This document shows, one piece after another, positions 1 through 41,224 of a DNA stretch of 41,224 bases; position 1 is the stretch's first letter; each line of letters starts with the position of its first letter. Location: positions 1-41,224 of the forward strand of contig CALVWX010000014.1 of NCBI GenBank assembly GCA_944368215.1, given 5' to 3'. This stretch comes from an uncultured Clostridia bacterium. GTDB lineage: Bacteria > Bacillota > Clostridia > Christensenellales > Borkfalkiaceae. The notes under the pieces were generated by a model. It saw only the letters and a list, made by a program, of their open reading frames with translations. It did no database searches and was not told the origin of the DNA. The position numbers and the translations under genes are program-made.

Positions 1-143
1 TTGCCCTTGTCGTTGATGACGGTGTGACCGGCGTTGTTGCCGCCCTGATAGCGGCAGACGATGTCGTAGTCGCGCGAAAGCAGGTCTACCATTCTGCCCT
101 TGCCTTCGTCGCCCCAGTTGATTCCACAGATACTTGTAAGCAT
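1..143 (-). CDS. purA: Adenylosuccinate synthetase, N-terminal fragment
   Basis: The start codon is the complement of 141-143 and the gene runs off the left edge, so only about 47 residues are visible. They contain the GTP-binding loop [16 protein letters not shown] near the start and then [11 protein letters not shown], the two most conserved N-terminal signatures of PurA. The enzyme joins IMP and aspartate using GTP, the first committed step to AMP. A GGGAAG ribosome binding site lies 6 nt before the ATG. It follows the glutamate synthase genes on the same strand but is separated by a 320-nt gap, so it probably has its own promoter. Identity is secure; nothing can be said about the rest of the protein. 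Confidence 0.95.
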
Positions 144-463
144 TTTTTACTTCCCTTTATAATTTTTATTTTAGTCCGCGGCGGCTCTCTTTCGCCGCGG
201 AAAAGAAACGCTGTTATAGTCAGCAAGTTGTTGCATATCATCTTATGCACAACGAGCGTTAATTCCTTAAATAATTTACGTTTGCAAGCGAAACCGCGCT
301 TTCGCGCCGCAAGCCACAATTTGTTGCGGCCAGCAACCTCAGCACAGTGAATTGCCGCGACTATATAATAAGTGGGCTATTTAAGGTCGCGGCAAGAGCG
401 CGTGGCGCTAAACCTGACGCAAGTTAGTTTGCGCCCTCCAGTAAACAACTTGCGTTAACTGTC
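144..463. other. Intergenic region between glutamate synthase gene and purA
   Basis: No gene seen. Just after the glutamate synthase stop there is an inverted repeat (CGCAAGTT at 418-425, AACTTGCG at 446-453) without a clear U-run, possibly a weak 3' hairpin. A GC-rich hairpin (CCGCGGCG 176-183 with CGCCGCGG 193-200) lies in the purA leader about 30 nt before its start; it has no U-tract in either direction and may affect translation or decay. A TATATAG-like -10 element on the minus strand is near 361-370, but no convincing -35 partner was found. Confidence 0.4.
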
Positions 464-1966
464 TTACGCGCCCGCGTGCTTTATTCCCAAAATATCCAAT
501 TCGGTCTGATTGAGTCCCACGCCGCGGAGCATGAGCCTGTTGCCGCGCAGGGCTTCTATAGAGTTGAGGCCCATGCCGCCCATCATCTCCTGAATTTCGT
601 GGCTCCACGCCGTAACCAGATTTACGAGGCGCTTGTAGCCGATATCGGGATTGAGCCTTTTTACGAGGTCGGGGCGCTGGGTGGCTATGCCCCAGTTGCA
701 TTTGCCCGTGTGGCAGCTGCGGCAGAGGTGACAGCCGAGCGCCAGAAGCGCGGCCGTGCCGATATAGCATGCGTCGGCGCCGAGCGCGATGGCCTTTACC
801 ACGTCCGCAGACGAGTGAATGGAACCGGCGACGACGACGGAAACGCTGTCGCGTATGCCCTCCTGACGGAGGCGTTCGTCTACCTGCGCGAGCGCGAGTT
901 CTATGGGAATGCCGACGTTGTCGCGTATTCTTGTGGGAGCCGCGCCCGTGCCGCCGCGGAAACCGTCGATTGCGATGATATCCGCGCCCGAGCGCGCCAC
1001 GCCCGAAGCGATGGCGGCGACGTTATGGACGGCGGCAATCTTTACGATGACGGGCTTGGTGTACGCCGTGGCTTCCTTTAAGGTATATATGAGCTGGCGC
1101 AAATCCTCTATCGAATAGATGTCGTGGTGGGGAGCGGGCGAAATGGCGTCGATACCCTTGGGTATCATGCGGGTAGCCGAAACCTCGTCCGAAATTTTCA
1201 TGCCGGGCAGGTGTCCGCCTATGCCGGGCTTTGCGCCCTGACCCATTTTTATCTCTATTGCGGCGGCAGCCTTGAGGTATTCCTCGTGCACGCCGAAACG
1301 GCCCGAAGCCACCTGCACTATGGTGTTTTTGCTGTACTTATAAAAATCGCGGTGAAGGCCGCCCTCGCCCGTGTTGTAGAAAATGCCCAGTTCCTCCGCG
1401 GCGCGCGCCAGACTCTCGTGCGCATTGTAGGAGATAGAGCCGTAGCTCATGGCCGAAAACATTATGGGCGTACTGAGCTTGAGCTGAGGGGGGAGCGTAT
1501 CTACCAGCCTGCCTTCGATATCCCTCTTTATCTCCACGTCCTTTTTGCCGAGATAGACGGTAGTTTCCATAGGCTCGCGCAAGGGGTCGATGGGAGGGTT
1601 TGTAACCTGGGAGGCGTTGACTAAAATTTTATTGAAATATATGGGATAGTCGTTGGGGTTGCCCATCGAGGACAGCAGAACGCCGCCCGAATTGGCCTGA
1701 CGGTAAACTTCGTTCATGGTCTGAACCGACCAGTTGGAATTGAGCCTGTATGTATCGTCGCTCTTGACTATCTTCAATGCGTGCGTGGGGCAGAGACATA
1801 CGCAACGGTGGCAGTTGACGCACTTGGTGGAATCGGCAATCATTTTGCCGAGGTCTTTGTCGTATTTATGTACTTCGTTGGAGCACTGCCTTTCGCATAC
1901 GCGGCAATCTATGCACAATTCGGCATTGCGCACGACCTCGTATTCTGCGGGGATAAACGTATCCAT
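464..1966 (-). CDS. Glutamate synthase, FMN/Fe-S catalytic subunit (archaeal-type split GOGAT)
   Basis: 500 residues. The N-terminal ~75 residues carry two ferredoxin-like clusters (CIDCRVCERQC and CVNCHRCVCLCP). An FMN-binding TIM-barrel glutamate synthase domain follows (about 160-480) with GQGAKPGIGGHLPG, DGFRGGTGAAP and the cysteine cluster GCHLCRSCHTGKCNWG near 411-426 expected to hold the 3Fe-4S centre. It would reduce 2-iminoglutarate to glutamate using ammonia passed from the amidotransferase encoded just upstream. The start ATG overlaps the upstream stop by one base (TAATG), indicating translational coupling. The GXGXG structural domain of standard GltB is absent, as in archaeal-type enzymes where it is a separate gene; that gene is not in this window. 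The electron donor is unknown. Confidence 0.9.
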   Translation of the reverse strand: MDTFIPAEYEVVRNAELCIDCRVCERQCSNEVHKYDKDLGKMIADSTKCVNCHRCVCLCPTHALKIVKSDDTYRLNSNWSVQTMNEVYRQANSGGVLLSSMGNPNDYPIYFNKILVNASQVTNPPIDPLREPMETTVYLGKKDVEIKRDIEGRLVDTLPPQLKLSTPIMFSAMSYGSISYNAHESLARAAEELGIFYNTGEGGLHRDFYKYSKNTIVQVASGRFGVHEEYLKAAAAIEIKMGQGAKPGIGGHLPGMKISDEVSATRMIPKGIDAISPAPHHDIYSIEDLRQLIYTLKEATAYTKPVIVKIAAVHNVAAIASGVARSGADIIAIDGFRGGTGAAPTRIRDNVGIPIELALAQVDERLRQEGIRDSVSVVVAGSIHSSADVVKAIALGADACYIGTAALLALGCHLCRSCHTGKCNWGIATQRPDLVKRLNPDIGYKRLVNLVTAWSHEIQEMMGGMGLNSIEALRGNRLMLRGVGLNQTELDILGIKHAGA

Positions 1967-3093
1967 TAAAGCGCGCCTCCTTCCTTGAGGGTATATATTA
2001 CCGGTTGTCCGCCGGCGGGCGAGTAAATTTTATCGAGTTCGGGCGCGATTACGCGTATGCCGCACTCTTCGGACGAAACAAAGGCCAGATCGCCCTTTTC
2101 GGCGCAGACCATCGAGCGCAGTTTGAGCCTGTCGTTGAGGGCCATGATGCCGCCCGTAAAGCCGAAAATTATGGAGAACGGGCCGTTGATGAGCAGCGAC
2201 GGGAAGGCCTTGCGGAGAAATATTTCCTCGCGGCGCTCGTCCTCGCTCTTCTCCTCTATGGTAGACCAGAACGACGCCGAAATTACCTTTGCAATCTCGG
2301 GCAGGGTGAGTTTTTTGACCCTGATGAGGTAGTCGATGACATAAGTTATTACCTCGGTATCCGTCTGGAGCGAGCACTTGTAGCCGAACATTTCTATGTA
2401 GCGCCTGTTGGCGTCGTAGGAAGAAATTTCGCCGTTGTGCACTACGGAATAATCGAGAAGGCCGAAGGGATGCGCGCCTCCCCACCAGCCGGGGGTATTT
2501 GTGGGATAGCGGCCGTGACTCGTCCACGCGTAGCCTTCGTACTCTTCGTCTAAAAGGTAGAATCTGCCTATATCCTCGGGATAGCCGACGCCCTTGAAAA
2601 TGCCCATGTTTTTGCCGCTGGAAAAGACAAAAGCGCCCTTTATTTCGGCATTGATTTTATTTACGCATTTGACGACGTACTGCTCCTCGTCCATAAGAGA
2701 ATTTGCCAGCCTTTTTGAGAGGGGCGAAAGAAAATAGCGGTAGATTATAGGCTCGTTTGTTATGCCCCTCGTCTTGCGCGTCTTCATTTCGGAAGAATAT
2801 ACTATTTCGAAGTGCGAAATGAGGAAATCTTCGGTCTCCTTTTTGCACTGGAAGTCGTTATAAAAAAGATGGAAGGCGTAATATTCCTTATAGTCGGGAT
2901 AAATGCCGTAGCCTGCAAAGCCGCCGCCCAAGCCGTTGGAACGGTCGTGCATGGTAGCTATGGAGCGGATGACGTTTTCGCCCGTCATCTTTTTGCCGCT
3001 TCTGTCGATTATCGCGCTGACGGCGCAGCCCGAAGGGATTCTTACCTCGCCTTCCAAAGGCGCGTTTTTGAAATGTGAGTCGTTTACAAACAT
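1966..3093 (-). CDS. Glutamate synthase, glutamine amidotransferase (class II) subunit
   Basis: 375 residues from the start I prefer. An in-frame start at 3165 is possible but would lie only about 10 nt from the predicted transcription start and lacks a ribosome binding site; 3093 has GGAG seven bases upstream. The Ntn-type glutaminase domain shows SGCAV (Cys23, candidate nucleophile), DRSNGLGGGFAGYGIYP, SHGRYPTNTPGWWGGAHPF and HNGEISSY. Because the nucleophile must be N-terminal, a 22-residue propeptide ending before Cys23 is inferred. It hydrolyses glutamine and feeds ammonia to the FMN subunit, whose gene overlaps it by one base. Context: glnN and amt are nearby on the same strand, a nitrogen assimilation neighbourhood. 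Confidence 0.88.
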   Translation of the reverse strand: MFVNDSHFKNAPLEGEVRIPSGCAVSAIIDRSGKKMTGENVIRSIATMHDRSNGLGGGFAGYGIYPDYKEYYAFHLFYNDFQCKKETEDFLISHFEIVYSSEMKTRKTRGITNEPIIYRYFLSPLSKRLANSLMDEEQYVVKCVNKINAEIKGAFVFSSGKNMGIFKGVGYPEDIGRFYLLDEEYEGYAWTSHGRYPTNTPGWWGGAHPFGLLDYSVVHNGEISSYDANRRYIEMFGYKCSLQTDTEVITYVIDYLIRVKKLTLPEIAKVISASFWSTIEEKSEDERREEIFLRKAFPSLLINGPFSIIFGFTGGIMALNDRLKLRSMVCAEKGDLAFVSSEECGIRVIAPELDKIYSPAGGQPVIYTLKEGGAL

Positions 3094-3181
3094 ACCTGTC
3101 TCCGTAGATATGGGGCGTCCGCGCTTTACTGCACTAAAGCAAATAAAACCTGCACGGCGGCGCACCCGATTAGACTTTTCT

Positions 3182-3210
3182 ATTATAAAATAAACGCACT
3201 TTTAAGTCAA
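3182..3210 (-). promoter_or_regulatory. Sigma-A promoter of the glutamate synthase genes
   Basis: On the minus strand TTGACT (complement of 3205-3210) and a perfect TATAAT (3182-3187) are 17 bp apart. Transcription should begin near 3175, giving an ~80-nt leader to the start at 3093. Confidence 0.8.
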
Positions 3211-3373
3211 GCGTAATGCTCTTTTGCCTCGCGGCAAAAGGGGCAATTAAGCTTCGTATTAAATGATATAATCTATAAGCCGCGCTTATATTTTGGCAAA
3301 ATTAATTAATTGCCGCGCTTATATGCGCGAATGAACACGCGGGCCCATGACAAAATACAGCACAAAACGACGG

Positions 3374-3410
3374 TGCGGCGGCGCGCGTAAAATTTACGCG
3401 CGCCGCCGCA
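3374..3410 (-). terminator. GC-rich hairpin terminator after the ClC gene
   Basis: An 18-bp perfect stem, TGCGGCGGCGCGCGTAAA at 3374-3391 with its complement at 3393-3410, lies 20 nt past the ClC stop. On the minus strand it is followed by a loose T-rich tract; on the plus strand five T residues follow directly, so it may work in both directions. Confidence 0.65.
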
Positions 3411-3430
3411 TTTTTCCGATAAGTTTGCAA

Positions 3431-5047
3431 TTATTTTTCGGGAGGCTTGCCGAGCAGGCCGAAAAGGTATTCCTCCACCTCTTTTTCGTCGGAAGTGCGG
3501 CACTCGAACTGTATAGTCTGTCCCGCATGCAGGCGCGTGCCGCCTGAGGGGATAACAGAAGAACCGTCCGCCTCCGTTATGGCGACGACCAGCCCGCCCG
3601 AAGGCCAGAGCAGCCTGTTGATCTTTCCGCCGTCGGCCAGCGTGCCGGGCTGAACGGCGAGGGTGAACTTTGCCTCCCTTTCGCGGCCGGCAAAGCCTTC
3701 GTCGCGCATGAAGGCGTGAAGATTGTTTTCATACCCCGGCTCCAGACGGCAGACTTCGGCGACGAGCGAAGCTATTACCACGCCGAGGAGGGCGGGCAGG
3801 GCGTTTGTAAACTGCCCCGTCAACTCGAACACCATAAACAGCCCCGTTACGGGCGCGCGCACGAAGGTTGTGAAAAAGACGGACATGCAGATTATGACGA
3901 GGTAATCGCAATAGGCCGCGTCCATGCCCATGGCGGTGAAGCCGACCGAAAGCAGGGCGCCAAGCCCCGCGCCGACGGCGAGCATGGGGATGAACACGCC
4001 GCAGGGCACGCCGCAGGACATATACAGCGTCATGAGAATGTAGCGCAGAACGACGATTACCGCGAGCGAAGCCGCAAGCGAAAGCCCGAAGACCGAAATA
4101 TCGCCGAACGCGCCCGTTCCGCCCGTGGCAATGGAGTGTATAAAGCTGTGTCCGCCGCCCATGGCGTACACCGTGATGAGGCCGAACGCGCCCGAAAGCA
4201 CGAACGGGATGATAAACTTGCCCGTACCTTTAAAAAAGGTTATGCGCCTGAAGAGTTTTTTCGCGCCCTGCACGGAATAATAAAAGGCGACGGCGGCGAG
4301 GGCGACTATGACCGAAGCGAGGGCTATATAGCCGTAGCCCGCGATGTCGGGGCTGTTGAAGGCAAAACCTTCGAACGCCGAGCCGACCGAAAAACCGAGC
4401 GCCAGCCTTATGCCCGTCCGCACGGCGAGGGCGGAGATGACCGCCACGGCAGAACTCACGAAAATCTGGGGCGAGAAGGATTTGAAGGCCTCCTCCATTG
4501 CAAAAATCATGCCCGTGACGGGAGCGTTGAAGGCTACGGCAAAGCCCGCCGAAGCGCCCGCGGCTATCTGGAGCCGCCTTGCCATGAACGAACGGCGAAG
4601 AATTCTGCCCGTGCCTTCGCCGACGCAGCCGCCCATTTCAATCGACGGGCCTTCGCTGCCCGCCGCAAAGCCCATAAACACGCAGGCGAGCGACGCGGCG
4701 AACATTGAGCACAAAGTTAAGTACCAGTTGAAGGGAAATTTGCCGCGGCACGCGCCCTCTATCTGAGGAATTCCGCTGCCGCGTATCATGGGCACGAATT
4801 TGACCAGCGTGCCGACGGCCACCGCACCAGCCGCAAGGCCGACAAAAAGCAGGGGAATAAACGCGGGATTGGCAAGAATGAGTTCGTACAGCTCCCGCGA
4901 ATACTGCTCGCCGTAGCTCGTGCAGATGGTATAAAAAGTAACGACCACGCCGGCAAATATGCCCGTGATAACCGAAAGAAAGACTATGTTTATGCCGTAG
5001 TATTTAAACGCCAGCCACGAACGCGCCAGAGTCTTGTTTTTTGTCAT
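3431..5047 (-). CDS. ClC-family chloride transporter with C-terminal TrkA-C-like domain
   Basis: 538 residues from ATG 5047-5045, which overlaps the upstream stop as ATGA; the frame stays open farther upstream but that part only shadows the ATP-grasp gene. ClC landmarks: GSGIP (90-94, chloride-coordinating serine), GSEGPSIEMGG (130-140) with gating glutamate Glu132, PVTGMIFAMEE (176-186) with the internal proton glutamate, and GVPCGVFIPML. Presence of both glutamates points to Cl-/H+ exchange rather than a channel. Many hydrophobic helices span about 20-450. The last ~85 residues resemble a TrkA-C/RCK_C ligand-binding domain, so gating by a soluble ligand is possible. It shares a transcript with the RimK-like ligase; the reason is unknown. 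Confidence 0.9.
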   Translation of the reverse strand: MTKNKTLARSWLAFKYYGINIVFLSVITGIFAGVVVTFYTICTSYGEQYSRELYELILANPAFIPLLFVGLAAGAVAVGTLVKFVPMIRGSGIPQIEGACRGKFPFNWYLTLCSMFAASLACVFMGFAAGSEGPSIEMGGCVGEGTGRILRRSFMARRLQIAAGASAGFAVAFNAPVTGMIFAMEEAFKSFSPQIFVSSAVAVISALAVRTGIRLALGFSVGSAFEGFAFNSPDIAGYGYIALASVIVALAAVAFYYSVQGAKKLFRRITFFKGTGKFIIPFVLSGAFGLITVYAMGGGHSFIHSIATGGTGAFGDISVFGLSLAASLAVIVVLRYILMTLYMSCGVPCGVFIPMLAVGAGLGALLSVGFTAMGMDAAYCDYLVIICMSVFFTTFVRAPVTGLFMVFELTGQFTNALPALLGVVIASLVAEVCRLEPGYENNLHAFMRDEGFAGREREAKFTLAVQPGTLADGGKINRLLWPSGGLVVAITEADGSSVIPSGGTRLHAGQTIQFECRTSDEKEVEEYLFGLLGKPPEK

Positions 5048-5928
5048 GCGCCGTAAACCTCCCCGTACATGTATCGCGCATACGCGCCCGCAACGTTTAT
5101 GCCCGTCACCTTCTCCATTCCGCCGAAAAAGGCGTTGGAATTTACCTCGCAGACGAGGTATCCGCCCTCGCCGAACAGCACGTCTATGCCGCAGTAATCG
5201 GGGCATACCAGCGACGCAACCTTTTGACAGAGCTTTGTAAGCTCCTTATCGGGAACGAGCGGAAATCCCTGTCCACCGAGTTCGAGGTTGGAGCGGAAAT
5301 CGCCCGCCGACTGCCTGCGCATGGCGGCAATCACCCTGCCGCCAACTACTATTACGCGGGCGTCCGTCCCCGCACTCGCGGCGACGCAGCGCTGGAAGAG
5401 ATGGGGCATGCACTTTACCTTTTCGGCAATCACTTTGAGCTCCGCGCGGCCGTCGGCTTTGAACACGCCCGAGCCGAGCGAGCCGTATGCCGTTTTTATT
5501 ATTACGGGGTAGCCGAGGCGGCGTTCAACTTCGTCGAGCACGCCCTCCTTTACCTCCTCTTCGGGATTATAGCAGAGGAGGCCCGGCAGGGTGCGGGGCA
5601 TGGCTACGCCGCAGCCCGAAAGCGCGATGGCCGTGAGCATTTTGTCGTCGCATGTTTCGATGGCTTCGGCCGGATTGAAGAGCCGCAGGCCGCATTTTTC
5701 GAGCATGCGCGCGACATACTTGTCCTTATCCAAGTATACGCAGAAATCGTAATCTTCCGCCGTGCGCACTATATCGCCGCCTTCGGACACTTCGCAGGCG
5801 AAGAAATCGTTGGGGCGCACTTCGGCCCGCACTCCGAGCGAGGAAAATTCTTCTTTGAGACGCGCGGACTGGTTGAGCGAGCTTTTAAGGCGCGAATACG
5901 CGTTGACGAGAATGAGGCACTTTTTCAT
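5044..5928 (-). CDS. RimK-like ATP-grasp ligase
   Basis: 294 residues. The ATP-grasp fold is shown by YPVIIKTAYGSLGSGVF (nucleotide-binding lysine and glycine-rich loop) and the Mg-binding stretch GIDVLFGEGGYLVCEVNSNAFFGG near the C-terminus. The N-terminus, MKKCLILVNAYSRLKSS, matches the usual beginning of RimK-type alpha-L-glutamate ligases, which add an amino acid (often glutamate) to a carboxylate of a protein or cofactor. The acceptor cannot be told from sequence. The ATG lies only 8 nt from a good -10 box, so the mRNA is probably leaderless and no Shine-Dalgarno is present. The stop overlaps the ClC start by four bases (ATGA), so the two are translated as a unit. Confidence 0.8.
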   Translation of the reverse strand: MKKCLILVNAYSRLKSSLNQSARLKEEFSSLGVRAEVRPNDFFACEVSEGGDIVRTAEDYDFCVYLDKDKYVARMLEKCGLRLFNPAEAIETCDDKMLTAIALSGCGVAMPRTLPGLLCYNPEEEVKEGVLDEVERRLGYPVIIKTAYGSLGSGVFKADGRAELKVIAEKVKCMPHLFQRCVAASAGTDARVIVVGGRVIAAMRRQSAGDFRSNLELGGQGFPLVPDKELTKLCQKVASLVCPDYCGIDVLFGEGGYLVCEVNSNAFFGGMEKVTGINVAGAYARYMYGEVYGA

Positions 5929-5936
5929 ACGCCAGT

Positions 5937-5965
5937 ATTATAGCAGGTAAACATGCAAATTGCAA
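5937..5965 (-). promoter_or_regulatory. Sigma-A promoter giving a predicted leaderless transcript
   Basis: TTGCAA (complement of 5960-5965), 17-bp spacer, then perfect TATAAT (5937-5942) on the minus strand. Only 8 bases (5929-5936) separate the -10 box from the ATG of the ATP-grasp gene, so transcription should start at or within 1-2 bases of the start codon. Confidence 0.75.
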
Positions 5966-6070
5966 CCCGCGGTAAAAACTTTGTACCCATTTACGCCTGT
6001 TGTTTCCGTGAGAAACCGCACCGCGAACCCGGCGGGTTTACAACGCTTTGCCCCGGCGCATGAACGCTGA

Positions 6071-6102
6071 AAGGGACGCCCGCAACAAAGCGGACGCCCC
6101 TT
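6071..6102 (-). terminator. Probable terminator hairpin after amt
   Basis: AAGGGACGCCCGC (6071-6083) pairs with GCGGACGCCCCTT (6090-6102), with two G-U pairs in the RNA. It lies ~40 nt past the amt stop but has only a short T-run after it, so efficiency is uncertain. Confidence 0.5.
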
Positions 6103-6139
6103 CCAAAGTATCTATGAGAGAGCAGAATGAGCTGATTGA

Positions 6140-7927
6140 TTATTTTGCGTTGTCGAGAGCGGCCGAGCCCGTTTCGCCCGTGCGCACCCTCATGACGTTT
6201 TCGACGTCGCTGACGAATATCTTGCCCGCGCCGACCTTGCCGTCATCGAGCACCTTCTGCGCGACTGCAACGACAAGCTTTGGATCGACGGTGGAAACGA
6301 CTATATCCACCTGAACCTTGGGAATGAGGTGCATAGACGTCTTTACGCCGCGATACTGGCCGGTTTTGCCCGCCTGAACGCCGCAACCCATGACGGACGA
6401 TACCGTCATGCCGGTGACGCCTATCTGTGCAAGCGCATCCTTGAGAGTAAGGAATTTATCCTGAGCGGTAATTATTGTAACCTTTGTATATCTGCCGCCC
6501 GTCTTTGCGGGATTGAGCTCGATATTTGCAGGAACAACGCCCGATACGTCTACTTCGGTAGCCTCGCCGTCGAGAATGGGCACGTTAAGCTGGAAGTCGG
6601 CATATGCCGAAGAAAGGCCGTGCTCCATTATATCGAGGCCGATGATCTCCTCTTCAGCGCCTGTACGAAGACCGTTCCAGCTCTTTCCGAGCTCGATGAC
6701 GCGCTTGGGATTGACGGTCTTGAACTTAATCATGACGGGCACATATTTTATTGCGCCGAATATTACTACCATCCATACGGCCGTCCAGGTTATTACGGTG
6801 ACAATGCCGGCAACCTGCATGCCGAGCAGATATCCGTTGCCGCCGTAAAACAACCCGAGCTGGCTTGGATCCGTAAGCGCGCCGGGCGCGCCGCTCTGAT
6901 AATTCTGGCAAGCAAAGAGACCTACGGCCAGCGTTCCCCAGATACCGTTTGCAAAGTGAACAGCCACGGCGCCGACGGGGTCGTCGACATGGAACACTTT
7001 GTCGAGAACTTCCGCTACTACGACCACGAGTATGCCAGAAACAATGCCTATGCACGTTGCGCCTATGGGGTCGACGATGTGGCATCCGGCGGTTATTCCG
7101 ACGAGCCCTGCAAGCGAAGCGTTGAGGCACATGCTTACATCAGGCTTGCCGCTCCTTATCCACGTGAATATCATGCAGGAAACGACTGCAAGTGCGGGAG
7201 AAATTGTAGTGTTTACGAAAATGATGGCAAGCGATTCGATTGAAGTTGCCGCCGCACCGTTAAAGCCGTACCAGCCGAACCAGAGTATGAATACGCCGAG
7301 CGCACCGAGGGGAATCGAATGACCCTGAATTGCATTTACCTTGATTACTTTGCCGTTTTCGTCGCGCTCGTACTTGCCGATGCGGGCGCCTTCCATTGCC
7401 GCGCCGATGAGCGCGGCCGTACCGCCGACCATGTGTATGGCGGTTGAGCCCGCGAAATCGACAAAGCCCATGGAAGTCAGCCAGGCATTATCGCCGAGGC
7501 CCCATATCCAGCCCGCTTCGATAGGATATACCACGAGGGATATGAGCGCAGAATATACGCAGTAAGCGGCAAACCTTGTGCGTTCAGCCATAGCACCCGA
7601 AACGATTGTTGCGGCAGTTGCACAGAATACGAGATTGAATACAAAATTGGACGCAAGTCCGTTTTCATTGGTTATAAATGCGTTAAAGTCTGAGAACATC
7701 CCGAGATTGGGAACGCCGCAAAAATGACCCACGGCCTCTAACCCGACGAGCAGTGAAAAACCGAGCAACATAAACACAACTGTACCGACACAGAAATCGA
7801 TAAGGTTTTTCATGATTATATTGCCGGCATTTTTAGCTCGCGTAAATCCGGTTTCCACCATTGCGAAGCCTGCCTGCATAAAGAAGACGAAAGCCGCGCC
7901 TATCAGAAACCATATAGCGAAATCCAT
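6140..7927 (-). CDS. amt: Ammonium transporter with fused C-terminal P-II domain
   Basis: 595 residues. Residues 1-405 form the Amt/Mep transporter: about 11 membrane helices, SNFVFNLVFCATAATIVSGAMAER, the twin pore histidines in STAIHMVGG (His165) and AVAVHFANGIWG (His324). A linker of ~75 residues follows. Residues ~480-588 are a complete P-II signalling domain: TKVTIITAQDKF, T-loop with GQYRGV (Tyr525 at the place of the classical uridylylation tyrosine), B-loop GKVGAGKIFVSDVENVMRVRTGE. P-II proteins bind ATP/ADP and 2-oxoglutarate and block Amt pores by inserting the T-loop; here sensor and channel are one chain. The start has GGAGG six bases upstream. It follows glnN on the same strand after a 282-nt gap with a structured leader. 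Confidence 0.95.
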   Translation of the reverse strand: MDFAIWFLIGAAFVFFMQAGFAMVETGFTRAKNAGNIIMKNLIDFCVGTVVFMLLGFSLLVGLEAVGHFCGVPNLGMFSDFNAFITNENGLASNFVFNLVFCATAATIVSGAMAERTRFAAYCVYSALISLVVYPIEAGWIWGLGDNAWLTSMGFVDFAGSTAIHMVGGTAALIGAAMEGARIGKYERDENGKVIKVNAIQGHSIPLGALGVFILWFGWYGFNGAAATSIESLAIIFVNTTISPALAVVSCMIFTWIRSGKPDVSMCLNASLAGLVGITAGCHIVDPIGATCIGIVSGILVVVVAEVLDKVFHVDDPVGAVAVHFANGIWGTLAVGLFACQNYQSGAPGALTDPSQLGLFYGGNGYLLGMQVAGIVTVITWTAVWMVVIFGAIKYVPVMIKFKTVNPKRVIELGKSWNGLRTGAEEEIIGLDIMEHGLSSAYADFQLNVPILDGEATEVDVSGVVPANIELNPAKTGGRYTKVTIITAQDKFLTLKDALAQIGVTGMTVSSVMGCGVQAGKTGQYRGVKTSMHLIPKVQVDIVVSTVDPKLVVAVAQKVLDDGKVGAGKIFVSDVENVMRVRTGETGSAALDNAK

Positions 7928-7959
7928 AAAAAGCCTCCAATATTCTTCTTAAATTTTTA

Positions 7960-8088
7960 ATCAAAAAGGCCTTTTTTGATGATTCACCTCTGTTACCCTT
8001 TAAGGTCGTCGGGGCGGTATGGCCGCAGGAGTTTCACCTGCGGCGGTGCGGCTTTACAGGCGCCGTGCCTTAAGATAAAGGGGGGTAA
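7960..8088 (-). promoter_or_regulatory. Structured 5' leader before amt, class not recognised
   Basis: In the 282-nt gap between glnN and amt the minus-strand RNA has a closing stem (RNA 5' arm at 8088-8068, ending TTAAGG; 3' arm at 8005-7993, CCTTAA-AGGGTAA) that encloses a strong inner hairpin (GCCGCAGG, loop TGAAACT, CCTGCGGC; 8022-8044). An AT-rich palindrome (7960-7980, centre AAGGCC) comes just before the GGAGG of amt and could hide or expose it. I compared it by eye with glutamine, cobalamin, c-di-GMP, ZTP and THF riboswitch cores and made no match. Whether it is a regulatory RNA is inference. Confidence 0.4.
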
Positions 8089-8209
8089 TGAAAAAACTCA
8101 AAAAGCTGAAAAATCTGATGTATGTCTATTACAGGCGAACTGCGCTCCGCCACAATGCATGAAAGCTAACGGGAAACCGCAGGCACGACCTGCCGAGATT
8201 TTCGTTAAA

Positions 8210-10291
8210 TCATTTCACACTGTAAAGAAGGTCGAAGTACGTGGGATAAGGCCAGTATTCGGAGGAAGTAATCTTTTCCATTCCGTCCACTATCTCCCTC
8301 ATCTCCTCCATAATGGGAATAACGCCGTGAGCCATTGCCTGAGATGCGGGAATGACTTCGTCCATGACTATGGCGCCGAGTTCGTCTTCGAGCTTGACGA
8401 CGAGCGAGGAGAGCTTGTCGTTGCCTTCGGACAGCTTCATAATAATGTCCCTTTCGGTGTTGCAGGGAATGGAATCGTTTACCGCCTGCTTTGCCGCGAC
8501 GTTGGTGCAGAGGTCTGCCACGTAGTCGGAAACGGCGGGGATTATGTCCTGCTTAACCATCTCGAGCAGGGTGAGCGCTTCGATGTTGATTATCTTGGTG
8601 TAATTTTCAAGCTGGATATTTGCGCGGGCGACGGCTTCCGCCTTTGTATATACGCCCTGCTTTACGAACACCTGAATGTTTTTGTCCTCGAAGCAGACGG
8701 GAACGGCATCCGCGGTGGTCTTGTTGTTGAGGAGGCCTCTCCTCATTGCCTCGGGCTCCCATTCGGGGCCGTAGCCGTCGAGATTGAAGATTATGCGGTA
8801 GTGCGCCTTGAGTTCGCGCTCGGTTATGGCGTTTGCTGCAGCTTCTATATCTTTCGCACCATCGAGTTCGTCGGCAAACTGTTCGAAAGCGTCGGCAACT
8901 ATGGTGTTGAGCACGATGTTGGGGTCGGACACGTTGGCCTGGGAGCCGAGCATGCGGAACTCGAACTTGTTGCCAGTGAACGCAAAAGGCGACGTTCTGT
9001 TTCTGTCGGTTGCGTCCTTGGGGAAGATGGGCGATTCGGGAACGCCGATGGAGCCTTCGAGGGCCTTGCGGGGAACGTAGTCCTCGCCCTTTACTATCGA
9101 ATCGACGAGCGCACCGAGCTGGTCGCCGAGGTAAATTGAAATAATTGCGGGGGGAGCTTCGTTTGCGCCGAGACGGTGATCGTTGCCGGCCGAAGCGACG
9201 GAAGCCCTTAAAATGCCCTGATAATCGTCCACCGCCTTTACAACTGCGGCTAAAATGAGCTTAAAGAGCGTGTTATGTTCGGGAGAGGCGCCGGGATCGA
9301 GCAGGTTGAATCCCGCGTCGGTGGACATGGACCAGTTATTGTGTTTGCCCGAACCGTTAATGCCTTCGAAGGGTTTTTCGTGAAGAAGACATATAAGACC
9401 GTGCTTTTTAGCCACCTTGCGCATGATTTCCATGGTGAGCATGTTCATATCCACGGCCGTATTGGTGGTGGAGAACACGGGAGCCATTTCGTGCTGGGCG
9501 GGGGCAACTTCGTTGTGCTTGGTTTTGGAGGGAATGCCGTACGACCAGAGCTCTTTGTCGAGGTCGGCCATGAATTCGGCTATCTTGGGTTTGAGCACGC
9601 CGAAGTAATGGTCTTCAAGCTCCTGACCGCGGCTGACGGGGGCGCCTATGAGCGTCCTGCCGCACAGGCGCAAATCCTTCCTCTTTTCGTACATCTCCTC
9701 TGAGATGAGGAAATATTCCTGCTCGGGTCCGACGGTGGTGGACACCTTTTTGCAGGTTATGCCGAAGAGCGAAAGTATGCGCTTGGCCTGCTTGTCGATG
9801 GCGTTCATCGAGCGGAGCAGAGGCGATTTTTTATCGAGCGTTTCGCCCGTGTAGGATACGAATACGGTGGGAATGTAAAGGGTGCCTTCCTTTACGAACG
9901 CGGGGGACGTGGGGTCCCATGCGGTGTAGCCGCGGGCCATGAAGGTCGCCCTTGAACCGCCGGAGGGGAAGGACGAAGCGTCGGGTTCGCCGACTATGAG
10001 GCTCTTGCCCGTAAGGCGCATGATGACTTTGTCGCCCTCGGGTTCGATGAAGCTGTCGTGCTTTTCTGCGGTCAGACCCGTGAGGGGCTGGAACCAGTGG
10101 GTGTAGTGAGTGGCGCCCTTGGACACCGCCCAGTCCTTCATTGCGGCGGCGACGGTGCCCGCTATCGATACGTCGAGCTGTTTGCCCGATTCGATTGTCG
10201 CCCTTAAAGCTTTGTAAACTTCCTTGGGCAAAGTCTCTTTCTGGACGGCGTCGTTGAAAACGTTTTCACCGAACATCTGGGGTACATTCAT
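8210..10291 (-). CDS. glnN: Glutamine synthetase type III
   Basis: 693 residues, the normal length for GSIII (about 700) and far longer than GSI (~450-470). Seen in order: an N-terminal GSIII region with MFGENVF and THWFQPLTG, FIEPEGD and SSFPSGGSR (about 80-110), catalytic-core motifs VGPEQEYFLI, KHNEVAPAQHEMAPVF, the ATP/glutamate site EGINGSGKHNNWSMS, and SAGNDHRLGANEAPPAIIS. The enzyme makes glutamine from glutamate and ammonia with ATP. The ATG is preceded by GAGGAG. It has its own promoter and a ~125-nt leader. The amt-PII gene follows on the same strand, and glutamate synthase genes are 5 kb on, so the GS-GOGAT cycle and ammonium uptake cluster together. Confidence 0.95.
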   Translation of the reverse strand: MNVPQMFGENVFNDAVQKETLPKEVYKALRATIESGKQLDVSIAGTVAAAMKDWAVSKGATHYTHWFQPLTGLTAEKHDSFIEPEGDKVIMRLTGKSLIVGEPDASSFPSGGSRATFMARGYTAWDPTSPAFVKEGTLYIPTVFVSYTGETLDKKSPLLRSMNAIDKQAKRILSLFGITCKKVSTTVGPEQEYFLISEEMYEKRKDLRLCGRTLIGAPVSRGQELEDHYFGVLKPKIAEFMADLDKELWSYGIPSKTKHNEVAPAQHEMAPVFSTTNTAVDMNMLTMEIMRKVAKKHGLICLLHEKPFEGINGSGKHNNWSMSTDAGFNLLDPGASPEHNTLFKLILAAVVKAVDDYQGILRASVASAGNDHRLGANEAPPAIISIYLGDQLGALVDSIVKGEDYVPRKALEGSIGVPESPIFPKDATDRNRTSPFAFTGNKFEFRMLGSQANVSDPNIVLNTIVADAFEQFADELDGAKDIEAAANAITERELKAHYRIIFNLDGYGPEWEPEAMRRGLLNNKTTADAVPVCFEDKNIQVFVKQGVYTKAEAVARANIQLENYTKIINIEALTLLEMVKQDIIPAVSDYVADLCTNVAAKQAVNDSIPCNTERDIIMKLSEGNDKLSSLVVKLEDELGAIVMDEVIPASQAMAHGVIPIMEEMREIVDGMEKITSSEYWPYPTYFDLLYSVK

Positions 10292-10422
10292 TGCTAATAA
10301 CTCCTCGGATTATTTATTTATCAAGTGGCTCTCTCACAGTCACTCAATGATTTTAATTTATAAATATTCTCTCCTGCCCCGTTTTGAGGGATGCGGAGGT
10401 CCCTTGTCAATTTACGAAATAA

Positions 10423-10451
10423 ATTATAAAGTAAATGATTTGATAAGTCAA
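10423..10451 (-). promoter_or_regulatory. Sigma-A promoter of glnN, with ~125-nt leader
   Basis: TTGACT (complement of 10446-10451), 17-bp spacer, TATAAT (10423-10428) on the minus strand; start near 10416. The leader (10292-10416) holds a hairpin formed by 10321-10352 (AGTGACT pairing with AGCCACT) and a GC-rich stretch near 10370-10405. No clear GlnR/TnrA operator (TGTNAN7TNACA) was found. The rest of the gap (10452-10576) is AT-rich without a gene. Confidence 0.8.
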
Positions 10452-10576
10452 ATAATAAAAGGCCGCCCGTTTTTCACAACTTTTTATATGAAATATAACC
10501 TGAACTTATATATTTTTCAACTTTTATGTGTGCTTTGTTTTACCAATTATTATAATGCTCTGAGCTCTCATTATGC

Positions 10577-10611
10577 AAAGCGGCGGGCGCGCGCCCGCCG
10601 CTTTTGTTTTT
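10577..10611. terminator. Bidirectional-looking terminator between dinB and glnN
   Basis: An 11-bp perfect GC stem, GCGGCGGGCGC (10580-10590) with GCGCCCGCCGC (10591-10601), lies 20 nt beyond the dinB stop. The T-run (TTTTGTTTTT) is on the plus-strand side; on the minus strand, where dinB is read, only TTT follows. Confidence 0.6.
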
Positions 10612-10630
10612 GCGGTCATTGCAAAAAAAT

Positions 10631-11935
10631 TTAAGTATCGCCTTTTTCCTCTCCGTCCGTGCCGGCAGGCCTTTTAAGGCGCGAATTTTTTATGTCGTTG
10701 TGCATGCTTTTGTCGTCGCCGATGAGTATGCCGCGCTGAATGGAAGCATACCCGTGTTTTTTGCGTATATCGTCCACGGCGCGCTCGGCGCGCTCGCGCC
10801 TGAAGTAAGTGCCGCACGTTTCGTCGAGGGTTAGCTGGGAACTTGAGCCGTCGAAGCCCGATACCGTAACGCCCAGGGCGCGCACGGCAAAGGGCGCTTT
10901 TACGTTTGATTTGAAAAGTTCTATAGCCGTTTTGGCAATTTCTCCGCATAAGGCGGTGTGGCGCACTTTTTTCTGAGCGGTGAAGGAGGTCATATCCGAG
11001 TAGCGCACCCACAGCTGTACGGTATCCGCAAGTCCGCGGTCGGACGCGCGCAACCGCGCGGCGACGCTTTCGGAAAGGACGTATAAGTTGCGCTCCACGC
11101 TGTCGCAGTCGGTGAGGTCGTAAGCGAACGTTTGCGAATTGCCGATGGACTTAAGCTCCCTATGTTCGTCCATATGGGCGACGGGGCTGTCGTCGAGGCC
11201 GCGGGCGTAGGTTAAAAGGGTGGAACCGAACTTGCCGAAAGCCTTTATTATGCGGCCGTCGTCGGCCGCGGCGAGCGCGCCTATCGTGTCGCAGCCCATG
11301 GCGTGCAGTTTTTTTGAAGTGGCGCCGCCGACCATGAGCAAATCTTCGACGGGCAGACCGTAGATGACGTTTTTATAGTTGCGGGCGGATATTACCGATG
11401 TGCCGTCCGGCTTTTTTAAATCGGAACCGAGTTTGGCGAAAATTTTGTTGAATGACACGCCGACCGACACAGTGAGACCGAGTTCGCCGCGCACGGCGAA
11501 GCGTATTGTGTCGCCGAGAAAGCGCAGATATTCGTCGGTGTAAAAGCCGTCCTCTTCCTTTATGCCGCCGAAGCGCGGAAAGACGGCGAGAAACTGGGTG
11601 ATATCCAGCCAGCATTCGTCTATGCCGTAACCTTCGATGCGGTCGGTATACCGCGCGTAAATGGCCCGCGCTTTGCGCGAGTATTCTATATACCTGTCGA
11701 AGTGTGGCGGAATTATGGCTATGCCGGGGCACTTGCGCTTTGCCTGCCATATGGTATCGCCCGTTTTTACGCCCCGCCTTTTGGCTTCCTCGCTCTTGGC
11801 GAGCACTATGCCGTGCCGCTCTTCCTCGTTGCCGCAGACGGCCAGGGGCACGCCTTTAAGTTCGGGATTGAGCAGGCGCTCGACCGAGGCATAAAAATTA
11901 TTTAAATCGCTGTGAATGATAATTCTTTCGCTCAA
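10631..11935 (-). CDS. dinB: Y-family DNA polymerase IV
   Basis: 434 residues. Palm motifs are intact: IIIHSDLNNFYASVE (Asp10 metal ligand, Phe14 the likely steric gate against ribonucleotides) and GYGIDECWLDIT (Asp106/Glu107). GVSFNKIFAKLGSDLKKPDGTSVI, the little-finger domain and a basic C-terminal tail follow. The protein copies damaged DNA with low fidelity. The start appears to be TTG at 11935 with only a weak AGCGAG upstream. It is a single gene with no SOS partner; no LexA-type box was recognised. A dispersed repeat lies upstream. No beta-clamp motif was assigned with confidence. Confidence 0.93.
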   Translation of the reverse strand: MSERIIIHSDLNNFYASVERLLNPELKGVPLAVCGNEEERHGIVLAKSEEAKRRGVKTGDTIWQAKRKCPGIAIIPPHFDRYIEYSRKARAIYARYTDRIEGYGIDECWLDITQFLAVFPRFGGIKEEDGFYTDEYLRFLGDTIRFAVRGELGLTVSVGVSFNKIFAKLGSDLKKPDGTSVISARNYKNVIYGLPVEDLLMVGGATSKKLHAMGCDTIGALAAADDGRIIKAFGKFGSTLLTYARGLDDSPVAHMDEHRELKSIGNSQTFAYDLTDCDSVERNLYVLSESVAARLRASDRGLADTVQLWVRYSDMTSFTAQKKVRHTALCGEIAKTAIELFKSNVKAPFAVRALGVTVSGFDGSSSQLTLDETCGTYFRRERAERAVDDIRKKHGYASIQRGILIGDDKSMHNDIKNSRLKRPAGTDGEEKGDT

Positions 11936-12030
11936 GTCGTACTCGCTTTGCTCCGTGCGACTTACAGCGGGTTGCTGTTGTCGCGGAAACAGATTATGTA
12001 TAAAAAAAGGCTATGCTCAAAAGCGCTCAC

Positions 12031-12154
12031 TGCCATCCTGAGCAGAGTGAGCGGAGCGAACGGCGTCAAAAGATCTTGTTGGGTATTTAACCCTGCAGGA
12101 TACATTCGACTGCGCCCCGCGCGCATAGCGCGCGGGGCTCCGCTCAGTATAACA
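12031..12154. repeat. Dispersed intergenic repeat, copy 1
   Basis: One of three related ~115-125-bp copies in this window (others at 13629-13741 and 39782-39907). The ends are imperfect inverted repeats, here TGCCATCCTGAGC (12031-12043) and GCTCAGTATAACA (12142-12154). Shared inner blocks are AGGATACATTCGACT and AAGATC/AAATCTTG. This copy has an extra hairpin CCCCGCGCGC-ATA-GCGCGCGGGG. It lies between dinB and aroA and has no coding capacity. Confidence 0.75.
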
Positions 12155-12176
12155 AGCTAAGGCAACGCGCGCAATA

Positions 12177-13397
12177 TTACGCCGTAAGTCTGTCGATAAG
12201 GTCGCTTAAAACTTCAAAATAATGCGCGAAGGTCTTTTGGCAGACTTCGGCATTTTTTATTGTCACGCCGCCGCACCTTAGCCCCGTTATGGCAAAGGCC
12301 ATGGCGACGCGGTGGTCGCCGAAGCTTTCAAGCGCGCAGCCCTGCGGCTGCGATGGATAGATTTTTACGCCGTCCTCCCGCTCTTCGACCTTTACGCCGA
12401 GGGCGGTTAAATTGACAACGATGGCCTTTATTCTGTCGCACTCCTGCCCGCGTATGTGGGCTATGCCCGTTATGGTTGTGGACTGAGAAAAGTAAGGCGC
12501 GATTGCGGCGAGCGTGAGAGCCTGGTCGGAGAAGGCAGACATGTCCACCTCGCCTCCGTCGAAATTTTTGACAAGTTCTATAAATTTATAATCGCCCTGC
12601 ATGGTGTGGGGCATTACGCCTCGCACCGAGATGTTTGTGCCGAGAATGGCGTTTGCCGCGTAAAAATAACATGCGGCAGAGATGTCGGGTTCTATATCGT
12701 AACACTTGGCTTCGTATCCGCCGCTGACCGTGTAAATGTTGCCGCTCTGCTCTACGTCCACACCGAACGACCACATCATATCCACAGTCATATTGACGTA
12801 ATCCATGCCGTGCGTACCCTCCACCGTTACGGCGAAGAGACGGCCAGCGCAGACTGCGCAGATTAAGAGCGCGGAGAGATACTGACTGCTTTTATCTATA
12901 TTAACGGAGACGTGCGCCGCGGGGCTTTTTGCGCCATTTACGGTAAAGGGGAAGCAGTTCTGCTCTCCCGAAAAGGTGAAAGAGGCGCCTATATCCCTTA
13001 AAGAATCGATTAAAGGGGCTATAGGGCGGCGTTTCATCTGCTCGGAACAGTCGAATGTGTACTCGCCGTCCGAAAAGGCCGCAAGGGCGGTTAAAAAGCG
13101 CGCCGCCGTACCCGCCGAGCCGACGTAGACATTGGCTTTCTTTTTGGGAAGAGTACCGCCGCAGCCTTCGACGGTGACCGTGGTGCCGTCCACCCCGACA
13201 TTTATGCCGAGCGAGCGGAGACCTTGTATAAATTCCGCGCAGTCGCCTTCCGTCTGTGCGCCGTACAGGGTGGATTTACCCTCCGCAAGGGCGGCGATTA
13301 AAAGGGCGCGCGCCGTAATAGACTTTGAGCCGGGGACGGTTACCGACTGTTTGGGGTTTTTAATTTTTCCGTAAATGTTTTGTACTTTGTAATCCAT
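12177..13397 (-). CDS. aroA: 3-phosphoshikimate 1-carboxyvinyltransferase (EPSP synthase)
   Basis: 406 residues, slightly shorter than E. coli AroA (427). Visible motifs: GSKSITARALLIAAL (Ser24/Lys25, phosphate and PEP binding), GSAGTAARFLTAL (93-105), PDISAACYFYAAN, FSDQALTLAAIAPYF (candidate catalytic Asp), RGQECDRIKA (the usual RxKESDR site) and FGDHRVAMAFAI. It condenses shikimate-3-phosphate and PEP, two steps before chorismate. It stands alone, flanked by repeats, with no other shikimate gene nearby; its product pathway feeds the trp operon 25 kb away. No clear Shine-Dalgarno is seen before the ATG. GSAGTA keeps the Ala of ordinary enzymes, but glyphosate response cannot be judged. Confidence 0.95.
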   Translation of the reverse strand: MDYKVQNIYGKIKNPKQSVTVPGSKSITARALLIAALAEGKSTLYGAQTEGDCAEFIQGLRSLGINVGVDGTTVTVEGCGGTLPKKKANVYVGSAGTAARFLTALAAFSDGEYTFDCSEQMKRRPIAPLIDSLRDIGASFTFSGEQNCFPFTVNGAKSPAAHVSVNIDKSSQYLSALLICAVCAGRLFAVTVEGTHGMDYVNMTVDMMWSFGVDVEQSGNIYTVSGGYEAKCYDIEPDISAACYFYAANAILGTNISVRGVMPHTMQGDYKFIELVKNFDGGEVDMSAFSDQALTLAAIAPYFSQSTTITGIAHIRGQECDRIKAIVVNLTALGVKVEEREDGVKIYPSQPQGCALESFGDHRVAMAFAITGLRCGGVTIKNAEVCQKTFAHYFEVLSDLIDRLTA

Positions 13398-13419
13398 GGT
13401 AAATTAAATGAATTGAATG

Positions 13420-13525
13420 CAATGCATTCATGAATTGCACCTATGGTGCATGAATTGCCGCCTCATCTCATCATTTCAATCAACTTGTCTGAAGGCGGCA
13501 TGAATTGCAACTTTTGCAAAGTTGC
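13420..13525. repeat. Cluster of short palindromes sharing CATGAATTGC
   Basis: CATGAATTGC occurs at 13429-13438, 13449-13458 and 13499-13508. Between and around the copies are small hairpins: GCACC-TAT-GGTGC (13437-13449), GCCGCC/GGCGGC (about 13457 and 13494) and GCAACTTT-TGC-AAAGTTGC (13507-13525). It lies upstream of aroA on the aroA promoter side. No gene is seen here or in 13526-13628. Confidence 0.6.
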
Positions 13526-13628
13526 ATTGCGGTGAGCATTATTTTTAATATTTTTGCCTTAACGGAGCGCAAAGCGCGAGAATTCATGCGCGGCCCGCCG
13601 CGCAATATCGGGCGGGTGGGCGGGCTCC

Positions 13629-13741
13629 ATGTCATCTTGAGCGCAGCCGTAGGCGAAGTCGAAAGATCCGGCTCGGTTGCCACCCAACAGGATACATTCG
13701 ACTACGCAGGGTTACACCCTGCTTCGCTCAGTATGACACAT
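13629..13741. repeat. Dispersed intergenic repeat, copy 2
   Basis: Ends are ATGTCATCTTGAGC (13629-13642) and GCTCAGTATGACACAT (13726-13741), inverted with two mismatches. It shares AAAGATC and ACAGGATACATTCGACT with the other copies, and a G-rich flank (GGGTGGGCGGGC just to the left) that copy 3 also has. It separates aroA from the ASCH gene. Confidence 0.75.
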
Positions 13742-13773
13742 GAACGAAGTAAAAACGTTGTTGCATGTAGCCA

Positions 13774-14106
13774 TTATACCTCAATTTCTATGGCGACAAC
13801 GCCATATTTTTTCTGTTCTTCAAGTGGGTAATATTTCAACATATCGTCGGGATTTGCCTCTTCTCCTTCGGCGTAGCCAAGGATTTCGGGGCTATAAGCC
13901 GCATATAATTGAGCGAAAGATTGAAACACATGTAGCCCGCGCACCTTGGCCATACCACGTTCTCCGCTACCGGAGTTAGCGAAAACAATGCTGTCATTGA
14001 CCTTAACCGCCGCGCGCTTTTGGTCATACAGGCGCATTTCGACGCGTTTATCGCCACAGAAAATCGCCTTAAAGGCACTTTCGGAAAGATTCATCTCATG
14101 AATCAT
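13774..14106 (-). CDS. ASCH (PUA-like) domain protein
   Basis: 110 residues, the size of a single ASCH domain. It begins MIHEMNLSESAFKAIFCGDKRVEMRLYD and continues KVNDSIVFANSGS, which fits the ASCH pattern (substrate-loop lysine, ExRLxDxKR, then a short beta strand with GD/ND-x-I-x-F). The fold binds RNA or modified nucleosides in related proteins (ASC-1, PUA, YqfB). The start overlaps the trhP stop as ATGA. Being coupled to two tRNA U34 modification genes, an RNA-related role is plausible, but this rests on context. No signal peptide or extra domain. Confidence 0.75.
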   Translation of the reverse strand: MIHEMNLSESAFKAIFCGDKRVEMRLYDQKRAAVKVNDSIVFANSGSGERGMAKVRGLHVFQSFAQLYAAYSPEILGYAEGEEANPDDMLKYYPLEEQKKYGVVAIEIEV

Positions 14107-15296
14107 TTCCTTCTCCTCAAAATGTCGCCTTCTTGCAATATGTAAGGGCAGTTTATGGTGTAATGTTCCTGCACGCGCTTGCAGTCGTCGACGGCGGCGC
14201 CGTCGGGGAGATATGCCGCCTCCACGACAAAGCTCTTGACGAAGTTATCTGAAGGCGAAAGAATTTCAAGCGTATCGCCCACCTTAAATCTGCCGCGCAT
14301 TTCAACTACGGCTTTACCTTCTTCGCCCGAAAGAACGTTGGCGATATAGTCGCAGTCGCCCTTGGTCTGGCTGTCGGTATAGTTGACAGTTTTATCGTTT
14401 GCGCCCAGCATATATGCCGTTGTATAGTCGCGGTGGGCGGCGGTTAAAAGCTCGCGCTCTACCACAGGCGTAAAACCTGAGTCTATGCACCGCCTGTAGG
14501 CGTTTATCACGGTGGCGAGATAATATTCGCTCTTCATTCTGCCCTCTATTTTGAACGAGCACACGCCGGCACCGGCGAGCTCTTTGAGGTGTGCGGACAT
14601 GTTCAGATCCTTTGAATTGAATATGTATGTGCCGCGATCATCCTCCTCCACGTTCATCCAGCCGCTTTCGGCGCCGTCCTCGTTTTTGCGGACCTGCCAG
14701 TTCCAGCGGCAGGCCTGAACGCACGCGCCGCGGTTTGAATCCCTCCCCGCGAGGTAGTTTGATAACAGGCACCTGCCCGAATATGATATGCACATTGCGC
14801 CGTGGACGAAGGCTTCAAGCTCGATATCGGGCACGAAGGAATGGATTTCGGCAATTTCGTTTACCGAAAGTTCGCGCGCGAGTATTACGCGCGAGGCGCC
14901 AAACTCCTTCCAGAACTTCACGGCGTATTTATTGGTGACGTTGGCCTGCGTGGAGATATGCACGGCGAGGGCGGGAGCAGCTTTTTTGCAGGCATAGAAC
15001 ACGCCGGGGTCGGAAATTATGGCTGCGTCCGCCCCTGCGGACTGCAGAAAGGCGAAGTAGTCCTCCAAGGCGGCCATGTCGGCATTTTTTGCAAATATGT
15101 TTACGGTGACGTAAATTTTTTTGCCGAGGGAATGGGCGTAAGCTATTGCGCTTTTAAGCTCTTCTTCGCCGAAGTTGTCGGCAAAGGAGCGCAGCGAAAA
15201 GCTTTTGCCCCCCACATATGCCGCATCCGCGCCGAAATAGAGCGCAGTATTGAGTTTTGCGCGGTTGCCCGCGGGGGCTAAAAGTTCAACTTTCAT
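14103..15296 (-). CDS. trhP: Peptidase U32 family protein, probable tRNA U34 hydroxylase
   Basis: 397 residues. It carries the U32 signature EAFVHGAMCISYSGRC (161-176), then RGACVQACRW, FNSKDL and FKIEGRMKS. In the tRNA-hydroxylation branch (E. coli TrhP/YegQ, B. subtilis YrrN/YrrO) these proteins hydroxylate uridine 34 with a prephenate-dependent mechanism and hold an Fe-S cluster. The gene follows trmR, whose product methylates that hydroxyl, so the assignment is by family plus context. Odd: Cys169, Cys176 and Cys192/196 are present, but the residue after SKDL, normally cysteine, is Asn232; an unusual Cys246 lies in GVCSFKIEGR where Asp is common. No frameshift; ATGA overlap with the ASCH gene downstream. 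Confidence 0.82.
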   Translation of the reverse strand: MKVELLAPAGNRAKLNTALYFGADAAYVGGKSFSLRSFADNFGEEELKSAIAYAHSLGKKIYVTVNIFAKNADMAALEDYFAFLQSAGADAAIISDPGVFYACKKAAPALAVHISTQANVTNKYAVKFWKEFGASRVILARELSVNEIAEIHSFVPDIELEAFVHGAMCISYSGRCLLSNYLAGRDSNRGACVQACRWNWQVRKNEDGAESGWMNVEEDDRGTYIFNSKDLNMSAHLKELAGAGVCSFKIEGRMKSEYYLATVINAYRRCIDSGFTPVVERELLTAAHRDYTTAYMLGANDKTVNYTDSQTKGDCDYIANVLSGEEGKAVVEMRGRFKVGDTLEILSPSDNFVKSFVVEAAYLPDGAAVDDCKRVQEHYTINCPYILQEGDILRRRK

Positions 15297-15374
15297 TTGT
15301 CAGTTTTCAAATATTCCAATAGAATCGATTAAAAATGAAATAGTCGCGCGACACAGCATGGCGCGATGAATATT

Positions 15375-16037
15375 TTATTTTTTTACAGATAGGGCTATGC
15401 CGTCGCCGATGTCGGCCACATAGGTCAACAGCTCGTCATCACCGATGACCGCGTCGAGATATTCGCGCACGTGCCTGACGAGCATTGTGCGCTTTTTGGG
15501 CGCTTCCACCTCTCCGTTAACCCAGCCGTATAAAAGCACGTCGTCGGCGGCGAGCAATCCGCCGCGCCTTAAAAGTCCCTTCAGGCGGGGCAGCCATTTT
15601 ACGTACTGGACTTTGGGACCGTCGAGAAAAATAAAATCGAATCGACCTTCAACTTGCCCGAGTATTTCGGCGGCGTCCCCTTCAAGAAGAGTAACTCTGT
15701 ACTCCAGCCCCGCTTCGGCAAAGTTTGCGCGCGCCTCGGCGGCGAACTGACAATTCTTTTCGATGGTTACCAGCTTCGCCTGCGGGCAGACTTCCAAAAG
15801 AGCTATGCCCGACGCGCCTACGGCCGTGCCTATTTCGAGTATGTTTTCCGCCCCGATTGCCGCCGCCTGAACGCACAGAAACTGCAAAGTTTCGTCCGAG
15901 GAGACGGGTATCGAGCGCGAAAAAGCGCTCTGCCGCACAGAAGATACAAGGGGGCTGACCTTAAGCCTGTTTATATTGCCCGTGCGCGAGGGGCGCTCGG
16001 GGACGGATGTGTCGTTGTGGGGATAGGAAAAGTCCAT
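15375..16037 (-). CDS. trmR: SAM-dependent O-methyltransferase, probable tRNA 5-hydroxyuridine methyltransferase
   Basis: 220 residues, equal to B. subtilis TrmR/YrrM (~217). SAM-binding motif I is ILEIGTAVGASGIALLE (66-82); motif II is VTIEKN (90-95); FDFIFLDGPK (Asp139) and LLAADDVLLYGWV (Asp165/166) are metal and catalytic positions of the class I metal-dependent O-methyltransferases. TrmR converts 5-hydroxyuridine-34 to 5-methoxyuridine in tRNAs reading family codon boxes. Its start overlaps the RNase J stop by one base (TAATG), and trhP follows 78 nt on. In B. subtilis yrrM is likewise followed by the U32 genes yrrN/yrrO, which supports the call. A generic caffeoyl-CoA-type O-methyltransferase is the alternative. 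Confidence 0.85.
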   Translation of the reverse strand: MDFSYPHNDTSVPERPSRTGNINRLKVSPLVSSVRQSAFSRSIPVSSDETLQFLCVQAAAIGAENILEIGTAVGASGIALLEVCPQAKLVTIEKNCQFAAEARANFAEAGLEYRVTLLEGDAAEILGQVEGRFDFIFLDGPKVQYVKWLPRLKGLLRRGGLLAADDVLLYGWVNGEVEAPKKRTMLVRHVREYLDAVIGDDELLTYVADIGDGIALSVKK

Positions 16038-17941
16038 TAAAGTTCAACCACCACGGGCACAACCATGGGCGACTGGTGGGTCTTGCGCACGAGGTAATTG
16101 CGCAACGCCTTCTTTATTACCCTTTTCAGCTCGTCCACGCTGCCCGAGGCGAGGTCGTAGCCCGCGATGGCCCTGTATATTACCTCGCGCATTTCCTTGT
16201 TGTAGTCGCGGTGGAAATCGAAGACGAAGCCGCGCGAATTGATTACGGGCTCGCCTATTACCTCCCCGCCCGAGACGGCGACGGAGACGATGAAGATTCC
16301 CTCCTGAGCGAGCTGGCGCCTGTCCTGCATGACGAGAGAGGCCTTTTCGTCCTCTATGCCCTCGCCGTCGATGAGACGGGAGCCCGAGGGAACGTCGGGC
16401 AGGCGGCGCATGGATTTCGAGGTCACCTCCACGCAGTTGCCGAGTGCGGGAATGAGAATGTTGCGCTCGTTCATACCGAGACTCTGCGCGAGCTGTGAAT
16501 GTTTCATGAGGTGCCTGTATTCGCCGTGCACGGGTATGAAGAATTTGGGCTTTAACAGCGTGTGCATGATTTTGTGCTCTTCGCGGCAGGCGTGGCCCGA
16601 AACGTGAATATTTTCGAGCTGTTCATACACAACGTCCGCGCCGAGGCGATAAAGCTTGTTTATTACGCTGTAAACATCGCGCTCGTTGCCGGGAATGGGC
16701 GAGGCGGAAATTATTATGGTATCGTTGCTGCCCACTGACAGGGCGGGATTTTCGCCGTTGGCCATGCGGTGCAGCGCGCTCATGGGTTCGCCCTGGCTGC
16801 CCGTGCAGACGATGAGCACTTCGTCGTCGCGCAGGCTGCGCGTGCGCGAAATGTCGACAATGACGCCGTCGGGAATGGTGAGCTCGCCTATCTTTTGCGC
16901 CGCTTCCACCACGTTGAGCATGCTCCTGCCGTTGAGCGCGACTTTGCGCTTGTGGCGCACGGCCAGATCTATTATCTGCTGCAGCCTGTGCACGTTGGAG
17001 GCAAAGGTGGCGATGATGACCCTGCGCGTTGCATTTTCGCCGACGAGGCGTTCGAGCGTCTGCCCTACGACGGCTTCGGACATGGTGTAGCCCGTGCGCT
17101 CGATATTGGTGCTTTCGCCCATATACAAAAGCACGCCCTTGCCGCCGAGGTCGGCTATGGTCTTTAAATCTATGGGACTGCCCGCGACGGGAGTGAGGTC
17201 AATTTTGAAGTCGCCGCTGTGGAAAATTACACCCTGAGGAGTGTGGATTGCGAGGGCGAGCGCGCCGGCTATGGAGTGGTTGACGTTTATGAAGTCAATT
17301 TTGAAGCAGCCCCACTGAAGGTGTCCGCCGGGGGCGACGGTTATCTCCTTTACGTTGTTGAGGCGGTGTTCGCGCAATTTGTTGTCGACGAGGGCGAGGG
17401 TGAGCTGAGTGCCCGCGACGGGGATATCCATTTCCTTTAAAAGGTAGGGAACGCCGCCGATATGGTCTTCGTGACCGTGCGTCAGAATAAGACCGCGCAC
17501 TTTGCGCTTGTTTTCGACGAGGTAGGTTAAATCGGGCACGACGAGGTCGATGCCGGGCATTTCCTCGGTGGGGAAGATTGCGCCCGCGTCGATTATTATG
17601 ATGTCGTCGCCGCACTCGAGGGCGGTCATGTTCTTGCCTATTTCGCCCACGCCGCCTATGAAGATGACCTTTACTGCGTTTTTGGGCGGGCGCTCGCGCC
17701 TGCCCTTGGCGGGCGCCGAGCTTTCGGCGCGCGCGGTCAAGCGCTTTTGCGACTGAGCGGGGGGAAGTATGGCCACCGCGGGAACGCGCACGGGTGCGCG
17801 GCGCGAAGCCGGCTGACCCTTTTTCTGTCTTTGCTCGTTCTTATCCTTTTTGGAGGGCGCGGAAGAATTTTTAGACCCCTTTTCTTCCTTTTTTCTGCGG
17901 GGTTTTCTTTGTTTTTTATTGAGTTCGTCCTGATGTTCCAA
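16037..17941 (-). CDS. rnj: Ribonuclease J with a long basic N-terminal extension
   Basis: 634 residues against ~555 in B. subtilis RNase J1/J2. Residues 1-85 are low-complexity, rich in Lys, Arg, Gln, Ser and Pro. The metallo-beta-lactamase/beta-CASP core starts at VKVIFIGGVGEIGKNM (90-105), with THGHEDHIGG (154-163), VNHSIAGALA, FHSGDFKID, STNIERTGYT, TGSQGEPMSAL, SASPIPGNE, VSGHA and PVHGEYRHL, so both metal-site halves are intact. It is a 5'-3' exo- and endoribonuclease of mRNA turnover and 16S maturation. The start is TTG with AAAGGA eight bases upstream. It heads an operon with trmR, trhP and the ASCH gene. The extension may bind RNA or partners; that is inference. Confidence 0.93.
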   Translation of the reverse strand: MEHQDELNKKQRKPRRKKEEKGSKNSSAPSKKDKNEQRQKKGQPASRRAPVRVPAVAILPPAQSQKRLTARAESSAPAKGRRERPPKNAVKVIFIGGVGEIGKNMTALECGDDIIIIDAGAIFPTEEMPGIDLVVPDLTYLVENKRKVRGLILTHGHEDHIGGVPYLLKEMDIPVAGTQLTLALVDNKLREHRLNNVKEITVAPGGHLQWGCFKIDFINVNHSIAGALALAIHTPQGVIFHSGDFKIDLTPVAGSPIDLKTIADLGGKGVLLYMGESTNIERTGYTMSEAVVGQTLERLVGENATRRVIIATFASNVHRLQQIIDLAVRHKRKVALNGRSMLNVVEAAQKIGELTIPDGVIVDISRTRSLRDDEVLIVCTGSQGEPMSALHRMANGENPALSVGSNDTIIISASPIPGNERDVYSVINKLYRLGADVVYEQLENIHVSGHACREEHKIMHTLLKPKFFIPVHGEYRHLMKHSQLAQSLGMNERNILIPALGNCVEVTSKSMRRLPDVPSGSRLIDGEGIEDEKASLVMQDRRQLAQEGIFIVSVAVSGGEVIGEPVINSRGFVFDFHRDYNKEMREVIYRAIAGYDLASGSVDELKRVIKKALRNYLVRKTHQSPMVVPVVVEL

Positions 17942-18037
17942 AATACAATTCCTTTAAATTTCGCGCCGCGCGGAATGCCTTGAACCGCGGATTTGCGCGA
18001 GGTATGGTTTTTTATGTCGGATTTTGAAAGGCATTGT

Positions 18038-18066
18038 AAAAGGGGGTTTGTTTTAAACCCCCTTTT
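18038..18066 (-). terminator. Intrinsic terminator after the repeat-protein gene
   Basis: AAAAGGGGGTTT (18038-18049) pairs with AAACCCCCTTTT (18055-18066), about 55 nt past the stop at 18120. TTTT ends the stem on either strand. It separates the repeat-protein gene from rnj downstream. Confidence 0.8.
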
Positions 18067-18119
18067 ATGTAAGTTTTGCATGCGGCCGTGCTTTTATGCC
18101 GCGCGGGCCGACGACCCGA

Positions 18120-21100
18120 TTACTTTTTGCTTACGTCCTTTACGAGGCCTTCTTCGATGAGTTCTTCGATGGTTTCGTAAGGATACATTGCAGCGTAGTC
18201 GCGCTCCGCAATTTCACGCTTTACGCCGTCCCGCTTTGCGAGCATGATATCGATGAGCCTTATGGCCTTCTTCACGCCGCGGGGGCTCTTGATTTTGACC
18301 ATCATGGGCGTGCCGTGCATGGACTTGTTATCCGATACGTCGACCTGATGGTAAACGCTGGTTGCAAACTCGTTGGGGTCGAGAGCGAGGTACAGACACA
18401 GCGTCTTGCCGCGTATCTTGAAGCGCGCGATTGTTTCGCGGCCCTTATTGAAGCGCTCGGCGCCCCATGCGATGTTTGAATTTACCTTCTTGTATGCGAG
18501 CAGAGCGTTCTTGACCTGTCCGTAATACGTCTTCTGTTCATCCGTGCTCTGGATAATCCTTGCAATGAACGAACGGTTGTACTTCATCATGTTGGCGAAG
18601 TCTACGCCGCTGTTGGATATTCCCGGTATGCCGTCGGGCATTATTTCGCCTTCGGAGGGTGTTTCGTCTATTTCGTCGACTATCTCGCCTATAACCTCGT
18701 CCTCTTCGGCGGGCTCTTCGGCGCTCTCTTCAACTATGTCGCTTACGGTTACGAGCTCTTCATCCTCTTCCGCAGGCTGTTCCGCAACCTCTTCTGCGAC
18801 CTCTTCTGCCGCTTCTTCGGCTACTTCTTCAGGTTGCTCTTCTTCGGCCGCCTCCTCTGCGGGTTCTTCCGAATACTCTTCGGACTCTTCGGCGGTCTCC
18901 TCCAGATGCTCTTCGGCGTTTTCGTCCGACTGTTCGTCGGCAAATTCCGCGAGGTCGCCGGCTTCGTCTTCGCCGTAAGTTTCTGTTACCTCTTCGACGA
19001 CTTCTTCGGGCGTTTCCTCAACGATTTCCTCGCCAATCTGCCCGGGCTGCTCTTCGGCAACTTCCTCTTCGCAGGCTTCGGCCGCGGCGGGAGCGAGCTC
19101 TTCCTCGGCAACCTTGGTGATTACGCCCGCGGCGAGCATTGCCTTTATTTCTTCTATCTGCTTCTGAATGTCTTCTATGCGCTTGTCATATTCACCCGCA
19201 ACCTTTTCGGCAACGCGGTCTGTGATATGTTCTACGCCGTCTTCGTCGAGGACGATATCGATATCCTCTTCCTTTTCGGGCGCGGGCTCGCTGACGAGAG
19301 CTTTGAGCTCGGCTATATCGCATTCGAGCTTGTTAAAGTATTCTTCATATCCCGCGGTGACGTTGGAAGCTACGGCGTTCATACCCTCTTCGTCGACGAC
19401 TATGTCGCGGTCGGCGGCGAGTTCTTCCTTAAGCTTTTCAACGATGGAATTTATTATCGTCTCGCTGTCGACCTCTGCGGCGGGTATGCCCGCGGCGACT
19501 TTTTCGGCTATGGCTGAGCTGATGGCGTTCATGCCCTCTTCGTCGAGGAGCACGTCGCTCTCTGCCGCAAGCTCTTCCTTCAACTTGTCTGTTACAATGT
19601 CGCGGTCGGCAACAATCTCTTCCTTAATCCTTTCGACGATGGAGTTGACAATGGCCTCGCTGTCTATCTCCGCAACGGGTGCGGAAACCTTTTCGGCCAC
19701 GGCCGAGCTTATTGCGTTTACGCCGTCCTCATCGACGACTATTTCGCGGTCGGCAACGAGTTCTTCTTTGAGTTTATCGTATACGGCGGCGCTTATGCCG
19801 GTTACGCCGTCTTCGTCGATTACTATATCGCGGTCGGCGGCGAGCTCTGCGCACAGCCTTTCGGATACGGCTTCGCTTATCTTGCCGAGGCCGTCTTCAT
19901 CGATTACTATGTCGTAATCGCTGTCGCTCTGGTTTTCGACTATCTTCTGCGCGACGGCCGAAGCTATGCCGTCGGTGTCTATCTCTGCTGCGGGGATGGC
20001 TGCCGCAACCTTTTCTGCGATTTCGTCGGTATCTATTTCGGGAAGGTAATTGGAGAGCACCGCGGCGGCCTTGTCTGCAAGGACGTCTTCGCTGACGTGT
20101 TCGACGTTGAGTTTTTCCGAAATGAGGCGGGCGATTTCTTCGCTGTCTACGTCCTGACCGCCGATAGTTGCCGCGAGCTTTTCGGCGACGGCGGAGGAAA
20201 TGGCGTCGTAATCGAGCTTGCTTTCCACAGCCTTGGCCAGCGAATCGCAGCCGTCTTCGTCGACCATGACGTCGAACTGTTCGGGGGAGATGGTTCCCAC
20301 CTGCTTTGCGATGCGGTCGGCGATTTCTTCGCTGTCTACGTTGATGTCTATTCTCTCTGCGAGGGCGTCTGCCACCTTGTCGGCAATGGCCTGCTCGTCG
20401 ACGGTCACTCCGACATTTTCGGGAATGACAATCTTTTCCGCGATGCGGTCGGCAACCGCCTGCTCGTCTGCAGGCGCGCCCGTGAGCTGTTCGGCAACCT
20501 TGGACGCTATGTAATCTGCCGAAACGATTTCCTGTGCGGGAAGGTTATCGGCGAGCTTTTTGGAGAGTTCTTCATAGTCGAGGTCTTCGACTATGGCCTG
20601 AGGTATGTAGAGGCGCTCGGCAACTTTTTGCGCGAGGTCGGCATAATCTATTTCGGGAGTGCCGACGATGAGTTTTGACGCGACTTTGTCTGCAAGGGCG
20701 TCGTAATCGATATCCTCGACTATCGCGGAGGGTATGTACATATTTTCGACGACTTTGGCGCCGAGTTCGTCGTAGTCGACGACGGCCTGCCGGGAGGGAA
20801 GGCGCTTTGCGACTTCGTCGGCGAGTGTTTCGTAATCGACTTCGTTATTGCCGGGAACGATTATTTTGTCGGCAACCTTTGCGGCGAGTTCGTCAAGGTC
20901 GATTTTGAACTCTGCGGGCCGGGCTTCGGCGGCCGTTTTGGTAGCGTCGCGGTACATGCTCTGAACCTGCGCGGAGAGATATTCAATCTCTTCTTTAAGC
21001 TCCTTTTTGTCGGCCTCCATCTTGAGCATGATGGCTTCCCTGTCCATGTCCCTGTCGATAGCCGAATCGATGACTTCCTGCACCTTTGCGTCGACGGCTT

Positions 21101-21383
21101 TGTTCTGGGCGGAGAGCGCGTCAAAATTGCGCTGAATCTCCTTACCCTGCGCGGACAGCTGGGCTATGCGCTTGCCTACCGCATCGTTGACCTGGGAAAT
21201 TTTAGCGACATTGGCGCTTACCGAGTTTGACTGCTGGGCGATCTGCGCCACCACGGTCTGGTTCTGCCTGGCGAGCTGTTCGACCTTTGCGTCAAGCGTT
21301 CTGTTTTGTTGAGCCAGCTTATCGACCTTGGTTAAGAGAAGGTCGGCCTTGGTCTGACCCGAACCGTTGTTGTTTACACCCAT
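18120..21383 (-). CDS. 1087-residue coiled-coil/tandem-repeat protein of unknown function
   Basis: I do not recognise the whole protein. Regions: 1-145, a coiled coil rich in Gln, Ala, Asn and Lys; ~160-730, more than 20 tandem units of the pattern D-Y/S/E-x-x-L/I-A-x-K-V-A-x-x-L (e.g. DYDALADKVASKL at 227-239, DYADLAQKVAERL at 247-259), starting 20-23 residues apart in the first part and in the later part often opened by D-I-V-x-DEDG (seven copies); ~755-905, a Glu/Ala-rich acidic tract; ~930-1087, a basic, mixed alpha/beta C-terminal domain with SFIARIIQS, RGKTLCLYLALDP and YHQVDVSD, which resembles a C-terminal module I have seen in other Clostridia proteins of unknown role. No signal peptide or membrane helix, so cytoplasmic. 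AGGTG precedes the ATG. A filament, scaffold or tether is inference only. Confidence 0.85.
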   Translation of the reverse strand: MGVNNNGSGQTKADLLLTKVDKLAQQNRTLDAKVEQLARQNQTVVAQIAQQSNSVSANVAKISQVNDAVGKRIAQLSAQGKEIQRNFDALSAQNKAVDAKVQEVIDSAIDRDMDREAIMLKMEADKKELKEEIEYLSAQVQSMYRDATKTAAEARPAEFKIDLDELAAKVADKIIVPGNNEVDYETLADEVAKRLPSRQAVVDYDELGAKVVENMYIPSAIVEDIDYDALADKVASKLIVGTPEIDYADLAQKVAERLYIPQAIVEDLDYEELSKKLADNLPAQEIVSADYIASKVAEQLTGAPADEQAVADRIAEKIVIPENVGVTVDEQAIADKVADALAERIDINVDSEEIADRIAKQVGTISPEQFDVMVDEDGCDSLAKAVESKLDYDAISSAVAEKLAATIGGQDVDSEEIARLISEKLNVEHVSEDVLADKAAAVLSNYLPEIDTDEIAEKVAAAIPAAEIDTDGIASAVAQKIVENQSDSDYDIVIDEDGLGKISEAVSERLCAELAADRDIVIDEDGVTGISAAVYDKLKEELVADREIVVDEDGVNAISSAVAEKVSAPVAEIDSEAIVNSIVERIKEEIVADRDIVTDKLKEELAAESDVLLDEEGMNAISSAIAEKVAAGIPAAEVDSETIINSIVEKLKEELAADRDIVVDEEGMNAVASNVTAGYEEYFNKLECDIAELKALVSEPAPEKEEDIDIVLDEDGVEHITDRVAEKVAGEYDKRIEDIQKQIEEIKAMLAAGVITKVAEEELAPAAAEACEEEVAEEQPGQIGEEIVEETPEEVVEEVTETYGEDEAGDLAEFADEQSDENAEEHLEETAEESEEYSEEPAEEAAEEEQPEEVAEEAAEEVAEEVAEQPAEEDEELVTVSDIVEESAEEPAEEDEVIGEIVDEIDETPSEGEIMPDGIPGISNSGVDFANMMKYNRSFIARIIQSTDEQKTYYGQVKNALLAYKKVNSNIAWGAERFNKGRETIARFKIRGKTLCLYLALDPNEFATSVYHQVDVSDNKSMHGTPMMVKIKSPRGVKKAIRLIDIMLAKRDGVKREIAERDYAAMYPYETIEELIEEGLVKDVSKK

Positions 21384-21652
21384 AATACACCTCGATAAAT
21401 GTAGTCGTCGGGGATAGCCCCGCGCCGCCCGCGCGCTTTTCTGCGCGCGCCGCGGTATGTTTGTTTTTGAAAATTTTTTACAGAATTTGATTATCTATAA
21501 TATTGTTCTCTTATTTAGTTTACAACAAAAAATCGTAATTGTAAATACTTCGAGGCAATTTTTTTTGATTTATGACAAATTTTTTTTGATTTTTTTAGCT
21601 TTTGCGCCCGCCGTTGCCCGTTCACTATGCCACAACGACGCGCTTTTGAGGC

Positions 21653-21715
21653 GCGGGCGTGCAAAGGCGGCGCCGGACGGCGGACGACGCCTTTGCACGC
21701 CCGCATAAAAAATTT
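21653..21715 (+). other. Large perfect hairpin in divergent intergenic region, possible sRNA terminator
   Basis: A 17-bp perfect stem (left arm 21653-21669, GCGGGCGTGCAAAGGCG; right arm 21688-21704) with an 18-nt loop, followed on the plus strand by ATAAAAAATTTTTTT. The flanking genes are divergent, so no annotated transcript ends here. A TATAAT lies at 21496-21501 with a poor -35, so a plus-strand small RNA of ~200 nt is possible but unproven. The rest of 21384-21735 is AT-rich with T-runs and no gene; on the minus strand TTGTAA-N17-TATTAT near 21497-21525 may be the promoter of the repeat-protein gene. Confidence 0.5.
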
Positions 21716-21735
21716 TTTTATTTTATTCAAAACAC

Positions 21736-21764
21736 TTGTATATTTTCGTTTGATATTGTATAAT
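21736..21764 (+). promoter_or_regulatory. Sigma-A promoter of serC-serA
   Basis: TTGTAT (21736-21741), 17-bp spacer, perfect TATAAT (21759-21764). The predicted start near 21771 gives a ~95-nt leader. Confidence 0.8.
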
Positions 21765-21821
21765 TATACCAACTTTACCTTTTTGACACTCATTTTATAA
21801 ATTTATTATGAATAAAATAGG

Positions 21822-21862
21822 CAGACGGACGGGAGAAAAAAGCTTAATCCGTCTGAAAGGAG
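21822..21862 (+). promoter_or_regulatory. Leader hairpin next to the serC ribosome binding site
   Basis: CAGACGGA (21822-21829) pairs with TCCGTCTG (21848-21855), immediately followed by AAAGGAG (21856-21862), four bases before the ATG. The stem abuts the Shine-Dalgarno and could tune translation or protect the 5' end. Confidence 0.5.
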
Positions 21863-21866
21863 AATT

Positions 21867-22940
21867 ATGAGAGTTTACAATTTTTCGGCGGGGCCTTCCA
21901 CCCTGCCCCTTGACGTGCTTAAACAGGCGCAGGAAGAGTTTCTGGATTTTGCGGGCACGGGCATGTCGGTTACCGAAATTTCACACAGAGACAAAGCATT
22001 CGAAGCCGTGGTGCGCGAAGCGGAGAGCCTTACGCGCGAACTTTTGGGCGTGCCCGACGATTACGCCGTGATTTTTGTGCAGGGCGGAGCTTCCACCCAG
22101 TTCGCCGCGGTGCCCCTGAACCTTATGCACGGCGGCAAGGCCGATTACATAGTTACCGGCAACTTTGCAAAAAAGGCATGGCAGGAAGGACAGATTTACG
22201 GCGAGGCCGTAAAGATAGGCGATTCTTCCGACAAAGTTTACACCTACATACCCGACGTGGATAAATTAAATTACAGCCCCGGCGCCGATTACGTGCACAT
22301 AACATCGAACAACACCATATTCGGCACGCGGTATGCAAAATTCCCCGAATGCAAGGCGCCGCTGGTTGCAGACATGTCGTCCGAAATTTTTTCGCGCGAG
22401 ATAGACGTTTCTAAGTTCGGCGTGATATATGCGGGCGCGCAGAAAAACCTCGCCCCCGCGGGCGTGACGATTGTCATTGCAAAGCGCGACCTCATTCAGG
22501 ATCCATTGAAGATTTGCCCAACCATGCTCAGGTGGAAGGTGCAAGACGAAAACGGTTCGCTGTACAATACTCCCCCGGCTTTCTCCATTTACATGGCCAA
22601 TCTCGTGCTGCGCGACCTCAAGAAAAAGGGAGGCGTAAAAGCCATGAACGAGGTTGACACCTACAAGGCGGGGCTGCTTTACGACTTTATAGACAACTCC
22701 TCCTTCTACAAAAACAACGTCGTACCCGAGTTCCGTTCGATAATGAACGTGCCCTTTGTTACGGGCGACGCTGACACGGACGCAAAATTCGTGGCGGAGG
22801 CCAAAAAGGCGGGCCTCGTTTCGCTTAAAGGCCACAGGCTGGTCGGCGGCATGAGGGCTTCCATATACAACGCCATGCCCGTGGAAGGCGTGAAGGCGCT
22901 TATTGAGTTTATGAAGAAATTCGAACTGGAGAACGCGTGA
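21867..22940 (+). CDS. serC: Phosphoserine aminotransferase
   Basis: 357 residues, normal for SerC (~360). Starts MRVYNFSAGPSTLPLDVL; shows TEISHRDKAFEAVV, VQGGASTQFAAVP, TSNNTIFGT, and YAGAQKNLAPAG with PLP-binding Lys193. It transfers the amino group of glutamate to 3-phosphohydroxypyruvate. AAAGGAG precedes the ATG. serA begins one base after the stop. The missing third enzyme, phosphoserine phosphatase (serB), is not in this window. The neighbouring GS-GOGAT genes supply the glutamate donor. Confidence 0.97.
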   Translation: MRVYNFSAGPSTLPLDVLKQAQEEFLDFAGTGMSVTEISHRDKAFEAVVREAESLTRELLGVPDDYAVIFVQGGASTQFAAVPLNLMHGGKADYIVTGNFAKKAWQEGQIYGEAVKIGDSSDKVYTYIPDVDKLNYSPGADYVHITSNNTIFGTRYAKFPECKAPLVADMSSEIFSREIDVSKFGVIYAGAQKNLAPAGVTIVIAKRDLIQDPLKICPTMLRWKVQDENGSLYNTPPAFSIYMANLVLRDLKKKGGVKAMNEVDTYKAGLLYDFIDNSSFYKNNVVPEFRSIMNVPFVTGDADTDAKFVAEAKKAGLVSLKGHRLVGGMRASIYNAMPVEGVKALIEFMKKFELENA

Positions 22941-22941
22941 C

Positions 22942-24099
22942 ATGAAAGGAATACTTAAATTAAACGCCATAAGCCCGCTGGCGGACCCCATTTTTGCGGG
23001 CTATGAATACGGCGGCGACGTTAAAAATCCCGCAGGAATAATGGTGCGCTCGGCGGCCATGGCCGACTACCCCGCCGGCGACAATCTGCTCGCCGTTGCG
23101 CGCGCAGGCGCGGGCACAAATAACATACCCGTGGCCGAATACGCAAAAAAGGGCATAGTCGTTTTCAATACGCCGGGCGCCAACGCAAACGCCGTAAAAG
23201 AACTTGTTATATGCGAGCTGTTTCTGGGCGGCAGGAAGATAACCGAAGCCATCGACTGGGTAAAGACGCTCAAGGGCGAAGGCGACGCCGTAGGCAAACT
23301 CGTGGAAAAAGGCAAGGGCAAATTTGCCGGCCCCGAAATTGCAGGCAAAACGCTGGGCGTGATAGGTCTGGGCGCCATAGGCATTATGGTTGCAAACGCC
23401 GCCAAGGCGCTTGGTATGAAGGTTGTGGGCGCAGACCCCTTCCTTTCGACGCACAACGCGCTTTTGATAGACCCCGCAGTCGAAGTTGTGCAGGACAACG
23501 CGGAAGTTTACAAGCGCGCGGATTTTATAACCGTGCACGTACCCCTCACCCCACAGACCAAGGGCATGTTCAACAAGCAGACGATATCTTCGTGCAAGGA
23601 CGGGGTTGTGATTATAAACAATTCGCGCGGCGAGCTTGCAGACACGGCCGACATTATAGCCGCGCTTGAAAGCGGCAAGATTGCGAGGTATATAACCGAC
23701 TTCCCCACGGCCGACCTTATAGGCGTTGACGGCGCAATATGCGTGCCCCATCTGGGCGCGAGCACGCCCGAAGCCGAGGACAACTGCGCCGTGATGGCAG
23801 CGAGACAGCTGACCGATTACATTGAAAACGGCAACATAACAAATTCGGTAAACTACCCCGCCGTCAGCGCCGCGCGCGAAGGCAAAGCGCGCATATGCGT
23901 ATGCCACATGAACGTGGCCAACATGATAGCGCAGTTTGCGGCCGCCGTTTCGGCAAAGGGCATAAACATAGCCAACATGGTGGATAAAGCCAAGGGCGAG
24001 TACGCCTACTGCTTACTCGATATCGACGGCGACGCCGACGAAGAGGTCGTCGGCAATATCCAAAAGATTGACGGCGTAATAAGGGTGCGCGTCGTGTGA
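22942..24099 (+). CDS. serA: D-3-phosphoglycerate dehydrogenase, short ACT-containing form
   Basis: 385 residues. Rossmann motif VIGLGAIGIMVANAAKALG (140-158); catalytic triad residues Arg229 (NNSRGELAD), acidic residue near 253 and His270 in PHLGASTPEAEDN. The C-terminal ~70 residues (from ARICVCHMN, 317 on) are an ACT domain. The intervening ASB domain of long SerA proteins is absent, so this is the shorter type. It oxidises 3-phosphoglycerate with NAD+, the first step to serine. GGAG inside the serC end serves as ribosome binding site. A strong terminator follows. ACT-mediated serine feedback is likely from family knowledge. Confidence 0.96.
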   Translation: MKGILKLNAISPLADPIFAGYEYGGDVKNPAGIMVRSAAMADYPAGDNLLAVARAGAGTNNIPVAEYAKKGIVVFNTPGANANAVKELVICELFLGGRKITEAIDWVKTLKGEGDAVGKLVEKGKGKFAGPEIAGKTLGVIGLGAIGIMVANAAKALGMKVVGADPFLSTHNALLIDPAVEVVQDNAEVYKRADFITVHVPLTPQTKGMFNKQTISSCKDGVVIINNSRGELADTADIIAALESGKIARYITDFPTADLIGVDGAICVPHLGASTPEAEDNCAVMAARQLTDYIENGNITNSVNYPAVSAAREGKARICVCHMNVANMIAQFAAAVSAKGINIANMVDKAKGEYAYCLLDIDGDADEEVVGNIQKIDGVIRVRVV

Positions 24100-24158
24100 G
24101 GCACCGCCCTGACTTTTAAAAATATAAACATACTCCTTAAAAAGGCAAATTATCCTGT

Positions 24159-24196
24159 CCGCGGGCGCGCCGAAAGGCGCGCCCGCGGTATTTTTT
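24159..24196 (+). terminator. Intrinsic terminator of serC-serA
   Basis: A 13-bp perfect GC stem, CCGCGGGCGCGCC (24159-24171), tetraloop GAAA, GGCGCGCCCGCGG (24176-24188), then TATTTTTT. Textbook rho-independent form. Confidence 0.92.
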
Positions 24197-24527
24197 GCTA
24201 CGACGCCGCAACACTCTGCGCCCGGTATTACAACATGGTTTCCGCCACCCCGCACCGATTCTCGCGCAAAACCGTGGCTTTTGCGCGAAAGAGGAGGAGC
24301 AACGCAGCAAAGTTGCAAATTGTGCAGGCACGATTTGCATATAGCGCAGTTTGCTCCGACGAGATTGCGGAATCCGACCGCGGGGTCACCCCGTTGGCCG
24401 CAAGACGAGCCCGTTATATCGCAACCGGCCCGGTTGCGGAGTACAGATGCAACGGTACGTTGTCTGAATATTAATCGACGGCGGGGGCATAATTATGGTG
24501 ATACATAATTTTTACGGAGGTTTTTAT
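24197..24527. other. Non-coding region with several hairpins
   Basis: No gene recognised. Successive inverted repeats: CGCGCAAAA/TTTTGCGCG (24263-24287), GCAAAT/ATTTGC (24315-24338), CGGGGTCACCCCG (24381-24393) and GCAACCGG-C-CCGGTTGC (24421-24437). They sit between the serA terminator and a small ORF. They could belong to a structured RNA, but I recognise no class and no strong promoter. Confidence 0.35.
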
Positions 24528-24686
24528 ATGTCCAAAAAAAGCAAGGTAAAAAAACTAACGGATGAGCAGTACAATGCATATATCACTTCGCTCAAATACG
24601 ACGCGGCCTCTTACAACGCCGACGGGAGCAGAGTGGTACCCGACGAGCTTGACGTGCACGACGAAAAGCGCAGACAGGGCGACTGA
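24528..24686 (+). CDS. Small protein of 52 residues, function unknown
   Basis: Starts MSKKSKVKKLTDEQYNAYI, with GGAGG seven bases before the ATG; an upstream in-frame ATG at 24495 lacks such a site. The N-terminus is lysine-rich (5 Lys in the first 10), the middle (TDEQYNAYITSLKYDAASYN) is likely helical, and the C-terminus is charged (DELDVHDEKRRQGD). No membrane segment, cysteines or signal. A set of palindromes and a strong plus-strand terminator follow, which supports a real transcript. I suspect a small conserved clostridial protein but name no function. Confidence 0.65.
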   Translation: MSKKSKVKKLTDEQYNAYITSLKYDAASYNADGSRVVPDELDVHDEKRRQGD

Positions 24687-24710
24687 CCTGCGCGGCGGCG
24701 CATATGTTTT

Positions 24711-24811
24711 GCGGCACATGCCAAGGCGGCATAAGAATGTGCCGCGAAGCACTCAAGAGGCGGAGGCATACCTTTTAAAACACCTGCGCGGCGGCACATA
24801 TGTGCCGCCGC
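24711..24811. repeat. Tandem GGC-rich palindromes
   Basis: GCGGCACAT (24711-24719) pairs with ATGTGCCGC (24737-24745); a perfect 24-nt palindrome with arms GCGGCGGCACAT lies at 24788-24811. The terminator at 24845-24880 repeats the same GCGGCGGC(A/G)CAT theme, so three related hairpins line up in 170 bp after the small ORF. Confidence 0.65.
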
Positions 24812-24844
24812 TACATTAATTTTTACACATATGCATGCGCATAT

Positions 24845-24890
24845 AAAGTGGCGGCGGCGCACATGCGCCGCCGCCACTTTATTTTTTATT
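24845..24890 (+). terminator. Strong intrinsic terminator after the small ORF
   Basis: A 16-bp stem, AAAGTGGCGGCGGCGC (24845-24860), loop ACAT, complement 24865-24880, then ATTTTTTATT on the plus strand. It also lies ~75 nt beyond the spoIVA stop on the other strand and may serve both convergent genes. Confidence 0.85.
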
Positions 24891-24955
24891 CATATCATTG
24901 CCGGACGCATATGCGCGCAGGCGCAACTGCAAATTTTTGCATTATCCGACAAAAT

Positions 24956-26101
24956 TTACAATAATATGCAGATGACCCCTCCCTTGCCCTCGTTGACAAT
25001 GCGCGTTATGGCCTTGCGCATCTTTGCGCGGGTGTCGTCCTGCATGCTGTTGACCTTACCCGCCAGCCCCTCCTGCACCATTGTGCGGAGCGACTTGCCG
25101 AAAAGGTTTGTGTTCCACATAGCCTGCGGGTCGCTTTCGAACCCGTTCATAATCTCCCCCACCATTCCTTCGGACTGCGCGGCCGAGCCCATTATGGGAC
25201 TGACTTCTCCGCAGACGTCGACTTTGACTATGTGATAGCTTGGTGCGGTGGCCTTTAATTTGACCCCGACATTGGAACCCTGACGCACGACGACGGGTTT
25301 TTCGAGGCTTAAATCGTCATCGGAAGGCCGCACCACCCCGTAGCCCGTGACCTTTGCGCATTCGAGCGCGTCCTTTACCTTGTCATAATTTTTGCGCGCC
25401 TGCGACGCCGTGACGACAAAGGACATGAGAGAGCTTTCGTCAGAAATATCCTCTCCGGCCGTCTCCGAAAGCATGGAAAAGAAGGCGCCGTCCTTAATTT
25501 TTGCGCGGACGACCGCCCTGCCCGAGGCGGGAAAAATTTCGAGGGAAACGTCGGGCTGCCAGTTGTCGCTATGTGCGAGCAGTTCGCTCAGCGCCGGGCA
25601 ATCGGCCATGGTGTTTACCGAAGGCGCGGCGGCGCGCACGGCGGCGCAGAGCTCCGCGACGGCGGAATTTTCGGCGGGGAGAGCGCGCACCCACGACGGA
25701 ATTATCACGTCTATCGCCGCGACGGGAAAGGCGAACAGAAGCGCGCGCATTACTCCGTCGAAGCCGGCGGACGACAGGGCGGAAACATCCGCCCGCACGG
25801 CGGGCGCACCGCATTCCGAAGAGAGCGCGGAATCGTCCGATGCGGTTACGATTACGAAAGGCAGGCCTTTTTTGCGCAAGCCGTCCGCCAAAGCGGCAGT
25901 CTGCCCGGGCGCACCCCCGTCGACCAGAACGGCGGCGTTGCAGTCTTCGGCGCCGTCGCAAAATGTAAGGCCCGACTGTTCCGCACCGACAAAATCGCTG
26001 AAAATAACGGCGCGCGCTTCCCCGTCGGCGCACACAACCCCGACGCGCGCCCTTCCGCCGCACCTTTCGGTTATATCATTATATATACTGTCGTTTAGCA
26101 T
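24956..26101 (-). CDS. spoIVA: SpoIVA-like protein lacking the ATPase P-loop
   Basis: 381 residues from ATG 26101-26099 (GGGAGG six bases upstream); the open frame upstream of it is not coding. The middle and C-terminal regions match SpoIVA, the ATPase that builds the spore coat basement layer: FPVAAIDVIIPSWV (125-138), TGYGVVRPS, DDLSLEKPVVVRQGSNVGVKLKA, APSYHIVKVDV, SDPQAMWNTNLFGKSL and the end RIVNEGKGGVICILL. The first 22 residues also align (NDITERCGGRARVGVV), but the Walker A loop that should follow (GxxxxGKS/T) is CADGEARAV, and roughly 90 residues holding the Walker B/switch part are missing, compared with ~492 residues in B. subtilis from memory. No frameshift signs, so it is a stable shortened form. 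A second, full SpoIVA elsewhere cannot be excluded. Confidence 0.85.
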   Translation of the reverse strand: MLNDSIYNDITERCGGRARVGVVCADGEARAVIFSDFVGAEQSGLTFCDGAEDCNAAVLVDGGAPGQTAALADGLRKKGLPFVIVTASDDSALSSECGAPAVRADVSALSSAGFDGVMRALLFAFPVAAIDVIIPSWVRALPAENSAVAELCAAVRAAAPSVNTMADCPALSELLAHSDNWQPDVSLEIFPASGRAVVRAKIKDGAFFSMLSETAGEDISDESSLMSFVVTASQARKNYDKVKDALECAKVTGYGVVRPSDDDLSLEKPVVVRQGSNVGVKLKATAPSYHIVKVDVCGEVSPIMGSAAQSEGMVGEIMNGFESDPQAMWNTNLFGKSLRTMVQEGLAGKVNSMQDDTRAKMRKAITRIVNEGKGGVICILL

Positions 26102-26187
26102 AAGTTTCCTCCCTGTGAGCTGGTGTATAATAGCATATTTGCGCGGAGGGAAAATTATGACGGATTTTTGCGGCGGGCTTAATGCGC

Positions 26188-26225
26188 AAAAAAAGCTGCG
26201 CGGCCGCATTAAAATGCGGCCGCGC
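26188..26225 (-). terminator. Intrinsic terminator after the ATP-grasp gene
   Basis: A 13-bp stem, GCGCGGCCGCATT (26198-26210) with AATGCGGCCGCGC (26213-26225), followed on the minus strand by AGCTTTTTTT (26194-26188). It isolates spoIVA from the upstream ATP-grasp gene, so spoIVA needs its own promoter; GTCATAATT...CAAATAT on the minus strand within 26130-26160 loosely resembles a sigma-E type promoter (weak). Confidence 0.88.
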
Positions 26226-26246
26226 GGCATATATCGCAATAAATTA

Positions 26247-27434
26247 TTATCTGCACTCGGTTGTGAAGGCGTAAAATTCGTCTACTTCTTCCTTCGTATC
26301 GAAATTTGCGACGAACATTCTGTCCCCCATCGCGCCCGAAAGCGCCTTTGCCACGCGCTGGGCGATTTTCATGTTAGAGGCGTAGCGGCCGTAAATTTCG
26401 TCGTCGCCGTGAACATAGGGCTTGCCGTCCCTGCGGCCGACGAATGCGCAGTAATACCTTCTGCCCGTGTCCTTGTACAATTTGTCGAACGCAATCATAT
26501 CCGCCCAGATTTTGTAGACGTCGGTGGAATTGGCGTAATTCATCATCTCGGGCGAGATGCCGCCCGAAGGGCGCATGTTGACTTCAAGCGCGACGATTTC
26601 GCCCTTTTTGCCTATGGGCTGGTCGCGGTTGAGGCGGAAAAATTCAAAGTGGATAAAGCGCGATTTTACGCCGAAGGCCTTTAATGCCCTACGCCCCGCG
26701 TCGCGCACATCGTCGAAGGGGCGGTTGACTATGTAGAACATGGAGCTGTCGCCCGTGTTGACCACATCCATAAGGGAACCGAGGGTGACGTTGCCCGTTT
26801 CGAAGATGGGGTTGCCCTTGCTGTCGACGATGGCGTCGTAGGAATTGACGGTGGCGTCGATATATTCTTCCATTATGTAACTGATGGGCAGTTTTATAGC
26901 GAAAAACCTGTTTAAATCCTCGTCCGAGCACAGCCTGTGCGTGTCGCTTGCGCCCACGCCGTTATCGGGCTTGACTATTACGGGGTAGCCGACCTCGGCA
27001 ATGAACTGTTTGCAGACTTCGGGCGAGGAGGCGAGGCAATAGCGCGCCGTTTTTATGCCCGCCGCACGGTAACAGGGCTTCATGGCGGATTTCAACTTGA
27101 CCTTCTGCATATCGCAGTCGTGAAAACCCGTGGTAATGTTGAACTCCGTCCTCAAGTGTGCGTCGCGCTCGAGCCAGTATTCGTTGTTGCTTTCAAGCCA
27201 GTCTATCTTGCCGTAGCGGAAGGTGTAAAATGCGACGGCGCGAAAAACTTCGTCGTAATTTTCAAGACTGGAGACCTTGTAATATTCGGTGAGGCTGCTC
27301 TTTAATTCGGGCAGCAGATTGAAGTATTCGCAGTCGCCTATGCCTAAAACGTTGAAGCCGTTATCCTTTAAATGGCGGCAGAAGTGCCAGTAATTTTCGG
27401 GAAAGTTGGGCGAGATAAATATAAAATTTTTCAT
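26247..27434 (-). CDS. ATP-grasp ligase of unknown substrate (carbamoyl-phosphate-synthase-like fold)
   Basis: 395 residues. N-terminal pre-ATP-grasp region starts MKNFIFISPNFPENYW. The ATP-grasp core shows GYPVIVKPDNGVGASDTHRL (about 155-175), IMEEYIDATVNSYDAIVD, and the metal/phosphate site EIVALEVNMRPSGGISPEMM near 285-305. Such enzymes join a carboxylate to an amine through an acyl phosphate. The N-terminus resembles peptide- or amino-acid-ligating members, but the substrate cannot be read from the sequence. AGGAAC lies four bases before the ATG. It ends in its own terminator; the promoter region holds a G-rich inverted repeat. It is distinct from the RimK-like ligase at 5044-5928. Confidence 0.8.
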   Translation of the reverse strand: MKNFIFISPNFPENYWHFCRHLKDNGFNVLGIGDCEYFNLLPELKSSLTEYYKVSSLENYDEVFRAVAFYTFRYGKIDWLESNNEYWLERDAHLRTEFNITTGFHDCDMQKVKLKSAMKPCYRAAGIKTARYCLASSPEVCKQFIAEVGYPVIVKPDNGVGASDTHRLCSDEDLNRFFAIKLPISYIMEEYIDATVNSYDAIVDSKGNPIFETGNVTLGSLMDVVNTGDSSMFYIVNRPFDDVRDAGRRALKAFGVKSRFIHFEFFRLNRDQPIGKKGEIVALEVNMRPSGGISPEMMNYANSTDVYKIWADMIAFDKLYKDTGRRYYCAFVGRRDGKPYVHGDDEIYGRYASNMKIAQRVAKALSGAMGDRMFVANFDTKEEVDEFYAFTTECR

Positions 27435-27451
27435 AAGTGTTCCTGTTGTTA

Positions 27452-27580
27452 AAGGGATTAGGAATTATGGATTAGGGGATAGGGATGGCGAGATAGTATC
27501 CGAAAGAAGCATCTTGCAGGCAGCGAAGCCGCACACACTTTCACCTCCCCTATACCCTATTCCCTGTGCCCTATCCCATT
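27452..27580. repeat. Inverted repeat of GGGATAGGG-type sequence
   Basis: The left part (27452-27486) is a run of AGGGATTAGG / GGGGATAGGGAT units; the right part (27544-27580) is the inverse, TCCCCTATACCCTATTCCC and CCCTATCCCAT. The ~57-nt between them has no coding signal. It fills the gap between the alpha/beta hydrolase and the ATP-grasp gene and may be a mobile or slippage-grown repeat. Confidence 0.6.
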
Positions 27581-27581
27581 T

Positions 27582-28502
27582 TTAAATATGTTCCGAAAGG
27601 AAGGATGCGATATCTTCCATTACCTGAGGGGCGCAAAAATCGTTTAAAATTTCGTGGCGGCCGCCTTTATATATGGTCATCTGCACGTCGGACATGCCCG
27701 CCTTTACGTATTTATCGTAGAGGTTTACGACGCCTTTGGAGTAGCCCCCGACGGGGTCGTCTTCGCCCGAAACGAGGTATATGGGCAGATTTTTGGGAGT
27801 AGATTTTATCGCCGACGGGCAGCAGGCCTGATTTATTATTGAAAAGAGCGTATAAAATCCGCCGCAGGTAAAGGTAACGCCGCAGAGCTCGTCGGCCATA
27901 TAGCTTTCGACGTCGCCTTTGTCGGCGCTGAGCCAGTCGTACGGCGTGCGGCCTTCGAACCTTTTATTGTACGGGCCGAAAGCCAGCCTGTCGATAAATT
28001 TTGAGCGGTGCTTCCAGCCGCAAAAGAGGGCGATTGCCGCTGCCGCGAGCTTGCCGAAGCCCGTTACGACCGACGGCTGAAAGCCGGTGCCCATGATTAT
28101 TGCGCCCGAAAATTCGCCGCCGAAGTCGGCTATGTATTTTCTGCAGAAGAACGAACCCATGGAATGACCCATGACGAAGTAAGGCAGTCCGCCCGTCTCT
28201 TCGCGCACGGTGAGGGTTAAGCGGCGGATATCCGCAAGAACGGTCTTTGTGCCGTCGGCGCCGTCGAAATAGCCGAGCTCCTTTGCAGACAGCACCGATT
28301 TGCCGTGGCCGAGGTGGTCTTCGGCGCAGACGAGATAGCCGCGTCCGCTTAAGTATTCGGCTAACGGCGCGTACCTCAGGGCATATTCGGCCATGCCGTG
28401 GATAATCTGCACCACGCCGCGAACGCTGCCGCGGGGGCGCCATATGTATGCGTAAATTGTCGTTTTTTTATCCGCGGAGGGATATGTTATCTGACTGTAC
28501 AT
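27582..28502 (-). CDS. Alpha/beta hydrolase, monoacylglycerol lipase/lysophospholipase-like
   Basis: 306 residues of the serine hydrolase fold (Hydrolase_4 / S33 type). Catalytic triad by pattern: Ser114 in MGHSMGS, Asp249 in SGEDDPVGG, His283 in GGRHEIL. VQIIHGMAEY (oxyanion HG motif) lies at 31-40. No signal peptide, so cytoplasmic. GGAGG precedes the ATG. It is last of four co-directional genes (GH3, SGNH, PanE-like, hydrolase) with gaps of 1-41 nt, so probably in one operon. The substrate (glyceride, lysolipid or other ester) is not determined. Confidence 0.85.
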   Translation of the reverse strand: MYSQITYPSADKKTTIYAYIWRPRGSVRGVVQIIHGMAEYALRYAPLAEYLSGRGYLVCAEDHLGHGKSVLSAKELGYFDGADGTKTVLADIRRLTLTVREETGGLPYFVMGHSMGSFFCRKYIADFGGEFSGAIIMGTGFQPSVVTGFGKLAAAAIALFCGWKHRSKFIDRLAFGPYNKRFEGRTPYDWLSADKGDVESYMADELCGVTFTCGGFYTLFSIINQACCPSAIKSTPKNLPIYLVSGEDDPVGGYSKGVVNLYDKYVKAGMSDVQMTIYKGGRHEILNDFCAPQVMEDIASFLSEHI

Positions 28503-28536
28503 TTTAATACCTCCACTTTTTCCGCCTCCGCCGCAG

Positions 28537-29565
28537 TTATTTTTTGCGGACGAGAGCGATTAATTCAAGCATATTATCGGGTGAAACTGTTTTCTCACCC
28601 TTCTCTATCGCAGCCGTCATATCGAGAACGGCTCGCGATACGGGCACGTCTTTGCCGGCTTTTTGCGCGCTGTCGGCAACCACGCCGAGGACAAACTGCA
28701 TGTCGCACTTTCTGCCCGCTATAAGATCGTAATACATGCCCGAGACGAGGTTTTTGTGCTTTTTCATGGCTACGGGAATGAGCGCGAAGGACACCGCCTT
28801 CTTTACTGGGCCGTTATAGTTAAGTAGCTTGACGAGGTCGTGCCCCTGAATTTTTGCGGGCGTGACGCCGCAGGCGAGGGCGGTATCCATGCCCTCCTTT
28901 AAGAGCGCCTGTGCGACGGCGCGGCATTTTTTATCCTTTGCAATCTGCCCGAAGGTGAGCGAGGTTATTGCCGAAAGGGACGAGAAGGCCGAGTTGACAA
29001 TGAGCTTTGACCAGCGCGCGCCCGCGAAATTGTCTTCGACCTCCACCCTGCCCGCGCACGAAAGGTAAGACTCTACCATTTCAACCTTGGGGTTGCGCCC
29101 GAAGGGCGAACCGAGGGAAAAGGTCATGGCGTCGGGCGAGGAAGTGGCCAGAACGTGTCCGGGCGACACAAATGTGGCTCCCCACGAGACGGCGCAACCG
29201 AGAGTATTGTCTTCGCCTATAATTTCTGCGACGGAGTATTCGGGCAGGCCGTTCTGCGTGGTGCAGATGACGCCGCCTTCGGCGAGGTAATCTTTCAGAA
29301 AAGTTACGGTCTGTGCGTTGCCGCGCTGTTTTGTCATTAAAAATATAACGTCGTATTTGCCCGTCATTTTATCGGGCGTGAGCGCGGTTACTTTTTGAAC
29401 AATTTCTTTCCCGACGGCCGAAAAGGTGACGCGCGCGCCGTTTGCGTTGAGCTCGGCCACATGTTCGGAATTTCTGGTTATTAAATCTATCTGCCTGCCC
29501 GCGCGGGCGACGAGTGCGCCGAGGACGGTTCCCATAGCCCCCGCACCGTAAATACATGCGCGCAT
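28537..29565 (-). CDS. Ketopantoate reductase family protein (ApbA/PanE-like)
   Basis: 342 residues, a little longer than usual PanE (~300). The N-terminus has the NADP-binding GAGAMGTVLGALVARAG (7-23) followed by LITRN; VIFLMTKQRGN holds a lysine in the region of the PanE loop; a helical ApbA C-terminal domain follows with KLIVNSAFSSLSAIT, which fits the conserved K..N..N/S face of the active site. Family members reduce 2-dehydropantoate to pantoate (CoA pathway), but many paralogues reduce other 2-oxoacids. It begins one base after the SGNH gene stop, so it is co-translated with carbohydrate/ester hydrolases rather than panBC, and the substrate is open. Confidence 0.8.
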   Translation of the reverse strand: MRACIYGAGAMGTVLGALVARAGRQIDLITRNSEHVAELNANGARVTFSAVGKEIVQKVTALTPDKMTGKYDVIFLMTKQRGNAQTVTFLKDYLAEGGVICTTQNGLPEYSVAEIIGEDNTLGCAVSWGATFVSPGHVLATSSPDAMTFSLGSPFGRNPKVEMVESYLSCAGRVEVEDNFAGARWSKLIVNSAFSSLSAITSLTFGQIAKDKKCRAVAQALLKEGMDTALACGVTPAKIQGHDLVKLLNYNGPVKKAVSFALIPVAMKKHKNLVSGMYYDLIAGRKCDMQFVLGVVADSAQKAGKDVPVSRAVLDMTAAIEKGEKTVSPDNMLELIALVRKK

Positions 29566-29566
29566 A

Positions 29567-30721
29567 TCACCACTCCTGTCCGGTTATGTATCCGAAGGCC
29601 AGTTTTGCCATGGCCTTGTAAGCCTCCTCAGAGGGGTGGAGATGGTCGCCGCTGTCGTAACCTTCGGCAAAAGCCGCGGGGTCGGCCGGCGAACGGAGAG
29701 TTTTGTCGAAGTCGATACACCCCTTGATATTATCGAGCGAACGCGCCCAGGCGTTGAAGGATAAGCGCAGTTCTTCGCGGAAGGGCGCATACGTGCGCCA
29801 GCCCTTTATGGGAAGAAGCGTGCCTATGTAAATATCCAGCCCGCGCTTTTTTGCTATATCGAAATATTCCTCTATTCCCTTTTCGAGCTCGCCGACGGTG
29901 GGCAGATCGCTCATGGGCCTGAAGGGGTTGACGTCCGTGCCGACGGGGTGGATTATATCGTTTATGCCCTGCTGGATTATTACGGCATCCGCGCCGCTGA
30001 CCGTAGAAATTTCGCGTTCGAAGCGGTGGCGGCCCGAAAGACCGTAACTTTCGTAAGTTATGCAGCTGTATTCGCGCAGCACGCGGGTGCCGCTGGCCGC
30101 GCGGCGGACGACGGCCGTGACGTTATAGGGGTCGTCCATGCAGTTTAAAGCGAGGTAATCCGCCCAGCTCTGCGCGGTTATGCTGTCGCCGTAGAGAATG
30201 ACGGCGCGCTTGTCGTCGTCGGTGTATAAATCGAGCCCGCAGAAAAAGTAAAAGGTGTTTGTGGTGCGCGTGCGCTCCAGAGGGAGCACCTGCGAGAAAG
30301 TGCAGTCGCCCACCGAGAAAAAGCCCTTGGAGAGGGGGCCGAGCGCGACCACGCCCGTGCGCATGAGCGTGAATCCGCCGAGGTAAATGCTGACGGCGAG
30401 AACGCCGCGCGGCTTTATTCTGAAGACTATTTCGTCCGAAAGCACCTCTTCCCCCGCGGGAATGGTTACGCTTTCCTCGCCACCGAAGGTGACGAGGCGG
30501 GCGTTGTGGAGACTGATTTCCCTGTCGCCCATGGCCCGGGCGAGGGTAACGCGCGTGAGAGTTACCGGCTCGGTGCCGCAGAAGTTGGAAAAATGCAGGC
30601 GCACCCTTTCGCCGCCGAAGGCGCACGTTACGGGGTAACGGAGAGTTATATCCTTTGCATAGGTTTCAGGCTTATGCTCTGTTATAGAGGGCGCGCTGCC
30701 CCACACTGTTACCCATTTCAT
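29567..30721 (-). CDS. SGNH/GDSL hydrolase with N-terminal beta domain
   Basis: 384 residues from ATG 30721-30719; a TTG nine bases farther upstream would sit only 2-3 nt from AAAGGAG, so I favour the ATG. Residues ~1-165 look like a beta-sandwich module. The SGNH domain then shows AVILYGDSITAQ (Ser180, block I), VIIQQGINDII (Asn, block III) and SGDHLHPSEEAYK (Asp/His, block V). No signal peptide. Such two-domain enzymes often deacetylate carbohydrates. Directly downstream of a GH3 glycosidase, a role in removing acetyl groups from imported glycans is likely, but unproven. Confidence 0.82.
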   Translation of the reverse strand: MKWVTVWGSAPSITEHKPETYAKDITLRYPVTCAFGGERVRLHFSNFCGTEPVTLTRVTLARAMGDREISLHNARLVTFGGEESVTIPAGEEVLSDEIVFRIKPRGVLAVSIYLGGFTLMRTGVVALGPLSKGFFSVGDCTFSQVLPLERTRTTNTFYFFCGLDLYTDDDKRAVILYGDSITAQSWADYLALNCMDDPYNVTAVVRRAASGTRVLREYSCITYESYGLSGRHRFEREISTVSGADAVIIQQGINDIIHPVGTDVNPFRPMSDLPTVGELEKGIEEYFDIAKKRGLDIYIGTLLPIKGWRTYAPFREELRLSFNAWARSLDNIKGCIDFDKTLRSPADPAAFAEGYDSGDHLHPSEEAYKAMAKLAFGYITGQEW

Positions 30722-30762
30722 TGAATACAAAACTCCTTTAGCGCAAAAGATTGCGCATTGAT

Positions 30763-33066
30763 TTATTTTTTGAATAAAATTTTGCGGACGCCCCTAAAAA
30801 AATGTCCGTTGCAGGCGTCGATAAAGCCCTGCACCTGAATGCTGTCGTACTTCATGAAGAGAAGTATGAACCTTATGGGCAGGTGCGTCATGGAATTTGA
30901 TAAAAGTTCGTCCTTGGAACGGGAATACAGCCCCGCTATCCACGCGAACAGCCGCGCAACAAAACCTTTGCAATATTTGAGGTCGTAAATTTCCGTCATG
31001 AGCGTGGCTTCAAGCCCGCCCTTTTTATGCGATTTTTTGGGTTCGACGGGGGATATGTGCGAATTAAAGTATTGTTCGTAGCTGAGTTTTTTACCTTCCC
31101 CCTCAATAGCTTTGCCGCGGTTTACGGTGCCTTCGAAAAAGAAATCGCGGCTGTTTTCGCCGAGAAAGACGGTATAGTCGCCCCCTTCCACCCAGCCTTT
31201 GGACTTGTCCCAGAATCTGAAGGAATATTCGTCGAAGGGAATGAAAACGCGCACGCTCTGCCCAGCTTCGAGGAAGACCTTTTTGAAGCCCTTGAGCTCC
31301 GCGGGGGAATGTTCGAGGTCGGGGCGGGGAGCTTTTATGTACATCTGCACGACGGCCGCGCCGCCGCGGCTTCCCGTATTGGAGACGGTGACGTATGCGC
31401 CGCCGCTTCCCAACGCCGCGTCAGAATAGCAAAAAGTTGTGTAAGAAAGGCCGTAGCCGAAGGGATATTTTACGGGCACGCCCAAGGCGTTGTAATATTT
31501 GTAGCCGACGTATATGCCCTCGGCATAGTCCATTTTGTAGGGATATTTATTGTAGATTTCGTGGCAGGGCACGTCCTCTTCCCTTAAGGGGAATGTCTCC
31601 GCCAGCCGCCCCGAGGGATTTATTTCGCCCGAAAGGGCCTTGACTACAGCCCCTCCGCCGCTCTGTCCCGAAAGATAGGCGTGGATTAAAGCGTCGCAGT
31701 TTTCGTCCCAGCTCATGTCGACGACGCCGCCGCAAGAGAGCACGACGACAATTTTTTTGCCGAGCGGCCTCAAAGCGCTCAATAAATCGAGCTGGTTTCG
31801 GGGAAGTTCTATGTGCCGGCGGTCGCAGCTTTCAAGCTCCATACCCTCGGGCAGGCCGAGGCAGACGACAAGGACGTCGGCGTTCTTTGCAAGTTTTACC
31901 GCCTGACTGCGCAGTTTTTTGCTTTCGCCGCCCTTGCGCTCGAACCCCCTTGCAAAACCTGTAAGACTGAGCTCCGATTTCTGCATTTCGCCGAAAATGC
32001 TGTCCACAAAGGTGGGATTGACGAGGGACGAGCCCGCGCCCTGATAGCGCGGTCTGCGCGCGAAGTCGCCTATGAGCGCCACGCGCTCGCCCTTTTTGAG
32101 CGGCAGAACGCCGCCTTCATTTTTTAAAAGGACGAGGCTGTTTTCGGCACAGCGGCGGGCAAAGCGGGAATGGGCTATCCAGTCTACATCTTCGGACTTT
32201 ACTTTTTGCGCCGCGTGCGAAAATGCCAGCTGGCGGGCGACGGCGTCGTCGACGAGCTTTTCGTCGAGCCCGCCTCCCTTTACGGCGGCGATTACCTCAT
32301 CCTTGGAAAATTTGCAGCGCGGCATTTCAAGGTCGACGCCCGCTTTTACGGAGGAAACTTTATCAAAAGTTCCGCCCCAGTCGGACACGACGAGGCCGTC
32401 AAAGCCCCATTCGCCGCGCAGGATATCGGAGACGAGGTGTTTGTTTGAATTGCAGTAAACGCCGTTTACTTTGTTGTAAGCCGTCATTACGGCGGCGGGT
32501 TTGCCCTCTTTTACGGCTATTTCGAAGCCCGTTAAATATGTTTCGCGCAAAGCAGCTTCGTCCACGCGGCAGTCGTAGACCATGCGGGCGCGCTCGCGCG
32601 AGTTGACGGCAAAGTGCTTTATGCACGACGCCGTGCCGTTTGCCTGAATGCCCCGCACATATGCCGCGGCGAACTTGCCCGAAAGGTAAGGGTCTTCCGA
32701 AAAATATTCAAAATTTCTTCCGCATTTCGGGCTGCGCTTTATGTTGAGCCCCGGCCCCAGAACCATGGCGACGCCCATATACGCCGCCTCCGCGCCGAGA
32801 TATTTGCCTATCTCCTCCCCGAGCTCGGTATCCCAACTGCATGCCATGGCGGCCGATGTGGGAAAGCAGGTTGAAGGGCATGACGTGCCCATGCCGAGGT
32901 GGTTGGGCATTTTGTCCTGAACCCTCAGCCCGTGGGGACCGTCCGAAAGGGTGACGGCGTCCATGCCTATTTCGGCGCATTCCGCCGATTGCCAGAATGC
33001 CGAACCGGTTAAAAGGTCGGCCTTTTTTTCTATAGGTAAATTGCCAATTTTTTGTCTGTCGTCCAT
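30763..33066 (-). CDS. Glycoside hydrolase family 3 (beta-glucosidase-like)
   Basis: 767 residues. GH3 N-domain: TLSDGPHGLR, GPGLNIKRSPKCGRNFEYFSEDPYLSG, CIKHFAVN (KH motif, 149-156) and the nucleophile region GLVVSDWGGTFD (Asp229). The C-domain begins after SLVLLKNEGGVLPL and contains LSGQSGGGAVVKALSGEINPSGRLAETFP; a fibronectin-III-like domain follows (PRPDLEHSPAELKGF). The last ~120 residues (from about 645) are an extra basic helical tail. No signal peptide, so intracellular action on imported glucosides or related beta-glycosides. Specificity (glucose, xylose, GlcNAc) cannot be fixed. It leads the four-gene operon; its promoter is good but no Shine-Dalgarno is obvious. Confidence 0.92.
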   Translation of the reverse strand: MDDRQKIGNLPIEKKADLLTGSAFWQSAECAEIGMDAVTLSDGPHGLRVQDKMPNHLGMGTSCPSTCFPTSAAMACSWDTELGEEIGKYLGAEAAYMGVAMVLGPGLNIKRSPKCGRNFEYFSEDPYLSGKFAAAYVRGIQANGTASCIKHFAVNSRERARMVYDCRVDEAALRETYLTGFEIAVKEGKPAAVMTAYNKVNGVYCNSNKHLVSDILRGEWGFDGLVVSDWGGTFDKVSSVKAGVDLEMPRCKFSKDEVIAAVKGGGLDEKLVDDAVARQLAFSHAAQKVKSEDVDWIAHSRFARRCAENSLVLLKNEGGVLPLKKGERVALIGDFARRPRYQGAGSSLVNPTFVDSIFGEMQKSELSLTGFARGFERKGGESKKLRSQAVKLAKNADVLVVCLGLPEGMELESCDRRHIELPRNQLDLLSALRPLGKKIVVVLSCGGVVDMSWDENCDALIHAYLSGQSGGGAVVKALSGEINPSGRLAETFPLREEDVPCHEIYNKYPYKMDYAEGIYVGYKYYNALGVPVKYPFGYGLSYTTFCYSDAALGSGGAYVTVSNTGSRGGAAVVQMYIKAPRPDLEHSPAELKGFKKVFLEAGQSVRVFIPFDEYSFRFWDKSKGWVEGGDYTVFLGENSRDFFFEGTVNRGKAIEGEGKKLSYEQYFNSHISPVEPKKSHKKGGLEATLMTEIYDLKYCKGFVARLFAWIAGLYSRSKDELLSNSMTHLPIRFILLFMKYDSIQVQGFIDACNGHFFRGVRKILFKK

Positions 33067-33093
33067 GATATCGCCAAATTTCTTATATGCGAC

Positions 33094-33122
33094 ATTATAC
33101 CACTATTTTATGTCGATTGCAA
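33094..33122 (-). promoter_or_regulatory. Sigma-A promoter of the GH3 operon
   Basis: TTGCAA (complement of 33117-33122), 17-bp spacer, perfect TATAAT (33094-33099) on the minus strand; transcription start near 33087, ~20 nt before the ATG. No operator palindrome was recognised. Confidence 0.75.
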
Positions 33123-33201
33123 CATATTGCATAAAAATAAAAAATTATAGTGCAGTTTTGAGCCGCATTTTAGGGCAGAGAAACTTGCAAAACACAAATG
33201 T

Positions 33202-33232
33202 GGCCCGGACGGTTATGCCGCCCGTCCGGGCC
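33202..33232 (-). terminator. Terminator of the trp operon
   Basis: GGCCCGGACGG (33202-33212) pairs with CCGTCCGGGCC (33222-33232), ~35 nt after the trpA stop; a looser T-rich stretch follows on the minus strand. A smaller stem, ACCCC/GGGGGT, lies at 33244-33261. Confidence 0.7.
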
Positions 33233-33267
33233 GATTCGGAGAAACCCCTGCTTAAGGGGGTGTGTAG

Positions 33268-34041
33268 TCAGGCCGAATGCACGGCCGAGGCGACCGAAGT
33301 TAAAAATTCTTTTAAATGCTCGTCGGCCTTATTGCCGTACCTTTCAATTATCTTTACTATGGCCGAACCCATTATCGCGCCGTCGCTTATCTGCGCCATG
33401 GTCTTTGCCTGTTCGGGCGAGGATATGCCGAACCCCACACACACGGGAGTGTCCGTCACTGCCCTGATTTTGCGGTAAACAGATAATATATCCGTATCAA
33501 ATTTTTCGCGCATGCCCGTGACGCCCATGGACGAAACGAGGTATATAAACCCTTGGCTTTTTGCGCACACCTTTTTTATGCGCTCTTCCGAAGTGGGCGC
33601 AACCATGTCTATGACGGTGACGCCGTAGCCGAGTGCGACCGACTTTACCTCGCTGCTCTCCTCAAAGGGGATGTCGGGAATGATGACGCCCGACACGCCC
33701 GCCTGACGGCAGCGCGCGAAGAAGCGTGCGTAACCGTAAAAGTAAACGGGGTTGGCGTAGGTCATGAACAGGAAGGGCACTTTTTTATCTATCGATTCGA
33801 CCATGGCGAAGATATCGCCGAGGTTGACGCCGCCGGCGAGAGAGCGCGCGTCGGCATTCTGAATGACGGGCCCTTCGGCTATGGGGTCGGAGAAGGGTAT
33901 TCCCACTTCTATAATGTCCACGCCGCTGTCCTGCATAATTTCAAGGTATCTTTTTGTGTCGGAAAGGGTAGGGTCGCCCGCGGTGATAAAACCGACGAAG
34001 GCCTTTTTGCCGCCTGCGAACGCCTGTGATATTTCAGTCAT
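33268..34041 (-). CDS. trpA: Tryptophan synthase alpha subunit
   Basis: 257 residues, typical (~260). [15 protein letters not shown] at the N-terminus, [19 protein letters not shown] (Glu45 as the general acid/base; Glu56 at the position of Salmonella Asp60, a conservative replacement), [34 protein letters not shown] and [10 protein letters not shown] (phosphate loop). It cleaves indole-3-glycerol phosphate and passes indole to TrpB. Its start overlaps the trpFB stop by 8 nt. Last gene of the operon. Confidence 0.96.
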
Positions 34042-35839
34042 AAATTTGTTCCCCCTTGTATCTGGCTATGGCGGCGACGTCCTTGTCGCCCCTGCCCGAA
34101 AGGCAGACTATAATATTTTCATCTGCGCCGTACTCCTTTGCGACCTTAAGGGCATAGGACACGGCGTGCGCGCTTTCGATTGCGGGAATTATTCCCTCTG
34201 TGCGCGACAAAAGCCCGAACGCTTCCACCGCCTCGTCGTCGGTGACGGGCACGTATTCGGCGCGGCCGATATCGTGAAGGTAAGCGTGCTCGGGACCTAT
34301 TCCCGGATAGTCGAGCCCCGCTGATATGGAATATACGGGCGCAATCTGGCCGTGCGAATCCTGACAGAACAGCGAAAACATGCCGTGAAATATGCCGGGT
34401 TTGCCCGTGGCCACGGTTGCGGCCGTCTGCAAAGTGTCGATGCCGCGGCCCGCGGCTTCGCAGCCGATTAAACGCACGCCCTTATCGCCTATGAAGTGAT
34501 AAAAGGCGCCTATGGCGTTGCTGCCGCCGCCCACGCAGGCGACTACCGCCGCGGGAAGTTTGCCTTCTTTGCTTAAAATCTGTTCGCGGGCTTCTTCCGA
34601 AATGACGGCCTGAAAATCCCTGACTATGGTGGGGAAGGGGTGCGGGCCCATTACCGAACCGAGGCAATAATGCGTGTCGGCTATGCGGTTGGTCCATTCG
34701 CGCATGCACTCGTTTACGGCGTCCTTTAAAGTGCGCGTGCCCGAAGTTACGGCGTGCACCTTTGCGCCCAGCAGTTTCATGCGGTAGACGTTGAGCGCCT
34801 GACGCTTCGTGTCCTCCTCGCCCATATAAATTTCGCACTCCATGCCTAAAAGGGCGGCCGCCGTAGCGGTTGCAACGCCGTGCTGTCCAGCGCCCGTTTC
34901 GGCAATCAGGCGGTTTTTGCCCATCTTTTTGGCCAGAAGCGCCTGACCGAGGGCGTTGTTTATTTTATGCGCACCCGTGTGATTTAAATCTTCGCGCTTC
35001 AAATAAATTTTGCAGCCGCCGACGAAGCGGGTTAAATTGCGCGCAAAGTACAGCCGCGACGGCCTGCCCGCGTATTCGTCCAGAAGATATTTGAGCTCTG
35101 CATTGAACTGTTCGTCGGCAGAGTATTTTTTGTAAGCCTGCTCAAGCTCTTCAAGCGCGCTCATCAGCGTTTCGGGCACATATTGCCCGCCGAACGCGCC
35201 GAACCTTCCCTTTTTGCTCTCTTTGTCCATATGTCTGCACTCCCTTACGTTTGCAACGTAGCGATAAATTTTTTCGGCGTCCTTTTTGCCGTCAGTCTCC
35301 AGCCCGCCGGAGCTGTCCACGCCCCACGGCCCGACCGCGGCTATGGCCTCCCGTACGTTTCCGTCGGTAATTCCGCCCGCCAAAATAAAAGATTTATCAA
35401 ATTTATATCTGCGCCACTCTATCCTTTTTCCTGTTCCGCCGCGCGCGTTTTTGTCAGTTGCGTCGAGCAGGACTATATCGCACTCTTCGGGATAAGGCAA
35501 CACCCTTCCCCCCTCAACCCCTACGGCCTTGATTACCGTTACGGGGCAGAGATTTTTCAATCTCTTTATATACTCCCCGTCCTCGTCGCCGTGCAGCTGC
35601 ACGACGTTTATGACGCCCTCTTTCACCAGGCGCGCGATGCGGCGCGCATCGTCATTGACGAACACGCCCACGCGCTTTATCCGGGGGTCGAGGACTTTAG
35701 CACACTCGCGGACGAAATCTTCCGTCACGCTCCTTTTAAACCCCGCCGTCATGATAAATCCCGCATAGTCGGGGAGAGCCGTGTTTATTGCGGGGAGTGC
35801 CGAGCATTCGGTTATGCCGCAGATTTTGATTTTACACAT
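34034..35839 (-). CDS. trpFB: Fused phosphoribosylanthranilate isomerase - tryptophan synthase beta
   Basis: 601 residues from ATG 35839-35837 (GGGAA seven bases upstream; a TTG at 35845 is an alternative). Residues 1-~203 are Trp[11 protein letters not shown] with catalytic Cys7, and DIVLLDAT with Asp126. Residues ~204-601 are Trp[31 protein letters not shown] with PLP-binding Lys292, [17 protein letters not shown], and [12 protein letters not shown]. The linker is only a few residues (VRECRH). At the join the TrpB part begins with ATG 35230-35228, preceded by GGGAG nine bases upstream, so separate TrpB could also be made. The start overlaps the trpC stop by 8 nt. TrpF-TrpB fusions are known but uncommon. 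Confidence 0.95.
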
Positions 35840-36614
35840 TTGCAAGTTCCCTTAAGGCCGCCGCCCTGTCCGTCGATTTCATGAGGTATTCGCCCACTAA
35901 AATTGCGTCGGCGCCCGCCGCTCTCCGGGCGCGCGCGTCGGACAGGGACATCACGCCCGATTCGCTGACGAACACATTATTTTTATCGACGAGCGCGCGG
36001 TAGCGCGCGGCCTTGTTTATATCTACCGAAAAATCGGCCAGATTGCGGTTATTTACGCCTATTATTCTGCCGCCGAGGCCTTGCGCGTCTTCAATCTGCT
36101 CCTCGCTGCGGCATTCGAACAGCGCGTCCATGCCTAAGCTTAAGGCAATTTCGTAAAGCCGCTTTGCTTTGTCGCGGCCGAGCGCCGTCATGATGAGCAA
36201 TATGCAGTCGGCCTTCAAAAGGGCGCTGGAGTAAACCTGATACTCGGTTAAAATAAAATCCTTGCGGAGCATGGGCAAGTCTGCCCTTTGCCTGATATCG
36301 GCAAAAATTTTGTCCGAACCGAGAAAGTAATGCGGTTCCGTCAGGCAGGAGATTGCCGCCGCGCCGCCCTTTTTATAATCGTCGGCTATGGAAAGATAAT
36401 CGAACTCTTCATCTATCACGCCCTTGGAAGGGCTGGCCTTTTTGACTTCGGCGATGACGCGGAGGTTGCGCCCTTTAAGCGCCTTTAAAAAGCCGTATGT
36501 GCCGACCTTTGCATTGAGCGCCTGCCTTTTAACCTCGCTTAAGGGGACAAGTTTACTCTCCTCCTCCACCCTTTTGAGGGTGCGTTCGCAAATTTCCTGC
36601 AATATATTTTTCAT
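35832..36614 (-). CDS. trpC: Indole-3-glycerol phosphate synthase
   Basis: 260 residues from ATG 36614-36612, which overlaps the trpD stop as ATGA; the longer open frame upstream only shadows trpD. Motifs: [15 protein letters not shown] (catalytic lysines), [53 protein letters not shown] and [11 protein letters not shown]. It closes the ring of CdRP to indole-3-glycerol phosphate. It is monofunctional, with TrpF fused to TrpB instead of to TrpC. Confidence 0.96.
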
Positions 36615-37621
36615 GCGTTGGTGGCCTCGACAAAGGTATTGAAAACGGCGTTTGCGGCTCCGCTGTCTATAAGCGACTGCGCCATGAGCGCGCCGGCGCG
36701 GGGAGATTTGACTTTGCCCGCGAGGTAAAAACACATTGCCGAATTTGCGATTACGGCGTCGCGGCAGGCGCCGCGCGCGCCGCCGAGGACCTCGAGCATG
36801 ATGCGCGCGTTATCGGCAGGTTCGCCTCCGACTATGTCGCTTTTATTTACCCTTTTAAGGCCGAAGTCTTCGGGTGTGACGTAGTATTCACGCTCGACGC
36901 CGTCTATAATTTCGCAGCAGTAAGTTTTATCCGAAAGCGACACTTCGTCCAGCCCGTCGCAGCCGTAGACGGCTATCACCCTGTTTGTTCCGAGGCGGCT
37001 TAAAACGCGGGCCAGAGGCACGACCATATCTTTGGAATACACGCCCAGAAGCTGCATTTTTGCAGACGCGGGGTTGGCGAGGGGTCCGAGGATATTGAAC
37101 ATGGTGCGCACGCCCAAAGCTCTCCGCACGGGCGCGGCATACTTCATGGCGGGGTGATATACCTGCGCGTGCAGGAACATGAAGTTGCATTTATCCATAA
37201 TCGCGCCGCCCTTCGAGGGGTCTACTTTGAGGTTTGCGCCGAGCGCGGCGAGAACGTCCGCCGCGCCGCACTTGGAGGACACGCCGGAGTTGCCGTGCTT
37301 GGCAACTTTTACTCCGCCCGCCGCAACCACGAAGGACGAACAGGTGGAAATGTTGAACGAACACGACCTGTCGCCGCCCGTTCCGACTATATCCATGCTC
37401 TCGTCCGTAACCGTGCCGGGCAGGGCGACTTCGCGCATGACTTTGGCCGAAGCCGCAATTTCTTCCACAGTTTCGCCCTTTAAACGCAGTGCGGTGAGGT
37501 AACCCGCCACCTGAGCTTTATCGGCCGCGCCGGTCATAATCTCGCGCATGCTTTCGGCCGCTTCGTTATAGCTCAATGATGTTCCGTCGTCTATCATTTT
37601 TTTAATGGCTTGCTGTATCAT
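36611..37621 (-). CDS. trpD: Anthranilate phosphoribosyltransferase
   Basis: 336 residues, typical (~340). MTGAADKAQVAGYLTALRLKGET, the PRPP glycine-rich site DIVGTGGDRSCSFNIST, VAKHGNSGVSSKCGAADVL and FNILGPLANPA are all present. It transfers phosphoribose to anthranilate. It is separate from trpG, unlike the enterobacterial fusion. Three bases separate it from trpG; AGAGG lies eight bases before the ATG. Confidence 0.96.
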   Translation of the reverse strand: MIQQAIKKMIDDGTSLSYNEAAESMREIMTGAADKAQVAGYLTALRLKGETVEEIAASAKVMREVALPGTVTDESMDIVGTGGDRSCSFNISTCSSFVVAAGGVKVAKHGNSGVSSKCGAADVLAALGANLKVDPSKGGAIMDKCNFMFLHAQVYHPAMKYAAPVRRALGVRTMFNILGPLANPASAKMQLLGVYSKDMVVPLARVLSRLGTNRVIAVYGCDGLDEVSLSDKTYCCEIIDGVEREYYVTPEDFGLKRVNKSDIVGGEPADNARIMLEVLGGARGACRDAVIANSAMCFYLAGKVKSPRAGALMAQSLIDSGAANAVFNTFVEATNA

Positions 37622-37624
37622 AAT

Positions 37625-38203
37625 TTATGCCTCTTCAATATCCAGAAAATTTTTTATAATGTCCTTGCCTCGTTCGGTGAGGATGGATTCGGGGTGGAAT
37701 TGCACCCCGTATATGCTGCAACTAACGTGTTTTACGCCCATTATTTCGCCGTCGGAGGCGACCGCCGTGACCTTTAAACATTCGGGCAGGTTGTCTGCCG
37801 CAAGCGAATGGTAGCGCGCAACCTTCATGTGTTCGGGCAGCCCCTTGAAAAGGGGACATGCCGTATCGATGCGCACGGTGTCTGCCTTGCCGTGCATGAG
37901 CGTCTTTGCGTAAGTCACCCGCCCCCCGAAGGCCCGGCATATAGCCTGATGGCCGAGGCATACGCCCAGCACTTTAACCCTGCCGGCAAAATACGCGGGA
38001 ACCTTTTGGGTTATGCCCGCGTCCTCGGGCCGGCCGGGCCCGGGAGATAAAACTATATGCGTGGGCGAGAATTTATTTTCAATCTCTTCGCACGTATATT
38101 CGTCGTTCTTTACGACGCGCACTTCGTCGGCAAACTCGCCTATGTACTGGTAGAGATTGTATGAAAATGAGTCGTAGTTGTCGACAATGAGTACCTTGTT
38201 CAT
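37625..38203 (-). CDS. trpG: Anthranilate synthase component II (glutamine amidotransferase)
   Basis: 192 residues. Class I glutaminase: NYDSFSYNLYQYIGE, SPGPGRPEDAG, VLGVCLGHQAI with nucleophile Cys82, and GVQFHPESILT with His170/Glu172. It supplies ammonia to TrpE. It may also serve PabA function in folate synthesis, as in B. subtilis, if no pabA exists elsewhere. It lies 9 nt after trpE, without a clear Shine-Dalgarno. Confidence 0.95.
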   Translation of the reverse strand: MNKVLIVDNYDSFSYNLYQYIGEFADEVRVVKNDEYTCEEIENKFSPTHIVLSPGPGRPEDAGITQKVPAYFAGRVKVLGVCLGHQAICRAFGGRVTYAKTLMHGKADTVRIDTACPLFKGLPEHMKVARYHSLAADNLPECLKVTAVASDGEIMGVKHVSCSIYGVQFHPESILTERGKDIIKNFLDIEEA

Positions 38204-38212
38204 GTTTAAAAT

Positions 38213-39685
38213 TCAGTCCGATATTTTTGTGCTCTTTATTATGGCCTCGCGCATGGCGGCCGATTTGTTGACCGTCTCCATAAACTCGCTTTGGGGCACG
38301 CTGTCGGCGACTATGCCGCCGCCCGCGCGGACGGTTACGATATCGCCGAGGCGCGTTGCCGTGCGTATGGCAATGCAGAAATCGCCGTCGCCGTCGAATG
38401 AGATATATCCCACCGCGCCGCCGTATACGCCGCGGACGTTGCCTCCCTCGAGTTCGGATATAATTTCCATAGCCCTGCGCTTGGGCGCGCCCGATAGGGT
38501 GCCCGCGGGGAGGGTTGCGCTGAGCGCGTCGAGGACGTCCTTTCCTTCGTTTAACTCGCCCGTCACGGCCGAGGTTATGTGCATGACGTGCGAAAAGCGG
38601 TAAATTTTTTTGTAATCCTCCACCCTTACGGTGCCGAACTTACAAATTTTTCCGAGGTCGTTGCGGCCGAGGTCGACGAGCATGTTGTGTTCCGCAATTT
38701 CCTTTTCGTCGGCTAACAGATCGGCCTCGAGCGCCCTGTCCTCCTCGTCCGTTCTGCCGCGCGGCCTGCTGCCGGCTATGGGGAAAGTGCACACCCTGCC
38801 GCCCGAAAGTTTAACTAAAGTTTCTGGCGAGGCGCCCGCGATTTCGCTGTCGCCCATGGATATATAAATCATATAGGGCGAGGGGTTTGTGGTGCGCAGA
38901 ACGCGGTAGGCGTTGAGAAGGCTGCCCTCGAATTGCGCCGTCCATATGTTGGAGGGAACGCACTGGAATATGTCGCCTTCGCGGACGTAGTGTTTGGCTT
39001 TTTCCACCTTATCCTCATACTCTTCGCGGCTGAAAGTCATTTCAAAGGGCGAAAGCATGCGGGCCGGACTGCCGCCGCGGCCTCCTACGGAAGATATAAT
39101 CCCCCTCATCTCCGCGAGTGTTCCGAGCGCAGTTTCGTATACACCTTCGTTTATATTATCCAATGAAAGATTGACTATTAAAAAAATCTGCTGGCTGAAA
39201 TTGTCGTAGGCGATTACCTTATCGAAGAGCATCAGCCGACAGTCGCCGAAGGAGCCCGCAGGCAGGAAATGCGCTTTTTCGTAATACTTGTAATATTCGT
39301 ACGAAAAGTACCCCACGAGTCCGCCCGTGAAAGGCGGCAGGCCCTCCTCCGCCGGCGGATGGCATTTGCCGAGCACTCCGCGGATATCGGCGTTGGGGTC
39401 GTCAGTCAACTTTTTTATCACCTCGCCGCCGCGGGTCAATGTTAATGCGCCGTCGCTTATGAAAATTTCGGCGACGGGGTCGAAGCCGATGAACGAATAG
39501 CGCGCGACCTTTTCGCCGCCCTCTATGGATTCGAATAAAAAGCACCTTGAAAACCTTTCCTTTATGACGTTGAGGCACTGAATGGGCGTTGCAAGGTCGG
39601 CAAAGACCTTTGTATAGAGCGGCGCGCGGCCGTAGCCCGATGAATGAAGTTGTTTAAGTTGTTCAAGCGTGTAATTGACTTTCAT
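38213..39685 (-). CDS. trpE: Anthranilate synthase component I
   Basis: 490 residues, typical. The N-terminal Trp-binding region has FLFESIEGGEKVARYSFIG (the LLES-type feedback motif, here LFES); the chorismate-binding domain has ASPETLVKLSGGRVCTFPIAGSRPRG, EHNMLVDLGRNDLGKI, SAVTGEL and GAPKRRAMEIISELEGG. It makes anthranilate from chorismate with TrpG. No Shine-Dalgarno is seen before the ATG (AT-rich TAAAATATATAAAAAATC). Between it and the T-box terminator lie ~280 nt that include a dispersed repeat. PabB is excluded by the complete trp operon context. Confidence 0.96.
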   Translation of the reverse strand: MKVNYTLEQLKQLHSSGYGRAPLYTKVFADLATPIQCLNVIKERFSRCFLFESIEGGEKVARYSFIGFDPVAEIFISDGALTLTRGGEVIKKLTDDPNADIRGVLGKCHPPAEEGLPPFTGGLVGYFSYEYYKYYEKAHFLPAGSFGDCRLMLFDKVIAYDNFSQQIFLIVNLSLDNINEGVYETALGTLAEMRGIISSVGGRGGSPARMLSPFEMTFSREEYEDKVEKAKHYVREGDIFQCVPSNIWTAQFEGSLLNAYRVLRTTNPSPYMIYISMGDSEIAGASPETLVKLSGGRVCTFPIAGSRPRGRTDEEDRALEADLLADEKEIAEHNMLVDLGRNDLGKICKFGTVRVEDYKKIYRFSHVMHITSAVTGELNEGKDVLDALSATLPAGTLSGAPKRRAMEIISELEGGNVRGVYGGAVGYISFDGDGDFCIAIRTATRLGDIVTVRAGGGIVADSVPQSEFMETVNKSAAMREAIIKSTKISD

Positions 39686-39781
39686 GATTTTTTATATATT
39701 TTACCCCGCGACCAAAGGGCGGAAAATTTTAATGTGTTATTCCGTGCGCCTGCGCACATACTTGGGTGGCGGGCGGGTCCT

Positions 39782-39907
39782 TTGTCATCTTGAGCGAAAC
39801 GAACGAAGCGAGTGAAGCCGAAAAATCTTGCCGTGTTTTACGGCCGGCAGGATACATTCGACTGCGCTCCGTTCACTAAGTTCACGTCGCTCCGCTCAGT
39901 ATGACAC
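39782..39907. repeat. Dispersed intergenic repeat, copy 3, inside the trp leader
   Basis: Ends TGTCATCTTGAGC (39783-39795) and GCTCAGTATGACA (39894-39906), inverted with two mismatches; inner blocks AAATCTTG and CAGGATACATTCGACTGCG are shared with copies 1 and 2, as is the G-rich left flank with copy 2. It lies between the T-box terminator and trpE, so it is transcribed whenever the operon is read through. Confidence 0.78.
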
Positions 39908-39965
39908 GTTAATTTAAAAATTCAGACGCAAGCCTGACAAAGTATTGCGAAGTATATATCGGGTT

Positions 39966-40002
39966 AAAAAAAACGCCCTTGGCTAAAATAAGCCAAGGGC
40001 GT
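39966..40002 (-). terminator. T-box-controlled terminator of the trp leader
   Basis: ACGCCCTTGGCT (39973-39984) pairs with AGCCAAGGGCGT (39991-40002), followed on the minus strand by eight T residues (39973-39966). It is about 10 nt past the antiterminator sequence, the standard T-box arrangement. Confidence 0.93.
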
Positions 40003-40243
40003 ATAAAACTTAACGCGGTGCCACCTTGATTCAGTCTGAAAACCAGACCCTCTTTTTAAGGAACTGTCATTCCCTGCCACTCTTACGCGAGGCATTTACG
40101 TCGGCAATTTATGCCGCCCTCCGCAGTCCATATTACTCGGAAATCCCCGTGCGCCTTTCACCGCCGCGCACTCGCTGAAGGGAACTTTGCCCGCCTTTTT
40201 TCTGCATCACGGGTTTTACTTTATTGAAGTAAAGTGATAAACT
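39966..40243 (-). promoter_or_regulatory. Tryptophan T-box riboswitch leader
   Basis: The conserved T-box AAGGTGGCACCGCG is the complement of 40014-40027. Stem I features lie upstream: an AGCGAG-like element and GGTGAAAG in a GC-rich distal arm, then the specifier region AGTAATATGGACTGCGG with UGG (Trp) at 40130-40128. The bulge UGGC would pair with a GCCA 3' end, matching the G discriminator base of tRNA-Trp. Uncharged tRNA-Trp should stabilise the antiterminator and let transcription into trpEGDC(FB)A proceed. Length from predicted start to terminator is ~278 nt. Confidence 0.9.
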
Positions 40244-40249
40244 AATTAT

Positions 40250-40278
40250 ATTTTAACATCATTATATGCATTTGTCAA
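40250..40278 (-). promoter_or_regulatory. Sigma-A promoter of the trp operon
   Basis: Perfect TTGACA (complement of 40273-40278), 17-bp spacer, TAAAAT (40250-40255) on the minus strand; start near 40243, directly before the T-box leader. An overlapping TATAAT at other spacing is nearby. Confidence 0.75.
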
Positions 40279-40359
40279 TAGTCTTGTGCAAATTTTTTTT
40301 GTGAAATTTTGGTATTTTAAGCCTTAATATATTTTTTTAAATTATTTTTGCCCAACCCC

Positions 40360-40388
40360 TTGACTTTATCAATAAATAATGTTATGAT
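40360..40388 (+). promoter_or_regulatory. Sigma-A promoter of rubrerythrin
   Basis: TTGACT (40360-40365), 17-bp spacer, TATGAT (40383-40388); start near 40395, ~40 nt before the ATG. It diverges from the trp promoter. Confidence 0.8.
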
Positions 40389-40398
40389 ATATACAGTA

Positions 40399-40417
40399 AA
40401 TAAGATTTAATCTTATT
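40399..40417 (+). promoter_or_regulatory. Candidate operator palindrome at the rubrerythrin start site
   Basis: AATAAGAT-TTA-ATCTTATT is a perfect inverted repeat just downstream of the predicted start. Position and AT-rich form suit a repressor such as a Fur/PerR-family protein, but it is not a match to the classical PerR box (TTATAATNATTATAA), so the regulator is unknown. Confidence 0.45.
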
Positions 40418-40435
40418 AAATTCAGGAGAAAAATC

Positions 40436-40984
40436 ATGGCTGAAAAGAAAAACATTTATGCAGGCACAAAGACAGAAAAAAATCTTTGGGAAGCTTTTGC
40501 GGGCGAAAGCCAGGCAAGAAATAAGTACACCTACTTTGCATCTGTCGCAAAGAAGGCAGGTTATGAACAGATAGCCGAATTATTTTTGAAGACGGCCGAC
40601 AATGAAAAGGAGCACGCAAAGCTCTGGTTCAAGCACCTCGGCGGCATAGGAACGGTTGAAGAAAACCTGTTGGCCGCAGCTGAAGGCGAAAATTACGAAT
40701 GGACGGACATGTACGACAGAATGGCAAAAGAAGCCGAAGAAGAAGGCTTCACCGCGCTCGCCGCGCAGTTCCGCGGGGTTGCCGCAATCGAAAAGACGCA
40801 CGAAGAGCGCTACCGCGCACTTTTGAAGAACGTTGAAACCAAGAGCGTCTTCGAAAAAGCCGGCGTTCAGGTATGGGAATGCCGCAACTGCGGACATATC
40901 GTAGTGGGCACCTCCGCCCCCGCAGTCTGCCCCGTATGCGCTCATCCTCAGGCATACTTTGAGGTAAGAAAGGAAAATTATTAA
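40436..40984 (+). CDS. rbr: Rubrerythrin
   Basis: 182 residues. The ferritin-like four-helix part has [27 protein letters not shown] and [11 protein letters not shown], which supply the Glu and His ligands of the diiron site. The C-terminal rubredoxin-like part has CRNCG and CPVCAHP, the FeCys4 site. It reduces hydrogen peroxide in anaerobes. AGGAG precedes the ATG by seven bases. It stands alone with its own promoter and palindromic operator candidate; a single hairpin follows. It suggests an anaerobic, peroxide-sensitive host. Confidence 0.96.
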
Positions 40985-40991
40985 GATTTTT

Positions 40992-41032
40992 AACGAAAGT
41001 CCCGCCTTGAGGCGGCTTGCGGCTTTCCGTTA
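40992..41032 (+). terminator. Weak terminator-like hairpin after rubrerythrin
   Basis: Inner stem CCGCC-TTGA-GGCGG with outer arms AACG-AAAG and CTTTCCGTT; only a short T-rich sequence follows (AATCTTTC), so termination is plausible but not strong. Confidence 0.45.
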
Positions 41033-41224
41033 ATCTTTCACGTTGTCAATTCGGGCGGAAATCGAAAAATTCCGGAGCGACAGCGGCGAACGATAAAAAG
41101 AAACCACTCCCCCTACTTGGCAATATTTTTGATTATACTACCGGCGAGGAAAATTGCCGTAATATAATACAGCAAACGACTTTGTTACCAAAGCCGGATG
41201 AATTGTCAAACTAAGTGCAACACA
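41033..41224. other. Right end of window, no gene recognised
   Basis: A short open frame (41017-41214, plus) begins inside the rubrerythrin hairpin, has no ribosome binding site and no recognisable product; I do not call it. The last bases (GTCAAACTAAGTGCAACACA) resemble the terminal repeat of some IS30-type insertion sequences, from memory only, and no transposase is in view. Confidence 0.3.

Follow-up and report, generated by a model that had tools for sequence, protein, structure and literature searches.

The window, i.e., the whole stretch of 41,224 nucleotides that was analysed, belongs to a genome (G000) of 1.67 Mb in 46 contigs that is 91.8% complete, and its organism is a gut bacterium of the genus Candidatus Coproplasma, which we take to belong to the Borkfalkiaceae. 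On the minus strand of the window an open frame runs from an ATG at 26101 to a stop codon at 24956 and encodes a SpoIVA protein. The features of the locus are the following:

24956..26101, minus strand: spoIVA ortholog without the ATPase motifs (381 aa; the span includes the stop codon)
25724..26101, minus strand: residues 1-126, what remains of the SpoIVA ATPase domain, predicted to fold as an alpha/beta domain and devoid of P-loop, sensor-T and Walker B (alignment and AF2 model)
26006..26041, minus strand: residues 21-32, GVVCADGEARAV, facing GVVGPVRTGKS of the canonical congeners (alignment)
25187..25723, minus strand: residues 127-305, SpoIVA_middle, PF20438 (Pfam)
24959..25183, minus strand: residues 307-381, SpoIVA_C, PF20439, ending in NEGKGGVICILL (Pfam)
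26108..26113, minus strand: ribosome-binding site GGGAGG, 6 bases 5' of the ATG (sequence)
26124..26139, minus strand: promoter-like block AATATGCTATTATACA, of a kind also present at canonical spoIVA genes (comparison of upstream regions)
26247..27434, minus strand: ATP-grasp-like gene, which canonical relatives and P-loop-less ones alike carry upstream of spoIVA (synteny; Pfam match below cut-off)
21867..24099, plus strand: serC- and serA-like genes, which flank spoIVA at its opposite end in many relatives (synteny; names by reading)

The analysis of the protein bears out an earlier note, made on the letters of this DNA, that had described a SpoIVA homologue of 381 residues without P-loop whose C-terminal two thirds resemble SpoIVA. 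Both downstream domains are intact, the match extending over positions 1-179 of the 179 of SpoIVA_middle (E 9.4e-46) and 2-76 of the 76 of SpoIVA_C (E 1.2e-26), and the C-terminus is kept across the alignment of relatives. SpoIVA_ATPase (PF09547) gives no match in the protein at E up to 10, and the full-length model TIGR02836 is matched only from position 204 to 492 of 492, with 245.5 bits, below its equivalog cut-off of 459.9. Alignment with the canonical Coproplasma proteins (489-492 aa) shows that the protein keeps the start helix and first strand, its first 23 residues or so matching (22 had been claimed), and that it lacks the Walker A motif, the sensor-T block (MTTEPKF) and Walker B (DCVG). 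As had been proposed, Walker A is replaced, GVVCADGEARAV standing at its site; the pattern [AG]xxxxGK[ST] occurs nowhere in the protein. The claimed loss of the Walker B/switch region also stands, its extent being somewhat larger than the 90 residues or so first estimated: the window protein falls short of a canonical sister of 490 aa by 109 residues, which are missing from the N-terminal half.

Searched with phmmer against the PDB sequences, the window protein had no match at E up to 1. Its AF2 model (mean pLDDT 86, pTM 0.66) has a small alpha/beta N-domain that matches no PDB structure at E <= 0.001; among the best 50 of 1109 PDB matches most are SIS-type and receiver-type folds and none is named a GTPase, a comparison that a shortened GTPase fold could escape. 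The predicted structure of a canonical congener (pLDDT 78), which is poor in the sensor-T region, has 154 PDB matches at E <= 0.001, those listed being mostly Ras-type and other GTPases. We read the predicted N-domain of the window protein as what is left of the TRAFAC-type ATPase domain, a small alpha/beta stub that has lost its P-loop.

The profile search of the window's genome disclosed one SpoIVA_middle match, the window gene itself, and no SpoIVA_ATPase match anywhere in the 91.8% of the genome that is represented. In the relatives with long enough stretches, the ATP-grasp-like, hydrolase, PanE-like, serA-like and serC-like genes usually adjoin spoIVA, whether or not it has a P-loop. The closest canonical proteins, i.e., those of the sister genomes G122 and G134 (loci L160 and L159), share the window's locus, are 56% identical to the window protein and adjoin its clade both in the SpoIVA tree and in the tree of neighbouring genes described below; they keep GPVRTGKS, MTTEPKF and DCVG, whereas the window protein lacks all three. 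On the basis of the single SpoIVA_middle match, the missing ATPase domain and the canonical locus, the window gene is a true spoIVA ortholog and not a helper paralog, which contradicts the earlier suggestion of a paralogue working beside an intact SpoIVA. A search of the window's genome for another SpoIVA copy, or for an ATPase domain supplied in trans, found neither; a horizontal gain of spoIVA is unsupported by synteny or by the trees.

Upstream of the gene, the promoter-like block has counterparts of the form AATA..TTATTATACA in the congeners, often with TTCTAAA or GCATAAT about 14 bases before it, in P-loop-less and canonical genes alike. Its core pattern, which was chosen after the sequences had been viewed, is present in 14 of the 27 P-loop-less and 12 of the 24 canonical upstream regions, vs. 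1.4% in shuffles. A promoter of the B. subtilis sigma-E type was considered and set aside, the consensus being matched weakly, in 10/27 upstream regions vs. 13% in shuffles.

The genus was sampled through 93 Coproplasma genomes. SpoIVA_middle is found in 83 of them and a full-length ATPase match in 53 (one of the latter, G200, lacks a middle match). The 83 SpoIVA-bearing genomes comprise 52 canonical ones, 27 without P-loop, two (G160 and G211) that keep the P-loop and neither hydrolysis motif, and two in which a contig end cuts the gene (G174, with a partial ATPase match, and G182, unclassified). The frame reaches the conserved C-terminus in 25/27 P-loop-less cases, the others being G097, which has an in-frame stop near the C-terminus, and G184, cut by a contig end; in G181 the protein is reduced to 265 aa and the whole ATPase domain is missing. 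The loss of the ATPase in Coproplasma is widespread, repeated and graded. Single in-frame stops in otherwise SpoIVA-like frames were observed in G097 (L040, P-loop-less), G157 (L176, canonical; borne out by reading of the DNA) and G114 (L116); they may reflect either decay or errors of assembly.

Another genus in the family (g10) yielded 12 fetched loci, namely three near-full-length ones with GPVRTGKS, six shortened with P-loop and three without, the fetch having favoured short frames, so that these proportions have no meaning; one of the near-full-length proteins (L117) carries deviating letters at the other two motifs. The g10 genomes (G010, G028, G043, G056, G085, G100, G118, G130 and G146) display a parallel erosion of the ATPase, with P-loops that differ between lineages (for instance GAKGAGKT, GADGCGKS or GAAKCGKT), or with none. 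In a draw of 391 genomes from the class, which contains just two Coproplasma (G000 and G007), 287 have SpoIVA_middle and 286 of these have a match to the ATPase domain (the domain matches were scored, rather than the P-loops, and the two lists were compared by reading), the sole exception being the window's genome. In the same draw G311 and G478 are positive for the ATPase domain only, and the ATPase match is partial or weak in G334, G346 and G347.

These counts bear on the possibility that the short gene is an artefact, i.e., the product of an assembly deletion or a short copy lying beside an intact SpoIVA. The genomes appear to be MAGs and that of the window is incomplete, which leaves some room for it; nevertheless, the same kind of change recurs in 27 genomes, intermediate forms exist and the gene is a single copy at the canonical locus, so that such an origin is very improbable. 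As for the assembly deletion in particular, it is unlikely since the P-loop is missing in 27/83 SpoIVA-bearing congeners and the records come from several projects.

The distribution of the P-loop was mapped onto two phylogenetic trees. The first one, constructed on the middle and C-terminal part of SpoIVA with a quick search, contains 108 rows (66 canonical, eight shortened with P-loop, 30 without P-loop and four of unknown state), the rows from other genera being a chosen subset; L059, L070, L093 and L105, whose state is unknown, stand outside the state counts, leaving 104 rows. The P-loop state changes seven times on this tree. A single origin of the 27 P-loop-less Coproplasma rows is rejected (p-AU 7e-12), as is the union of the two large P-loop-less groups (24 rows, p-AU 2.6e-5), a grouping that was named after the tree had been viewed. 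The second tree was constructed on five neighbouring proteins (1810 columns) under a simpler model, with midpoint root and quick search, and embeds 57 of 81 loci (31 with P-loop, two intermediate and 24 without), the other 24 having been dropped because they covered less than 40% of the columns. Here the state changes four times and one origin is again rejected (p-AU 8e-24). The intermediate L182 (G160), which keeps its P-loop, is the sister of L163 (G073), which has none. The window falls into a group with eight further rows that lack the P-loop, next to the canonical L159 and L160. The P-loop has thus been lost repeatedly; change counts alone are blind to the direction, gain or loss, and a regain is thought unlikely.

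The forms existing today also suggest an order of events. A P-loop accompanied by neither the MTTEP nor the DCVG pattern is found in nine sequences, that is the eight shortened forms (G160, G211 and six of g10) and L117, whereas the hydrolysis motifs without P-loop are found only in L002, L020 and L105 (contig end), L116 (in-frame stop) and L113 (a chance DAVG). Since P-loop-only forms exist and the true reverse is not seen, the hydrolysis motifs appear to have been lost first, before nucleotide binding.

The selective constraint was estimated on 23 of the 27 P-loop-less and on 25 canonical sequences, whose synonymous sites are near saturation. The ratio of pN between the N-domain and the middle and C-terminal part is 1.78 in the P-loop-less and 0.98 in the canonical set, the former value being open to inflation by the poor alignment of the remnant. 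For the middle and C-terminal part, dN/dS in the 14 listed least-diverged pairs of each kind ranges from 0.14 to 0.38 in P-loop-less and from 0.04 to 0.25 in canonical forms (0.12-0.25 for the latter at like divergence, dS about 0.7-1.0). According to these values the middle and C-terminal part is under constraint in the P-loop-less forms, perhaps slightly less than in the canonical ones.

A sporulation gene set is present in the window's genome, where the profile search disclosed SpoIIGA, SigE, SigG, SigF, SpoIIAB, SpoVT and a SpoVB-like protein; the gene for a STAS-domain protein precedes those for SpoIIAB and SigF. One SigE model and SpoIIAB score above the NCBIfam cut-offs and SpoIIGA above that of Pfam; SigF, SigG and SpoVT are clear best matches, yet under the equivalog cut-offs. 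Two copies of SpoVAC/SpoVAEB are above the cut-off, and SipL is represented by a protein with two SPOCS domains, whose C-terminal LysM-like stretch (LysM by eye; Pfam made no such call) is closely similar to that of the canonical G134. Thus, three of the genes that the earlier note had proposed to look for, sigE, sigG and sipL, are present in the genome; for another, spoVM, which encodes a protein of 26 aa that is easily missed, the 93 Coproplasma genomes contain nothing above the cut-off and five weak matches below it, the B. subtilis control being positive. Across the genus, strong SigG matches (E < 1e-60, a limit set after inspecting the match list) are found in 24/27 P-loop-less vs. 48/53 canonical genomes, and SpoVA in 26/27 vs. 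51/53 (85/93 overall), so that both are retained about equally; the retention of SipL is somewhat lower (21/27 vs. 48/53). Apparent breaks in SigF (G116, G139, G157 and G213) and SigG (G205) were rejected, as the stops fall upstream of the genes, no further in than where the match begins, and the genes are not broken.

Alpha/beta SASPs (PF00269) and the SASP-degrading protease GPR (PF03418) were each detected in 0/93 Coproplasma genomes, canonical ones included, with positive B. subtilis controls. The genus therefore combines a SpoVA-bearing sporulation gene set with a lack of detectable SASP and GPR. Since SASP, GPR and SpoVM all go undetected, the genus may not make ordinary spores. The available text of PMC3533761 lists gpr in the column of highest conservation and both the sspA family and spoVM in one of lower conservation; it describes SASP genes as easily lost. 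SpoIVA, strong SigG, SpoVA and SipL are all missing together from G161-G164, which are apparently complete non-sporulators, judging from their gene content. PMC11536998 reports on sporulation genes present in Borkfalkiaceae MAGs; the word spoIVA is absent from its main text.

These data allow for a relaxation of constraint, in which sporulation is decaying in Coproplasma and SpoIVA sheds a domain on its way to being lost, with little or no role in a resistant spore. The lack of SASP and GPR matches, and of any SpoVM match above the cut-off, would fit such a decay, as would the stops in the SpoIVA of G097 and G157, a remnant N-domain that evolves 1.78 times as fast as the rest, the somewhat higher dN/dS of the middle and C-terminal part, SipL being missed in 6/27 vs. 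5/53 genomes, and the existence of G161-G164, which are already without the programme. However, the middle and C-terminal part is still constrained, all but two of the 27 P-loop-less frames extend to the conserved C-terminus, and the frequencies of SpoVA and SigG are about those of the canonical genomes; the losses fall on the ATPase domain, G097 alone also breaking the C-terminal part. Moreover, the absence of SASP and GPR is genus-wide and does not track the loss of the P-loop, and, as G161-G164 lack the whole set, the congeners that lost the programme lost SpoIVA entire. On balance, decay, which is the main rival of the reading preferred below, is rather unlikely.

It is also conceivable that the programme of the genus now yields some internal or coated cell other than the classical dormant spore, with no SASP-packed chromosome, in which the ATPase-less SpoIVA would be reused as a passive shell protein. 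The sigma factors, SpoVA, SipL and SpoIVA are kept and SASP and GPR, a functional pair, are both without a match in the 93 genomes, which speaks for such a reuse. Nevertheless, the retention of SpoVA suggests uptake of dipicolinate, which is a mark of dormant spores; furthermore, divergent SASPs might escape the model, and their genes are among those described as easily lost (PMC3533761, available text). This explanation is regarded as improbable.

The reading preferred here, to which we assign a probability of about 0.6, is that SpoIVA assembles the coat base in an ATP-independent manner within a reduced sporulation programme, spores being presumably formed. The P-loop-less SpoIVA would most likely still form the coat basement on the forespore, its middle and C-terminal domains and the partner SipL providing self-association and anchoring, with no need for binding or hydrolysis of ATP. 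SipL or the curvature of the membrane might take over the ATP-driven step, and SpoIVA without ATPase might be held in an assembly-ready state. In the simplest reading, the genus would have started out with a coat base of the clostridial type, assisted by SipL and already making little use of ATP. The data show the orthology, the missing motifs, the repeated loss, the constraint on the remaining domains and the retention of SipL and of several sporulation regulators, with no second copy found; the production of spores and the polymerisation of SpoIVA in Coproplasma are what we infer. In this way one of the three options of the earlier note, ATP-independent assembly, is favoured, whereas the supporting paralogue falls with the single copy at an orthologous locus.

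SpoIVA is the textbook example of a bacterial scaffold that uses ATP for irreversible polymerisation. The B. subtilis protein, an ATP-hydrolysing coat basement protein of the TRAFAC P-loop class, is like the window protein in the middle and C-terminal profiles, matched over their length; unlike it, the window protein has no Walker A, sensor-T or Walker B. In B. subtilis, binding and hydrolysis of ATP drive conformational changes required for the polymerisation of SpoIVA (available text of PMC7952092). The SpoIVA/SipL pair of C. difficile offers a further likeness, SipL being present in the window's genome: there the ATPase motifs are present and, by mutation, largely dispensable, alanine changes costing only about 3-fold in heat-resistant spores; the cost is about 100-fold when glutamate replaces the Walker A lysine, and ATP-bound SpoIVA is the form to which SipL binds best (available text of PMC7549369), whereas in the window protein the site is gone. 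The small cost of the alanine changes speaks for ATP-independent assembly; the need for hydrolysis in B. subtilis and the SipL preference and glutamate effect in C. difficile weigh against it. The same holds for several observations made above on the genus, i.e., SASP and GPR in none of the 93 genomes, SpoVM not above the cut-off, the SpoIVA stops of G097 and G157, SipL being missed more often in P-loop-less genomes, the somewhat higher dN/dS of P-loop-less pairs and the weak match to the sigma-E consensus.

If ATP-independent assembly is true, evolution, and not mutation, would have produced an ATP-free coat base. The repeated loss of the ATPase with the other two domains kept indicates for which tasks the ATPase may be dispensable. 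A broader statement, that in Coproplasma and g10 SpoIVA has repeatedly been turned into an ATP-independent scaffold, through the loss of hydrolysis, then of the P-loop and, in G181, of the whole domain, against the background of a spore, or of a cell resembling one, in which SASP and GPR go undetected, is possible and is advanced tentatively. The natural series of variants (full, P-loop only, stub, none) lends itself to asking why SpoIVA hydrolyses ATP. In addition, a SpoIVA model scoring below its cut-off cannot simply be taken to mean that there is no SpoIVA, and the failure to detect SASP or GPR anywhere in the genus suggests that its spore programme has been reduced. A literature search by title and start of abstract, with the subscription literature mostly outside its reach, returned no report of a natural SpoIVA without P-loop.

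Finally, the window encodes an acidic protein of 1087 aa at 18123-21383, minus strand, that by eye contains many near-repeats (such as IVIDEDGV..ISSAVAEK) and has no Pfam match at E 0.001; a similar gene is located downstream of spoIVA in many relatives.
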